52,996 nucleotides of DNA from an uncultured Anaerolineae bacterium (lineage in GTDB: Bacteria > Chloroflexota > Anaerolineae > CG2-30-64-16): positions 1 through 52,996 of the forward strand of contig CAKZKT010000019.1 in NCBI GenBank assembly GCA_937124585.1. The letters run 5' to 3'. Numbering within the stretch: the first letter of the stretch is position 1; each line of letters opens with the position of its first letter. Shown one piece after another: positions 1 through 52,996 of the stretch. Below the pieces are notes generated by a model. That model saw nothing but the letters and a program-made list of their open reading frames with translations. It had not been told where the DNA came from and did not search any database. The position numbers and the translations under genes were made by a program.

Positions 1-1986
1 TGCGCCAAGTGCCATAGCTCCGAGGGCTACCGCGATTTCCTCGGCGCGGATGGCAGCAAGGCCGGCGTGGTGGACAAGCCCGCGCCGGGCGGAAGCTTGA
101 TTGACTGTGTGGCCTGCCACAATACGGTCACGGCCAACAAGACCAGCGTGACCTTCCCTTCGGGAATCACTTTGAAGAACCTCGGCTCTGAAGCGCGCTG
201 CATGGAATGCCACCAGGGCCGTGAGGCCAAGACCACGGTGGATGCGGCCATCGCGCGCGCAGCCATGACCGACACGTTGGATGCGATCAGCACGGTGAGC
301 CCGACGCTCGGCTTCGTGAACATCCACTACTACGCAGCGGCCGCAACGCTGTATGGCACCCTGGCGAAGGGCGGCTACGAGTACGATGGCAAGCGCTACG
401 AGGCGAAGTTCGAACACGTCGAGGGCTACGAGACCTGCACGAGCTGCCACAACCCGCACACGTTGGAGGTCGAGATCCAGGAATGCGCGGCCTGCCATAC
501 CAACGTCAAGGAAAAAGCCGACCTGGCCAAGATCCGCATGGTCGGTTCGTTGCTGGACTATGATGGCGATGGCGATGCGAAGGAAGGTATCCCCGGCGAG
601 ATCGCGGGCTTCCAGGAGAAGCTCTACAGCGCTATCGTGGCCTATGCCAAGGAGATCAGCCCGACCGCCGCAATCGGCTACTCCGCAGATGCCTATCCGT
701 ATTGGTTTAAGGATACGAACGGCGACGGCAAGATCGCAGGGCAGGAAGCCACGGTTGCCAATCGCTGGCCTTCGTGGACGCCGCGCCTGCTGAAAGCCGC
801 CTACAACTATCAGGTCTCGAAGAAGGATCCGGGCGAGTACGCGCACAACGGCAAGTACATCATCCAGCTTCTGTACGATTCGATCGAGGACCTGAACAAC
901 AAGCTGACGACGAAAGTGGACCTCTCGAAGGCCCATCGCGATGATGCTGGCCACTTCTCGGGCGCAGGCGTTGCGTTCCGCTATTGGGATGCGCAGGGCG
1001 AAGTGCCCGCCCAGTGCGTGAAGTGCCATACGGCCGGCGGCCTGCCGGAGTTCCTCAAGAACGGCGGCACGGTGGCTGTCACCGGTGCCGGCGCGGTCGT
1101 CACCACGGGCGTCGGCAACATGGCGCCGAGCAACGGCTTCGCCTGCACCACCTGCCACACCGATAACGTCAAGTTCGGCATCCGTTCGGTCGTGAACGTG
1201 CCTTTCCCCAGCGGCAAGAACGTCACCTTCAGCAAGGAGAAGGATGAGAAGGGCGCCCTCAAGCCGGTGGCCGCGAATCTGTGCCTGGAATGCCACCAGG
1301 GTCGCGCTTCCACGACGAGCGTCAACGCGGCGGTCCGGGGTCTGGATGACGACAAGGTGGATGCCCGGGCGCGCTTCCAGAACATCCATTACTACGCCGC
1401 AGGCGCGTCACTGTTCGGCGACGTCGCCCAGGGCGCCTATCAGTATGAGGGCAAGAAGTATGTCGGCCAGTTTGCCCACGCTCCGGGCTTCGACACCTGC
1501 ACCGGCTGTCACAACACGCACGAGCTCGAGCTGAGGATGGACAAGTGCGTCACCTGCCATGTCGGCGTCAAGTCGCCGAAGGAGATCCGCTTCAGCACCA
1601 AGGATTATGACGGCGACCAGGATGTCAAAGAGGGCATCTCGGCCGAGGTGATGGCGCTGGAGGCCAGGCTGTACGAGGCCATTGTGGCCTACAGCAAGCA
1701 GATCACCCAGACGGCGATTGTCTACAACTCGGCCGCCTATCCGTACTTCTTCAAGGACCTGAATGGCGATGGCAAGGCCGACGCGAAGGAGGCCGTCTTC
1801 GCCAACGGCTGGGCCGACTGGACGCCGCGCCTCTTGCGCGCTGCCTACAACTACCAGTACATCCAGAAAGATCCGGGCGTTTACGCGCACAACCCGCGGT
1901 ATGCCATCCAGATCCTCTACGATACCCTGGAAGATCTGGGCAAGAAGGTGACGGTAAATCTGACGGGCCTGGTGCGTCCAGAGTAG
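1..1986 (+). CDS. Multiheme c-type cytochrome with duplicated five-heme unit (5' partial)
   Basis: The reading frame is open from base 1, so the N-terminus and any signal peptide lie outside the window; the apparent start at 67 is an internal GTG. Ten CxxCH heme sites are visible at 1, 106, 199, 436, 484, 1015, 1144, 1282, 1498 and 1546. They fall into two equivalent blocks of five. Both blocks also share an ECHQGR context, an NIHYYAA segment and two EF-hand-like acidic loops (DYDGDGDAKEG and DTNGDGK in the first, DYDGDQDVKEG and DLNGDGK in the second). This indicates tandem duplication of a pentaheme, perhaps calcium-stabilised, domain. c-type cytochromes mature outside the cytoplasmic membrane and carry electrons in respiration or extracellular transfer. 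The C-terminus has no membrane anchor. The electron partner and substrate are unknown. A strong hairpin follows the stop. Confidence 0.9.
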   Translation, partial: CAKCHSSEGYRDFLGADGSKAGVVDKPAPGGSLIDCVACHNTVTANKTSVTFPSGITLKNLGSEARCMECHQGREAKTTVDAAIARAAMTDTLDAISTVSPTLGFVNIHYYAAAATLYGTLAKGGYEYDGKRYEAKFEHVEGYETCTSCHNPHTLEVEIQECAACHTNVKEKADLAKIRMVGSLLDYDGDGDAKEGIPGEIAGFQEKLYSAIVAYAKEISPTAAIGYSADAYPYWFKDTNGDGKIAGQEATVANRWPSWTPRLLKAAYNYQVSKKDPGEYAHNGKYIIQLLYDSIEDLNNKLTTKVDLSKAHRDDAGHFSGAGVAFRYWDAQGEVPAQCVKCHTAGGLPEFLKNGGTVAVTGAGAVVTTGVGNMAPSNGFACTTCHTDNVKFGIRSVVNVPFPSGKNVTFSKEKDEKGALKPVAANLCLECHQGRASTTSVNAAVRGLDDDKVDARARFQNIHYYAAGASLFGDVAQGAYQYEGKKYVGQFAHAPGFDTCTGCHNTHELELRMDKCVTCHVGVKSPKEIRFSTKDYDGDQDVKEGISAEVMALEARLYEAIVAYSKQITQTAIVYNSAAYPYFFKDLNGDGKADAKEAVFANGWADWTPRLLRAAYNYQYIQKDPGVYAHNPRYAIQILYDTLEDLGKKVTVNLTGLVRPE

Positions 1987-2063
1987 CGACCGGCTGCTTC
2001 GCTCGCTGCCGCCGGCATGACTCCATCGGCCGGTGACAGCGGGCGCGCAGGCCACGATTCCGC

Positions 2064-2099
2064 ATGAGCCGGACCCCCCATTGGGTTCCGGCTCATTTT
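2064..2099 (+). terminator. Rho-independent terminator after the cytochrome gene
   Basis: A 10-bp perfect stem (2064-2073 with 2087-2096) is extended by a short C/G run in the loop and followed by TTTTA. It lies 77 bases after the cytochrome stop codon and separates that gene from the MFS/ATPase pair. An ATG inside the stem opens the downstream MFS frame but is probably not its start. Confidence 0.75.
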
Positions 2100-3458
2100 A
2101 TGCTTGATTCTATGATCACGATTGCGGACCAGTCTGGACGTGCGGCCGGGATTACGGCCGCCAAACGCCAACACAGCCGAGAGCTGACCGACACTGAAAA
2201 GCTCCGCCGGCTGCCATGGGCGTTCCTGCATATTGCAACCAATACCATCTTCTGCCAGCTCACCGTCTTCGGATCGGTTTTCATTCTATTCCTAACCGAG
2301 CTGGGGCTGGACAAAGCCCAGGTCGGGCTGCTGCTGGCCTTTTTCCCCCTGGCCGGCGTCATCGCGCCCCTCGTCGCCCCATTGGTGGCACGACTCGGCT
2401 ACAAACGCGTCTTCGTCACGCTGTGGGGCGCGCGCAAACTCGTCATCGCCGGGCTGCTGCTGACGCCCATGATTGCCGCACGCTATGGCGCAGCCGGCAC
2501 GTTGCGTTTTGTCACCGCCGATATGATCGCGTTCGCGCTTTGTCGTGCAATTGCCGAGACCGGCATGTACCCCTGGATGCGCGAGTTCATCCCCGATCGG
2601 GTGCGCGGCCGCTTCGCCGCGGCGGAGATCCTGCTGACCACCTTTTTCGGCTTTCTGGCGGTCAGTTTTGCCAGCTATGTCATCGGCCGCAGCCGTGGCC
2701 TCGATGGCTACATGGCGCTGATCGCGGTGGGCGTCTTCTTTGGCCTGCTGGCCACCGCCGCGATCGCATTGGTGCCAGGCGGCGCGCCCCAGCGTGGGAA
2801 CGGATCGGCCTGGCCCGATCTGCACGCCACGCGCGCCACGCTGCACGACCGCGATTTCGTGCGCTTTCTGGTCGGTCTGGGGCTGATGACTCTGGCGGTG
2901 GTGCCGCTGAATTCGTTTCTGGCGCTTTTCGCTCGCGAGCGGCTGGGCCTGCCGCAGGCCAACGTGATCTTCCTGCAAAGCGCCGGGTTGGCCGGCGGGC
3001 TGCTGTTCAGCTATGTGTGGGGCTGGACGGCCGATCGCGTCGGGAGCAAGCCGGTGATGCTGGCCGGCGTGGCCGCCGCCAGCGCGTTGCCGTTGCTCTG
3101 GCTGGCGGCGCCGACGGGCAGCCCGTGGACCTTCGGGGCTGCTCTCCTGGCGGCCTTTATCACCGGCGCGTGCCAGCCCGCGTGGACCATCGGCTCCAGC
3201 CGGTTTCTTTTCATGGATGTCGTGCCGCGCGATAGCACGACGCACTACATGGCCGTCTTCTATGCATGGGCCGGCATCACCGGCGCAACCGGCGCCATTC
3301 TGGCCGGCCGCATCCTGCAAAGCGTGTCGGATAGCTTCGGTCCGGCGCCGCGCCACGGTATGGACGCATACAGCGTTCTCTTCATCGCCAGCGCGATCAT
3401 GGCCCTGGCCAGCCTGATCGTCCTGCGCGGCGCACGCTCGCAGGCAAACCCGACATGA
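2100..3458 (+). CDS. Major facilitator superfamily transporter
   Basis: About 452 residues with roughly twelve hydrophobic segments and a polar central loop, the usual size and shape of an MFS secondary transporter. After the first two helices comes an ARLGYKRVFVTLWGARK loop, resembling the conserved MFS loop 2-3. The in-frame ATG at 2064 lies inside a terminator stem, so ATG 2100 or ATG 2112 is more likely; neither has a clear ribosome site. The stop is 7 bases before the P-type ATPase gene, which suggests co-transcription and perhaps a shared role in solute or metal efflux. The substrate cannot be read from the sequence. Confidence 0.8.
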   Translation: MLDSMITIADQSGRAAGITAAKRQHSRELTDTEKLRRLPWAFLHIATNTIFCQLTVFGSVFILFLTELGLDKAQVGLLLAFFPLAGVIAPLVAPLVARLGYKRVFVTLWGARKLVIAGLLLTPMIAARYGAAGTLRFVTADMIAFALCRAIAETGMYPWMREFIPDRVRGRFAAAEILLTTFFGFLAVSFASYVIGRSRGLDGYMALIAVGVFFGLLATAAIALVPGGAPQRGNGSAWPDLHATRATLHDRDFVRFLVGLGLMTLAVVPLNSFLALFARERLGLPQANVIFLQSAGLAGGLLFSYVWGWTADRVGSKPVMLAGVAAASALPLLWLAAPTGSPWTFGAALLAAFITGACQPAWTIGSSRFLFMDVVPRDSTTHYMAVFYAWAGITGATGAILAGRILQSVSDSFGPAPRHGMDAYSVLFIASAIMALASLIVLRGARSQANPT

Positions 3459-3465
3459 TCATGCG

Positions 3466-5673
3466 ATGAGCGCACTCGTCACGATAGAAACGCCGATCAA
3501 GGGCATGGATTGCGCCGAATGCACCGAGCATGTCCGGCGCGCCATCGCCGGATTGTCGGGCGTGGCCTCGGTGGAGGTGTTTCTGGCCGCCGAAAAGGCA
3601 GTCATCCGCCTGGATCCGAGCCGGGTTGAACTGTCCGCGATCCGCGAGGCAGTGGCGGCTGCCGGCTATTCAGTCCCTGAGACGGCCCCCTCCGGCGCGA
3701 AGTCGCAGCCTGACCTCGGACGCCGGATGGATTTCCTGTTGGCCGGCTTGTTCGTCGTTGTGCTTCTGGCCGTCATCGTCGGAGAAGGCCTTGCCGTCTT
3801 CGCGTCCGTCAACGCGGCCATTCCGCTGCCCATCGGCTTGATCGCAGTGCTGGCTGCCGGCTTCCCCGTCTTCCGCAACGTGGCGCGTGCCGCCCGCCGC
3901 GGCCAGATCATCGCCCATACCCTGATGACGCTGGGCGTGATTGCGGCCCTGACGGTCGGCCAGTGGGTCACGGCGCTCCTGGTGGTCGGCTTCATGCGCG
4001 TCGGCGACTATGTGGAACGCTTTGCCACAGATCACGCCCGTCGCGCGATCAGAGACCTGTCGGCCCTGGCCCCGCAGACGGCGCGCGTCGAGCGCGATGG
4101 CCGCGAGATGGAGATGCCGATCGCAGCAGTGCGGCCGGGCGACCTGGTGATCGTGCGCCCCGGCGAGCAGATCCCGGTAGACGGCGAGGTCGTAGCCGGC
4201 CAGGCGACTGTGGATCAGGCGGCCATCACCGGCGAGGGATTGCCGGTCGAGGCGGGGCCGGCTGCGCATGTGTACGCAGCGACTTTTGTGCGCCTGGGCC
4301 ATCTCCGCATCCGCGCCGCACGCGTCGGTCCCGAGACGACCTTCGGCAGGGTCATCCGGCTGGTCGAGGAGGCCGAGGCGCAGCGGGCGCACGTGCAGCA
4401 GATTGCCGATCGCTTTGCCGCCTGGTATCTGCCGATCGTCGCCGGGCTGGCCGGCTTGACTTTTCTGCTCCGCGGCGATCCGCTGGCAACCGCGGCGGTG
4501 CTGGTCGTCGCCTGTTCATGCTCCTTCGCCCTCGCCACCCCCATCGCCATGGTGGCTTCCATCGCTGCAGGCGCCCGCCGCGGCCTGTTGATCAAAGGCG
4601 GCCGTTACCTGGAGCTCCTGGCCCGTGCCGATGTGGTGTTGATAGACAAGACCGGCACGGTGACCCTGGGCAAGCCACAGGTGACCGATGTGGTCGCCGC
4701 GCCGGATTGCCGGTGGCCGCCAGACGAGCCGGACATGGCGCGCCACGATCCCCGATCTGCCGTTCTGCGGCTGGCGGCCTCGGCTGAACGCTACTCCGAA
4801 CATCCTGTGGCCGAGGCGGTGCGCGCGGCCGCGCAGGCGCGGCGCCTGCCATTGGCCGATCCGCTTGATTTTCGGGCATTGCCGGGGCTGGGAGTGCAGG
4901 CGCTGGTGGAAGGGAAACGCGTGACGGTGGGGAATCGGCGTCTGCTCGACGCGAGCGGCCTGACCGGGCCGGCCTCCCCTGATCCGCGGGAGGGAGCTGC
5001 CGTTTCGCAAGAACATGAGGCACGGGGGCTGCAAGCGGCAGCTTTCACCGATGCTGTGACCGCGCTCGAGCGTGAAGGCAAGACGCTGCTTTTCGTGGCA
5101 GCCGACGGCGACCTGCTGGGCGTGATCGCGGTGGCCGATACCCTGCGCGAGGATGCGCCGGCCGCTGTGGCCGCTCTGCGCGATCTCGGTGTGCGCCACA
5201 TCGAGCTGCTCACGGGCGATCATGAGCGGGCCGCGGCCACGATGGCCGCGGCGCTCGCCGTTCCCTATCGGGCCGGCCTGTTGCCGGAGGACAAAATCCG
5301 CATCGTGCGGGAGTATCAGGCAGCCGGCCACACCGTAGTGATGATCGGAGATGGCATTAATGACGCGCCTGCGCTGGCCCAGGCCGATGTCGGCATCGCC
5401 ATGGCCACAGGCGGCTCCGATATCGCGATCGAGGCCGCACCTGTGGCGTTGATGCGCCCGGATTGGATGCTGGCGCCGGCGCTCTTGCGGATGGCCCGCC
5501 GGACGATGCGCGTTGTGAAGATCAACCTGGCTTTCGCCGCCCTCTACAACGTCGTCGGCCTCTCGCTCGCGGCCCTGGGCTTTTTGCCGCCCGTTCTGGC
5601 CGCCGCCGCGCAGTCGTTGCCCGATCTGGGCATCCTGGGCAACTCAGCGCGGCTGCTGCGCGATCGCGGATAA
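3466..5673 (+). CDS. Heavy-metal translocating P1B-type ATPase
   Basis: A 735-residue ATP-driven metal pump of the inner membrane. The N-terminal HMA domain has the metal site GMDCAEC. Further along are the TGE actuator motif (ITGEGLP), the phosphorylation site DKTGTVT, the P1B-specific HP dipeptide (YSEHPVAEA) and the hinge GDGINDAPALAQAD. The transmembrane metal motif is odd: CSCSFALATP stands where copper and zinc pumps have CPC, so the usual proline is replaced by serine. The last helix carries QSLPDLGILGNSARLL. With this motif the transported metal cannot be assigned safely. A segment of about 25 residues between the HP region and the hinge (near 4981-5045) looks like an insertion. The gene is translationally close to the preceding MFS gene, and its 3' end overlaps the convergent GNAT gene by 30 bases. 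Confidence 0.93.
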   Translation: MSALVTIETPIKGMDCAECTEHVRRAIAGLSGVASVEVFLAAEKAVIRLDPSRVELSAIREAVAAAGYSVPETAPSGAKSQPDLGRRMDFLLAGLFVVVLLAVIVGEGLAVFASVNAAIPLPIGLIAVLAAGFPVFRNVARAARRGQIIAHTLMTLGVIAALTVGQWVTALLVVGFMRVGDYVERFATDHARRAIRDLSALAPQTARVERDGREMEMPIAAVRPGDLVIVRPGEQIPVDGEVVAGQATVDQAAITGEGLPVEAGPAAHVYAATFVRLGHLRIRAARVGPETTFGRVIRLVEEAEAQRAHVQQIADRFAAWYLPIVAGLAGLTFLLRGDPLATAAVLVVACSCSFALATPIAMVASIAAGARRGLLIKGGRYLELLARADVVLIDKTGTVTLGKPQVTDVVAAPDCRWPPDEPDMARHDPRSAVLRLAASAERYSEHPVAEAVRAAAQARRLPLADPLDFRALPGLGVQALVEGKRVTVGNRRLLDASGLTGPASPDPREGAAVSQEHEARGLQAAAFTDAVTALEREGKTLLFVAADGDLLGVIAVADTLREDAPAAVAALRDLGVRHIELLTGDHERAAATMAAALAVPYRAGLLPEDKIRIVREYQAAGHTVVMIGDGINDAPALAQADVGIAMATGGSDIAIEAAPVALMRPDWMLAPALLRMARRTMRVVKINLAFAALYNVVGLSLAALGFLPPVLAAAAQSLPDLGILGNSARLLRDRG

Positions 5674-6102
5674 TTTGTAGCGATACACATTGGTCTCGCG
5701 GCGCTCGAAGCCCAGGCGCTGATACAAACGATTGGCGGCCTCGCGCGATGGCCGCGAGGTCAGATCTACGGTCGTGGCACCGGCCATCCGCGCGTGGTCG
5801 AGCGCGGCACGACACAATGCCTCGCCGATCCCTTTGCCTCGGCTGGCCGCATCCACGATCACGTCCTCGATCCAGGCGCGCAGGCCCGTGGGGATGCGAA
5901 AGAGCGCCAGCGTCAGCGCACCGACGATGGCGTTGTCCCGGTCCGGGTCGCGGGCGATGAAGAGGACGGTCGCCGGCGACGCGATGATCTCGCGCACTTC
6001 GTCGCGGGTAGGCGGCGGATTGGACGATGACAGCTGCGGGATGAGCCGATCAAAGGCTGCCATCAACTCATCTGTGACTTCGGTGGCTCTTTCGATCCTC
6101 AC
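5644..6102 (-). CDS. GNAT family N-acetyltransferase
   Basis: A 152-residue single-domain GNAT enzyme, which transfers an acyl group from acyl-CoA to an amine. The acetyl-CoA site is visible as the V-x-x-x-x-RGKGIGEAL stretch (motif A), followed by the C-terminal ANRLYQRLGFERRETNVYRY signature typical of small-molecule GNATs. The frame stays open up to 6147, but a GAGGT site at 6110-6114 lies 7 bases before GTG 6102, which also avoids overlap with the DUF4012 gene. It is the last gene of the envelope operon. The substrate is unknown. Confidence 0.85.
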   Translation of the reverse strand: MRIERATEVTDELMAAFDRLIPQLSSSNPPPTRDEVREIIASPATVLFIARDPDRDNAIVGALTLALFRIPTGLRAWIEDVIVDAASRGKGIGEALCRAALDHARMAGATTVDLTSRPSREAANRLYQRLGFERRETNVYRYKLSAIAQQPR

Positions 6103-6124
6103 GGTCAAGACCTCGTGTGATGAT

Positions 6125-7963
6125 TTATGGTTGCGATGGACACGCAAAAGACTGATCCTGGGCCAGATCGGCGCGCCAGGCGCAGGTTCCGACCTGGACC
6201 GTCAGCGGGACGGCCAGCGTGCCGGCCTGCTTGCGGACGGTCAGCGTGTACGGCATCGCCGACGCCGTCTCCGGAAGCCGATAGCGCAGGGTGATGATTG
6301 CCAGGCTGCCGGGCCGCAGGACGAAATCCCCGCTGAACACGGTCGAGCCGTTCTCGCCGCGCTCGGTTTTGCTCTGACGCAGGCCGTCGGCCGCGAGCAG
6401 CTCGCTGCCCGGCGGCGTGTACACCCTCAAGTAGTCCCAGTAGCATCGTTCGGCCAGCGCCTGATAGGAGTCGCTGTATTTCAGGGTGCGTTCGCACGCG
6501 GCATTGGCCGGCAAGGCGGGTGCGGTGTGCGTGTAGGTCAGGGTCAGGGTGGCGATCAGCCCATCGCCGTCAGACGCCACCCGATAGCCGATCTGCTGTT
6601 TGACCATAGCATTGGCTTTGTTGAAGCCGACGTTGGTGTCAATCACGGCCAGAAAGTCGCCTCGGCTCGGCGGCATCAGCGCGCCATCCCAGCCCTGTTG
6701 ACGCAACAGGGCGGCTGCCGTCGGATCGGCGACCGCGATCTGGAGGTGGCGGCCGTCGAGCATCGCCAGGACTGCCTTGCTGAGCACCATGGGATCGAGG
6801 CGTCCGCCTCCTTGCAGGCGGGCGAGCGCGGCGGTCGTGATCTCGCTCATGAAGTCTTTGCGCTTGCGGAACCAGTCGGCAGTCGGCTTCTCGACCGTAT
6901 CCGGGCTGGCGGTGGGAGCTTCCCAGGCGCGTTTGATCTCGGCGATCACGTTGTCCCCCGTCACTGCACCGGGCCGGCCGGGCACGGTCAGGGGGCCGAG
7001 CGCGCCGACCAGCAAACGGACGGCTTCCATGTCGAGCGCGATGACGCCGTCGGTCTCGATTCCCCGATCCTGGACATAGAGGGCCTGCGCCACCTGCGCG
7101 CTGGTCGGAAAGTCGGGCGACCAGTTGCTGTCGCGCAGCACCAGCAGGTCGGCGCCCATGTGTTCGCGCAACGCTGCGGGCGGCTCGGGGTGTGGCTGGG
7201 CGAAATTATCCACGGCATAGCTGTCGCTGAGGCTGATCTCGGCGATGTGGCCGCGCTCCAGCTGCACGTGGCCGGCGCCGCTGATGAAGCCGCCGGTGGC
7301 GCGCAGCTCGTCGTTGTTCTGGGCCAGGATCAGGTAGGTGCGCGGGCCGTCCATGCCCAGCAGGGTCGGCGCGAGCTGTGTGGCTTGCAACGCAGCGCGC
7401 AGGAGCGACAGCAACCGGTCCAGGCGCTCGATCTGGGGCGCCAGTCGGGGATGCAGCGGGCCCTGCACCTGGCTGCGCAACGCTTCGGCACGCGCCAGCC
7501 GTGCGTCGGCTGCGGCGAGCTGTGGACCGGCCGCGGCGAGCGCGGGCAAAGCCTGGCCGAGCAGGTCATCCTGGCCGGCTTCTCGCAGCAGGTCACCGAC
7601 CGGCCACAATGCGTCGAGTGCCAGGCGGCCGCCTGCAGCCAGCTCGTGCGCCAGTTCGAGCAGATGCGGCGCATCGCGCAGCGTGGAGCCGAATTCGGGC
7701 ACCCAGCCCAGGTGGGGCGCCAGCCACAGGAACGGCCGGCCTGCGGTCTGCACGCCCCGCAGATGGGCCTCGAGCTCGGCGAGGTTCTGGCGCAGCGCGG
7801 GCAGTGCATCCAGTTGTGGGTTCGCGGCCAGCGTCTGCAGGCGGCGCAGATCCGCCAGCGCCAGCCTGGCCTGCGCGGCCGTGCGATAGCCCAGCCAGCC
7901 GAGCACGCCGACGGCCAGCACGAAGATGAGGAGGAGCAAGGCGAGCAGGAGTCTGCGTCTCAT
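6125..7963 (-). CDS. DUF4012 domain-containing membrane-anchored protein
   Basis: 612 residues. An arginine start (MRRR) and one hydrophobic helix (about residues 5-24) anchor the protein, leaving a long extracytoplasmic part. A helical region (about 30-190) precedes the DUF4012 core, recognised by TYLILAQNNDELRATGGFISG and the later VIALDMEAVRLLVGALGP block. Proteins of this family occur in Gram-positive and Chloroflexota envelope clusters and have a LytR-like flavour, but no activity is established, so none is assigned. It lies 26 bases downstream of the DUF2723 gene and 22 bases upstream of the GNAT gene in one transcription direction. Confidence 0.85.
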   Translation of the reverse strand: MRRRLLLALLLLIFVLAVGVLGWLGYRTAAQARLALADLRRLQTLAANPQLDALPALRQNLAELEAHLRGVQTAGRPFLWLAPHLGWVPEFGSTLRDAPHLLELAHELAAGGRLALDALWPVGDLLREAGQDDLLGQALPALAAAGPQLAAADARLARAEALRSQVQGPLHPRLAPQIERLDRLLSLLRAALQATQLAPTLLGMDGPRTYLILAQNNDELRATGGFISGAGHVQLERGHIAEISLSDSYAVDNFAQPHPEPPAALREHMGADLLVLRDSNWSPDFPTSAQVAQALYVQDRGIETDGVIALDMEAVRLLVGALGPLTVPGRPGAVTGDNVIAEIKRAWEAPTASPDTVEKPTADWFRKRKDFMSEITTAALARLQGGGRLDPMVLSKAVLAMLDGRHLQIAVADPTAAALLRQQGWDGALMPPSRGDFLAVIDTNVGFNKANAMVKQQIGYRVASDGDGLIATLTLTYTHTAPALPANAACERTLKYSDSYQALAERCYWDYLRVYTPPGSELLAADGLRQSKTERGENGSTVFSGDFVLRPGSLAIITLRYRLPETASAMPYTLTVRKQAGTLAVPLTVQVGTCAWRADLAQDQSFACPSQP

Positions 7964-7989
7964 TTGTCTTTATCCGGTAACAGGCGTAG

Positions 7990-9540
7990 TTATGGCGACC
8001 ACAATCGCATTAGCACTCCGGCGGGCTCCTCGTGCAAGCCGGTCTTGAATCCGGCCAGGGCATCGGCACGGTAGAGCGGCCCGCGGCGTGCCGCCTCGAT
8101 TACGAATTCTTCGACCGGCACCGGCGTTTTGTCGCCCATGAAGGCGGCCAGGTGCGGATGGTGGCGCAGCAGCGCCGCTTGATACCAGGGAAAATCGTAC
8201 AAATGCACATTGACCGGCGTCAGGTCGGGCCGTTGGCCCAGCCCATAGCGGCCATACCATAGGGCAAAGGTCGCCTGATCGCCGCCGACCAGGATCACCG
8301 CGGCGGGCGCGGCCGCCTCCCAGATGGCCGCCAGAAAATCCTCGGCCTCGTGATCTCGGCTCAGGTCCATGTCGGCCCACCAGCGGCCGAGCGCGGCAGC
8401 CGGAAGGCCCACGGCCAGGAGCACGGCCGCGATCACAACGCCGCGGCCGCTGTCTGCGGGCCGCCATGCCACCGTCCGCGCTGCCAGCCAGGCGATCCCC
8501 TGGCCCAGCCAGAGGCAGGCCATGGCCCAGGCCGGAATGAGATAGATATGAGAATCCACGGACCGGTAGCCGATGCCGTAAGCTGTGTAGGCCGCAGCGA
8601 TGAGCACGGTCATCCGCCACCAGCGACGTGCCTGCGGTTCCATCTGCCACAGGCCGACCAGGGCCAGGATCAGGCCCCAAGGGCCGGCGCCGAATTGTCG
8701 TCCGGCCTCGGCGGCCCAGGCGGCCAGCCGACGGGGCAGCTCGGCCAGCGGCAGGCCGAAGACCAGCGGCCGGTAGATTGCGGCCGAGACGAGCCACCAG
8801 AAACCGGCGGGCGTGCTCGGATCACCCCAGTTGACCGGCGGTGTCTCGCGAGCGGCCCACGGCAAACAGGCGTGGGTCGTCATGCCGGCCAGCGCCGTCG
8901 CCAGAGCCGCCATCCACTCCCGCCGATCACAGCGTCCCCAGAGCCAGATGAGCAGCCCGGGCAAGAGCAGGGCCACGGTTAGATGGACACCCAGCCCCAG
9001 GCCGAAGGCCAGGCCGCCGGCGATCAGCCAGCCGCGACCTGACCGGCCGGCGTTCGTAGCCTCCTGCCAGCGCCAGGCCAGCCATAGGATGAGAACCACC
9101 GCCAGCGCGTTGAGCGCATATGCTTCGGTGATCGTGGCCTGGCTCCAGAGTCCGGGCGACGTCGCCCATGTGAGCCCGGCGGCTAATGCGGCTGCATGCC
9201 GAACGCGGCCGGCCGTGTTGCTCAACGCGCGGCGGGCCAGATCGGTCAACAGGGCCACGGCAAGCGCGGCAGCCGTCGCCGAGAGAAGGTTTCCTGCCCG
9301 GGCCGGCGCCTGGGGCAGCAGCGCCACGGCCGCCGAGAGGAACAACAGATAGGTCGGAGCGCCCGGAGGATGAGGCACGCCGTGGGTGAGGGCGGCAGCC
9401 AGAAAATCGCCGCCATCTGCGCCGTGATGCGCCCAGGTCAGTCCGGGCGCAGCCGTGCGCACATACAGCGCCAGCGCACAGAGGCCCGCAATTGTTGCTG
9501 GCCATGCACGGCAAAGCCGAAAAAAGGCCCTCCGCCGCAT
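7990..9540 (-). CDS. DUF2723 family polytopic membrane protein (glycosyltransferase-like)
   Basis: 516 residues with about ten to twelve hydrophobic helices. The first periplasmic loop contains the family hallmark GADGGDFLAAALTHGVPHPPG, in which acidic residues sit as in GT-C fold lipid-linked-sugar glycosyltransferases. A short C-terminal soluble part follows the helices. DUF2723 proteins are usually read as GT-C-like mannosyl/glycosyl transferases for surface proteins or lipids; the donor and acceptor are not known here. It starts 8 bases after the stop of the DUF11 gene, which suggests coupled translation. Its position in a sortase/surface-protein operon fits modification of exported proteins. 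Confidence 0.85.
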   Translation of the reverse strand: MRRRAFFRLCRAWPATIAGLCALALYVRTAAPGLTWAHHGADGGDFLAAALTHGVPHPPGAPTYLLFLSAAVALLPQAPARAGNLLSATAAALAVALLTDLARRALSNTAGRVRHAAALAAGLTWATSPGLWSQATITEAYALNALAVVLILWLAWRWQEATNAGRSGRGWLIAGGLAFGLGLGVHLTVALLLPGLLIWLWGRCDRREWMAALATALAGMTTHACLPWAARETPPVNWGDPSTPAGFWWLVSAAIYRPLVFGLPLAELPRRLAAWAAEAGRQFGAGPWGLILALVGLWQMEPQARRWWRMTVLIAAAYTAYGIGYRSVDSHIYLIPAWAMACLWLGQGIAWLAARTVAWRPADSGRGVVIAAVLLAVGLPAAALGRWWADMDLSRDHEAEDFLAAIWEAAAPAAVILVGGDQATFALWYGRYGLGQRPDLTPVNVHLYDFPWYQAALLRHHPHLAAFMGDKTPVPVEEFVIEAARRGPLYRADALAGFKTGLHEEPAGVLMRLWSP

Positions 9541-9548
9541 GCGTTCGT

Positions 9549-10238
9549 TCAGCGGGCCGGCCCGGCATCTCTTCCGACGGCCGGCAGCTCCGCGGGAGGC
9601 ATGGCGACGAGGGCCGTCGCGCTCACCGGCGCCATCCCTGCTGCCTCGACGCTCGCCTGAGTGGCGATCACCTTGCCCGCCGGCACGTCCGCAGCAACGA
9701 CGGCCGCAAACACCGCCGTGACCTGGGCGCCTGTCGTCAGCTCGGCCACGGCCACCCGCAGGATCGTCCCCTGCCAGCCGGCTCCCTCCGGCACCAGAAC
9801 AGCGCCGGGCTGCAGCTCGCCCGGCAGGGAGACAAGCAGGACGACGTCGCGCAGCGCGGTTGCCGACCGATTGACCACAGTCAATGTGTACACGACCGTC
9901 ACCCCCTGCCAGACCTGGATCGGCTGCGCAACCAGCGACAGGTCTGCAGCCGCGCGCGCGGCTGTGGTGGCCGTCGGCGTGAAGGTGACGCTGCCACGCG
10001 TCGCAGTCGGCGCAGGAAGGGTCGGCTGAGGCGCTTCGGTCGGTCGCGGCGTGTCAATTGGCCGCGGCTCAGCGGTCGGCGGCGGGGTGGTAGGAGGTGG
10101 CTTTGGCGTCCGGGTCGGCACCGTCTGACTGGCATACATGGAATCGGGCGAAGCCCACGCCTGCGGTTTGCCGGCCAGTGCAGCGAGGACGATGGCTGCC
10201 ACCAGGAGATAGCCTGCCAGGCGCAAAATGCGCATCAT
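9549..10238 (-). CDS. Secreted DUF11-type surface protein with Pro/Thr linker
   Basis: 229 residues. A signal peptide is clear (MMRILRLAGYLLVAAIVLAAL, then a cleavage region near AWAS). A Thr/Pro-rich linker of about 65 residues follows, then one Ig-like DUF11 domain (LSLVAQPIQVWQGVTVVYTL ... VVNRS), which is common in cell-surface proteins. The tail ends in ELPAVGRDAGPAR, which resembles a sortase LPxTG signal only loosely and lacks the hydrophobic segment that should follow. The start at 10238 has GGAAGGAA just upstream; the longer frame to 10409 overlaps the neighbour. The sortase two genes upstream makes a wall or surface location plausible. Confidence 0.75.
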   Translation of the reverse strand: MMRILRLAGYLLVAAIVLAALAGKPQAWASPDSMYASQTVPTRTPKPPPTTPPPTAEPRPIDTPRPTEAPQPTLPAPTATRGSVTFTPTATTAARAAADLSLVAQPIQVWQGVTVVYTLTVVNRSATALRDVVLLVSLPGELQPGAVLVPEGAGWQGTILRVAVAELTTGAQVTAVFAAVVAADVPAGKVIATQASVEAAGMAPVSATALVAMPPAELPAVGRDAGPAR

Positions 10239-10254
10239 GATTGTTTCCTTCCGT

Positions 10255-11313
10255 TCAGAATCCATCCGATTTCGCCTGGGATGCTTCGGCCAGGCGCCGC
10301 AGATTCCAGCTTCTGCGCCACAAAGCGATCGCCGCCCATATGCTGACACCGCCGACCACGAGCGCATGCAGGACGAGCCCGTAGGCCAGCCCAATCGTCG
10401 CGGGCACATGAAACACCGACAGGCCGAGCACGCACAGATAATGAAACACCCCGATCTTGCCGGGGGTCGAGGGCACTGCCACGCCTGCCTGTAGAACCGC
10501 CAGCAGGAAAAAGGCGATCAGCGGCGAAGACGGCAGGTCAAAAGCCCGCAACATGATGTAGTTCGTGAACGCGGCAACCGACCAGAACACCGCCGTCCAG
10601 CCCCACACGGCCACGGCCGCTCGCGGCGACCCCAGGGCGCTCAGGCCGTCCAGCCCGACGCCGATGCGCTCCAGCCATCGTTCGCGCCAGGCAGAGGGCA
10701 GCCAGCGCAGCCCCCAGCCGGCCAGACGCATGAGCCCACGTCGGCCGCCGATCAGCACAACCAGGCCGACGACCACTGCCAGGGCGGTCAGAAACAGCGG
10801 CCCCACCCGGCCTGCCAGCCACTCGGGCAATGCCAGAAACGGCAACATGGCTGCGATCAGCAGGGCCAGGACGATGATGTCTATCAGTTTTTCTGCGGCG
10901 ATCGTGCCGAGCGCGTAAAGTTTGCTGATGCCGGCCTCTTCGCCGGTCAGGTAGGCCCGCCCCAGCTCGCCGACGCGCGCCGGAATGTAAAAGTTGACTG
11001 CCTGTCCGATGACGATCAGGCTGCTCAACTGGGCCAGGTTCAGCGGCACTCGCCGGCCGTGAAACAGGGCACGCCAGCGAAGCGCTTTCAGGACGTTGGT
11101 GCCCGTGGCCGTGATCAGGGCTATCGCCACGAACGGCAGCCGCGCGGTGCGCAGCACCTGGACAAGCTGGTCGAAGTCTACCGAGCGTGCCGCCAGATAG
11201 ATGGTGGCCGCGGCCACGACTGCGCCCAGCCAGATCTGCAGCCGAGCGCCGAACCAGGAACGGCCCATTTTGCGCGGCGGCCTTGCTGCTTCTGGCCTGT
11301 CTGCTGTGCTCAC
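10255..11313 (-). CDS. Lysylphosphatidylglycerol synthase TM region / UPF0104 family membrane protein
   Basis: About 352 residues with eight or so membrane helices, matching the flippase-like N-terminal half of MprF and the AglD/UPF0104 family. Recognisable blocks are ALRWRALFHGRRVPL, the NFYIPARVGELGRAYL motif and the C-terminal VAVPSTPGKIGVFHY motif. The family moves or supports transfer of lipid-linked molecules across the membrane; the cargo here is unknown. The proposed GTG start at 11313 overlaps the sortase TGA by four bases (GTGA), the pattern of translational coupling. The frame is open to 11373, but that would overlap the sortase further. Confidence 0.82.
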   Translation of the reverse strand: MSTADRPEAARPPRKMGRSWFGARLQIWLGAVVAAATIYLAARSVDFDQLVQVLRTARLPFVAIALITATGTNVLKALRWRALFHGRRVPLNLAQLSSLIVIGQAVNFYIPARVGELGRAYLTGEEAGISKLYALGTIAAEKLIDIIVLALLIAAMLPFLALPEWLAGRVGPLFLTALAVVVGLVVLIGGRRGLMRLAGWGLRWLPSAWRERWLERIGVGLDGLSALGSPRAAVAVWGWTAVFWSVAAFTNYIMLRAFDLPSSPLIAFFLLAVLQAGVAVPSTPGKIGVFHYLCVLGLSVFHVPATIGLAYGLVLHALVVGGVSIWAAIALWRRSWNLRRLAEASQAKSDGF

Positions 11314-12134
11314 GGTTGCGCCGGCCTGGCGCGCACGATCAAGCGATGGGTGTTGCTCCACGGCGGCCAACACGTGACCAGAGTTAAAATGCGCTCCGGG
11401 CTGGGATCCATGTAACGGCCGTTCTTCAGCCGCTGTTCGAGCGGCACGCCGGAGTCCTTCAGCCGGATGAAGTCCGTGATGACGTACTCGAACGATTTGC
11501 CGGCAGCATTGTAGAGATGGATCTTGCGTCCTTTGAGGATGTCTGAGCGGTCGGTGAACGGATCTACAACCGTTTTGCTACGCTCATCCCAGGCCAGGCT
11601 GATCGCCTCGAATACTTTGCCCTCGATGTTGTTGTGGCCTGAGATGACGATGTTGCCCACCTCATTCAGCGCCGCACTGTTGATGTGATGGCCGGCGGCA
11701 TTTTTGGGAATGACCCATTCGGACTGCGGGCCGGCAGCCGTGTTGACGATCGTCCAACCCATTTCGACCACCTGGCCGTCGAGCTTGAGGTCGGGGATCA
11801 CGATGCGCACGGGCAGATCGGGCGTCGCAACGGCCGCAGGCGCGGGGAGCATTGTAGCGGTCGGTGAGGCCGTGGGGCTGACAGGTGCGGCGGTCGGCGG
11901 CGGCGTGACCTCGGCCGCGGTCGTCGCAAGCGGAGACGCGGCCGTGACGGGCGGCGTGGCGGATGGCTCCGGCAGGGCCGATGTGGGCGTTTCCTGTGAT
12001 TCTAGTTCGGCGCGCAGCTGCTGGCCCGCTACCTGTTGACGCACAAAGATGGAACAGCCGGCCAGGAGCACAACCAGGCCGAGAACGATCAGGATATTGC
12101 CGAGGAATCTGCGCACACGGTTGGCTGAAGTCAT
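11310..12134 (-). CDS. Sortase family transpeptidase
   Basis: 274 residues. An N-terminal membrane helix (about 10-30) is followed by a Thr/Pro/Ala-rich linker and a C-terminal sortase beta-barrel. Catalytic elements are visible: the His in VISGHNNIEG, the Cys in the TLVTC motif near the C-terminus, and the Arg in NTHRLIVRAR. Sortases cut surface proteins at an LPxTG-like signal and link them to an acceptor outside the membrane. The class appears D- or E-like, though this is uncertain. It is the first gene of the minus-strand envelope operon, with a good promoter at 12167-12195 upstream. Confidence 0.9.
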   Translation of the reverse strand: MTSANRVRRFLGNILIVLGLVVLLAGCSIFVRQQVAGQQLRAELESQETPTSALPEPSATPPVTAASPLATTAAEVTPPPTAAPVSPTASPTATMLPAPAAVATPDLPVRIVIPDLKLDGQVVEMGWTIVNTAAGPQSEWVIPKNAAGHHINSAALNEVGNIVISGHNNIEGKVFEAISLAWDERSKTVVDPFTDRSDILKGRKIHLYNAAGKSFEYVITDFIRLKDSGVPLEQRLKNGRYMDPSPERILTLVTCWPPWSNTHRLIVRARPAQP

Positions 12135-12166
12135 GGGATCGCCTTTCGCTGTTTGACACTGGTACG

Positions 12167-12195
12167 ATTATAGCACAGAGCATTATAGAGGACAA
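12167..12195 (-). promoter_or_regulatory. Sigma-70-type promoter of the sortase operon
   Basis: On the minus strand, TTGTCC (12190-12195) is followed after 17 bases by a perfect TATAAT (12167-12172), about 30 bases ahead of the sortase start. The divergent histidine-kinase gene starts 67 bases to the right. Confidence 0.65.
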
Positions 12196-12261
12196 TCCGG
12201 CAAGCGCAACTTTCGATTTGTTTTTGTTCTCTTCTTCTGCTATCATCGGCGTGAGGAAACT

Positions 12262-13809
12262 ATGATCAGCTATCAGCTGCGTCAACGCGAATACTTGCTG
12301 CAGATCAGCCGGGCGATGACCGCGCGGCTCGATCTGCCATCACTTTTGCGCCTGATCCTGACCAACGCGGCAGAGATCGTGCGGGCCGAAGCTGGCCTGA
12401 TCGCGTTGCGTCGCGGCCAGTCGAGCGTGCTCACGATCCACGCCAGCTACAACATCCCGACCGCCCTGTTGCCCCGCTTCGCGCCGCTCCTCACCGATGT
12501 CCCGCTGCGCACCGATCATTTCGCGTTTCCCGATCTGCAGTTGCGGCTGGACATGGTGACGCGGGCCATCCTGTTGCCGCTGCATCAGGTGATTGCGTTG
12601 CCGCTGGTGTTCGAGGAGCGGCTGCTGGGCCTGATTTACCTGTTCCGTAGCGGCACTGCCGCATTCACCGCAAACGATCAGGCTGTGCTGACCAGCTTCG
12701 CCGACCAGGCGGCCATTGCGGTGCGCAACGCCCAGCTCTATCAGCAGCTCAGCGAGGAAAAACGGCAGCTCGACGCGATCATCCAGCATAGCGCCGACGG
12801 CGTGATGATCCTCGACGCCGATCTGCGCATCCTGGTCTTCAATCGGGCGCTGAGCCAAATGACCGGCTGGAGCGCCGAGGCGGCGCTTGGTCGGCCCTGC
12901 TATGAGGTGTTAGCGCTGGAACAGGCGTCTGGGCCCAATCTTTGCGGGCCGGATCCGATCGAGGTGGAGTTTCCCGACGGCCAGCCGGTGATGGTCGAGG
13001 GGTTGCTGCCCCGGCCGAGCGGCTCGCGGCTGGCGGTGAGCATCACCTATTCGCCGCTCTACGATGAAGATGGCCGGCTGACGCGCATCATTGCCAATGT
13101 CGTGGACATCACGCGCTTTCGCGAGGCCGAGGAGATGAAGTCCACGTTCGTGTCGGTGATCTCACACGAGCTGAAGACGCCGGTGGCGCTTATCAAAGGC
13201 TATGCCAACACCCTGGCGCGCGAAGATGCGCAATGGGACAGCGCCACGTTGCGCGAGGGCCTGCAGGTCATCAGCGAAGAGAGCGACCGTTTGAACGTGC
13301 TGATCAACAACCTGTTGGATGCCTCGCGCATCCAGGCCGGCGCGTTCAAGCTCGAGCGCGGGGACGTACTCATCCCGAAGCTGGCCGCGCGCGTGGTGGA
13401 CAATTTCCGCGTGCACGCCACCGGCCATCGCTTCGTGCTCGATTTCCCGGCCGATTTCCCCTGTGTGTCGGGCGATGAGGAACGCCTGCGCCAGGTGCTG
13501 GACAACCTGGTGAGCAATGCGATCAAATATTCGCCTGCTGGCGGCGAAATCCGGGTCGGCGGCTGGAGCGACGACGCCTGGGCGACCGTCTATGTGGCCG
13601 ATCAGGGCATCGGCATCCCTGCCGAGGAACAGGGCAAGCTCTTCCAGCGCTTCTATCGGGTGGATTCCAGCCTGCGACGCAGCACGCAGGGCGCCGGCCT
13701 GGGGCTTTATCTCTGCAAATCCATCGTTGAGGCGCACGGCGGTCGCATCTGGCTGCGCAGCGAGCCGGGCAAGGGAACAACCGTCTTTGTCACTCTGCCC
13801 CTGAAATGA
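12262..13809 (+). CDS. Sensor histidine kinase (GAF-PAS-HisKA-HATPase)
   Basis: 515 residues with no membrane segment, so probably a cytoplasmic sensor. A GAF domain (about 20-160) is followed by a PAS domain (about 165-285: DGVMILDADLRILVFNRALSQMTGW), a HisKA dimerisation domain with phospho-acceptor His302 in SHELKTPV, and an HATPase domain with N-box DNLVSNAIKYSP, DQGIGIP and GAGLGLYLCKSIVEAHGG. It autophosphorylates and passes phosphate to the regulator encoded 15 bases downstream. GAGG lies 6 bases before the ATG at 12262. The signal is unknown; GAF and PAS domains often bind small ligands or cofactors. Confidence 0.95.
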   Translation: MISYQLRQREYLLQISRAMTARLDLPSLLRLILTNAAEIVRAEAGLIALRRGQSSVLTIHASYNIPTALLPRFAPLLTDVPLRTDHFAFPDLQLRLDMVTRAILLPLHQVIALPLVFEERLLGLIYLFRSGTAAFTANDQAVLTSFADQAAIAVRNAQLYQQLSEEKRQLDAIIQHSADGVMILDADLRILVFNRALSQMTGWSAEAALGRPCYEVLALEQASGPNLCGPDPIEVEFPDGQPVMVEGLLPRPSGSRLAVSITYSPLYDEDGRLTRIIANVVDITRFREAEEMKSTFVSVISHELKTPVALIKGYANTLAREDAQWDSATLREGLQVISEESDRLNVLINNLLDASRIQAGAFKLERGDVLIPKLAARVVDNFRVHATGHRFVLDFPADFPCVSGDEERLRQVLDNLVSNAIKYSPAGGEIRVGGWSDDAWATVYVADQGIGIPAEEQGKLFQRFYRVDSSLRRSTQGAGLGLYLCKSIVEAHGGRIWLRSEPGKGTTVFVTLPLK

Positions 13810-13824
13810 GCGAGGTGAGCTCAC

Positions 13825-14535
13825 ATGAAGAAACGAATCCTGGTGAGCGACGATGAGGCGCGCATGCGCCGGTTCGTGCGCATGAATCTGGAACTGGAAG
13901 GCTACGACGTGCTGGAGGCCGACAACGGGCTGATGGCGCTGCAACGCGTGCGCGATGATGCGCCCGATCTCGTGCTGCTCGACGTGATGATGCCCGACCT
14001 GGACGGCTTCGAGACCCTGGCCCGTATCCGCGAGATGTCGTCGGTGCCGGTGATCATGCTGACGGTCAAAGGAGACGAGGAGGATCGCATTCGGGGGCTT
14101 GATCTGGGCGCCGACGACTACATCACCAAGCCGTTCAGCCCGCGTGAGCTGGTCAGCCGCATCCGCGCGGTGCTGCGCCGCGTCGAGCCGATCAAAGCGC
14201 AGGCCGAGGAGCCGCTCGTCATTGACGAAGACCTGGCGATTGATTTTCCGCGTCGCGAAGTCATCATGCGCGGGGAGCGGGTCAAGTTGCGGCCCACGGA
14301 GTACCGCTTGCTGCAGCAACTGGTCGAAAACGCCGGCTGGATCGTGCCGCAGGAGGCGCTGCTGGCGAGGGTCTGGGGGCCAGAATACCGGGACGACACG
14401 CAGCTTCTGCGGCTTTACATCAACTATCTGCGCAAGAAGATCGAGCCGGATCCGGCCAATCCGCGCTATATCTTCACGGAGCGGGGCGTGGGGTATCGCT
14501 TTGTGGATTACCGCCGCGAACGCATGAGAGGTTGA
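13825..14535 (+). CDS. OmpR/PhoB-family response regulator
   Basis: 236 residues. The receiver domain has phospho-acceptor Asp53 in [13 protein letters not shown], acidic residues DDE near the N-terminus, the conserved Thr in MLTVKGDE and Lys in [10 protein letters not shown]-terminal winged-helix DNA-binding domain follows ([17 protein letters not shown] ... [10 protein letters not shown] ... RGVGYRF). A GAGGTGAG ribosome site precedes the ATG. It forms a two-gene unit with the upstream kinase. Its targets are not visible; the divergent sortase operon is an adjacent candidate. Confidence 0.95.
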
Positions 14536-14566
14536 CCGGCCACAAAAGCACGCCCCAAGCCGAATT

Positions 14567-16414
14567 TCAGCCCATCACTCTCACCTCTACCGGCATCCGT
14601 CCCGCAATCGTCTCTCCCACAAACTGGGCCACTGAAAAGGTGTAAACGGTTCCCGGCGCGGCGTCGGCCGGTACCGTGAACAGCAGGCGGATGTGACGTT
14701 GTTCGTCGGCGGTCAGCGTGGCGATGACATCGTCCGCGGCAGGCAGACGCGGGGTCGGTGCGGCCGGCGCTGCTGTGATGATCGCATGCGCTGGCAGCCC
14801 TGCTCGTTCCACGCGCAGTACGGTGATCTGCCCCGGCACAGCGAGGCCGTACACGTCGAACGTGATCTCGACGGTGGCGCCGGCCGCGGCTTCTGCCAGC
14901 CACAGGTGACGTTCGACCGCCTGCGACGTGTACACGGGTGATGGCTGATCGTCTTTGCCGGTCAGCCGCACGCGAAAGGCGAATTGCCCGGTCTCGGTCG
15001 CCGGCGCGTGCCAGGAGAAAGGCCCGCAGAGATGGGAGCCGGGCGCAATCGCCGCGATTGTGGTCTGGCCGATGCGCTGCCAGTCGGCCGGCCGTACCCA
15101 GGGCGCGATGGCCGCGACGAACAGCTCGCACGGGACGTTGTACACGTAGGCTGGGCCTGGATTGAACACCCGAACGAACACGTTGTTCTCCGCTTTGGGC
15201 CGCGCGCGCTGATGCGCGCCGGTTGGCTCTGCGTCCGCCTGGCGCAGCCAGATGTCCGGGCTGTTCCAGGTCGGCCGCGCCAGGGGCCGGCGGCCGTCGT
15301 CGTCGGCGGCATCGCGCGCGTAAATGGCCGCGGCGGTGAGCCGTGTGGCGCTGAAGACGGCATCCGCATAGCGACGCACATACGCGTAGGGGATAACGCC
15401 ATACCCTTCTTGCCACACCCCATCATAGGCCCATGGCTGCCACGAGTTGCGCACAAGAAAGTAGCCGCCGCCGGGCACGGTCGGATCATCCTGGTAGCCC
15501 ACCAGTGTCATGGCATGGCCGCCGTCTTCGGCCTCGCCGCGCAGGGGCAGTGTGATTTTTCCCCAGCGCCGCGTGGTCGCAGAATAGAACCAGCTGTCGA
15601 AAACCGGCACGGAGAAGGCGACAGCCCGGCCTTCTGCCAGGCAGGCTTTGATCCCGGCGATGTCGGTGGGGTTGAACTCGATGGTGCGCGCGGTGCGCAG
15701 CGCCGGATCGCCGTGAGCACATGCCGCGGGCGGCGGCCCCTGCCCCTCGTCCGGCCCGATCGGATCACGGACGTAGGGCCACAGCGCCTCGAACGGCGCG
15801 CCCACTTCCCGCAGACAGCGCATCCCCACGGTGATATAGGTGCCGGTGCGCTGCGGGATGCCGTCATGCGCCTTGCACCACCAGTAGACGAACTGTTCCG
15901 AGAGGTTGATCTGTCTGTCGGCCCCGGCCGCGATCTCCAGCTGTTCGCGCACGGCCAGCACTGCGTGCGCCACACAGGTGCCGCGTGGCCCCTGGCTGCG
16001 CAGCTCCGACAGTTGATCGAGCAGGTCGCTGGCCGGCGGCAGGACGCGCCGGCCAGCGGCCGGCGCGTAGGGGGGTAGCGCCCGTCGGCGGGCGCGCTCT
16101 GCCGCCGATTCCTCCAACAGCGCGCCGCGGCCGTAGTCTGCCGCGGCCGCCTCTGCCTCGAGACGCAGGCTGCGCGCATCGCGTGTGGGCGGAATCACGG
16201 CCTCGGCGGCCTGCGCCAACGCGTCCAGGCGGGCCAGGTCAACGCCGTGCGCTCGCGCCAGCGGCTGGCGCACGACATCCGGACAGTGCGCCAGCGCCAC
16301 GAACTCCTGGACCGTCACGATCCAGGAGTCTCGCAGCACGCGTAGCTGTCGGCTGGTGAAACCCGGCGCCTCCGCCAGGGGAATGCCGTTGGGGATCAGT
16401 TCCGGCGGCGCCAT
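14567..16414 (-). CDS. Papain-like (C1A) cysteine peptidase with extra N- and C-terminal domains
   Basis: 615 residues. Residues 1-125 are helical, beginning with a helix-hairpin-like segment (GFTSRQLRVLRDSW). The peptidase core (about 125-355) has oxyanion Gln141 and nucleophile Cys147 in QGPRGTCVAHA, then His300 in GGHAMTLVGY and Asn323 in VRNSWQPW, in the C1 order Q-C-H-N. About 260 C-terminal residues of beta-type sequence follow, perhaps adhesion or substrate-binding modules. No signal peptide is evident, so the location is unclear. GGAGG lies 6 bases before the ATG, and the start is 15 bases after the stop of the serine-palmitoyltransferase-like gene, so it is the last gene of that operon. 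The substrate is unknown. Confidence 0.85.
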   Translation of the reverse strand: MAPPELIPNGIPLAEAPGFTSRQLRVLRDSWIVTVQEFVALAHCPDVVRQPLARAHGVDLARLDALAQAAEAVIPPTRDARSLRLEAEAAAADYGRGALLEESAAERARRRALPPYAPAAGRRVLPPASDLLDQLSELRSQGPRGTCVAHAVLAVREQLEIAAGADRQINLSEQFVYWWCKAHDGIPQRTGTYITVGMRCLREVGAPFEALWPYVRDPIGPDEGQGPPPAACAHGDPALRTARTIEFNPTDIAGIKACLAEGRAVAFSVPVFDSWFYSATTRRWGKITLPLRGEAEDGGHAMTLVGYQDDPTVPGGGYFLVRNSWQPWAYDGVWQEGYGVIPYAYVRRYADAVFSATRLTAAAIYARDAADDDGRRPLARPTWNSPDIWLRQADAEPTGAHQRARPKAENNVFVRVFNPGPAYVYNVPCELFVAAIAPWVRPADWQRIGQTTIAAIAPGSHLCGPFSWHAPATETGQFAFRVRLTGKDDQPSPVYTSQAVERHLWLAEAAAGATVEITFDVYGLAVPGQITVLRVERAGLPAHAIITAAPAAPTPRLPAADDVIATLTADEQRHIRLLFTVPADAAPGTVYTFSVAQFVGETIAGRMPVEVRVMG

Positions 16415-16429
16415 GGCCTGCCTCCAGGC

Positions 16430-17608
16430 TCAGATCAAGCCGACCTGCTTGCCGACCTGCTCGAAGACCGCCAGCACTTTGTCGAGCTGATCGTAAGTAT
16501 GGGTCGCCATATAGCTAGTGCGCAGCAGGTCCATGCCTTCGGGCACTGCTGGCGTCAGCACCGGATTGACGAATACGCCGGCTTCGAACAGCACATGCCA
16601 GATCATGACGGTGCGCATCCGGTCGCCGATGATGATCGGAATGATGGGCGTGACGGATTTGCCTGTGTTGAAGCCGAGGCGTTTGAAGCCGGCGCGCATG
16701 TAGTCGCCGATCTGATTCAGCCGTGCCACCCGTTCGGGCTCCTCGCGCATGATCTTCAGCGCGGCCAGTGCAGCCGCGGCATTGGCGGGCGGGATGCTGG
16801 CGCTGAAGAGCAGCGAGCGCGCGTGGTGCTTGATGTAGTGGATCACTGCCTCATCGCCGGCCACGAAGCCGCCCAACGACGCGAACGACTTCGAGAAGGT
16901 GGACATGATCAGGTCCACTCCTTCGGTGACGCCGAACTGCCAGGCGGTGCCCCGGCCGCCGCCCGTGACGCCGAGACCGTGGGCGTCGTCCACCATCAGT
17001 CGCGCGCCATATTTCTTGCAGAGAGGCACGAGTTCGTCGAGGGGGGCCAGGTCGCCGCCCATGGAAAAGACGCCGTCCACGACGACGAGCTTGCCCCTGT
17101 CCGCAGGCAGCCGTTTGAGCAAGCGTTCCAGGTCGTCTAGGTCATTGTGTGCGAAACGTTTGGTCTCCCCGAAGCTGAGCAGGGCGCCGTCCACGATGCT
17201 GGCATGATCCTCTTTGTCCAGGATCACATAGTCTCCCCGGCCCACCAGCGCGCTGATGGTGCCCAGATTGACCTGCATTCCGGTGGAGAAGACCAGGGCG
17301 GCTTCTTTGCCGACATATTCGGCCAGCTCATGTTCGAGCTGCTCATGAAACTCCAGGTTGCCGTTGAGGAAGCGCGAGCCGGTGCAGCTGGTGCCGAACC
17401 TCTCGATCGCTTCGATGGCGGCCTGACGCACGCGCGGGTCTACCGTCAGCCCCAGATAGTTATTGGAGCCGCACATGATGAGCCGTTTGCCGCGAAACAC
17501 GGCCTCTGTCCCTTCGTTGCCCGTCAACGGGACGAAGTAGGGGTAGATGCCGGCGGCGATGGCCTGCTTTGCTTCGGTGAATTTGTAGCATTTGTCGAAA
17601 AGGTCCAC
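16430..17608 (-). CDS. spt: PLP-dependent alpha-oxoamine synthase, serine palmitoyltransferase-like
   Basis: 392 residues, fold-type I PLP enzyme. Landmarks are SNNYLGLT near the N-terminus, a TGSRFLNG substrate loop, the stacking His in DKEDHASI, DDAHGLGV, and the PLP lysine in MSTFSKSFASLGGFV. The TFSKS-type lysine motif resembles bacterial serine palmitoyltransferase more than the GKALGG of 2-amino-3-ketobutyrate ligase or the BioF form. The reaction would be serine plus a fatty acyl thioester giving 3-ketosphinganine. AAGGAG lies 8 bases before GTG 17608; the longer frame to 17662 runs into a repeat-like spacer. The neighbours (YghO-type acyltransferase, epimerase-type reductase, SDR) support a sphingoid-base role. 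An aminoketobutyrate ligase remains possible. Confidence 0.82.
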   Translation of the reverse strand: MDLFDKCYKFTEAKQAIAAGIYPYFVPLTGNEGTEAVFRGKRLIMCGSNNYLGLTVDPRVRQAAIEAIERFGTSCTGSRFLNGNLEFHEQLEHELAEYVGKEAALVFSTGMQVNLGTISALVGRGDYVILDKEDHASIVDGALLSFGETKRFAHNDLDDLERLLKRLPADRGKLVVVDGVFSMGGDLAPLDELVPLCKKYGARLMVDDAHGLGVTGGGRGTAWQFGVTEGVDLIMSTFSKSFASLGGFVAGDEAVIHYIKHHARSLLFSASIPPANAAAALAALKIMREEPERVARLNQIGDYMRAGFKRLGFNTGKSVTPIIPIIIGDRMRTVMIWHVLFEAGVFVNPVLTPAVPEGMDLLRTSYMATHTYDQLDKVLAVFEQVGKQVGLI

Positions 17609-17756
17609 GGGATGAGCTCCTTGTGATGATAAATGATGCGTGAAACATGAAGCATGAAGCATCAGACATCATTCGCTGCGCAATCGGGTCCACACGTTCT
17701 CGCGTTGACACGCGTTCGTGTCTCAGGCGTGACGCATCAGCCTACCGCCTCACGTT

Positions 17757-18743
17757 TCACACGACATAACCGTGTGATTTGTACCATGCATACGCGCGTT
17801 CCACCGCGCCGCGAAAAGGCAACAGGGGATAGTCCAGTTCGCGTATGGCCTTGCTTGAGTCGAAGAACAGGTTGTACGCGCTCAGCCGGGCCTGATCGCC
17901 GCTGACCAGGGGCGGCCTGGGATTGATCCGGTTGAACAGGTCAATGGCCACCGCGGCTGGCGGCAATGTCCAGGCCGGAATCGTCCAGCGCGGCGGCTGT
18001 TGGCCGACCACGGAGCAGATGGTGGCTGCGATCTGGTGCAACGAGAGGTTCTCGCCGCCCAGGATGTAGCGTTCGCCGGTGCGGCCGCGCTCGGCGGCAG
18101 CCAGATGACCGCGGACGACCGCCTCCACATCTACCACACACAGGCCGCCCGGCGGCACGACCGGCGCACAGCGCCGGGCGAATTCGATGATCATGCTGCC
18201 CGAAATCAGGTGATGGTCGCCTGGCCCGAACACCGCGGCCGGATTGACGATCACCGCGTCCAGCCCCAGCTTGACCAGCCGGCCGACGATCGCCTCGGCC
18301 CGATGTTTGCTGTCCGCGTAGGCCAGGCGGGCGCTGATGCGATCGAGGGCCGTTGTCTCGTCGGCGGGTCGGCCGTCGGGCCGCATGCCGATGGCAGCGA
18401 CCGAGGAGGTGAACACGACGCGCGGCACTCGCGCGGCCAGGCAAGCCTCCATGACCACGCGCGTGCCTTCCGCATTGACGCGGTAGACGGCCTCGCGCTG
18501 CGCGCGCCAGTAGGAAGAGAGCGCGGCCACATGGAAGACCAGGTCGCAGCCCGCCACGGCCCGCGCCACGGCCTCTGGCTCCAGGATGTCGCCGATCACA
18601 TGCTCGACATCGGGGATTTCTTTGAGGGCAACCAGGTCGGAGCTGGCGCGGCGCAACACTCGCACCTGATCTCCCCGGCGCACCAGCGCCGCAACCAGTT
18701 GCGATCCCACAAAGCCGGTTCCGCCGGTGACCAGGACCTTCAT
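17757..18743 (-). CDS. NAD(P)-dependent epimerase/dehydratase-family reductase, CerR-like candidate
   Basis: 328 residues, extended SDR. A Rossmann glycine motif begins the protein (VTGGTGFVGSQL). It is followed by a GDILEPE strand, FHVAALSSYW and an atypical active site: ADSKHRAE stands where YxxxK is expected, a variant seen in epimerase-like and dihydroflavonol-reductase-like members. The ATG at 18743 overlaps the stop of the upstream acyltransferase by four bases (ATGA), so translation is probably coupled. In Caulobacter an epimerase-family enzyme, CerR, reduces the 3-keto group during ceramide synthesis; the gene order here suggests the same role. HpnA-type hopanoid epimerases are related, and that function cannot be excluded. 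Confidence 0.8.
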   Translation of the reverse strand: MKVLVTGGTGFVGSQLVAALVRRGDQVRVLRRASSDLVALKEIPDVEHVIGDILEPEAVARAVAGCDLVFHVAALSSYWRAQREAVYRVNAEGTRVVMEACLAARVPRVVFTSSVAAIGMRPDGRPADETTALDRISARLAYADSKHRAEAIVGRLVKLGLDAVIVNPAAVFGPGDHHLISGSMIIEFARRCAPVVPPGGLCVVDVEAVVRGHLAAAERGRTGERYILGGENLSLHQIAATICSVVGQQPPRWTIPAWTLPPAAVAIDLFNRINPRPPLVSGDQARLSAYNLFFDSSKAIRELDYPLLPFRGAVERAYAWYKSHGYVV

Positions 18744-19879
18744 AGGCGCTTCTCGTAAATGCGATAGGTTTTGTAGCGGATGCCGCCCAGCCGCTCTATG
18801 ATGAGGTTCATCATTGTGTTCGTCTCCAGAATCCAGGAACCCTCCAGCCGCTTGTAGCCGCATTCGACGGCCCTGCGCGCAGTGTTCAGGTAGAAATACG
18901 CATCTATGCCTCGGCCACGGTATTTCTCGATGACGCCCATGATCAACAGCCTGACCTGGTCAATTTTGCGTTTGTGCCAGAGGAACTTCAGGATGCCGAA
19001 GGGATACATGCGGCCGCCGCCTGCACGTTTGAGCGCCTGATGCAGATCGGGCAGGGTCAGGGAAACGCCGATCGGCTCGCCGGCGGACGTCTCGGCCAGC
19101 AAGACCAGCCGCGTGTCTGCCAACGGCAGCAGTGCTTTGACCAGATGGTCTATTTCGGCATCGGTCATCGGCACAAAACCCCAATTTTTCTCCCAGGCGC
19201 GGTTGTAGATCTGCTTGATGAGCGCGACATCGTGATCAATGTGTTTGCGATCCAACTCACGCAGCCGGATCCCTTCTTTTTGGATCACTTTATCCACGAC
19301 GCGCAGCACCTTCGGCGGCGGCGTCTTTAGCGATTCCGCCAGGTCCTCGACGATCCAGGCGAACAGGTCCATGGCTTTGGTGTACCCGTGACCTTCGATC
19401 AGGGCGGGATAGTAGCGCGGATTGTAAGTCATCATCACCATCGGCGGCTCGTGGAAGCCGTCAATCAGCGTGCCGCACTCGTCGTTGGTCGAGAAGCTCA
19501 GCGGCCCGCGCACGATCTCCATCCCCTGGGCTCGCAGCCAGTCCTCCGCCGCGTTGAAGAGCACATCGGCGACCGCCTGATCGTTGACCGACTCGAAGAA
19601 CCCGAACGCGCCCACCTTTTCGTTGTGAAAGGCATTGTGATTGTCGTTGACGACTGCGCCGATCGTGCCGATGACTTCGCCGCCACGTCGGGCCAGGAAG
19701 AGCTGATAGCGGGCATGTTCGTAAAACGGATTCTTCTTCGGATCGAAGAAGTCGCGGCGTTCCTCGATGAACGGCGGCACCCAGTTGGGATCGTCCCGGT
19801 ACAGTTTGAACGGGAATTTCACCAACGCCATGATGCCTTTGGCATCGGTGACCGGTTCGACGGAGATCGAGGTGTCCAT
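18740..19879 (-). CDS. YghO-like acyltransferase, bacterial ceramide synthase candidate
   Basis: 379 residues. The N-terminus (VKFPFKLYRDDPNWVPP) and the blocks FGFFESVNDQ, GPLSFSTNDECG, PPMVMMTYNPRYY and GRGIDAYFYLNTARRAVECGY are those of the YghO family, a GNAT-fold group. From memory, the Caulobacter ceramide synthase bCerS belongs to this family and N-acylates the sphingoid base. AGGAG lies a few bases upstream of ATG 19879. The stop overlaps the next gene's start (ATGA). Adjacent serine-palmitoyltransferase-like and epimerase-like genes strengthen the assignment; alone the family would only support an unspecified N-acyltransferase. Confidence 0.82.
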   Translation of the reverse strand: MDTSISVEPVTDAKGIMALVKFPFKLYRDDPNWVPPFIEERRDFFDPKKNPFYEHARYQLFLARRGGEVIGTIGAVVNDNHNAFHNEKVGAFGFFESVNDQAVADVLFNAAEDWLRAQGMEIVRGPLSFSTNDECGTLIDGFHEPPMVMMTYNPRYYPALIEGHGYTKAMDLFAWIVEDLAESLKTPPPKVLRVVDKVIQKEGIRLRELDRKHIDHDVALIKQIYNRAWEKNWGFVPMTDAEIDHLVKALLPLADTRLVLLAETSAGEPIGVSLTLPDLHQALKRAGGGRMYPFGILKFLWHKRKIDQVRLLIMGVIEKYRGRGIDAYFYLNTARRAVECGYKRLEGSWILETNTMMNLIIERLGGIRYKTYRIYEKRL

Positions 19880-19901
19880 ATCCGCTCCTGTCCTCAAAAT
19901 C

Positions 19902-19971
19902 AACGCCAAGACGCGAAGACGCCAGGGCGCCAGGAAAACCACGGGTCTTTGCGTCTCTGCGTCTTGGCGTT
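19902..19971. repeat. Inverted repeat between the SDR and acyltransferase genes
   Basis: A perfect 13-bp inverted repeat (AACGCCAAGACGC at 19902-19914 and its complement at 19959-19971) encloses further copies of the AAGACGC/GCGTCT unit. It resembles dispersed intergenic palindromes rather than a terminator, because no T-run follows on the minus strand. Confidence 0.7.
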
Positions 19972-20011
19972 TTCACCCGCAGTGGCCGTAGCGCCGGCCG
20001 CGGCAATCGCT

Positions 20012-20833
20012 TCAGGCACGGCCGCGTCGCGCCCGCGCCACCAGATAGTCCATGATCGGATACTGCAGCGGCCCCAGGGCGCCGATCAACCAGTAAAACA
20101 ACGTCGTATCCAGTCCTGGCGTGATAATGTACCGTTTTCGTTCCATTCCTTCCAGGATGGCCCGCGCGACCGCTTCCGGCGTCTGCACTTTGACCCACTT
20201 CCCGATGATCCGGTCAATTTCGACCGGCCTGGTCTGCTTGTCGTAGGCCAGCTGTGGCGTATCGGTGTCGGGCGGAAAGACAATCGCAACATGCACCCCG
20301 GCCGGCTTCAGCTCCGCGCGCAGCACATCCGAATAGCCGCGCAGCGCGAACTTCGAGCCGGCATATGCGGCATAGCCGAACATCCCGATGAAGCCCGCAG
20401 CCGAACAGACATTGACGATGTGCCCGGAGCCGCGCCGGATCAGACCGGACAGCGCGGCCTGAATCACGTGCACCGCGCCCAGGTAGTTGACTTCGATCTG
20501 GCGACGGAAAGCCGTCAGATCGAGCTTTTCGACGTAGCCCGGCAGAACGATGCCCGCCGAATTGACGATGATATCCGGCAGCCCGACAGCCGCGGTCACC
20601 TGTTGCACTGCGGCGGCTGCCTGCTCGGGATCGGCCACATCGCACGCAATGATCCCATGTTGCTGTGTCGGCGCACCCGCCGCCTGTAGTTCGGACAGAG
20701 CGACCTGCAGCCGCGCCACATCGCGCGCGACGAGCCAGACGTGGGCGCCGCGGGCAGCCAACAGTCGAGCGACCGCCAGGCCAATGCCACTGGAGCCGCC
20801 GGTGATAAGAGCGACGCGATCATGAAAATCCAT
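20012..20833 (-). CDS. Short-chain dehydrogenase/reductase (3-ketosphinganine-reductase-like)
   Basis: 273 residues, classical SDR. The cofactor motif is TGGSSGIG, NSAG follows, and the active site is YAAYAGSK with Ser in NVCSAAGF upstream, so the Ser-Tyr-Lys set is complete. The C-terminus has a hydrophobic stretch (TTLFYWLIGALGPLQYPIMD) that could touch the membrane, as in 3-ketodihydrosphingosine reductases. It begins the minus-strand group that contains the ceramide-type genes, 132 bases before the YghO-like gene and separated from it by an inverted repeat. Reduction of a lipid ketone is inferred from context; other SDR roles are possible. Confidence 0.85.
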   Translation of the reverse strand: MDFHDRVALITGGSSGIGLAVARLLAARGAHVWLVARDVARLQVALSELQAAGAPTQQHGIIACDVADPEQAAAAVQQVTAAVGLPDIIVNSAGIVLPGYVEKLDLTAFRRQIEVNYLGAVHVIQAALSGLIRRGSGHIVNVCSAAGFIGMFGYAAYAGSKFALRGYSDVLRAELKPAGVHVAIVFPPDTDTPQLAYDKQTRPVEIDRIIGKWVKVQTPEAVARAILEGMERKRYIITPGLDTTLFYWLIGALGPLQYPIMDYLVARARRGRA

Positions 20834-20943
20834 GACGTTTATGTTGATGTCGAGACGTCATCGGCTTCGAGGATGTATTCTTCTTGCCAGACCGCCGGTT
20901 AAGCACATGACTGGAGGACTGGGAAGAGACGGCCTCCATTATA

Positions 20944-23697
20944 TCACGGCTGCGATGGTTGGCAAGGCAACTCCGCCACGATTCTCTCCAGCAGCGCGCG
21001 CGCCAGCATCTTGGCGTCGAGCATGTAGTCGTGCTCCAGCACCGGGCCGACGCAGCTCGGACAGCCATGCGGGCAGGGACAGCCGGCCACGAGATCGAGC
21101 GCCGCGGCCATCACCTGCGCCAGCGAGCGGTATAACTGTTCGGCATAGCCCACGCCGCCCGGCGTCTGCTCGAAGATGGTGATGGTGGGCAACCCGCTGG
21201 CCGGCGCCTGTGGCTCGACGACCATGCCCAGGTCGGCCGGATCGCACATCAGGAAGATCGGCGCGACGCCGATCAGCAGCGCGGCCAGGCCGCCGAGGCC
21301 GGAACGGATGCGCACGTCCGTCTCGGCCCGACGGTGACATGCCGGGCATAGGGTGACCAGGTTGTCCAGCGCGTTGGCGGCTTCCCAGGCCCGCTCGGCC
21401 GGCCGGTCGCCGCGGCGCGCCGGATCGGCCACGAATGCCCGGAACGGCACGCGATGATGCACGTCGTGTTGACGGCCCGGCGCCTCGGCCGCGTCGCAAC
21501 TCTGGCAGCGGTAGCCATCGCGGGCGCGGGCGGCCGCGCGCTGTTGGGGCCAGTTCGGGCCGTAATCGTTGGGGTCCGATAGCCATAGGCCCGCATCGCG
21601 CAGCAGCGCAATCAACTCTGCGGAGAAAGTCAGCCAGCAGCCTGTCGTCTCGAAGGCATATTCGGGCAGATCAACCTGGCCGAAACCGAGCACCTCGTTG
21701 CTGCCGCGGCGGATGATTCGGTAGCCGGTGACCTGGCGCACCACGCGCACGTCGCCCCAGGAACGGACAATTGCGCCGGCGGTATTGCCGGGTGCAGCCT
21801 GGCACGCGCTATCGGTCGTCGCTCCCGCTGTGTGCTGCGCGCTTTCCCGCACCTTCAGCACCTCGACGCCCTCGCCGACCTGTGGCCGGGTGTAAAAGTC
21901 GGCGTCTATGCGGCGGACCGAGGCGACGCCGGCCTGCCAATCCAGATGTTCCACCAGGTAGCTGGCACCCTCGTGCAGGTAGATCGCGCCTGTGTAGACG
22001 AAAAGAGGTGCCGCGGCGCGCTCGATCTCGCCGATGACCTGCGGCTTGCCCGTCGCGTCCGGCGCCTGGATGATCACGCGTGCCGGCGAGCTGCTGCGCA
22101 GGCTGAGCGCGGCAGCCGGCGCGGCCGCGCCGGCCCAGAAGAGCCGTTCGCCGGCGCGATAGAGTTTGCCCGCCGCGATCAGGTCGTCGAACAGGCCGGC
22201 GAGCGCGGGCCACTCCAGCCGGCCGAAGGTCTCGCCGGTCGCAATCGGCAGCTCGGCTACGGCGCAGGCCAGATGGTCGGCCAGGATCACCGCATTGTCG
22301 GGGTTCAGCCGGGCGTGTTCGGGTGTGCGGTCGAGCAGGTACTCGCTGTGGGCGATCAGGTATTGGTCCAGCGGTTCGGCTGTGGCCACGAATACGGCCG
22401 CTGCAGTCCCCTGACGCCGGCCGGCCCGCCCCATCTGCTGTCGCGCGGCGGCGATCGTGCCCGGGTAACCGGCCAACAAGGCCGCACCCATCTGGCCGAT
22501 GTCAATTCCCAGTTCGAGCGCGCTGGTGGCGACCACCGCAGCCACATCGCCCGCACGCAGGCCGCGTTCGATCTCGCGACGTTCTGCGGCCAGATAGCCG
22601 CTGCGGTAGCCGCGCACCGTGCGCTGAACATCGAATGCTGCGGGATGTGCGCCATCTGACAGGAGCGCGTCGGCTGAGTCAAGCGCCTGGCGCAGGTAGG
22701 TCAGAATCAGCTCGGTCGTCAGCCGGACGCGGCCGAAGACGATGGTCTGCACGCCATGTCTGACGAAATGCGCGGCCAGATCGGCCGCCTCCAGGCCGGC
22801 GCTGCGTCGGATGCCGAGATCAGGATCGAGCAGCGGCGGATTGTAGAAGAGGATCTCCTTCGCAGCCTGGGGCGCGCCGTTGCGTTCCGCGGCGATCACC
22901 GTTACCGGCGCTTCCACCAGGCGCTCGGCCAGCTCCTGAGGATTCGCGAGCGTGGCCGAAGCCAGGAAGAAGCGCGGCGCGCTGCCGTAGAAGTGGCAGA
23001 TCCGACGCAGGCGGCGCAGGACGTTCGCTACATGCGACCCGAAGACGCCGCGGTAGACGTGCATTTCGTCAATCACGACGGCAGCCAGGCCGGCGAAGAA
23101 GGCGGCCCAGCGCGGATGCTGGGGCAGGATGCCGGCGTGGAGCATGTCCGGATTGGAGAGTACGATCCGGGCGCCCTCTCGCACTTTGCTTCGCTGCGCC
23201 GTGGGCGTGTCGCCGTCGTAGGTTGCGCAGGTCAGGTGATACGGTGCGTCGTCTCCTCGCGCCGATCGTGAGGATGGCCCCGCGTGTGCTATCCCGGCGC
23301 GACCATCCTCGCGCGGCAGCAGGCTGATCAGGCTGTGCAGTTCGGCCAGCTGATCCTGGGCCAGGGCCTTGGTCGGATAGAGATAGAGTGCCCGGGCCGT
23401 CGGATCGGCGAGGAGGTGCTGCAGCACGGGCAGGTTGTAGCACAGCGTCTTGCCGCTGGCTGCCGGCGTCACGACCGCTACGTTGGCGCCGGACAGCGCG
23501 GCCGCAATCGTTTCAGCCTGATGCGTGTAGAGCTGATGCACGCCGCGGCCGGCCAGCGCCTCGATCAGCCTGGGATCGAGATCGGCCGGAAACGGCGCCC
23601 AGCGCGCCTCATGCGCCGCCGCGCGCACCCAGCGCACGATGTTGCGCATGAAACGAGGTTCCAGGCGGAGCGCCTGCAAGGCGGACTCGACAGACAT
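20944..23697 (-). CDS. Hrq1/MrfA-like DEAD-box helicase with DUF1998 and embedded HNH domain
   Basis: About 917 residues. Helicase motifs: I as TPAASGKT (about 77-84), II as DEMH (about 210), III as LASATLANP, VI near QMGRAGRRQG. The C-terminus is DUF1998/MZB-like with a cysteine cluster (CPCPHGCPSC). Before it, residues about 731-790 form an HNH-type zinc module: CxxC, DVHHRVPF, then an Asn before a second CPACH. YprA/MrfA and Hrq1 relatives unwind DNA in mitomycin or crosslink repair; the HNH part may cut or only bind DNA. A 25-30-residue insert near residue 130 coincides with an imperfect DNA palindrome (23263-23313). ATG 23697 is preferred over 23706 because a TATAAT lies 7 bases upstream of it. 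Confidence 0.87.
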   Translation of the reverse strand: MSVESALQALRLEPRFMRNIVRWVRAAAHEARWAPFPADLDPRLIEALAGRGVHQLYTHQAETIAAALSGANVAVVTPAASGKTLCYNLPVLQHLLADPTARALYLYPTKALAQDQLAELHSLISLLPREDGRAGIAHAGPSSRSARGDDAPYHLTCATYDGDTPTAQRSKVREGARIVLSNPDMLHAGILPQHPRWAAFFAGLAAVVIDEMHVYRGVFGSHVANVLRRLRRICHFYGSAPRFFLASATLANPQELAERLVEAPVTVIAAERNGAPQAAKEILFYNPPLLDPDLGIRRSAGLEAADLAAHFVRHGVQTIVFGRVRLTTELILTYLRQALDSADALLSDGAHPAAFDVQRTVRGYRSGYLAAERREIERGLRAGDVAAVVATSALELGIDIGQMGAALLAGYPGTIAAARQQMGRAGRRQGTAAAVFVATAEPLDQYLIAHSEYLLDRTPEHARLNPDNAVILADHLACAVAELPIATGETFGRLEWPALAGLFDDLIAAGKLYRAGERLFWAGAAAPAAALSLRSSSPARVIIQAPDATGKPQVIGEIERAAAPLFVYTGAIYLHEGASYLVEHLDWQAGVASVRRIDADFYTRPQVGEGVEVLKVRESAQHTAGATTDSACQAAPGNTAGAIVRSWGDVRVVRQVTGYRIIRRGSNEVLGFGQVDLPEYAFETTGCWLTFSAELIALLRDAGLWLSDPNDYGPNWPQQRAAARARDGYRCQSCDAAEAPGRQHDVHHRVPFRAFVADPARRGDRPAERAWEAANALDNLVTLCPACHRRAETDVRIRSGLGGLAALLIGVAPIFLMCDPADLGMVVEPQAPASGLPTITIFEQTPGGVGYAEQLYRSLAQVMAAALDLVAGCPCPHGCPSCVGPVLEHDYMLDAKMLARALLERIVAELPCQPSQP

Positions 23698-23704
23698 GGC
23701 GTGC

Positions 23705-23710
23705 ATTATA
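23705..23710 (-). promoter_or_regulatory. -10 box (TATAAT), apparently leaderless start of the helicase gene
   Basis: A perfect TATAAT on the minus strand ends 7 bases before ATG 23697. Transcription from it would begin at or next to the start codon, giving a leaderless mRNA. No ribosome site is visible. It mirrors the element in front of the divergent queG gene. Confidence 0.6.
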
Positions 23711-23749
23711 CCGCGCGGCCGATCATAGACGGTAATGTGCGGTCGGTGC

Positions 23750-23755
23750 TATAAT
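23750..23755 (+). promoter_or_regulatory. -10 box (TATAAT), apparently leaderless start of queG
   Basis: A perfect TATAAT is followed by 7 bases (GCGGGCC) and ATG 23763. This spacing predicts a leaderless transcript. No Shine-Dalgarno sequence precedes the ATG. Confidence 0.6.
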
Positions 23756-23762
23756 GCGGGCC

Positions 23763-24944
23763 ATGTCGCTCTCCGAGGAAGTGCTGGCGCGTGCGCTTGC
23801 CCTGGGCTTCGATCGGGTCGGAATCGCCCCGGTCGGACCGCCAGCTCATGGCGCCGCGTTCGCCGATTGGCTGGCGGCCGGCTACGCCGGCGAGATGGCC
23901 TATCTTGTCGCGCGCGCGGCCGAACGGCTCGATCCGGCCGCCTGGCTGGGCGACGCGGCCAGCTTGATCCTGCTGGCGGTCAACTACAATGCCGGTTTGC
24001 CGCCCCCGACCTGGCATGACCCGGCCTTTGGACGGTTTGCGCGCTATGCCTGGGCCCTTGACTATCACGATCGCATCAAGCCGCATCTCCACGCGCTCGA
24101 CGCGTTCATCCGGTCGCGCACCGGCCGGACGGCCTTCGGCAAGGCGTGCGTGGACACGGCGCCGCTGCTCGAACGCGATTTCGCGGCGCAGGCCGGTCTC
24201 GGCTTCATCGGCCGCAACACCTGTTTGATCACGCCGGGGCTGGGGTCGTGGACGTTTCTGGCCGCGCTGGCAGTGCCGGAACTTCTGGGCGAGCGCCCAA
24301 AGACAATGGCCCCCTCATCCATTGCGCATCACACATCGCGCATCCCCGGTTGCGGTCGCTGCACGCGTTGTCTGGATGCCTGCCCGACGCGGGCGTTCGT
24401 CGCGCCGCACGTGCTCGATGCGCGGCGCTGCATCTCCTATCTGACCATCGAGCTGCGCGGGCCGATCCCGGTGGCACTGCGGCCCGCGCTGGGCAATTGG
24501 GTGTTCGGGTGCGACATCTGCCAGGAGGTATGCCCGTACAATCGAGCGGCCGCGCCAGGCCACGGCGCCATCGTGCCGGCCGATCCGACGCGGGCTACGG
24601 CAGCCCTCTTGGAGCTATTGACGCTGGACGAGGCGAGTTTTCGCCGCCGGTTTCGCGGCACAGCCGTGCTGCGGGCCAGGCGACGAGGACTGGTGCGCAA
24701 TGCGTGCGTGGCTGCCGGCAATTGGGGCGATCCGGCAGCCATTCCCCCGCTGGCCAACCTGCTGGCCGATGTCGAGCCGCTCGTCCGCGGCCATGCGGCC
24801 TGGGCGCTCGGTCGAATCGGCGGCCACGCGGCGGCGCAGGCGCTGGCGTCACGCCTCGAGGTTGAGCCGGATGCCTGGGTGGGCGCGGAGATTGTCGCGG
24901 CGTTGTCCGAGTGCCAGGCGCCGGCGCAAGCGTCGAACACGTGA
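23763..24944 (+). CDS. queG: Epoxyqueuosine reductase
   Basis: 393 residues, the usual length for QueG, the cobalamin- and iron-sulfur-dependent enzyme that makes queuosine from epoxyqueuosine in the tRNA anticodon. Two ferredoxin-like [4Fe-4S] sites are present: CGRCTRCLDACP and CDICQEVCPYNR. The N-terminal domain has ALGFDRVGIAP and GFIGRNTCLI. A HEAT-like helical tail closes the protein (AAIPPLANLLADVEPLVRGHAAWALG), which in the family helps tRNA recognition. A stretch of about 15 residues before the first cluster (KTMAPSSIAHHTSRI) looks inserted. ATG 23763 is chosen over 23754 because the latter lies within the -10 box. The enzyme needs B12, and a cobalamin riboswitch occurs elsewhere in the window. 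Confidence 0.95.
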   Translation: MSLSEEVLARALALGFDRVGIAPVGPPAHGAAFADWLAAGYAGEMAYLVARAAERLDPAAWLGDAASLILLAVNYNAGLPPPTWHDPAFGRFARYAWALDYHDRIKPHLHALDAFIRSRTGRTAFGKACVDTAPLLERDFAAQAGLGFIGRNTCLITPGLGSWTFLAALAVPELLGERPKTMAPSSIAHHTSRIPGCGRCTRCLDACPTRAFVAPHVLDARRCISYLTIELRGPIPVALRPALGNWVFGCDICQEVCPYNRAAAPGHGAIVPADPTRATAALLELLTLDEASFRRRFRGTAVLRARRRGLVRNACVAAGNWGDPAAIPPLANLLADVEPLVRGHAAWALGRIGGHAAAQALASRLEVEPDAWVGAEIVAALSECQAPAQASNT

Positions 24945-24969
24945 AACGGTGTGGCGTCGCGGCAGAGGA

Positions 24970-25015
24970 AAAACGGCGCTGGGGTGAGATTCGGCTTTCC
25001 ACACAGCGTCGTTTT
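24970..25015. terminator. Bidirectional terminator between queG and mtlD
   Basis: A 12-bp stem with one G-T pair (24970-24981 with 25004-25015) has A-rich bases on its left and TTTT on its right, so it can stop transcription from either side. It lies between two convergent genes. Confidence 0.6.
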
Positions 25016-26178
25016 CAGCCCAGCGTCTGATAGCGCGCGCGGATCATCTCGAATAGCGGCTCGTCCGGCGTCAGGCCGCACACACTTTCCAGCGTTGCGG
25101 CGACCCCGTCTCGTTGCAGCCGCGCCTGGAGCTCCTGGCTGACGGGATCGGCCGGGTGGTCGAAGCGCAGGCCGGCCGCGATGCCGGTCACCAGATGCGT
25201 GGGCGTCACGCCCTGGCCCAGGGCGTTGAGCGCCGCGCCCACCAGCCGATCGGAGCGGGCCAGCTTGCGCAGCGGATCGCGGCCGAGGCGCAGGATGGTA
25301 TCGCCTAGCGCCCGGTTGGCGAAACGTGTCAGCAGATCGTCAATGTTGGCGCGCAGCGTCCCGACAGGCGGGTGGTATTTGCGCGTCAGCGCCAACGCCG
25401 ATTCTTCCATAGCGCCGCGCGCTTGGAAGAGGATATCGTCGTCGGCCACCGCCTCCCAGCCGTACTCGTAGCCCGCCAGATAGCCCAGATAGGCCAGCAC
25501 GGCATGGCCGGCGTTGTGGACGTAGAGCTTGCGCTCGGTGAAGAAGGCGAACGGCGCGTAGGGGATCATGCCCACGATGGCGGGCGGCTCGCCGACGAAA
25601 CCTGCCCGGTCTACAGGGAGCTCTTTGTACGGTTCGACGATGATCAGGCTGGGGTCCTGGCGGCGCAGCTCTGGCGTCAGCGGCGGCACCATGCGCGCGA
25701 TGACTGTGTCCACGAAACCGATGTGGTCGGCCATGAAGGTTTGATCTTCGGCGGAAAGATGGTCGGCCACCAGCCCGCGCAGGACGGCTGCCGCGGCCTT
25801 CAGGTTTTCGCACACGATCAGATTGAGCGGAGCCCTGTTGCCGATCCGGGCTCGTCGCGCGATCCCCGCCGCGAGCCGCGGTGCGATATGGGGCAGCGCG
25901 GCCGCGCCCACCGCGGTCGCGCCGATTGCGGCCGTGCCGAGCGCTGCGGCCACCGCATCTTGATCGGCCGCGTGGAGCGCGCGTACCGGCCCTACCGTCA
26001 CCTCCTCGCGACATTCGTTTGTGACCAGACGGATCGTGTATTCGCCGCGACGGTTCAGCGCATCAATCAGCTCCTGATCCACGTCCACGAATGTGACGGC
26101 GTAGCCCGACTCGCTGAATAGCTGGCCGATGAAGCCGCGGCCGATGTTGCCCGCGCCGAAGATGATGGCTTGTTTCAT
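25015..26178 (-). CDS. mtlD: Mannitol-1-phosphate 5-dehydrogenase
   Basis: 387 residues, like known MtlD (about 382). It interconverts mannitol 1-phosphate and fructose 6-phosphate with NAD. The N-terminus carries the NAD motif FGAGNIGRGFIGQLF; later blocks are NLIVCENLK, VDTVIARMVPP, ERKLYVHNAGHAVLAYLGYL with the catalytic-region lysine and histidine, and RFANRALGDTILRLGRDP. GAGGG lies upstream of ATG 26178; the upstream in-frame ATG at 26199 would nearly abut the previous gene. It is 24 bases downstream of a dehydrogenase gene in the same direction, so the pair probably processes sugar alcohols. No PTS gene is visible. Confidence 0.93.
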   Translation of the reverse strand: MKQAIIFGAGNIGRGFIGQLFSESGYAVTFVDVDQELIDALNRRGEYTIRLVTNECREEVTVGPVRALHAADQDAVAAALGTAAIGATAVGAAALPHIAPRLAAGIARRARIGNRAPLNLIVCENLKAAAAVLRGLVADHLSAEDQTFMADHIGFVDTVIARMVPPLTPELRRQDPSLIIVEPYKELPVDRAGFVGEPPAIVGMIPYAPFAFFTERKLYVHNAGHAVLAYLGYLAGYEYGWEAVADDDILFQARGAMEESALALTRKYHPPVGTLRANIDDLLTRFANRALGDTILRLGRDPLRKLARSDRLVGAALNALGQGVTPTHLVTGIAAGLRFDHPADPVSQELQARLQRDGVAATLESVCGLTPDEPLFEMIRARYQTLG

Positions 26179-26202
26179 GCTTTCCCTCTGCATTTTCACC
26201 GC

Positions 26203-27909
26203 TCAATCGTAGACGCCGGGCGCGAACCGGCGCAGAAACTCTGCTTCGGCCTCGCGTGTCCAGGCGCCGCCGTCGCCCAGGCGGGCATAGACGGTCGGCG
26301 CGACCGTCTTCAGGTCGGCAAGCGGGGTGAGGGGAAAAGATGCGACCTGCGGGTAGATGACCATTTTGCCGGGGAAGCGGCCGTCCATCAGCCCTTGCAT
26401 GCCATCCCGCGCCGCGTCCAGTCCGCCGATGGCGGCCACTGCACCGGCGGTCGAAAGCTGGCCCGCGGCGACTTTGTCCAGCACGCTGCGCTGATCCCGG
26501 ATGGCCGAGCCGGCCGAGCCGGTGATCTGCGCGGCGCCGAGGTAGACGGGGGACAGGTCGAGCCGGGCCGTGGTGCCGCGCGCCAGCCCGCCGAAGACCA
26601 CGAGCAGCCCGTCGTCGGCCAGATGTGGCATGGCAGCCTCGATGGCCGGCACGGCGGCGACGATCACCACGATGTCGTCGAAGCCGCGGCCGGCGTGTGC
26701 CTGGGCCAGCGCGTCCTGGTAGGCTTCCGGCGTCATCTGCCTGGGATTGAGCACGGTCAGCTCGACTCCCCGGTTGCGCGCCAGAGGACCGAAGTCGGCG
26801 ATCAGCTGTGGGTTGCGAATGGCATTCGTCTCCGCGACGACGATCCGGCGCGGGCCATTCGCCATTTCCAGCATGCGCTGGAGGTGCATGCGGCCCATCG
26901 GCCCGCCGCCGCCGACGATCCAGGCGACGCCGCCCGGCCGCAGCTCAGCCCGATTGCGCGCTTCGCCGTATGCCGCGCCGACGTCCCAGCCGCGCGTGCC
27001 CAGGTAGGTCACGTAGTCGTAGTGGACGCGGCCCACATCCACCTGCACGGGCCGGCCGAGGGGCCGCTCGCCGACCAGGTTGATCGTGGCGCCCGTCGCG
27101 ACGACGGCGGGCAGCGCGTCGAGCCGTTCGGGGGCGGGGTCAAGCACGATCACATCGTCGAAGCCGGCCGGCGCCTTGGCCTGCATCAGTGCGGGATAGT
27201 CGGCCGGAGTCAGGTCATTGTGGATCTCTGCTTCGGGCCAGGCCACCTGGCAGCAGAGCGCGTCGGGCACGTTGGTGGCGACGATCCTGGTCGGCAGGCC
27301 GCGCGCGAAGGTCTGGCCGATCTGATAGGCCGCGTTTTCCAGGCCAGGTCGGCCCAGCAACCACAAGATGCCGGTCGGCTTGATGTGCAGCCGGCGTCGC
27401 GGCATGTAGGCCGCTTCGACGCATGCCCACGGCTCGGTGAGTGCCACTTCAGCATAGCCGAGGCCCGGTGGCGTCGGAATCGCATAGCAGCCCTCGTCGC
27501 CGTCCAGGATGGCCGGGCCGAGCAGCGAGTACTGGGCCAGGCCCCCGGCGAAGACGTAGCCGTAGGCCAGGTTCAGGCCCCGGTAGTAGACATCGGCCTG
27601 GAGCGCCAGACGCTGGCCCGGCGCGAAGCGATCGCGCCACGCCTCGCCGACGGCGACGACGGTCAACGCGACCTCGTGGCCCTGCACCACCGGATTGACG
27701 CTCAGATCTCGATTGTAGAGCCGCGGGTGGCTGCTGCCCTGGCGGATGATCTTCACGTCCGAATAGCAGAGACCGACGGCGTCGGAGCGGACGAGGATCT
27801 GGTCGGCGGCCGGCCTGGGCGTCGGCCAGCGGACGGGCCGGCCGGCCCGTCCGAAGTTATCCAGCCCGACGCCATAGAGAGGCCAGACGAGCATGGTATC
27901 GGAAATCAA
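26203..27909 (-). CDS. Zinc-type medium-chain dehydrogenase with two Rossmann domains
   Basis: About 568 residues, far longer than the usual 350-430. The N-terminal GroES-like part has the zinc-site landmarks GLCYSDVK and QGHE and a later EPWACVEAAY. Then two cofactor-type units follow: one starting at GILWLLGRPGLENAAYQIG and ending FDDVIVLDPAPE ... YVTYLGTRG, and a second starting at VAWIVGGGGPMGRMHLQ and ending FDDIVVIVAAVPA ... ITGSAGS. Only the second has an intact GxGGxxG-like loop. Sorbose-1-phosphate-reductase-like enzymes are the nearest guess; the substrate is probably a polyol or polyol phosphate because mtlD is adjacent. The start is uncertain: TTG 27909 has GGAGGTG in front, ATG 27894 is further in, and GTG 27954 has no ribosome site. 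Confidence 0.8.
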   Translation of the reverse strand: MISDTMLVWPLYGVGLDNFGRAGRPVRWPTPRPAADQILVRSDAVGLCYSDVKIIRQGSSHPRLYNRDLSVNPVVQGHEVALTVVAVGEAWRDRFAPGQRLALQADVYYRGLNLAYGYVFAGGLAQYSLLGPAILDGDEGCYAIPTPPGLGYAEVALTEPWACVEAAYMPRRRLHIKPTGILWLLGRPGLENAAYQIGQTFARGLPTRIVATNVPDALCCQVAWPEAEIHNDLTPADYPALMQAKAPAGFDDVIVLDPAPERLDALPAVVATGATINLVGERPLGRPVQVDVGRVHYDYVTYLGTRGWDVGAAYGEARNRAELRPGGVAWIVGGGGPMGRMHLQRMLEMANGPRRIVVAETNAIRNPQLIADFGPLARNRGVELTVLNPRQMTPEAYQDALAQAHAGRGFDDIVVIVAAVPAIEAAMPHLADDGLLVVFGGLARGTTARLDLSPVYLGAAQITGSAGSAIRDQRSVLDKVAAGQLSTAGAVAAIGGLDAARDGMQGLMDGRFPGKMVIYPQVASFPLTPLADLKTVAPTVYARLGDGGAWTREAEAEFLRRFAPGVYD

Positions 27910-28088
27910 AAACGCACCTCCGCCGGCGAGCACGAAGCTGGCAGGTTGCGTCACCGGACACGTCTTTTCAGCTCACCATAGCGGCATCATACCGTGTCTT
28001 GTCCGATTCGCCAAAAGCGTAGGTCGGATTTGATGGGGCGCAGCGCGCTTCGCACGGAGAGCGCCTGACAGGCCGGGAGGGAGCCGAT

Positions 28089-28119
28089 AGCGAAATCGCT
28101 GTCAGCCCCTCTGTTTTTT
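28089..28119 (+). other. Hairpin with T-run in a 237-base gap
   Basis: The gap 27910-28146 has no gene. It holds a hairpin (GATAGCGA with TCGCTGTC) followed by CCCCTCTG and six T. The orientation suits a plus-strand transcript, although both flanking genes are on the minus strand, so its role is unclear. Nothing else was recognised in the gap. Confidence 0.35.
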
Positions 28120-28146
28120 CACCGGTTCGATCGTGTGCCGACGAGC

Positions 28147-28698
28147 TCATGCCAGTTCGTCTTTGGACTCAGCCTGACTCGTCTGTCGGTAGTGCTGCCA
28201 GTGCACGCGCGTCTCATCGTACTGGGTGCGCGGGGGCTTGCTCTCGGCCGGATAGCCGATCCAGATCAGGCACATGGGGTAGACGTTTTCCGGGATGCGC
28301 AGGATGCGGCGGAGGATCTCCACGCGATCCATGCCCGGATAGCCGCCCGTCCACACTGCGCCCAGGCCCAGCCCCGTGGCGGCCAGCAGGATGTTCTCGG
28401 TGGCTGCGGCCAGGTCTTGCTGCCAGAAGAGCTGGCTGGCCGGGCTGCCTGCCAGCGCCAGGTTGGCGCAGACGGCGATCGCCGCCTGGCCGTTGTAGCG
28501 GCCGTGATGCGCCGCTCGCAGCTCGGCCAGCACCGCTTTGTCGGTCACGACCACGAATTCCCAGGGCTTGCCGTTGGCTGCCGAGGGCGCGGCCATGGCG
28601 GCCTGGAGGAGCAGAGTGAGCATTTCCTGCGGCACTTCTTGTTCTGTGAACTGCCGGATGCTCCGGCGACTGAAGATGAGGTCCATGACGTGGTTCAT
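28147..28698 (-). CDS. Nitroreductase family FMN protein
   Basis: 183 residues. The N-terminal signature DLIFSRRSIRQFTEQEVP and APSAANGKPWEFVVV are typical of FMN-binding nitroreductases; GLGLGAVWTGGYPG near the middle and IGYPAESKPP near the C-terminus agree. These enzymes reduce nitro compounds, quinones or flavin-like substrates with NAD(P)H; the physiological substrate is unknown. The frame extends to 28758, but the extra residues are encoded by the dispersed GTGCCAGGCAC repeats (the SAWHV peptide), so ATG 28698 with AGAGG upstream is chosen. Confidence 0.9.
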   Translation of the reverse strand: MNHVMDLIFSRRSIRQFTEQEVPQEMLTLLLQAAMAAPSAANGKPWEFVVVTDKAVLAELRAAHHGRYNGQAAIAVCANLALAGSPASQLFWQQDLAAATENILLAATGLGLGAVWTGGYPGMDRVEILRRILRIPENVYPMCLIWIGYPAESKPPRTQYDETRVHWQHYRQTSQAESKDELA

Positions 28699-28717
28699 AG
28701 TTTTGTGCCTCTTGATC

Positions 28718-28824
28718 ACGTGCCAGGCACTCGCCATCACGTGCCAGGCACTTCTCAAGTGCCTGGCACGTTGGCCAGTTACGCGTCAATCACGTGCCAG
28801 GCACTTCCCAAGTGCCTGGCACGT
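28718..28824. repeat. Cluster of five GTGCCAGGCAC palindromic repeats
   Basis: Five copies of an ACGTGCCAGGCACT unit lie at 28718, 28739, 28757 (inverted), 28792 and 28810 (inverted). They form two inverted pairs, one of them ACGTGCCAGGCACTT with AAGTGCCTGGCACGT. The cluster fills the space between the nitroreductase and rhamnosidase genes. Related copies occur at 31808, 38348 and 52917-52990. Confidence 0.85.
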
Positions 28825-28838
28825 CGGCTCGCAAGATG

Positions 28839-31775
28839 CTACAGCGCGATCAACTCCGCCTGGATCGCCTGTAGCTTTTCGGGCGTCACCAGATGCGGCG
28901 CCATGCGCTGCATCGAGTCCAGCGTCTGGCCGCCGACCCACGGCGGCACACGCATCGTCGTGATCACATCGCCCACGTGCTTGAGCAGGATCGCCTTCGC
29001 CCGCTCGTCCGCCATGAGCTCTTGCACGGTACAGCCGATGTCGAGCCGGCCGGCCACGTGGCGGACGTTGGCGAACGCCTGCGCCCGGTTCAGGCCGGTG
29101 CTGACGAACTCGTAGCGGCCCGCACCGACCTGGACTACGACCGCGGCGTCCTCGACTTGCGCCGAGAGGATGCCGGCCGCGACATCGAGCGGTTGACCCC
29201 CTTCGGTGACCTGCGCCAGATCGCTCGCCGGGATGCGCACCGTGGCACGCGTGTTCGCCGGCACGGTCACTTGCAGGCGGAAATCGGCGTCGGTCAGCTG
29301 CCAGGCCGAGACGATCTCGCCGTAGAGCGAGCGCAACGATGCGCGCACATGGGTCAGGCCGCCACCCGGCTGTGGCTGGATCAGGATGTGCTTGTAGCCG
29401 GCCGCATCTTCTGCCGTGTCAATGCCGGCCACGACCCGGTACATCCAGTCGCCGATGGCGCCGTAGGCGTAGTGGTTGAACGAGTTCATCCCGGCATCCT
29501 GGAAGCTGCCGTCCGGCTTGATGCCGTCCCAGCGCTCCCAGATCGTCGTCGCGCCCTTCTTGACCGGGTAGAGCCACGACGGATAGCTCTCCTGGTTCAG
29601 CAGCTCGTAGGCCAGGTCGGTATAGCCGAAGCGACTGAGCACGTGGCACAGATAGGGCGTGCCGACAAAGCCGGTGGTCAGGTGATAGCCGAACTTGCGC
29701 ACCTCCTCGGCCAGGCGCGCGGCAGCTTTCGGCCGCAGGTCCTCGGGCAGCAGGTCGAAGTGTAGCGCCAGCACGTAGCTGGTCTGGCTGTTCGGCCCGA
29801 CGCGGCCGTTAGGCGAGACGAACTCGGCGGTGAACGCGGCTTTGATCTTCTCCACCATCGCCGCGTACTTCGCCGCGTCCTCGGTCTTGCCCAGTGCCTC
29901 GGCTGCTTTCTGGAGCAGGCTGGTCGAATAGGCGAAGAAGGCGGTGGCGATCAACTCTTTGTCGGTCATCGGCGTGGTGTCGAAGCCGCCGCGACCGCGA
30001 TAGTCAAGCCAGTCGCCGAAGTGGAAGCCGGTCATCCACAGATAGCGGTCGCCGGCCTGCTCGGCCATGTAGCGGACCCACGCGGCCATGCTGGCGTATT
30101 GTTGTTCCAGGATGCGTTTGTCGCCGTAGCACAGATAGATCGTCCACGGGCAGATGGTCGCCGCGTCGGCCCAGGCGGCGGAGCCGCCGGCCGTACGGCC
30201 AAACGCGCTGCGCTTCATCGGGTCGGGGATCACCATCGGCACGCCGCCGTTCGGGTGCTGCTCGACGGCCAGGTCAGCCAGCCATTTGGTGAAGAAGCCG
30301 GCCACGTTCCGGTTGAAGCAGGCGGTGCGGATGAAAACCTGGGCATCGCCGGTCCAGCCCAGCCGCTCATCGCGCTGCGGGCAATCGGTGGGCACGTCCA
30401 CGAAGTTGCCCTTTTGCCCCCAGACGATGTTGTGCTGCAATTGGTTGATGAGCGGATTCGAGCATTCGAAGTCACCGGTCGGCGGGATGTCGGAATGGAC
30501 GACGATGCCGGTGATGCTGTCGAGAGTCGGCTTGCCCGGCCAGCCGTCTACGGCAACGTAGCGAAAGCCCATGAAGGTAAAGTGCGGCTCGTAGACCTCG
30601 ACGCCGTTGCCCTTCAAGGTGTACTGGACGGTTTGCTTCGCCCGGCGCAGGTTGGCGGTGTAGAAGTTGCCTTCCTGGTCAAGCACTTCGGCGTGGCGCA
30701 GCGTGATGGTCGTCCCTGCCGGACCCTGCACATTCAGCCGCACCCAGCCGACCATGTTCTGGCCGAGGTCGAAGACCGTCTCGCCGGCCGGGGTGTGGAT
30801 GATCTGGATCGGCTTGAGTTCTTCGTGACGCACGACGAACGGGCCGTTCTGGGCGATCAGGATCGTCTTGCTGTGGTCGAGTTTGCGCACGCCTTGCCAC
30901 GTGCGGTCGTCGTAGCCGGGCAGATCCCAGCCGGGCAGCTCCAGCCGGGCGTCGTAGGTCTCGCCGTTGTAGATGTCAGACATGCGGATCGGGCCGAGAG
31001 TGGCGCGCCAGGCGTCGTCGCTGGCGATGATCGCTGTGCGACCGTCGGCGTAGGTCACATGCAATTGCAACAACAGCGCCAGGCGGTCGCCCCAGGTGTT
31101 ACGGTTGCCCTCGAAGCCGAGCCAGCCGCGATACCAGCCGTCACCCAGCAGCGTGGCGAGCGCGTTCTCGCCGACGCGCAACAGATCGGTCACGTCGTAG
31201 GTCTGATACTGCAGGCGTTTATCGTAGGCTGTCCAGCCGGGCGTGAGCACGCCGTCGCCAACCTTCTGGCCGTTGAGGTAGAGCTCGTAGAGGCCCAGGC
31301 TGGTGACATAGACGCGGGCGGCTTTCACCTCGCCGTCGAGCTTGAACTCCCGGCGCAGGACGGGCTGAGGTTGCGACTGCGACGTGTCTTCGTCCCAGTC
31401 GGGCGTGATCCACTCGGCCTGCCAGTCAGCGGGATCGAGCAAACCCATCTCCCACCAGGCCGGTTCGCTCCAGGCAGATGCGGCGCCGGTCTCGTCCCAG
31501 ACGCGCGCCTGCCAGGTGACGCGCTGGCCGGAGCGCAACGACGGGCCGGCATAGGGCACATGGACGGACTGATTGGACGCGACCTTGCCGGTATCCCACA
31601 GCAGGTTGCGGCCGGCGATCAGGTCGGCCGGCTCGCCTGCGGCCCGGATCTGATAGGCCGTCTGGATCGCGCCGCGGCGTTCGGACGCGAGTTGCCAGCT
31701 CAGTCGCGGCTGGCGCACATCGATGCCCAGCGGGTTCGTTCGATATTCACAGGTCAGGTTGGTGACCGTAGTCAT
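28839..31775 (-). CDS. Alpha-L-rhamnosidase, glycoside hydrolase family 78
   Basis: 978 residues, full family length. The N-terminal beta domains start with NLTCEYRTNPLGIDVRQPRLSW, the standard GH78 opening, followed by a rhamnose-binding-like domain (VYVTSLGLYELYLNG). The (alpha/alpha)6 barrel contains the catalytic signature DCPQRDERLGWTGDAQ, whose Glu is the general acid, and GFHFGDWLDY further on. It releases terminal L-rhamnose from plant glycosides, pectin side chains or microbial polysaccharides. No signal peptide is seen, so it probably acts on imported oligosaccharides in the cytoplasm. GAGGAG precedes ATG 31775. It lies downstream of an alpha/beta hydrolase on the same strand. Confidence 0.95.
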   Translation of the reverse strand: MTTVTNLTCEYRTNPLGIDVRQPRLSWQLASERRGAIQTAYQIRAAGEPADLIAGRNLLWDTGKVASNQSVHVPYAGPSLRSGQRVTWQARVWDETGAASAWSEPAWWEMGLLDPADWQAEWITPDWDEDTSQSQPQPVLRREFKLDGEVKAARVYVTSLGLYELYLNGQKVGDGVLTPGWTAYDKRLQYQTYDVTDLLRVGENALATLLGDGWYRGWLGFEGNRNTWGDRLALLLQLHVTYADGRTAIIASDDAWRATLGPIRMSDIYNGETYDARLELPGWDLPGYDDRTWQGVRKLDHSKTILIAQNGPFVVRHEELKPIQIIHTPAGETVFDLGQNMVGWVRLNVQGPAGTTITLRHAEVLDQEGNFYTANLRRAKQTVQYTLKGNGVEVYEPHFTFMGFRYVAVDGWPGKPTLDSITGIVVHSDIPPTGDFECSNPLINQLQHNIVWGQKGNFVDVPTDCPQRDERLGWTGDAQVFIRTACFNRNVAGFFTKWLADLAVEQHPNGGVPMVIPDPMKRSAFGRTAGGSAAWADAATICPWTIYLCYGDKRILEQQYASMAAWVRYMAEQAGDRYLWMTGFHFGDWLDYRGRGGFDTTPMTDKELIATAFFAYSTSLLQKAAEALGKTEDAAKYAAMVEKIKAAFTAEFVSPNGRVGPNSQTSYVLALHFDLLPEDLRPKAAARLAEEVRKFGYHLTTGFVGTPYLCHVLSRFGYTDLAYELLNQESYPSWLYPVKKGATTIWERWDGIKPDGSFQDAGMNSFNHYAYGAIGDWMYRVVAGIDTAEDAAGYKHILIQPQPGGGLTHVRASLRSLYGEIVSAWQLTDADFRLQVTVPANTRATVRIPASDLAQVTEGGQPLDVAAGILSAQVEDAAVVVQVGAGRYEFVSTGLNRAQAFANVRHVAGRLDIGCTVQELMADERAKAILLKHVGDVITTMRVPPWVGGQTLDSMQRMAPHLVTPEKLQAIQAELIAL

Positions 31776-31806
31776 GGGTCATCTCCTCGCAAAGCATGTT
31801 CTTTCA

Positions 31807-31822
31807 ATGTGCCTGGCACGTT
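31807..31822. repeat. Single GTGCCTGGCAC repeat unit
   Basis: One half-copy of the dispersed palindrome (ATGTGCCTGGCACGTT) lies in the short space between the rhamnosidase start and the hydrolase stop. Confidence 0.65.
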
Positions 31823-31848
31823 CGGCGTCGCGCCTCTTCGTCGCGAGG

Positions 31849-32664
31849 TCAATCGCCATGTTCTGCCAGAAACGCTTTGACCACCTCCATATAGCGCGCA
31901 AACTGCTCTCGCCGGATGCTGTGGCCCGCGCCGGGGATGTGGACGACCTTCGCCTGCGGCACAAGCGTTTGGAACATGGCCGCGGCCTCCGGCGGCACGA
32001 TGGCGCCTTTGTCCGTGTCGGCGGTGATGAGCAGCGTCGGGCAGGTGATGCACCGGATCAGCGCCGGCCAGTCTATGGGCGTCATCTTTCCGCGGCGCAG
32101 CACGTTGAAGCTGAGCCGCAGCTTCGAGTCGGCCCATGGGCCGTGCTCAGCCTCGGGCCAGGTCGGCGACTCCGCGCGTGCGTGCGCGATCAGCTCCTCG
32201 CGCGTTTTGCGTTTCAGGTCGGTGATCCACACGGTGAAGTTACGAGGGCGTGGTAGTGGCTTGCCGGGCTGCGGGGGCACCCAGAAGGGGGGCGGATCCT
32301 CGAGCAGGATCGCCCCCACGAGATCGGGATAGGTGCCGGCCAGTGCCAGCGCGGTCGCTGCGCCCATCGAATGGCCCAGCACGGCCGGCCGCTTCAGCCC
32401 CAGCCCACTGATGACGCCCGCCAGGTCGCCCGCGTGGTCGAGGGAGCCGTAGCCGCGTTTCGGCCCGTCAGAGCGGCCGTGGCCGCGCGCATCTACCATG
32501 ATTACGTCATAGTCGGCCTGCAACACCTCGGCGACGGGCGTCCAGCACAGCCCGTCGTCGGAAAAGCCGTGCGCCAGCACCACCGGCGGCTTATCGCCGC
32601 CCGTCCGCGTGTAGTGCAGCTTCAGTTTGTTGACGGCGATGTAATTCGATTGCCAGGATGTCAT
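31849..32664 (-). CDS. Alpha/beta-hydrolase
   Basis: 271 residues. The fold signs are complete: oxyanion strand VVLAHGFSDDG, DARGHGRS, nucleophile elbow GHSMGAA, a late acidic residue in TADTDKG, and catalytic His in GAGHSIRREQF. It probably hydrolyses an ester or a related bond; no signal peptide is present. The family also includes haloperoxidase-like and C-C hydrolases, so the substrate remains open. GAGGAG lies 6 bases before ATG 32664. It lies upstream of the rhamnosidase gene and could deacylate rhamnose-containing substrates, although that is only inferred from position. Confidence 0.88.
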   Translation of the reverse strand: MTSWQSNYIAVNKLKLHYTRTGGDKPPVVLAHGFSDDGLCWTPVAEVLQADYDVIMVDARGHGRSDGPKRGYGSLDHAGDLAGVISGLGLKRPAVLGHSMGAATALALAGTYPDLVGAILLEDPPPFWVPPQPGKPLPRPRNFTVWITDLKRKTREELIAHARAESPTWPEAEHGPWADSKLRLSFNVLRRGKMTPIDWPALIRCITCPTLLITADTDKGAIVPPEAAAMFQTLVPQAKVVHIPGAGHSIRREQFARYMEVVKAFLAEHGD

Positions 32665-32870
32665 ATTTTTCTCCTCGAGAATCGCTGATAGATATGCCGA
32701 CGCCTGGAGAGTTTCAGGCACGAGCCGAACGGTAGCTGTTCCCAGGATGATGCACTGAGCCGACGAGCTACATTGTAATGCAGGACTTCGGGTAAGTCAA
32801 AAAGCTTCCCACATTTCGGTGGAGGTCGGCCGGGGAAATGGTGGCCTCGAGACAGATCTGCCCGGCCGGT

Positions 32871-32900
32871 TTGGTGCGGTGATAGCGGATCAGGTATACT
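32871..32900 (+). promoter_or_regulatory. Possible promoter of the DUF3842 gene
   Basis: TTGGTG (32871-32876) and TATACT (32895-32900) are spaced by 18 bases, upstream of a short leader ORF and the DUF3842 gene. The rest of the gap 32665-32934 shows no other recognisable element. Confidence 0.4.
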
Positions 32901-32934
32901 CATCTCGGTTGTAGCTTTCAGGAGGAAACAGGCG

Positions 32935-32991
32935 ATGTATACGTTCTCCGGCGCAGCATCGGCTCCAGGGGCCGTGACATGGATCAGGTGA
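32935..32991 (+). CDS. Possible 18-residue leader peptide upstream of the DUF3842 gene
   Basis: An AGGAGG site (32919-32924) stands 10 bases before ATG 32935. The short frame encodes 18 residues (MYTFSGAASAPGAVTWIR) and stops 7 bases before the DUF3842 start. The ribosome site is stronger than that of most genes here. Its composition gives no obvious amino-acid run for attenuation. It may be a translated leader or a chance frame. Confidence 0.35.
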   Translation: MYTFSGAASAPGAVTWIR

Positions 32992-32998
32992 GGTGCAC

Positions 32999-33427
32999 AT
33001 GACTACCATCGCGGTCATAGACGGCATGGGCGGCGGGATCGGCGTCCAGATCGTGACGCAACTGCGTCAGGAGTTGCCGCTGGACGTGGAGATCCTGGCC
33101 CTGGGCGCCAACGCGGTGGCCACCGATCGCATGATGCAGGCGCGGGCCAGCCGCGGGGCCAGCGGCGAGAACGCCATCCGCGTCTCGATCAACCTGGCCG
33201 ATTTTATCATCGGGCCTATCGGCATCGTGATCCCGAACGCGATGATGGGTGAGATCACGCCCGGCATCGCGGAGGCGGTGGCGGGTGCGCGCGGCTACAA
33301 GCTGTTGCTGCCCGTCAACCAGCCGCACTTCGAGATCGTCGGCATCGAGTGGAAGGCGCTCACCAAGCAGATCAGCGCAGCGATCGCGGTGATTCGCGAA
33401 CGAGGAAAGATCGGCGGAGGCGCGTGA
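32999..33427 (+). CDS. DUF3842 family protein
   Basis: 142 residues. The sequence starts with a nucleotide-binding-like strand-loop (IAVIDGMGGGIGVQIV) and continues with LGANAVATDRMMQARASRGASGENAI, the hallmark of DUF3842. No activity is known for the family; the glycine-rich N-terminus suggests a Rossmann-like fold. AGGTGAGGTG lies just upstream of ATG 32999. The next gene, a BCD-type transporter, is 145 bases downstream on the same strand and could share the transcript. Confidence 0.85.
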   Translation: MTTIAVIDGMGGGIGVQIVTQLRQELPLDVEILALGANAVATDRMMQARASRGASGENAIRVSINLADFIIGPIGIVIPNAMMGEITPGIAEAVAGARGYKLLLPVNQPHFEIVGIEWKALTKQISAAIAVIRERGKIGGGA

Positions 33428-33572
33428 AGCGCATGTTTGAGTCATAGAGCAGGGAGCAGCATGCCGTCGCGATAATCCCGGGCTGATTGTAGATTGGCTT
33501 TCAGATTGTGACGTTTCTACAGCATAAAATGGTTTGCAGAAACCGTATCTGAAGTCTGGAGGTGCTCTCTCT

Positions 33573-34901
33573 ATGCGTATCTTGAATTACATCCGTCTTG
33601 CGGGCTTTCCGGTCGGTCTGGGATTGACCAGCGCATTCGTGGGCGGAACACTCAATCGCGTGATGATCGTGGAGTTGGGGCTGCCTGCTTCCCTCGTTGG
33701 TTTTCTCTTTGCCCTGCCGCTGCTCGTTTCGCCCCTGCGCGTTTGGCTCGGCTATCATTCCGACTCTCATCCATTATGGGACCTCCGTCGCGAACCATAT
33801 ATCATTTCGGGCGCATTCCTGGCCGTCCTGGCGGTACTCGCAGCGACCCTGCTCACGCTCAACAGCCAGCTGATTGGTTTGCAGATCATCCTGCCGGTTG
33901 TGCTGGTATTCATCCTCTACGGCATCGGGAAGAACCTTGCCAGCAACACCTTCGAGGCCTTGCTGGCAGATAAATTCCAGGGAGACCAGCGTCCGCGCGC
34001 GGTCACCCTGTTCAAAGTCGCTATGTTCGCCGGCATCATCGGCGGGGCGGTGGCGTTGGGAAGGCTCCTCGATCCCTTCAGCCCGGCCCGGCTGACGGCC
34101 ATCGTCATCGGTCTCATGGTAACGGTACTGGTCATCACCGTTCTCGGTTCATTGCGACAAGAGCCGCGCAGCCAGCTCTTGAAAGCTGCCAGCGAGCACT
34201 CCCGCGCCGTGCCTTTTCTGAAAACCATCCAAACCGTGATTCTGCCCGACCGGCAGGTGCGCATTTTCTTCGTCATCGTGATGCTGACCGTCTTGGGAAC
34301 GCTGACGCAGGATGTGCTCCTCGAACCCTATGGCGCGCTTGCCCTCGGCATGAGCGTGGGGCAAACCGCTCGCCTGACCGCTATTTGGGGCAGCGGAACT
34401 GTGCTGGGGATGGTGGTCACGGGTGTCTGGCTGGTCAAGCGTTTCGGATACGGCGCGGTGATGCGGGTTGGCCTGCTGATCGGCGTGCTCGTCTTCATCG
34501 GTCTGATCCTGGCCGGAGTTTTGCGGAATCCCGCCGTCTTTATGGCGCTGGTCTTCGGTTTGGGCATCAGCACGGGGCTGTCCTCGGCAGGCTTGCTGAC
34601 CGCCGTCATCGAGTTCACGACCCCTGCTCGCGCCGGGTTGCTGATGGGCATCTGGGGTTTGGCGCACGAACTGGGTCAGGCGGCTGGCAGCCTGATGGGT
34701 GGGGCGGTGGTGGACATCATGCGTGTCTTCACCAATAACAACGTCCTGGTTTCTTATGGCACCGTTTTCATGTTCGAAGCCACGCTTCTCTCTTTCGCTC
34801 TGTTGCTTTTGAAAAAGATGGATTTGAGCCAGTCTGCCGCAATCACAGGGAATGAACTTCGCAACGCCGCATTGATCCCCGGTGCCGTTTTCGACAATTG
34901 A
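33573..34901 (+). CDS. PucC-like (BCD family) MFS transporter
   Basis: 442 residues and about twelve membrane helices. The N-terminus (IRLAGFPVGLGLTSAFVGGTLNRVM with ELGLPASLVGFLF) and the loop FRVWLGYHSDSHPL-like LRVWLGYHSDSHPLWDLRR are characteristic of PucC/LhaA, the bacteriochlorophyll-delivery family. In phototrophs these proteins aid assembly of light-harvesting pigment proteins; no photosynthesis gene is present here. The base composition appears less GC-rich than its neighbours, with many TTT and TTG codons, which could mean transfer. GGAGGT lies 9 bases before ATG 33573. The substrate is unknown; a tetrapyrrole is a reasonable guess. Confidence 0.82.
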   Translation: MRILNYIRLAGFPVGLGLTSAFVGGTLNRVMIVELGLPASLVGFLFALPLLVSPLRVWLGYHSDSHPLWDLRREPYIISGAFLAVLAVLAATLLTLNSQLIGLQIILPVVLVFILYGIGKNLASNTFEALLADKFQGDQRPRAVTLFKVAMFAGIIGGAVALGRLLDPFSPARLTAIVIGLMVTVLVITVLGSLRQEPRSQLLKAASEHSRAVPFLKTIQTVILPDRQVRIFFVIVMLTVLGTLTQDVLLEPYGALALGMSVGQTARLTAIWGSGTVLGMVVTGVWLVKRFGYGAVMRVGLLIGVLVFIGLILAGVLRNPAVFMALVFGLGISTGLSSAGLLTAVIEFTTPARAGLLMGIWGLAHELGQAAGSLMGGAVVDIMRVFTNNNVLVSYGTVFMFEATLLSFALLLLKKMDLSQSAAITGNELRNAALIPGAVFDN

Positions 34902-34923
34902 AAGGGCGTCGTCGGCCCTTCAA
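34898..34923. terminator. Weak hairpin between convergent genes
   Basis: TTGAA-A-GGGC pairs with GCCC-TTCAA around a short loop, covering the stop of the PucC-like gene and the stop of the 124-residue gene on the other strand. No clear T-run follows. Confidence 0.4.
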
Positions 34924-35294
34924 GCCAGAATGATGAGCCCCGACCGCATGGCATCGAGCAGCCGCTCGGCATAGGAGCGCGGCAGGGCCTGCTCTCGGAG
35001 TGCGGTGTGTAGGCCGTGGAGGATCGTCACATCATAACTTCTGGCACAGAAGAAGGCTCGCCAATCTACCGACCAGCCGAACCGGCCGTCAAGTAGCGTC
35101 AGTCCGTCCATCGGCCTGCCGCGTTCCTGCAACCGACGCTGCCAGCTTGTCAGCACCTCTTCGGTCATGGAAATCACCAGCACGGTCTGGTCGAAAAGGA
35201 CACCGATTCTGGCCAGCGCGAACATGTTGTCGAAGCTGGGGAGCGAGCCGGCTGCGGGAATAGCGAGCCGTCGCGACGAATTGTGCGGGTGCAT
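34920..35294 (-). CDS. Hypothetical protein, second gene behind the cobalamin riboswitch
   Basis: 124 residues, family not recognised. The sequence is mostly mixed alpha/beta with a hydrophobic strand (VLFDQTVLVISMTEEVLTSW) and a Cys in FFCARSYDV; no signal peptide or membrane helix is evident. AAAGGAG lies 5 bases before ATG 35294, which supports translation. It follows the 92-residue gene by 83 bases in the same direction, downstream of a cobalamin riboswitch, so its expression may depend on B12 level. Function unknown. Confidence 0.65.
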   Translation of the reverse strand: MHPHNSSRRLAIPAAGSLPSFDNMFALARIGVLFDQTVLVISMTEEVLTSWQRRLQERGRPMDGLTLLDGRFGWSVDWRAFFCARSYDVTILHGLHTALREQALPRSYAERLLDAMRSGLIILA

Positions 35295-35377
35295 GAAAGC
35301 TCCTTTCGTTGTGTGGGAGGAATGAAGTGGGCGTTGTGTCGCGGGCAAGCAGCATCGCCCATGATTAACATGCCGCC

Positions 35378-35656
35378 TCAGTGCCTCAAGTCATTGCGGC
35401 TGCGACGCAGCAGGTCTGCGTGCAGTTGCGAGAAGGCAAGCCTGGCTCGTTGCAACGATTGCTCGGTGACGGCGAGACTCTCGGCCTCCCAGCGATCAAG
35501 CTGAGCCTGCTGGGCACCTCGAAATCGCTCCAGGGCTGCCAGTGTGATCGAGAGCTGATGTAAGACCTGGGTTGCCAGAGGCTCCATCTCCTGTTCGATG
35601 TCGCTCGAAGCGGCCGTTGTCTGGACGCCGGATGTTTCGGTGGCTGTCACATTCAT
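35378..35656 (-). CDS. Small coiled-coil-like protein behind the cobalamin riboswitch
   Basis: 92 residues, family not recognised. After a Thr/Ser-rich N-terminus, residues 20-92 are almost wholly helical with heptad-like spacing (LHQLSITLAALERFRGAQQAQLDR is part of the pattern, given here as LHQLSITLAALERF). No signal peptide is seen. GGAGGCGGA immediately precedes ATG 35656. Two strong terminators and a cobalamin riboswitch lie directly upstream, so this is the first gene of the B12-controlled unit. The frame continues up to 36088, but that part is riboswitch. Function unknown. Confidence 0.65.
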   Translation of the reverse strand: MNVTATETSGVQTTAASSDIEQEMEPLATQVLHQLSITLAALERFRGAQQAQLDRWEAESLAVTEQSLQRARLAFSQLHADLLRRSRNDLRH

Positions 35657-35695
35657 TCCGCCTCCTTTTTCGTCAAACTCTTGCCGGTTGCGGAC

Positions 35696-35723
35696 AAAAA
35701 AAGCCCAACCGCGCGGTTGGGCT
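35696..35723 (-). terminator. Second terminator of the riboswitch leader
   Basis: A perfect 22-base palindrome (AGCCCAACCGC with its complement, 35702-35723) is followed on the minus strand by seven T (35696-35702). It stands between the first terminator and the 92-residue gene. Confidence 0.85.
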
Positions 35724-35731
35724 CTGAGAAC

Positions 35732-35756
35732 AAAAACCCCGTCGTTGCCGACGGGG
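35732..35756 (-). terminator. First terminator (expression platform) of the riboswitch
   Basis: CCCCGTCG (35737-35744) pairs with CGACGGGG (35749-35756) around a 4-base loop and is followed on the minus strand by five T. It is the likely switch that cuts transcription when cobalamin is bound. Confidence 0.8.
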
Positions 35757-35821
35757 TAAGCATACGCTGCTGTCCAGCACACGCTGCCCACCCCTTTCCG
35801 CGAGGGTGTCACGAAGCGCAC

Positions 35822-35944
35822 GATGCAGGCGGGTAATCTGGCTGCCTTGAACGGGTCAAGGTTACAGTTGCGGGACAGCGCCGGACTTTCACCGGTCTTC
35901 CCCCATTGCGCGCCACGCTTCCGAGCGGCTGGCGCACCTGCATC
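35822..35944 (-). ncRNA. Cobalamin riboswitch aptamer
   Basis: On the minus strand the conserved core is clear: GGGGGAAGACCGGTGAAAG, then TCCGGCGCTGTCCCGCAACTG, and the B12 box AGCCAGATTACCCGCCTGC. The closing stem is GATGCAGG with CCTGCATC (35937-35944 and 35822-35829). This matches the adenosylcobalamin-type riboswitch. A promoter lies just upstream (35970-35998) and two intrinsic terminators just downstream. The controlled genes are two small unknown ORFs rather than a B12 synthesis or transport gene. Confidence 0.92.
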
Positions 35945-35969
35945 TACTGCTATGCGATTATCGTTGCGC

Positions 35970-35998
35970 TTTGTAGCATGAATCCCGAATCTTGTCAA
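35970..35998 (-). promoter_or_regulatory. Sigma-70-type promoter of the cobalamin riboswitch unit
   Basis: On the minus strand a perfect TTGACA (35993-35998), 17-base spacer and TACAAA (35970-35975) precede the aptamer by about 25 bases. Confidence 0.65.
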
Positions 35999-36041
35999 AT
36001 GAATGCTGTATTCCCGAAAGGCAGAGGCCGAATGCGGGTTT

Positions 36042-36070
36042 TTGACAGCCTCAAGCCTGTGCGGTATACT
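36042..36070 (+). promoter_or_regulatory. Strong sigma-70-type promoter of the nickel-handling operon
   Basis: TTGACA (36042-36047), a 17-base spacer and TATACT (36065-36070) give a near-consensus promoter about 47 bases before the first tandem-hairpin leader. It diverges from the riboswitch promoter 44 bases away. Confidence 0.8.
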
Positions 36071-36117
36071 GTAAATGTTCAGGGGCATGAAGCTGCCTGG
36101 GCATTCGAGTGAGAGCA

Positions 36118-36171
36118 GGTCATGAAGACCCCCGTTCCGGACATGAAGTCTGGTCGTGGTGGTCTTTTTTT
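36118..36171 (+). ncRNA. Tandem-hairpin leader RNA, copy A, upstream of the CooT-like gene
   Basis: Two successive hairpins share an AUGAA loop: GGTC-ATGAA-GACC (36118-36130) and CCGGAC-ATGAA-GTCTGG (36137-36153). GACC of the first can instead pair with GGTC at 36161-36164, immediately before seven T (36165-36171), giving a terminator. Formation of the terminator excludes hairpin 1, as in an attenuator or riboswitch. The SD of the next gene follows at 36180. I do not recognise it as a known RNA family. Confidence 0.6.
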
Positions 36172-36191
36172 CTTTTTCCGGAGGTCATCCC

Positions 36192-36398
36192 ATGTGCGAG
36201 GCGATGGTGTTGGTCACGGCGGCTGACGGCGAGCACGTGCTGATGCGCGACGTGATGCAGGTGCGGCCCGAGGGCGACCTGTTGCTCTTCTCGTCGCTGC
36301 TGGGCGAGCAGAAGCTGGTGCGCGGGCGGATTGACAAGATTGATCTGCTCAAGCATCGCATCTACGTGACGCCACTGCCGGAGCCGGTGGCGACGTAA
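36192..36398 (+). CDS. CooT family nickel-binding protein
   Basis: 68 residues, matching CooT (about 66) throughout: it opens MCEAMVLVTAADG, continues with VMQVRPEGDLLLFSSLLGEQK, and closes with GRIDKIDLLKHRIYV. In Rhodospirillum rubrum CooT binds nickel through Cys2, which is present here, and assists maturation of carbon monoxide dehydrogenase. No CO dehydrogenase gene is in this window. GGAGGT lies 6 bases before ATG 36192. The leader RNA and strong promoter upstream suggest regulation by metal or metabolite. Confidence 0.85.
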   Translation: MCEAMVLVTAADGEHVLMRDVMQVRPEGDLLLFSSLLGEQKLVRGRIDKIDLLKHRIYVTPLPEPVAT

Positions 36399-36410
36399 CC
36401 TCTCCCCCGG

Positions 36411-36433
36411 CCCCTCGCCTCCCAGGCGAGGGG
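36411..36433. repeat. GC-rich palindrome in the cooT-cooJ spacer
   Basis: CCCCTCGCCT and AGGCGAGGGG form a perfect 10-bp stem around CCC. A second imperfect C/G-rich inverted stretch follows to about 36476. There is no T-run, so it is more likely a dispersed repeat than a terminator. Confidence 0.7.
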
Positions 36434-36510
36434 AGTACCTCTCCCTCTTCCCTGGCGGGAAGGGGGGCGAGGGAGCAGGTCGGCTGGACAACCGCATACC
36501 TTTGACTGGA

Positions 36511-36566
36511 GGCCATGAAGGTCGTTTCCGGCATGAACGCCGGACGCGCTTGCATGGCCTTTTTTT
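36511..36566 (+). ncRNA. Tandem-hairpin leader RNA, copy B, upstream of the histidine-tailed gene
   Basis: The architecture of copy A recurs: GGCC-ATGAA-GGTC (36511-36523) and a CCGGC-ATGAAC-GCCGG hairpin (36528-36543). GGCCATG (36511-36517) can also pair with CATGGCC (36553-36559), which is followed by seven T (36560-36566). The paired bases differ from copy A but pairing is kept, while the ATGAA loops are unchanged. Confidence 0.6.
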
Positions 36567-36591
36567 GTTTCTCACGATCTGGAGGTGGCAC

Positions 36592-36891
36592 ATGACCATG
36601 AACGACATCAAGAAGCTGCGCGTGTTGCTGCCGCACTGGCTGGAGCACAGCGCATCGCACGCCGACGACTACCGCGCGTGGATCGAGCGGGCGCGGGCGG
36701 TCGGCGCCGATCACGTGGCCGAGCACCTGGCCGCGGCGGTGGAGAAGCTGGAGGGCGTGAATCGCGACTTGCAAGGCGCGCTGGAGCACCTGGGCGGGCC
36801 AGACAGGCCCGGCGATCACGAGCACGAGCATGTGCATCATCGCCATGCCCATCCGCACGAACACGGCGAGCACCATCACCACGACCAATGA
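36592..36891 (+). CDS. CooJ-like histidine-rich nickel-binding protein
   Basis: 99 residues. A helical N-terminal part (about 1-72: LPHWLEHSASHADDYRAW) is followed by a tail with 13 histidines in the last 25 residues, mixed with Asp and Glu. The layout is that of CooJ, the nickel chaperone paired with CooT, and of other metal-storage proteins with a His tail; sequence homology to CooJ itself cannot be proven here. GGAGGT lies 5 bases before ATG 36592. The second tandem-hairpin leader sits directly upstream. Confidence 0.75.
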   Translation: MTMNDIKKLRVLLPHWLEHSASHADDYRAWIERARAVGADHVAEHLAAAVEKLEGVNRDLQGALEHLGGPDRPGDHEHEHVHHRHAHPHEHGEHHHHDQ

Positions 36892-36938
36892 CGACCCTCC
36901 AAAGTGTTTGATGCAAGTGTTTGAGAGGCTGTTAGGAG

Positions 36939-37580
36939 ATGGCTGCGCCGATGCCCGATCAACAAGCCTTCTTCGACCGCGCCGCGGCTACCTGGGATGA
37001 TCAGACCTCTGCCGAGGCGCGCAGCCGCCTGGCCGAGATCGTGGCCGGCCTGGGCATCCCGGCCGACGCGACCGTGCTCGACGTCGGCTGCGGCACCGGC
37101 ATCCTCTTCCCGCTGCTGGTGGCCGCGGTCGGCGAGGGCGGCCGCATCGTGGCGCTAGACATCTCGCGCGAGATGTTGCGTCGCAGCCAGGCCAAGGGGT
37201 ACGCCGTTCACCTGGTGCAGGCGGACGCGCACCGGCCACCGCTGCGCCGTGCCGCGTTCGACTGGGTCATCTGCAACGCGGTGCTGCCGCACTTCGACGA
37301 CAAGCAGGCCGCGCTGACCGAACTGGCGCGCTGCCTGGTGCCGGGTGGCACGCTGGTGGTGTGCCACAGCCACAGCCGGCACTTCATCAACAACCTGCAC
37401 CGGGACGTCGGCGGGGTCGTCGCCGAGGATCGCGTGCCCGATCCCGCGCTGATGGCGCAACTGCTGCGCGCCGCGGGGCTGGAGCCGTCGTCCATCGTGG
37501 ACGGCACCGACCGCTACGTGGCCGTGGCGCGCCGGATCGGCGACCCACGGCATCCGCAGGGCGACAACGATCCGCCCTGA
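36939..37580 (+). CDS. Class I SAM-dependent methyltransferase
   Basis: 213 residues. SAM-binding motif I is VLDVGCGTGILFPLL, then IVALDISREMLRRS, DAHRPPLRRAAFDWVICNAVLPHF and PGGTLVVCHSHSR. The acceptor is unknown. Its place between nickel-chaperone genes and an FmdE/ABC-transport set is suggestive of a metal-related small molecule, but nothing in the sequence proves that. Start at ATG 36939 is adjacent to GGAG; ATG 36951 would give a 12-base spacing. Confidence 0.85.
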   Translation: MAAPMPDQQAFFDRAAATWDDQTSAEARSRLAEIVAGLGIPADATVLDVGCGTGILFPLLVAAVGEGGRIVALDISREMLRRSQAKGYAVHLVQADAHRPPLRRAAFDWVICNAVLPHFDDKQAALTELARCLVPGGTLVVCHSHSRHFINNLHRDVGGVVAEDRVPDPALMAQLLRAAGLEPSSIVDGTDRYVAVARRIGDPRHPQGDNDPP

Positions 37581-37691
37581 CGCCGATTTGCGACCGCACG
37601 GTCATCGGCCCGGTCCCACCGGGAGGCTTTGCACTCGGAGACCGGCCAACGCGAGAAAACGACTTTCAGACTAACCGACCAGGAGACTTCC

Positions 37692-38321
37692 ATGCTCGAC
37701 ATCGCAGGCGCACAACGTTTTCACGGCCATATGTGTCCCGGCCTGGCCATCGGCATCCGCGCGGCCGAGATCGCGCTGGCCGAGATCGGCGCGCATTCGG
37801 CCGATGAGGAGATCGTCGCCATCGTCGAGACCGACATGTGCGGCGTGGACGCCATCCAGTACCTCACCGGCTGCACCTTCGGCAAAGGCAACCTGATCCA
37901 TCTGGACTATGGCAAGAGCGCCTTCACCTTCATCCGCCGCTCCGACGGCAAGGCGCTGCGCATCGTGGCCCGGCCCGACGCGTTCGGCCCGCCCGATCCG
38001 GAATGGTCGGCGCTGCGGGCGCGCGTGTTCGGCGGCAAGGCCACGCCGGAGGAACAAGCGCAGTTCGCCGCAGCCCAAGCGCAGCGAACGCAGGCGATCC
38101 TGGACGCGCCGCTCGACCGGCTCTTCGATGTGCGGCCCGTCGAGCCGCGCATCCCGGCCAGCCCGCCCTGGCCTGCGGGCCAAGCGGGCCAGGGGGCGCG
38201 CATCATGGCCTCGCTGACGTGCGAGGAGTGCGGCGAGGCGACGATGGAGACGCGTACGCGGCGCTTCAACGGCCGCACCCTGTGCATCCCCTGCTTCGAG
38301 GCGGCGGAGAAACGGTGGTAA
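37692..38321 (+). CDS. FmdE family protein with C-terminal zinc ribbon
   Basis: 209 residues. The FmdE domain (about 1-150) begins GAQRFHGHMCPGLAIGIRAAE with the conserved His and Cys, and has VETDMCGVDAIQYLTGCTFGKGNLI, a second conserved Cys pair. A zinc-ribbon-like tail follows (CEECGEATMET, then CIPCFE). The family was named after a formylmethanofuran dehydrogenase subunit but is widely found alone beside metal transporters. AGGAG lies 6 bases before ATG 37692. Here it follows nickel-type chaperones and precedes an ABC importer, so a metal-handling role is likely. Confidence 0.9.
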   Translation: MLDIAGAQRFHGHMCPGLAIGIRAAEIALAEIGAHSADEEIVAIVETDMCGVDAIQYLTGCTFGKGNLIHLDYGKSAFTFIRRSDGKALRIVARPDAFGPPDPEWSALRARVFGGKATPEEQAQFAAAQAQRTQAILDAPLDRLFDVRPVEPRIPASPPWPAGQAGQGARIMASLTCEECGEATMETRTRRFNGRTLCIPCFEAAEKRW

Positions 38322-38347
38322 GCCCTCAGGCCGAGGGTGAAGGGCAC

Positions 38348-38383
38348 CACGTGCCAGGCATCTTGCAGAGTGCCTGGCACGTG
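38348..38383. repeat. 36-bp palindromic repeat (GTGCCAGGCAC family)
   Basis: A perfect 13-bp stem (CACGTGCCAGGCA with TGCCTGGCACGTG) encloses a 10-base loop. Read on the minus strand the loop is almost identical to the loop in the copies at the right edge of the window, so stem and loop are conserved together. It lies between the FmdE and permease genes. Confidence 0.85.
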
Positions 38384-38409
38384 AGCACGGTGATTTTCAG
38401 ATCAGTCAA

Positions 38410-39381
38410 ATGGACGTTCGTCGCGCATTATCCTACCTCGTGACGCTGTGGGTCGTGCTGACCCTCAACTTCCTCCTCCCGCGGCTGCTGCCCGGTGACC
38501 CGCTGGACGCGCTTTTCGATCGCGACCGGGCCGGCTACGTGGCCGACGAGGCCGTGCGCAGCCGGTTGGCCGCGTATTACGGCCTGGATCGGCCGCTGGC
38601 CCACCAGTATGCGGATTACCTGCTTGCCGCGCTGCGGGGCGACCTGGGCTGGTCCATCTGGCTGAACCGGCCTGTGGCCGAGCTGATTGCCGGCCGGCTG
38701 CCGTGGACGCTGCTGCTGACGCTGACCAGCCTGGCGTTGGCGTCGTTGATCGGCGTCTGGCTGGGCGGGGAGGCGGGGTGGCGCCGCGGTAGCCGTGCCG
38801 ATCGTTGGGCTGTGACCGCCGGCATCATCGCCAGCAACGCGCCGGTGTACCTCGTGGGGGTCGGCCTGCTGATCGTGTTCGGCGCCCGGTTGGGCTGGCT
38901 GCCGCTGGGGGGCGGCCGCACCGCCTTCGCGGTCTATCCGCACGCGCTGGCCGCGGCCGGCGACGTGGGGCGCCACCTCCTCCTGCCGCTTGCCACGCTC
39001 ACGCTGCATCTGGTGGGCGCTAAGCTGCTGCTGGTCCGCAACAGCATGGTGAGCGTGCTGGGCGAAGATTTCATGCTGGTTGCCCGCGCCAAAGGACTGA
39101 CCGAGGGCCGGTTGAAGCGCGATCATGCTCTGCGCAACGCGCTGCTGCCGTTCGTGGCGCAACTGGGCGCGCAGATGGGCATGGCGGTCACCGGCGCGAT
39201 CTTCATCGAGACCGTCTTCGCCTATCCCGGCATGGGCCGGCTGATCTTCGACGCGGTGGGCGTGCGTGACTATCCATTGCTCCAGGGCGCCTTCCTGGTC
39301 GTGGCATTCGTGGTGCTGACGGCCAATCTGCTGGCCGACGAGGTCAACGCCCGGCTCGACCCACGGGTGAGGAGCGCGTGA
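38410..39381 (+). CDS. ABC transporter permease, NikB/DppB type
   Basis: 323 residues. The first helix with LNFLLPRLLPGDPLDALF, the periplasmic ALRGDLGWSIWLNRPVAELI segment, and the EAA-like cytoplasmic loop ARAKGLTEGRLKRDHALRNALLP are standard for DppB/NikB permeases; ETVFAYPGMGRLIF is also typical. It forms the membrane channel together with the NikC/DppC-type permease encoded after a 77-bp tandem-repeat array. The upstream nickel-chaperone and FmdE genes favour nickel as the substrate, although peptides are not excluded. No ribosome site is visible before ATG 38410. Confidence 0.9.
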   Translation: MDVRRALSYLVTLWVVLTLNFLLPRLLPGDPLDALFDRDRAGYVADEAVRSRLAAYYGLDRPLAHQYADYLLAALRGDLGWSIWLNRPVAELIAGRLPWTLLLTLTSLALASLIGVWLGGEAGWRRGSRADRWAVTAGIIASNAPVYLVGVGLLIVFGARLGWLPLGGGRTAFAVYPHALAAAGDVGRHLLLPLATLTLHLVGAKLLLVRNSMVSVLGEDFMLVARAKGLTEGRLKRDHALRNALLPFVAQLGAQMGMAVTGAIFIETVFAYPGMGRLIFDAVGVRDYPLLQGAFLVVAFVVLTANLLADEVNARLDPRVRSA

Positions 39382-39405
39382 GCGATGGACAGGAGCGAGC
39401 ACTTG

Positions 39406-39713
39406 TTTGGCTTGCGGCGACGTGTCGCCGCTTTCCAAAGCGCCGGCGAGCCGGCGCAATCCACAGGGGAGGGGCACACCACTTTGGCTTGCGGCGACGT
39501 GTCGCCGCTTTCCAAAGCGCCGGCGAGCCGGCGCAATCCACAGGGGAGGGGCACACCACTTTGGCTTGCGGCGACGTGTCGCCGCTTTCCAAAGCGCCGT
39601 CGAGCCGGCGCAATCCATAGGGGAGGGGCGCACCGCTTTGGCTTGCGGCGACACGTCGCCGCTTTCCAAAGCGCCGGCGAGCCGGCGCAATCCACAGCGA
39701 AAGGGGGCACAAC
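39406..39713. repeat. Four tandem 77-bp repeats with paired palindromes
   Basis: Copies start at 39406, 39483, 39560 and 39637 (period exactly 77, about four copies). Each has two perfect or near-perfect palindromes: GCGGCGACGTGTCGCCGC and GCGCCGGCGAGCCGGCGC. Copy 4 changes the centre of the first palindrome from GT to AC and stays palindromic; copy 3 has one mismatch in the second. The period is not a multiple of three, so the open frame through it does not encode a repeated peptide. It fills the space between the two permease genes. Confidence 0.92.
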
Positions 39714-39714
39714 A

Positions 39715-40518
39715 ATGCCCGGTCTCGGCATCCTGACGATTTTCGTCCTCGTCGCGCTCCTGGCGCCCGTCCTGGCCCCATACGATCCCCATGCGTTGAG
39801 CGGCCAGCCGTTGGAACGGCCCAGCGCGGCGCACCCCCTGGGCACCAACGACATCGGCCAGGACATCCTGAGCGAGCTGATCTTCGGCGCGCGCATCTCG
39901 CTGATCGTGGCGCTGGCCGCGTCCATGGGCACGGTGGCGCTGGCCACGCTGATCGGCGCTGCCGCAGGCTACCTGGGCGGATGGCTGGATACGGCGCTGA
40001 TGCGTGGGGTGGATGTGTTGCTGGCGCTGCCGCGGCTGCCGCTGCTGATCCTGCTGGCCGCGCTGTTAGGCGCTGGCCTGCCGCAGACGATCGCCATCAT
40101 CGCGCTCCTGTTCTGGCCCGCCGCGGCGCGTACCATTCGTGCGCAAACGCAAAGCCTGCGTCGTCGCGGCTACATCCAGATGGCGCGACAGCTCGGCGGC
40201 GGGACGGGCTACGTGTTGCGCCGTCACATCGTGCCCGCGCTCGCGCCCCTGCTGGCATTCGAACTGGTGATGGCCGCCGGCCGCGCGGTGGCGCTGGAGG
40301 CGGGCCTGGCGTTCCTGGGCATCGGCGACGCGGCCGCCAAGAGCTGGGGCCTGATGATGCGCTTCGCGCTCAACCTGCCCGGCCTCCTGCTGGGCGATCG
40401 CTGGCTGTGGTGGTTATTGCCGCCCGCCGCCTGCCTGACCCTGTTGATCTTGACGCTGACCTGCATCGGCATTGGATTGGAAGAACGATGGCAACCGCGA
40501 TTGAAACGACGCCCGTAG
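39715..40518 (+). CDS. ABC transporter permease, NikC/DppC type
   Basis: 267 residues. The opening membrane helix (MPGLGILTIFVLVALLAPVL) leads to YDPHAL, HPLGTNDIGQDILSELIFGARISL, ALPRLPLLILLAALLG and the EAA-type loop RRRGYIQMARQLGGGTGYVLRRHIVP, all typical of DppC/NikC. The frame upstream is repeat array, so ATG 39715 with AAGGGGG 6-9 bases upstream is chosen. Its 3' end overlaps the ATPase start by 31 bases, so translation is probably coupled. It pairs with the permease at 38410. Confidence 0.9.
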   Translation: MPGLGILTIFVLVALLAPVLAPYDPHALSGQPLERPSAAHPLGTNDIGQDILSELIFGARISLIVALAASMGTVALATLIGAAAGYLGGWLDTALMRGVDVLLALPRLPLLILLAALLGAGLPQTIAIIALLFWPAAARTIRAQTQSLRRRGYIQMARQLGGGTGYVLRRHIVPALAPLLAFELVMAAGRAVALEAGLAFLGIGDAAAKSWGLMMRFALNLPGLLLGDRWLWWLLPPAACLTLLILTLTCIGIGLEERWQPRLKRRP

Positions 40519-42338
40519 AGACATTGCATGCAGCGCCTCTACAACAACCGGGGGACATAACGTCTCTACGGCCAGCGGACACAACGTCCCGGCTATCCGT
40601 GCGCGACCTGCGCGTGCATTTCCCAACTGCGTGCGAGGTCGTGCGCGCTGTGGACGGCGTGTCGTTCGACCTGGCCGGCGGGGAGGCGCTGGCGGTCATC
40701 GGAGAGACCGGCTCGGGCAAGACCTCGATCGCCCGCGCGCTGTTAGGGCTGCATCCGGCCGGCGTGACGACGGGCAGCATCCGCCTGGCGGGCCAGGAGC
40801 TGGTTGGGCTGCCCGAGGACGCCTGGCGAGCGGTGCGCTGGCGGCGCATCGCGCTGGCCGCGCAGAACGCGGGCAGCGCATTCGACCCGGTCTACCGCAT
40901 CGGTGAGCAGATCGCCGAGCCGCTGCGCCACCATCGCGGCCTGACCCCGGTCGAGGCGCTGGCGCGGGCCATCCTGCTGGCCGAAGAGGTGGGGCTGTCC
41001 GCGCGCCACCTGGCCGCCTACCCGCACCAGCTCAGCGGCGGCGAGAAGCAGCGCGCCATGCTGGCCATGGCCCTCAGCTGCCAGCCCGAGATCCTGATCG
41101 TGGATGAGCCGACCAGCGGCCAGGATATGCTGGCGCGCGCCGAAGTGATCAGCCTGCTCGGCCGTCTACGCCGCGAGCGCGGCATGAGCTTGCTGCTCAT
41201 CTCCCATGACCTGGCTGCGGTGGCCCAACTGGCCGACCGGGTGGCCGTGCTCTATGCCGGGCAACTGGTCGAGGCCGGGCCGGCGGCCGGGCTTATCGAG
41301 GATCCACGGCATCCGTACACCTGGGGCCTGCGCAACGCCTATCCCAGCATGACCACGGCGCGCGATCTGGCCGGCATCCGCGGCGACCTGCCCGACCCGA
41401 CGCAGCCGCCGGCCGGCTGCCGCTTCCATCCCCGCTGCACACAGGCGGTTGAGCGCTGCCGACTGGTCGAGCCGACACTCATGCCGCTCGAACGCGCCAG
41501 GCCATTCCCTCGCCAGGGGGGTGAGGACCGTTGGATCGCCTGCCATCTGGGCGGATTGCAGACCCTGCTGCGGGCGACCGACCTGCGCAAGACCTTCTCG
41601 ACCAACGGGTCGGCCGCGAAGGTCGAGGCGGTGCGCGGGGCCGGCATCGAGGTGTACGAGGGGGAGGTCGTGGCGCTGGTGGGCCAGACCGGCAGCGGCA
41701 AGAGCACCCTGGCGCGGCTGATCGTCGGGCTGGAGCAGGCCGAGGCCGGCCGCGTGGAGCTGGAGGGTCAGGAGCTGACCGCGCTGACCGGTGAGGCGCT
41801 CCGGCGGGCGCGGCGGCGCGTCCAGTATATCGCCCAGGACCCGTTCGATGCGCTCAGCCCCCGGCTGACCGTGGCCGAGATCGTGCGTGAACCGCTGGAG
41901 ATCCATCGCCTCGGCACACGGGCCGAGCAGGACGCAGTCGTGCGCGATGCGCTGAGCGCGGTGGGCCTGCCGGTCGCGTCCGAGTTCCTGGCCCGCCATA
42001 CCCATGAGCTGAGCGGCGGCCAGTTGCAACGGATCGCCATCGCTCGCGCGCTCGTCCTCGACCCCAAGCTGCTGATCGCCGACGAGCCGGTCTCGATGCT
42101 CGACCCCAGCGAGCAGGCTCGCGTCATCATCCTGCTCAAGCAGATCCAGAACCAGCGCGGCATGGGGTTGGTGCTCATCTCGCACGACCTGGCGCTGGTG
42201 CGCAAAGTCGCCGATCGCATCTACGTGATGCGAGCGGGCGAAATCGTGGAATGGGGTCCGGCAAGCCGCATCATCAGCCGGCCACAGCACGAGTACACGG
42301 GCGCGCTGTTGGCCGCCGCGCCAGCATTTGATCTGTAG
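40488..42338 (+). CDS. Fused dual ABC ATPase, NikD-NikE/DppD-DppF type
   Basis: 616 residues with two complete ATPase domains. Domain 1: Walker A GETGSGKTS, signature LSGGEKQR, Walker B ILIVDEPTSGQD, then the oligopeptide/nickel-type cysteine tail (CRFHPRCTQAVERC). Domain 2: Walker A GQTGSGKST, signature LSGGQLQR, Walker B LLIADEPVSMLD. The pair drives the two permeases. Fusion into one chain is common in some lineages. N-terminal residues about 10-28 are encoded by a degenerate palindrome (GTAGAGAC at 40515-40522, GTCTCTAC at 40562-40569), so that part may be repeat-derived. Confidence 0.92.
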   Translation: MATAIETTPVETLHAAPLQQPGDITSLRPADTTSRLSVRDLRVHFPTACEVVRAVDGVSFDLAGGEALAVIGETGSGKTSIARALLGLHPAGVTTGSIRLAGQELVGLPEDAWRAVRWRRIALAAQNAGSAFDPVYRIGEQIAEPLRHHRGLTPVEALARAILLAEEVGLSARHLAAYPHQLSGGEKQRAMLAMALSCQPEILIVDEPTSGQDMLARAEVISLLGRLRRERGMSLLLISHDLAAVAQLADRVAVLYAGQLVEAGPAAGLIEDPRHPYTWGLRNAYPSMTTARDLAGIRGDLPDPTQPPAGCRFHPRCTQAVERCRLVEPTLMPLERARPFPRQGGEDRWIACHLGGLQTLLRATDLRKTFSTNGSAAKVEAVRGAGIEVYEGEVVALVGQTGSGKSTLARLIVGLEQAEAGRVELEGQELTALTGEALRRARRRVQYIAQDPFDALSPRLTVAEIVREPLEIHRLGTRAEQDAVVRDALSAVGLPVASEFLARHTHELSGGQLQRIAIARALVLDPKLLIADEPVSMLDPSEQARVIILLKQIQNQRGMGLVLISHDLALVRKVADRIYVMRAGEIVEWGPASRIISRPQHEYTGALLAAAPAFDL

Positions 42339-42367
42339 GGGCGGATGGCATCCGCCCTGTAGGGGCT
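42339..42367. repeat. GTAGGGGCGGATGGCATCCGCC-type palindrome
   Basis: GGGCGGATG and CATCCGCCC form a perfect pair flanked by GTAGGGG on both sides. A related element occurs after a GH3 gene at 48516-48545. Confidence 0.65.
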
Positions 42368-42396
42368 GGCAAGAAGATACAACTCGGAGGAACATC

Positions 42397-44079
42397 ATGT
42401 CACATCCCAACCGTCCATCGTTTCTCATCCTGATCGTGATCGCCGGGCTGCTGGCCGCGTGCGCAGCGCCGACGGCTACGCCTGCACCCGTCGCGCCGGA
42501 AGCGGCACCGACCGCCCCTGCCGCGGCGCCCGCATCCTCCACAGCCGCCCCCGCGCCAGCCCGCGTCAAGGCGCTCCGCCTGGTGGGTGGCACCGACTGG
42601 GGCTATCCGTCGCCCTTTGGCTTCAACCGCGGCCCCGGCTACACCCGGGCGTCCTACATCTTCGACACCCTCGTCTGGCGCGACCGCTTCGGCCAGACTA
42701 TCCCCTGGCTGGCCACCGAATGGCGCGTTTCAGACGACAACCTGACCTGGACCTTCACCCTGCGCGATGGCGTCAAGTGGCACGACGGCAAGCCGTTGAC
42801 GGTGGAGGATGTCGTCTTCTCGTACCAGTATTTCGCCAAGACTGGCAGCGGCTGGTTCATGGCGCCGATCAGCGATGTGGCGAGCGTGACGGCCGTGGGC
42901 GAGCGCCAGGTGGCGATCAAACTCAAGCGGCCTTTTGCACCATTCTTGACCACCATCGCGGAACCGGTCTTCATCATCCCCAAGCACATCTGGGAGAAGG
43001 TCGAGGATCCGAAGAAGTTCACTGGCCCCGAGGCGGTGATCGGCAGCGGGCCGTACAAACTCATCCAGTACAGCAAAGCAGAGGGTGCCTACCTCTACGA
43101 GGCCAATGACGACTACTTCCTGGGCAAGCCCTACGTCCAGCGGCTGGAGTTCATCCCGGTCGGCGATGTGGCGTTGGCGCTGGCCAACCGCCAGATAGAC
43201 GCGTTCGACAAGTTCGGCGGCGTGACCGATGAGATGCTGGCGCCGTTCACCAAGGCGCCCTTCCGGATCGGCAAGGCGCCGGGCGAGTGGGGCATGAACC
43301 TTTACTTCAACCTGAGCGCCCAATCGCCCATCGCGGATGTGCGGGTGCGACGGGCCATCGCCCATACCGTGGATCGGGATGCGCTGGTGGCGCGGCTGCT
43401 GCTGGGCTTCGGCGAACCGGGCAGCCCTGGCGGCCTGCCACCGGCCAACCCGTTCTACAATCCTGCGGCGCAGACCGTCTATCCGCACGACGTGGCGCAA
43501 GCGAAAGCGTTGCTGCGCGAGGCCGACTATGCCGAGGGCCAGGCCGTGACGATCAACCTGACCTACTCCACGAGCGACAACCCGCGGCTGGTCGAGATGC
43601 TGGCCGCGCAACTGGCTGAGGCCGGCATCGCCCTCAAGCCGGTGCCCATGGATCAGGCCGCGCTGGACGCGGCGGCCCAGGCCGGCAACTATGACATGCT
43701 GCTGGTCGGCTTCGGCGGCCTGGGCGGCGACCCGGATCAGCTACGGCGCAACTTCGCCAGCACGAGCAAGACGGTCGGTTTCTCGCGTGCCCGCGGCTAT
43801 GCCAGCGCCGAGTTCGATAAACTGGCCGACGAGCAGGTTTCCTTGCTCGACTTCGCGGCGCGCAAAGCCGCGCTCGACCGCATGCAGATGATCCTGGCGC
43901 AGGACCTGCCCGCACTGCCGCTTTACTACACCGCGCGCGTGGTGGTTTACAACGCCGAGGTCTTCGACAACTGGTACTTCACCCCCGGCGGCTATGGCGG
44001 CGGCATCCCCATGCCGTTCAACAAGCATCAGTTCATCACCGGTCTGGAGACGGGGTTGAAGATCAAAGGTGCGCAATAG
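42397..44079 (+). CDS. Substrate-binding lipoprotein, family 5 (peptide/nickel ABC importer)
   Basis: 560 residues. A lipoprotein signal (LILIVIAGLLAAC) and a Thr/Pro/Ala linker are followed by an SBP family 5 fold: TLRDGVKWHDGKPLTVEDVVFSY is the family signature, then ADVRVRRAIAHTVDRDALV. GGAGG lies 6 bases before ATG 42397. It is the last gene of the importer. Gene context (CooT, CooJ-like, FmdE) favours nickel; neighbouring GH3 genes would also fit an oligosaccharide, as some family 5 proteins bind sugars. A palindromic repeat lies just upstream (42339-42367). Confidence 0.92.
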   Translation: MSHPNRPSFLILIVIAGLLAACAAPTATPAPVAPEAAPTAPAAAPASSTAAPAPARVKALRLVGGTDWGYPSPFGFNRGPGYTRASYIFDTLVWRDRFGQTIPWLATEWRVSDDNLTWTFTLRDGVKWHDGKPLTVEDVVFSYQYFAKTGSGWFMAPISDVASVTAVGERQVAIKLKRPFAPFLTTIAEPVFIIPKHIWEKVEDPKKFTGPEAVIGSGPYKLIQYSKAEGAYLYEANDDYFLGKPYVQRLEFIPVGDVALALANRQIDAFDKFGGVTDEMLAPFTKAPFRIGKAPGEWGMNLYFNLSAQSPIADVRVRRAIAHTVDRDALVARLLLGFGEPGSPGGLPPANPFYNPAAQTVYPHDVAQAKALLREADYAEGQAVTINLTYSTSDNPRLVEMLAAQLAEAGIALKPVPMDQAALDAAAQAGNYDMLLVGFGGLGGDPDQLRRNFASTSKTVGFSRARGYASAEFDKLADEQVSLLDFAARKAALDRMQMILAQDLPALPLYYTARVVVYNAEVFDNWYFTPGGYGGGIPMPFNKHQFITGLETGLKIKGAQ

Positions 44080-44181
44080 CCGCGATGGGGTGAACGCGCC
44101 GGGCACCGGCAGGTGGCGCCACGGGCCATGAGAACGATCTTTCCGCGCTCGTCCGCGTCCCATTTTCCGTCGAATGAAAAC

Positions 44182-44269
44182 GTCATTGCGAGGGGCAGGG
44201 TTTGCCCCGAAGCAATCTCCGCCATCGGCGGAGATTGCTTCGGCCCAAACTGCGGGCCTCGCAATGACA
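44182..44269. repeat. Nested palindromic repeat between convergent genes
   Basis: An outer perfect 11-bp stem (GTCATTGCGAG with its complement, 44182-44192 and 44259-44269) encloses an inner perfect 17-bp stem (44207-44223 with 44227-44243) with a 3-base loop. The sequence resembles the GTCATTGCGAG/AGCAATCTC dispersed repeat seen in many bacteria. It may also block convergent transcripts. The rest of the 219-base gap shows nothing else. Confidence 0.85.
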
Positions 44270-44298
44270 CACTGGCGGGCATTTTCAGGTCAAGGCAG

Positions 44299-46092
44299 CT
44301 AATACGTCAACCCATACCCGAACGGATAGAGCGGGTTCTCCGAGTCATACGGCATGTCGGGATGCTGTTTCCGCACCGCCTCCATTGAAGAGGGCATCTC
44401 GAACGGCAGCTTGCCCGTGGGCGCAAAGCGGCCGAAGATCACGTCGAGGATCGCGTCGTCGCTGGCGCCGAAATCAGCCAGCAGGCCGGCGCACTGCGCG
44501 GCAATCTCCGGGATCACAGCCGGCCGATCGAGATGGATCGCCACGATCGTCGGGACGCGGCCCAAGATGTCCAGAATGCGTGCCAGCTCCTCGCCCTTGA
44601 AGTCGAGATCGCCCGCGTGGAAGTGTTCGCGCAGGAAGCCGCTGCGCTTCTCGAACGGCGTGCTCAGATGCAGGATGGCGTACTCGGCCTGTTCGATCGC
44701 TGACACCACTTCGCCGTAGGCCGCGGCCGCCTCGGCCGCGATCCCCTCGACGTAGAGGCGCGACCGGCCGGTCAGCGGCAGCGCCCGGCCGGCGCCGACC
44801 TGATCGTTTTTCAGCAGCACGATGGATTTGCGTTGCGCCAGCTTGCCGGCCTGACGGAAGGCCGGGTTGCCGGCAATCCGTTCGGCTGCTTCCGGATCAA
44901 CATAGGGATTGTCGAAGAGGCCGAGCAGGAACTTCACGCGCAGGAGCCGACGCACCGACTCGTCAATGCGCGCCTCGGAGATCTGGCCGCTGCGCACCAG
45001 CGCCACGACCACCTCTGGACACGTCTCGCCGCCGAATTGATCCACGCCGGCGTTCAGCGCTTTCAGGATGCGTTGCTCCCGGCTCAGATGCTCGACGCCC
45101 CAGGCTCGGGCCTCGAACACCTCGCCGCCCGGCAGAAACGCCGACGTAATCAGCCCCCAATCGGTGCAGACCACGCCGTCGAAGCCATATTTCTCGCGCA
45201 GCAGGCCGGTGATCACGTCTCGGTTGAAGCCGAAGCCCACCTCCTCGATGCCGGGCAGGCCGATCGGCTGGCCGTAGTAGGGCATGATGGCAGCCGTGCC
45301 GGCGCGGAAGGCTGCCTCGAACGGGATCAGATGATAGGCGAACATTCCGGCCGGGTAGACTTGCTCTTTGCCCTCCGGGAAGTGTGGGTCTTCGCCGTCT
45401 CGCTGCGGGCCGCCACCGGGGAAGTGTTTGGTCATGCACGCCACGCTGTGCGGGCCGAGCGTCTCGCCCTGGAAGCCACGGATGTAGGCATAGGTGAGAC
45501 GTGCGGAGAGGCCGGCGTCCTCGCCGAAGGTGCCGTTGATGCGGCCCCAGCGCGGCTCGGTGGCCAGGTCGGCCATCGGGTGCAGCGCAGTGCGGATGCC
45601 CACCGCCACATATTCCTGCCGCGCGATGTCGGCGAACTCCTGCACCAGTGCCTCGTCGCCGATGGCGGCCAGCCCGATCGGCTCGGGCCATTGCGAGAAG
45701 CCGCCGGTCATGGCGCCGAAAGCGATGTTGCGCGTGAACGCATGCCGCGGATCGGACGCGATGGTCACCGGAATGCCCAGCCGCGTGCCCTCGGCCAGCC
45801 GTTGCAGACGGTTGTACCATTCGGCCGTCTGCCGCGGCGATGCGATGCGCGCCACGTTGAAATGGGTCATGTGGCGGTTCAGCAGCATCTCGCCGACGCC
45901 CGGGCCGCCGAACATGCCGGGGCCGGTCAGTGTCGTATCGTCCGGGTTGACCGGAATGAAGGTGTGGAACAACTGGCCGGCCTTCTCCTCCAGCGTCATC
46001 TGCGCCAGCAGGTCGGCCACGCGCGCTTCGACCGGCTGATCGGGGTCTTCGTAGGGGTCGAGCCGGCCATTTTTGTTCAGATCTCGGAACAT
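44299..46092 (-). CDS. Glycoside hydrolase family 3 (beta-glucosidase/exoglycosidase type)
   Basis: 597 residues. The N-terminus has an EF-hand-like DLNKNGRLDPYEDP loop and the family opening VADLLAQMTLEEKAGQLFH. The TIM-barrel part has IASDPRHAF and the substrate-binding KHFPGGG; the nucleophile Asp lies in GVVCTDWGL. The C-terminal alpha/beta sandwich contains RKSIVLLKND and ends without a fibronectin-like domain. Exact sugar specificity cannot be read. It probably acts on beta-linked oligosaccharides in the cytoplasm, as no signal peptide is seen. ATG 46092 with GAGG 5 bases upstream is favoured over GTG 46098. Confidence 0.92.
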   Translation of the reverse strand: MFRDLNKNGRLDPYEDPDQPVEARVADLLAQMTLEEKAGQLFHTFIPVNPDDTTLTGPGMFGGPGVGEMLLNRHMTHFNVARIASPRQTAEWYNRLQRLAEGTRLGIPVTIASDPRHAFTRNIAFGAMTGGFSQWPEPIGLAAIGDEALVQEFADIARQEYVAVGIRTALHPMADLATEPRWGRINGTFGEDAGLSARLTYAYIRGFQGETLGPHSVACMTKHFPGGGPQRDGEDPHFPEGKEQVYPAGMFAYHLIPFEAAFRAGTAAIMPYYGQPIGLPGIEEVGFGFNRDVITGLLREKYGFDGVVCTDWGLITSAFLPGGEVFEARAWGVEHLSREQRILKALNAGVDQFGGETCPEVVVALVRSGQISEARIDESVRRLLRVKFLLGLFDNPYVDPEAAERIAGNPAFRQAGKLAQRKSIVLLKNDQVGAGRALPLTGRSRLYVEGIAAEAAAAYGEVVSAIEQAEYAILHLSTPFEKRSGFLREHFHAGDLDFKGEELARILDILGRVPTIVAIHLDRPAVIPEIAAQCAGLLADFGASDDAILDVIFGRFAPTGKLPFEMPSSMEAVRKQHPDMPYDSENPLYPFGYGLTY

Positions 46093-46217
46093 AAGCACCT
46101 CGCTATAGTTGCGTTGCCAGCCACTCTATCATACAATTGATGGCGTGTCATCTAACTTCATCGAAAGCCTTCGAGTTCTCGGAAGTCCGAAGGGTCTGGT
46201 CCCACAGGAGCATTTTC

Positions 46218-48503
46218 ATGTCAGATATCCAATCCATTTTCAGCCAACTCACTCTCGAAGAAAAAGCGGCCCTCTGCACCGGCGCCAGCATGTGGACCAC
46301 GGTCGCCGTGGAACGGCTCGGCGTGCCCGCCATTGTGCTGACCGATGGCCCGCACGGGGTGCGCCTTTCGCCCGACGTGAACTCGATCGGGAAGACCAGT
46401 TTGCCGGCCACTTGTTTTCCAACCGCCTCGTGCCTGGCCGCTACCTGGGACAGGGCGCTGATTCGCCAGGTCGGCGAGGCGCTGGGCGCAGAGGCCAGGG
46501 CGCTCGGCGTGGGCGTGCTGCTCGGTCCCGGCATCAACATGAAGCGCGATCCGCGCTGCGGCCGCAACTTCGAGTACTACGCGGAAGACCCGTTCCTGGC
46601 CGGCGAGCTGGCTGCGTCCTTCATCCAGGGCGTCCAGAGTCAGGGCGTCGGCACGTCGCTCAAGCATTTCGCCGTCAACAACCAGGAGACCGAGCGCTTC
46701 CGCATTGATGCCCTTGTGGATGAGCGCACCCTGCGCGAGATCTACCTGACAGCTTTCGAGACCGCCGTGAAGATCGGCCAACCCTGGACCGTGATGTGCG
46801 CGTACAACAAAGTGAACGGCACATACTGTTCGGAGCACCGCCAACTGCTCACCGAGATCTTGAAGCAGGAGTGGGGCTTCGAGGGCCTGGTGGTCTCCGA
46901 TTGGGGCGCGGTGCATGATCGTGTCAAGTCGTTGCAGGGCGGCCTCGACCTGGAGATGCCTGGCCCCCAGCCGCGCCGCACTCAAGCGGTGATCGAAGCT
47001 GTCAAATCGGGCAGTCTGGACGAGGCGGTGCTGGATGAAGCCGTGCGGCGCATCCTGCGCATCGTCTTCCGGGCAGCCGAGACGCCGAAGGGCGGCGCGT
47101 TCGACATCGCCGGCCATCACGCCCTCGCCCGCCGGGTCGCCGCCGAGGGCATGGTGTTGCTCAAGAACAACGGCATCCTGCCCCTCCAGCAGCCGCGGCG
47201 TATCGCGGTGATCGGCCGCTCGGCCAAAGAGCCGTATTTCCAGGGTGGCGGCAGCTCGCACATCAACCCGACGCAGGTAGACATCCCCTTCGATGAGCTG
47301 CAGAAGCTGGCCGGCGACGCCAAGCTGAGCTATTGCGAGGGCTATCCGGCCACGCCAGCCTTCGATCAGGCGCTCATTGACGAGGCTGTGGTCGTGGCGC
47401 AGATGGCCGATGTGGCGTTGCTCTTCATCGCCCTGCCGGCCTTCATCGAGTCGGAGGGCTACGACCGGGCCGATCTCAACCTCACTCCGCAGCAGACTGC
47501 ATTGATTCGGGCTGTCTGCGCGGCGCAGCCGAACTCCGTCGTGATCCTGAACAACGGCTCCGCGCTGACGATGGGCGAGTGGCTGGACGGCCCGGCCGCG
47601 GTGCTCGAGGCCTGGATGATGGGCCAGGCGGGCGGCGGCGCCATCGCCGACGTGCTTTTCGGCCGCGTCAACCCGTCGGGCAAGCTGGCCGAGACCTTCC
47701 CGCTGCGGCTGGCCGATGTGCCGGCGTACATCAACTTCCCGGGCGGCGCCGGCCAGGTGCGCTACGGCGAGGGCATCTTCATCGGCTATCGTTACTATGA
47801 TGCCAAAGAGCTGCCCGTGGCGTTCCCCTTCGGTTATGGCCTGAGCTACACCTCCTTTGCATACAGCAATCCCCGTCTATCGGCCGCGTCGTTCAACGAT
47901 GTGGATGGTGTGATCGTCTTCGTGGATGTGACTAACACCGGCCCGGTCGCCGGCAAGGAGATCGTCCAGGTCTACGTGCATGACCGGAAAGCGAGCCTGC
48001 CGCGGCCGCCGAAGGAGCTCAAGGGCTTTGCTACGGTCGTACTCCAACCGGGCGAGACGCAGACGGTCGCCATCCCGCTCGACTTCCGCGCCTTCGCATT
48101 TTACCATCCCGGCTACCGGCAGTGGATCGCCGAGGACGGCGAATTCGACATCCTGATCGGCGCGTCGGCGGCCGACATCCGGTGCACGGTGCGCGCAACG
48201 CTGCGCTCGACCCTGAAGCTGCCCTGCATCCTCAATCGCGAGTCCACCGTGCGCGAGTGGTTGGCCGACCCGGCCGGCCGCGTGGCCTTTGATCCGATGT
48301 ATCAAATGATCAAGGCGCAGACGGCCGCGATGTTCGGCGCCGGCGAGGGCGGTGAAGGTGGCATCGGCATGGACCCGACCGGCTTCATGATGGAGATGCC
48401 GCTGTTGAGCCTGCTGCAATTCCAGGAGAGCAGCCTGCCCATGCCTGCCGAGGCCATCGTGGACATGTTGCTTCAGCGGGCGCATGAGATCGCGGCGCAG
48501 TAG
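46218..48503 (+). CDS. GH3 beta-glucosidase with fibronectin-like C-terminus
   Basis: 761 residues, typical of BglB-like thermostable glucosidases. It opens SQLTLEEKAALCTGASMWTT, has GPGINMKRDPRCGRNFEYYAEDP, KHFAVNNQE and catalytic nucleophile Asp228 in VVSDWGAVHDR. The C-terminal GH3 domain has VLLKNNGILPL, and then FPFGYGLSYTSF and a fibronectin III-like module follow. AGGAG lies 7 bases before ATG 46218. No signal peptide is present. It diverges from the GH3 gene on the left by 125 bases, so a shared regulatory region is likely. Confidence 0.94.
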   Translation: MSDIQSIFSQLTLEEKAALCTGASMWTTVAVERLGVPAIVLTDGPHGVRLSPDVNSIGKTSLPATCFPTASCLAATWDRALIRQVGEALGAEARALGVGVLLGPGINMKRDPRCGRNFEYYAEDPFLAGELAASFIQGVQSQGVGTSLKHFAVNNQETERFRIDALVDERTLREIYLTAFETAVKIGQPWTVMCAYNKVNGTYCSEHRQLLTEILKQEWGFEGLVVSDWGAVHDRVKSLQGGLDLEMPGPQPRRTQAVIEAVKSGSLDEAVLDEAVRRILRIVFRAAETPKGGAFDIAGHHALARRVAAEGMVLLKNNGILPLQQPRRIAVIGRSAKEPYFQGGGSSHINPTQVDIPFDELQKLAGDAKLSYCEGYPATPAFDQALIDEAVVVAQMADVALLFIALPAFIESEGYDRADLNLTPQQTALIRAVCAAQPNSVVILNNGSALTMGEWLDGPAAVLEAWMMGQAGGGAIADVLFGRVNPSGKLAETFPLRLADVPAYINFPGGAGQVRYGEGIFIGYRYYDAKELPVAFPFGYGLSYTSFAYSNPRLSAASFNDVDGVIVFVDVTNTGPVAGKEIVQVYVHDRKASLPRPPKELKGFATVVLQPGETQTVAIPLDFRAFAFYHPGYRQWIAEDGEFDILIGASAADIRCTVRATLRSTLKLPCILNRESTVREWLADPAGRVAFDPMYQMIKAQTAAMFGAGEGGEGGIGMDPTGFMMEMPLLSLLQFQESSLPMPAEAIVDMLLQRAHEIAAQ

Positions 48504-48515
48504 AACATAACCTTG

Positions 48516-48545
48516 CGTAGGGGCGCACGGCCGTGCGCCCCTACG
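48516..48545. repeat. 30-bp perfect palindrome after the GH3 gene
   Basis: CGTAGGGGCGCACGG and its complement form a perfect 15+15 palindrome without a loop, 12 bases after the GH3 stop and just before the convergent GH3 stop. It could act as a terminator-like barrier or be one of the dispersed GTAGGGGCGCAC repeats. Confidence 0.75.
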
Positions 48546-48561
48546 CCGTCGTGCGCCCCGC

Positions 48562-50811
48562 CTATCGCACCTCGAACCGGCCTTCCAGCCCCTCAACCGA
48601 GTTCGGCCCGATCCACACGGCGAACGCGCCCGGTTCCACCACGTATTTCATGTCCGGCCCGTGGAAGCCCAGGTCGTGGGCCGGAACCTCGAAGCGAACG
48701 ACCTGGGCTTCGCCCGGCTGTAACGCCATACGCCGAAAGCCTTTCAGCTCCTTCACCGGCCGGGTGACGCTGCCCACCAGGTCGCGCACGTACAGTTGGA
48801 CGACCTCCTCGGCCGGCCGTAGCCCCGTGTTTTCGATCGTTGCGCTGACAACCAGGATGTCCTCGGGGCCGATGATCGGCGTCTCGACCCGCAGATCGCG
48901 GTACGCGAAGGTGGTGTAGCTGAGGCCGAAGCCGAACGGGAAGAGCGGCTCGTTCGGCCCGTCAATGTAGCGCGATTTGAACGGCTCGGCGAATTGCAGC
49001 GCGCCTGCGCCCGTCATCGGCCGGCCGGTGTTTTTGTGGGCGTAGTAGACCGGGATCTGGCCCTCGGCGGCCGGCCAGCTTGTCGTCAGCTTGCCGGAAG
49101 GGCTCACCGCGCCGAAGAGCAGATCGGCGACCGCGCTGCCGGCGCGGATGCCGGCATGCCAGGCGACCAGGAGCGCGTCGGCCTGTTCGGCAAGCCGCGG
49201 GATAACCAGCGGCCGACCGCTCATCAGTACGACGACCAGCGGCTTGCCTGTCGCGGTCAGGGCATCCATCAGCGCCTGCTGGCGGCTGGGCAGGCCGAGA
49301 TGCATTCGCGAGCGGGCTTCGCCGCTCATGTTGGCGCTCTCGCCCACGACCGCGATGATCACGTCGGCGGCCTGCGTCGCGGCCACAGCCCCGGCGATGT
49401 CCGCCGGCCCGTCGCCGACGATGGGGCAGCCCGCCGCGTGGAAGATGGCGTCCTCGGGAAGCCGCAATCGTAGCGCATCGAGCACTGTTTCGGCGTCTTC
49501 GGCCCGGCCGAAGAAGGCCCACGTGCCGAGCATGTCCTGGCGGGCATCGGCCAGCGGGCCGACGACCGCCAGGCGCCGGCCGCCTTGCGCCAGCGGCAGC
49601 AGGTTGCCTGCATTTTTGAGCAGCACCATGGACTGCCGCGCCACCTCCAGCGCCAGGCTACGGAATTCCTCGCACAGGATCAGGTGGGCCGGCAGCGTCT
49701 CGTCGGTATAGGGCCGCTCGAACAGACCGAGCCGCACTTTCAGGCGCAGCACGCGGCGGGCCGCCTCCTCGACCCGAGATTCAGGCACGGCCCCCTCGGC
49801 CACCAGCTCGGCCAGGTGGTCGGCGAAGGCCGTGCTCACCATCTCCATGTCCAGGCCGGCGAGGATGCTCAGCCGGCCGGCTTCTTTGAGGTCGGCCGCG
49901 ACGCCGTGCTGGATCAGCTCGGCCACCGCCTCGTAGTCGCTGACAACCATGCCGGGCCAGCTCCATTCATCGCGCAGGATCGTGCGCAGCGTCAGCGGGT
50001 TGATCGTGGCCGGTATGCCCGCGATTTCGTTGAAGGCGCTCATCACGCTGCCCGCGCCCGCGTCGAAGGCGGCCTTGAAGGGCGGAAGGTAGACATCGCG
50101 CAGCGTCCGCTCGGAGATGTCCACGGTATTGTAGTCGCGGCCGGCCTCGGCTGCGCCGTAGCCGACGTAGTGCTTGGGGCAGGCCGCCACCCGCCGACCG
50201 CTGCGCAGACCACCGGCCTGAAAGCCACGCACGCGCGCTCGCGCCATCGCCGCGCCCAGGAAGGGATCCTCGCCCGCGCCCTCGGCGATGCGGCCCCAGC
50301 GCCCATCGCGCGCGATGTCCACCATCGGCGCGAAGATCCAGTCGGTGCCGCACGCAGAGGCTTCCTCGGCCGCCGCGCGCGCGGCGCGCTCCAGCAGTGC
50401 CGGATTCCAGGTGCACGACTCGGCGAGGGGGATCGGGAAGATGGTGCGGAAGCCGTGGATCACGTCGTTGCCCACGATCAACGGGATGCCCAGCCGCGAT
50501 TCCTCGACGGCCAGCCGTTGCAGCGCGTTGATCGTGGCGCCGTCGTTGATGCCGAAGATCGAGCCGATCCCGCCGGCCCGGATCCGGTCTTCCAGGCCGG
50601 GGCGTAGCCGCTGCATGAACTGCACAGGCTGGCCGGTCTGCTGAGCTTGCTCGATCACCCGCTGCATCTCGTCCGGGTCGGGCATGACGAATGGCGTCGT
50701 CTGCACGAGCTGGCCGATCTTTTCGGCCAGCGTCATGCGGGCCAGCAGCGCGTCCACCCGGGCTTCGACGGCCGGATCAAGATCGTTGTAGCGGTACACT
50801 TCATCTTTCAT
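48562..50811 (-). CDS. GH3 beta-glucosidase, BglX-like
   Basis: 749 residues. It begins YNDLDPAVEARVDALLARMTLAEKIGQL, has GNDVIHGFRTIFPIPLAE, APMVDIARDGRWGRIAEGAGEDP and a KHYVGYG block; the nucleophile Asp is in MVVSDYEAV. The C-terminal GH3 domain has SMVLLKNAGNLLPL and FPFGFGLSYTTF, and a fibronectin-like module ends the chain. The start ATG overlaps the stop of the esterase gene by four bases (ATGA), showing coupled translation. The pair probably deacylates and cleaves the same oligosaccharides. Confidence 0.94.
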   Translation of the reverse strand: MKDEVYRYNDLDPAVEARVDALLARMTLAEKIGQLVQTTPFVMPDPDEMQRVIEQAQQTGQPVQFMQRLRPGLEDRIRAGGIGSIFGINDGATINALQRLAVEESRLGIPLIVGNDVIHGFRTIFPIPLAESCTWNPALLERAARAAAEEASACGTDWIFAPMVDIARDGRWGRIAEGAGEDPFLGAAMARARVRGFQAGGLRSGRRVAACPKHYVGYGAAEAGRDYNTVDISERTLRDVYLPPFKAAFDAGAGSVMSAFNEIAGIPATINPLTLRTILRDEWSWPGMVVSDYEAVAELIQHGVAADLKEAGRLSILAGLDMEMVSTAFADHLAELVAEGAVPESRVEEAARRVLRLKVRLGLFERPYTDETLPAHLILCEEFRSLALEVARQSMVLLKNAGNLLPLAQGGRRLAVVGPLADARQDMLGTWAFFGRAEDAETVLDALRLRLPEDAIFHAAGCPIVGDGPADIAGAVAATQAADVIIAVVGESANMSGEARSRMHLGLPSRQQALMDALTATGKPLVVVLMSGRPLVIPRLAEQADALLVAWHAGIRAGSAVADLLFGAVSPSGKLTTSWPAAEGQIPVYYAHKNTGRPMTGAGALQFAEPFKSRYIDGPNEPLFPFGFGLSYTTFAYRDLRVETPIIGPEDILVVSATIENTGLRPAEEVVQLYVRDLVGSVTRPVKELKGFRRMALQPGEAQVVRFEVPAHDLGFHGPDMKYVVEPGAFAVWIGPNSVEGLEGRFEVR

Positions 50812-51638
50812 GTCGGTTTCTCGCTCAATGCTTGAAGCCATTCCCCGAACCGCTCGATCCAGCCATCCACCGGCAGCCCTAGCTTGTTCATGCCGAAGCC
50901 ATGGCCGCCTTTTGCGTAGATGTGCAGTTCGACCGGCTTGCCGGCGGCCTGCCATGCCGCGTAGATCGCCGTGCTGATCGTCGGCGGAATGAGGGCGTCG
51001 TCGCTGGCGTGGGCCAGGAAGAGCGGCGGCGCGTCGTCCGGCACGGGGACCTCGCCGAAGTGCGCGGGGTAGATCGGCGCCGCAAAGTCGGGGCGGCTGT
51101 CGGCGTCGTGGTAGAGCGTCACCGCCATTGTCACGGCGCCGCCGGCCGAGAAGCCCATGATGCCGATGCGGTCGGGCCGGACGCCCCATTCCGCGGCACG
51201 CTGACGCACCAGGCGCACCGCTTGCTGCGCGTCCGCCAGGATTAGCGGTGCCAGCGCCCGCATCGGGCCGGCCATCTTCGCGCGGTCTGCCAGCCGCTCC
51301 TGGACTTCTGCCGCGAAGTTGTCGCTGGTGGGAATCAGCCGATATTTCAGCATGAACGCGGCGATCCCATGTGCGTTCAGCCAGTTCGCCACCTGGATGC
51401 CCTCGTGTTCGAAGGCCAGGAAGTGGAACGCGCCGCCCGGACAGACGATGACGGCAGTTCCGTTCGCCAGCTTCGGATCGGGCAGGAAGGCGGTCAGGGT
51501 AGGCCGGCTCACGTTGCGGATGACCTTCAGGCCGGCCTCCGGCACGACCGAGATCTGTTCGTCGTGCGTCCAATCTTCTGAGCCGGGCGCTGCGCCCGGC
51601 CAGAGCGGGATGACGGTTGGTTGTTGTGGTGATTGCAT
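50808..51638 (-). CDS. Alpha/beta-hydrolase, esterase/acetylxylan-esterase-like
   Basis: 276 residues. The N-terminus has PLWPGAAPGSEDW; the core has VIVCPGGAFHFLAFEHEG with the oxyanion HGGG-like loop, nucleophile GFSAGGAVT, Asp in AHASDDALIPP and His in KGGHGFGMN. These are the features of BD-FAE/hormone-sensitive-lipase-like esterases that remove acetyl or similar groups from polysaccharides. No signal peptide is present. AGGAG lies 8 bases before ATG 51638. It is translationally coupled to the GH3 gene. Confidence 0.88.
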   Translation of the reverse strand: MQSPQQPTVIPLWPGAAPGSEDWTHDEQISVVPEAGLKVIRNVSRPTLTAFLPDPKLANGTAVIVCPGGAFHFLAFEHEGIQVANWLNAHGIAAFMLKYRLIPTSDNFAAEVQERLADRAKMAGPMRALAPLILADAQQAVRLVRQRAAEWGVRPDRIGIMGFSAGGAVTMAVTLYHDADSRPDFAAPIYPAHFGEVPVPDDAPPLFLAHASDDALIPPTISTAIYAAWQAAGKPVELHIYAKGGHGFGMNKLGLPVDGWIERFGEWLQALSEKPT

Positions 51639-51683
51639 TGTGATTTCTCCTGAGATGGACCGGACACTTCAGGTCCGGTCGAG

Positions 51684-52877
51684 CTATCTCACCCTCGCCC
51701 GTGCGCCGGCCAGCACGCCCCCCAGACAGACGACCGGCAGGCTGGCGAATGCCAGATCCCACCCGCCGGCCGACTCAGCCAGCGCACCGAAGATCAGCGG
51801 GCCGGCCAGCACGCCGAGGTTTTGGCCTGCGATCACCACTGCCATCGCCAGGCCACTGCCTCCTGTCTCACGGCCGGCCTCCACCGCCGCCGCGAAGATG
51901 TTCGGCGGCGTCACGGAGAGGAACAAACCCTGCGCGGCGACCAGCACGACCAGCACGGGCAGGCTGGCGGCCCCGGTCAGCGGCAGGATGAGCGCCGCAG
52001 CGAACAGACCGAACAGGTACACCCGTTTGCGCGAGCCGATCCGATCGGAGATCAGGCCGCCGGCCGGCCCGGAGACGATGGACATCAGCGAGGTGATGCT
52101 GGTCAGCCCGGCTGCCTGCGCCAACGCCACCCCGCGCACGGTATGGATGTAGGTGGGCAAAAAAGTGCCGATGGCGAAGACGGCAGTGCAGTAGCAGGCG
52201 AACGCGATGCCCAGCCACCAGACGGTCGGGTTGTACAGCGTGCGGCCCACAGCCGTCGGTTTCGGGGCGGTCGCATCCGGTGTCTGGGCCGGCGCCGGTC
52301 GCGCTACGAGCAGAAACAGCAGCATCGTCAGGCCGGCATAGCCGCAGCCGAACCACCACACGCTACGCCAGCCGGCTGCCTGTGCCAGCGCCGGCGCCGT
52401 CAGCAGCATGGTGATCAGCCCGACCGGCACCCAGGTGGCCCAAATGCCCAGCGCGATGCCGCGATGACGAGGGAACCACGGCGCGATCACGGCCGGCGCC
52501 ATCACGGCGATGAATCCGGTGCCGATTCCCTCCAGCAGCCGGCCGAACAGCAGCACCTCGAGGCTTTGGCTCAGCGCGCCGAGCGCCGCACCGAGCGCAA
52601 TGCTCCCGCTGGCCAGCACGCCCGTCCAGCGATAGCCGATCCGCTGGAAAATGAAGCCCGAAGGCAGCGCCAGCACGACTCCGGTGATGGCGAACACCGA
52701 CATCAGCAGGCCGGCGCGGCTGACGGGCAGGTCCCAGGCCTCCATCAGAAGCGGCAGGATGGGCGGCACTTTGGATTGGTTGAGCGGCGCGGCGATGCTG
52801 AAAAGCAGCAAGACGGCCAGGATCAGCCACGCGCGATGGCCGGTGTACACAGATTGATATTCGTGCTCAGACAACAC
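51684..52877 (-). CDS. Major facilitator superfamily transporter
   Basis: 397 residues with about twelve membrane helices. It starts with a short polar tail and a first helix (AWLILAVLLLFSIAAPLNQ), then PSGFIFQRIGYR, the MFS loop 2-3, and LISDRIGSRKRVYLFG, the repeated motif in the second half. GTG 52877 is chosen because GGAG lies 5-6 bases upstream; the frame to 52994 passes through the palindromic repeats. It is upstream of the esterase and GH3 genes on the same strand and may import their substrate. Specificity is unknown. Confidence 0.87.
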   Translation of the reverse strand: MLSEHEYQSVYTGHRAWLILAVLLLFSIAAPLNQSKVPPILPLLMEAWDLPVSRAGLLMSVFAITGVVLALPSGFIFQRIGYRWTGVLASGSIALGAALGALSQSLEVLLFGRLLEGIGTGFIAVMAPAVIAPWFPRHRGIALGIWATWVPVGLITMLLTAPALAQAAGWRSVWWFGCGYAGLTMLLFLLVARPAPAQTPDATAPKPTAVGRTLYNPTVWWLGIAFACYCTAVFAIGTFLPTYIHTVRGVALAQAAGLTSITSLMSIVSGPAGGLISDRIGSRKRVYLFGLFAAALILPLTGAASLPVLVVLVAAQGLFLSVTPPNIFAAAVEAGRETGGSGLAMAVVIAGQNLGVLAGPLIFGALAESAGGWDLAFASLPVVCLGGVLAGARARVR

Positions 52878-52916
52878 AAATGCTCCGAGGACACGTGCCC
52901 CTGCTGGCGCAGGACT

Positions 52917-52996
52917 TCGCAGGCACTCTGGGAGATGCCTGGCACGTACATTTCTCACGTGCCAGGCACTCTGGAAGATGCCTGGCACGTACATTT
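52917..52996. repeat. Two tandem copies of the GTGCCAGGCAC repeat at the window edge
   Basis: Two copies of about 41 bases, each with CAGGCACTCTGGRAGATGCCTGGCACGTACATTT-type sequence (described, not quoted in full): stem, loop and a TACATTT tail are shared. The left copy lacks the CACGTGC part of the first arm. The array may continue beyond the window. Confidence 0.8.

Follow-up and report, generated by a model that had tools for sequence, protein, structure and literature searches.

Nickel uptake is usually put down to NikR, a repressor that binds DNA, and the NiCo riboswitch (czcD), which folds around a four-way junction in a nickel/cobalt gene context, serves export. Tandem mini-hairpins with like loops (ACGR) stand before a switch in guanidine-II (mini-ykkC) RNAs, and hairpin loops of the C-ANGGA type are read by the small dimeric beta-protein CsrA/RsmE. 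The role known so far for CooT is to carry nickel for CO dehydrogenase. The CooT dimer binds one Ni with a Kd of 9 nM (PMC6006190), and NikM and NikK have been proposed from genome context to be parts of nickel transporters (PMC545781). The targets of ANTAR antiterminators have hexanucleotide loops with A at position 1 and G at position 4, and in one of them, the eutP leader, induction suffers when the linker is shortened to 3 or lengthened to 14 bases (PMC3369931).

Here we analyze a leader RNA in a window of 52,996 nucleotides, positions 1 to 52,996 of contig CAKZKT010000019.1 from an uncultured Anaerolineae bacterium. The class to which it belongs precedes cooT in Chloroflexota and nickel-uptake operons in the phylum of the Syntrophobacteraceae. 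With the ANTAR-target dual hairpins of the eut, nas and ami leaders it has in common small hairpins with conserved loops, a second hairpin that shares sequence with the terminator and, as we propose, a bound state that is ON; it differs in its five-base ANGAA loops, its long and variable linker and the lack of an ANTAR protein in half of the genomes. Unlike the NiCo riboswitch it precedes uptake genes, its loop sequence and its genes are other than those of guanidine-II, and it matches no Rfam model. The ANGAA loop also departs from that read by CsrA/RsmE, as GGA, which CsrA/RsmE targets require, is absent from the P2 loops of 22 leaders, and CooT is only a putative RNA binder. The operons behind the leader are of the same kind as those of the delta-proteobacterial NikR regulon, nikMQO and nikK (PMC545781), but NikR reads DNA palindromes whereas control here would lie in an RNA leader. 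The type of mechanism is a known one; what appears new is the RNA class together with its nickel regulon.

Results

The original prediction placed two tandem-hairpin leader RNAs, copies A and B, before two small putative nickel-chaperone genes. Both copies can be read directly from the window, recur in other genomes and fold better than dinucleotide shuffles of themselves, copy A with a z of -2.6 (4 of 200 shuffles equally good) and copy B with a z of -5.0 (0 of 200). The parts of a leader follow one another in the order sigma70 promoter, P1 with an ANGAA loop, linker, P2 with an A(U/C)GAA loop, and a terminator that shares P2 (Table 1). In copy A, which scores 56.9 bits with covariance model R2 (see below), P1 has the sequence CAGGGGC-AUGAA-GCUGCCUG and lies about 10 bases 3' of the promoter. 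The terminator stem pairs AAGACC (36125-36130) with GGUCUU (36161-36166) and ends in a U-run (36165-36171), and the Shine-Dalgarno sequence GGAGGT (36180-36185) is followed by the ATG of cooT at 36192. Of the two hairpins first proposed as the pair in this copy, the one at 36118 is retained as P2, while CCGGAC-AUGAA-GUCUGG (36137-36153) is the apical hairpin of the terminator and its loop is not conserved. P1 had been overlooked, and it is P1 and P2 that form the pair conserved across genomes.

Table 1. Features of the two leaders and of the genes around them in the window.
Feature	Position	Strand	Basis
DUF3842 gene	32999..33427	+	PF12953 E 2e-47
Promoter of leader A, sigma70-type, TTGACA-17-TATACT	36042..36070	+	Sequence
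P1 hairpin, loop AUGAA 36087-36091	36080..36099	+	Sequence; covariation on 22 leaders
P2 hairpin GGUC-AUGAA-GACC, loop 36122-36126, antiterminator half	36118..36130	+	Sequence; covariation; folding
Intrinsic terminator, leader A	36125..36171	+	Sequence, folding; P2-exclusive
cooT (CooT family, PF10133)	36192..36398	+	Pfam E 2.9e-19; PDB CooT matches
Copy B, weak member	36511..36566	+	Sequence, folding; R2 23.5 bits, E 2e-4 in window
99-aa protein with His-rich tail behind copy B	36592..36891	+	CooJ-like by composition only
Methyltransferase, FmdE-family gene, Opp/Nik-type ABC transporter, in line behind both leaders	36939..44079	+	

A loose pattern for a single hairpin gave hundreds of chance matches in the genome itself and was set aside. 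A tight pattern of two AUGAA hairpins and a terminator, run over 84,980 species, returned 25 places, five of which look real (L024, L029, L030, L031, L036); in one Syntrophobacteraceae contig and one Desulfobacteraceae contig the leader lies directly 5' of nikM. In Chloroflexota, five genomes from two families have a leader before cooT, its promoter spacing unchanged; among them are two related genera (G002, G008) and members of another family (G011, G024). Seven leaders, drawn from the Chloroflexota cooT loci and the Syntrophobacteraceae and Desulfobacteraceae nikM loci, made up covariance model R1, with which a scan of 345 genomes of the phylum of the Syntrophobacteraceae genome turned up more copies, and model R2 was built from 22 leaders, the R1-found ones included. 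R2 matches occurred in 30 of the 40 genomes of a panel (20 R1-positive, 20 R1-negative), often several to a genome. The scan of Chloroflexota that had been suggested at the outset gave just three strong R2 matches in 301 genomes, every one before cooT, and R2 is therefore specific. Strong matches in the window's family were confined to G000, G002 and G008, which are the genomes that have the cooT leader locus, and G009 gave a borderline one (E 0.04). A promoter scoring at least 9 of 12 precedes 14 of the 22 leaders, compared with 4% of shuffles. The original prediction had staked itself on covariation and on more copies 5' of metal genes, and both were found.

Around cooT of Acetoanaerobium noterae there was no R2 match; NZ_CP154629.1, a 2.6-Mb record filed as a plasmid of this species, is as large as a complete chromosome and includes a CooT gene. 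G001, a genus mate of G002, has two divergent CooT genes without a leader (L004, L005), and in L005 cooT is directly followed by a short CooJ-like gene with a His tail. As had first been supposed, the leader matches no known riboswitch family: Rfam 15, searched at gathering and at relaxed thresholds, holds no family that fits it, and the only match above chance was a cobalamin riboswitch on the opposite strand (RF00174, 56 bits, 35811-35956, minus strand), which points away from cooT. The stretch that carries it, between DUF3842 and cooT, is missing in the relatives G002 and G011. A literature search on nickel riboswitches, nikM, CooT, DUF3842 and leader RNA, with subscription papers and preprints mostly outside its scope, yielded no description of the class.

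Comparison of the 22 leaders shows an RNA with two mutually exclusive folds. P1 encloses its near-constant loop with base pairs that are variously GC, CG, AU and UA. Together, P1 and P2 contain 24 cells changed on both sides, and their covariation scores 0.41, where shuffles reach 0.18 and slid partners no more than 0.14; the alignment includes R1-found leaders and is thereby biased towards the modelled structure. Covariation in P1 was already seen in the seven founder leaders. RNAalifold, unaided, finds P1 and the terminator, whose stem also covaries. The loop, at first described as a constant AUGAA, is better described as near-constant with the consensus ANGAA: P2 loops are AUGAA in 15 leaders, ACGAA in six and AAGAA in one, and P1 loops, which drift more, are mostly AUGAA, with AGGAA, ACGAA, AAGAA, AAAAA and others besides. 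In some leaders (L066, L070, L071, L073) the P1 loop is degenerate or a clear P1 is absent, and the linker between P1 and P2 ranges from 7 to 52 bases.

The reading of the locus as a functional leader RNA with alternative pairing was borne out, in that the terminator excludes P2. About half of the leaders can also form a second terminator pairing, GGYCAYGAA / UUCRUGRCC, and in these the base at loop position 2 (U or C) covaries with its partner. Both terminator forms break P2. Folded in full, 20 of the 22 leaders have the terminator as their optimum, and in these 20 forcing P2 costs 4.5-12.4 kcal/mol; before the 3' strand of the terminator has been made, P2 is the optimum in 15 of 22. The optimality of the terminator and the cost of P2 suggest that termination is the default and that P2 needs help to win. 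The tips of the terminators (L057, L061, L082 and others) are often a C-AGAA-G tetraloop, which resembles an ANGAA loop minus one base and may merely be a stable tetraloop.

The two hairpins of copy B, GGCC-AUGAA-GGUC (36511-36523) and UCCGGC-AUGAAC-GCCGGA (36527-36544, with a six-base loop), stand only a few bases apart, and both terminator pairings are possible, with the terminator strand CAUGGCC at 36553-36559 and a U-run at 36560-36566, followed by GGAGGT (36581-36586) and the ATG at 36592. The first hairpin is retained in the counterparts of copy B in both G002 and G008, a U-run only in that of G002. Copy B, whose activity is less certain than that of copy A, may be its single-site relative within the operon. 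Between cooT and copy B lies a GC-rich palindromic stretch (36400-36478), and G002 has a similar one at the corresponding position.

The gene behind copy A proved to encode CooT as expected; the proposed CooJ behind copy B did not hold beyond a resemblance, the 99-residue protein sharing a His-rich tail with CooJ and finding no match in family searches. The genes further along in Table 1 are probably on a single transcript with the leaders. Between the ABC transporter's two permease genes lies an array of 3.8 copies of a 77-base tandem repeat (39406-39697, 96% matches). In relatives the DUF3842 gene stands directly 5' of the leader and cooT; in the window a PUCC-family transporter gene (33534-34901, Pfam E 1e-87) is situated between DUF3842 and cooT.

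Elsewhere, Pfam assigns the genes behind the leaders to CbiM/NikM (ten genes tested), TonB receptors (six), DUF4198 (four) and FmdE (three), together with ExbB, ExbD, FecCD, porin-like proteins and unknown outer-membrane proteins; the R2 matches G442 C233 17823, G548 C25 6816, G409 C371 22186 and G493 C58 are without gene assignment. By this gene content the regulon is well supported as one of nickel acquisition, and cobalt is also conceivable for the cbiM-like genes. The leader is tied to DUF3842 and cooT by the gene orders DUF3842-cooT-leader-nikM (L082), DUF3842-cooT-leader-FecCD (L094) and ExbB-ExbD-TonB-DUF3842-cooT-leader-TonB receptor (L092/L108). In the 40-genome panel, with genomes split after the data had been seen into those clearly motif-positive (R2 E below 1e-4) and the others, and with statistics that take no account of relatedness or of a CODH life style in common, CooT is present in 23/23 against 10/17 (p 0.001) and DUF3842, which tracks the motif even better, in 22/23 against 6/17 (p 5e-5). 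R2 matches in two genomes that lack CooT were weak, at E 9e-4 and 5e-3.

Discussion

We consider it probable that this leader is a transcription attenuator of a nickel regulon and that a binder acting in trans recognizes P1 and P2. RNA polymerase would make P1 first, P2 second and the terminator, whose stem uses part of P2, last. Left unbound, the RNA would fold into the terminator and the genes would be off; a binder seated on both ANGAA-loop hairpins would keep P2 closed, block the terminator and allow readthrough into nickel uptake and insertion genes. What we infer here is which way control runs, its signal and a protein as the binder. The conserved loops are part of the antiterminated fold, so a factor that reads them should switch the genes on, and because the bound state would be ON and most of the genes serve uptake, the binder is expected to act when nickel is scarce. 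The binder is most likely a protein rather than a metabolite, and a protein dimer that grips a pair of similar loops joined by a flexible linker would fit the variable spacing of P1 and P2.

The main rival to a protein binder is a small-molecule riboswitch in which the loops of two like mini-hairpins meet around a ligand that signals nickel shortage, or around a nickel-dependent metabolite. Tandem hairpins, near-constant loops and a terminator that shares the second hairpin would all suit such a switch, as would the putative status of the protein partner, and we regard it as a real if minority possibility. It sits less well with linkers that vary in length across the whole range seen, with P1 loops that drift more than P2 loops and with the several copies that have no clear P1, and it would leave the tight link with CooT and DUF3842 unexplained. 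A riboswitch for Ni(II) or Co(II) itself, as first suggested, would account for the nickel genes behind the leader, and that link stands; direct sensing of the metal by the RNA is nevertheless unlikely, for with the conserved loops in the ON fold and mostly uptake genes downstream, abundant metal would turn uptake on, which is the wrong sign, and neither the NiCo riboswitch nor any other Rfam family matches.

Control by an ANTAR protein dimer on both hairpins would use the same arrangement, in which the second of two hairpins shares sequence with the terminator (PMC3369931). ANTAR targets need six-base loops with A1 and G4, however, and the loops here have five bases with G3; the linkers range over 7-52 bases, unlike the length-sensitive linker of the eutP leader, and an ANTAR protein is absent from 12 of the 23 motif-positive genomes, so that we hold this explanation to be very improbable. 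Just as improbable is an attenuator that couples to translation of a leader peptide from the AUG in the P2 loop: an open frame does start there in leader A of the window, in G002 and in G008, with peptides that are alike, but the AUG is lost in 7 of the 22 P2 loops (six ACGAA, one AAGAA). ANTAR control is thus disfavoured by loops, linker and genome content, the leader peptide by the start codon, and known riboswitches by the Rfam search.

Returning to a protein that holds both hairpins, CooT, perhaps together with DUF3842, is the leading candidate, and a tentative one: apo-CooT would bind the paired ANGAA hairpins and nickel would release it. CooT is a protein of 7 kDa encoded behind its own copy of the leader (copy A). 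CooT is not known to bind RNA; its family may once have been labelled a "predicted RNA-binding protein" in Pfam, a label that carries no weight here. A fold search with CooT returned CooT structures and, beyond them, only a weak RimM PRC barrel (Z 4.4) and ATP-synthase epsilon; CsrA and Hfq are absent among the matches listed, which excludes neither. The fold of DUF3842 is Rossmann-like and gives no hint of RNA. Were CooT the binder, a metallochaperone acting on RNA would run a whole nickel-acquisition regulon.

The leader class offers a direct route to what senses nickel in these anaerobes and links CooT and the uncharacterized DUF3842 to gene control. It also predicts nickel roles for FmdE, the TonB receptor and other genes behind it. 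In L108 (G512) and L109 (G598) the leader stands before a gene for a secreted protein with many D-x-D-x-D-G repeats, with ExbB/ExbD behind it and cooT further on, and this protein is possibly a metal-binding part of TonB-type uptake.
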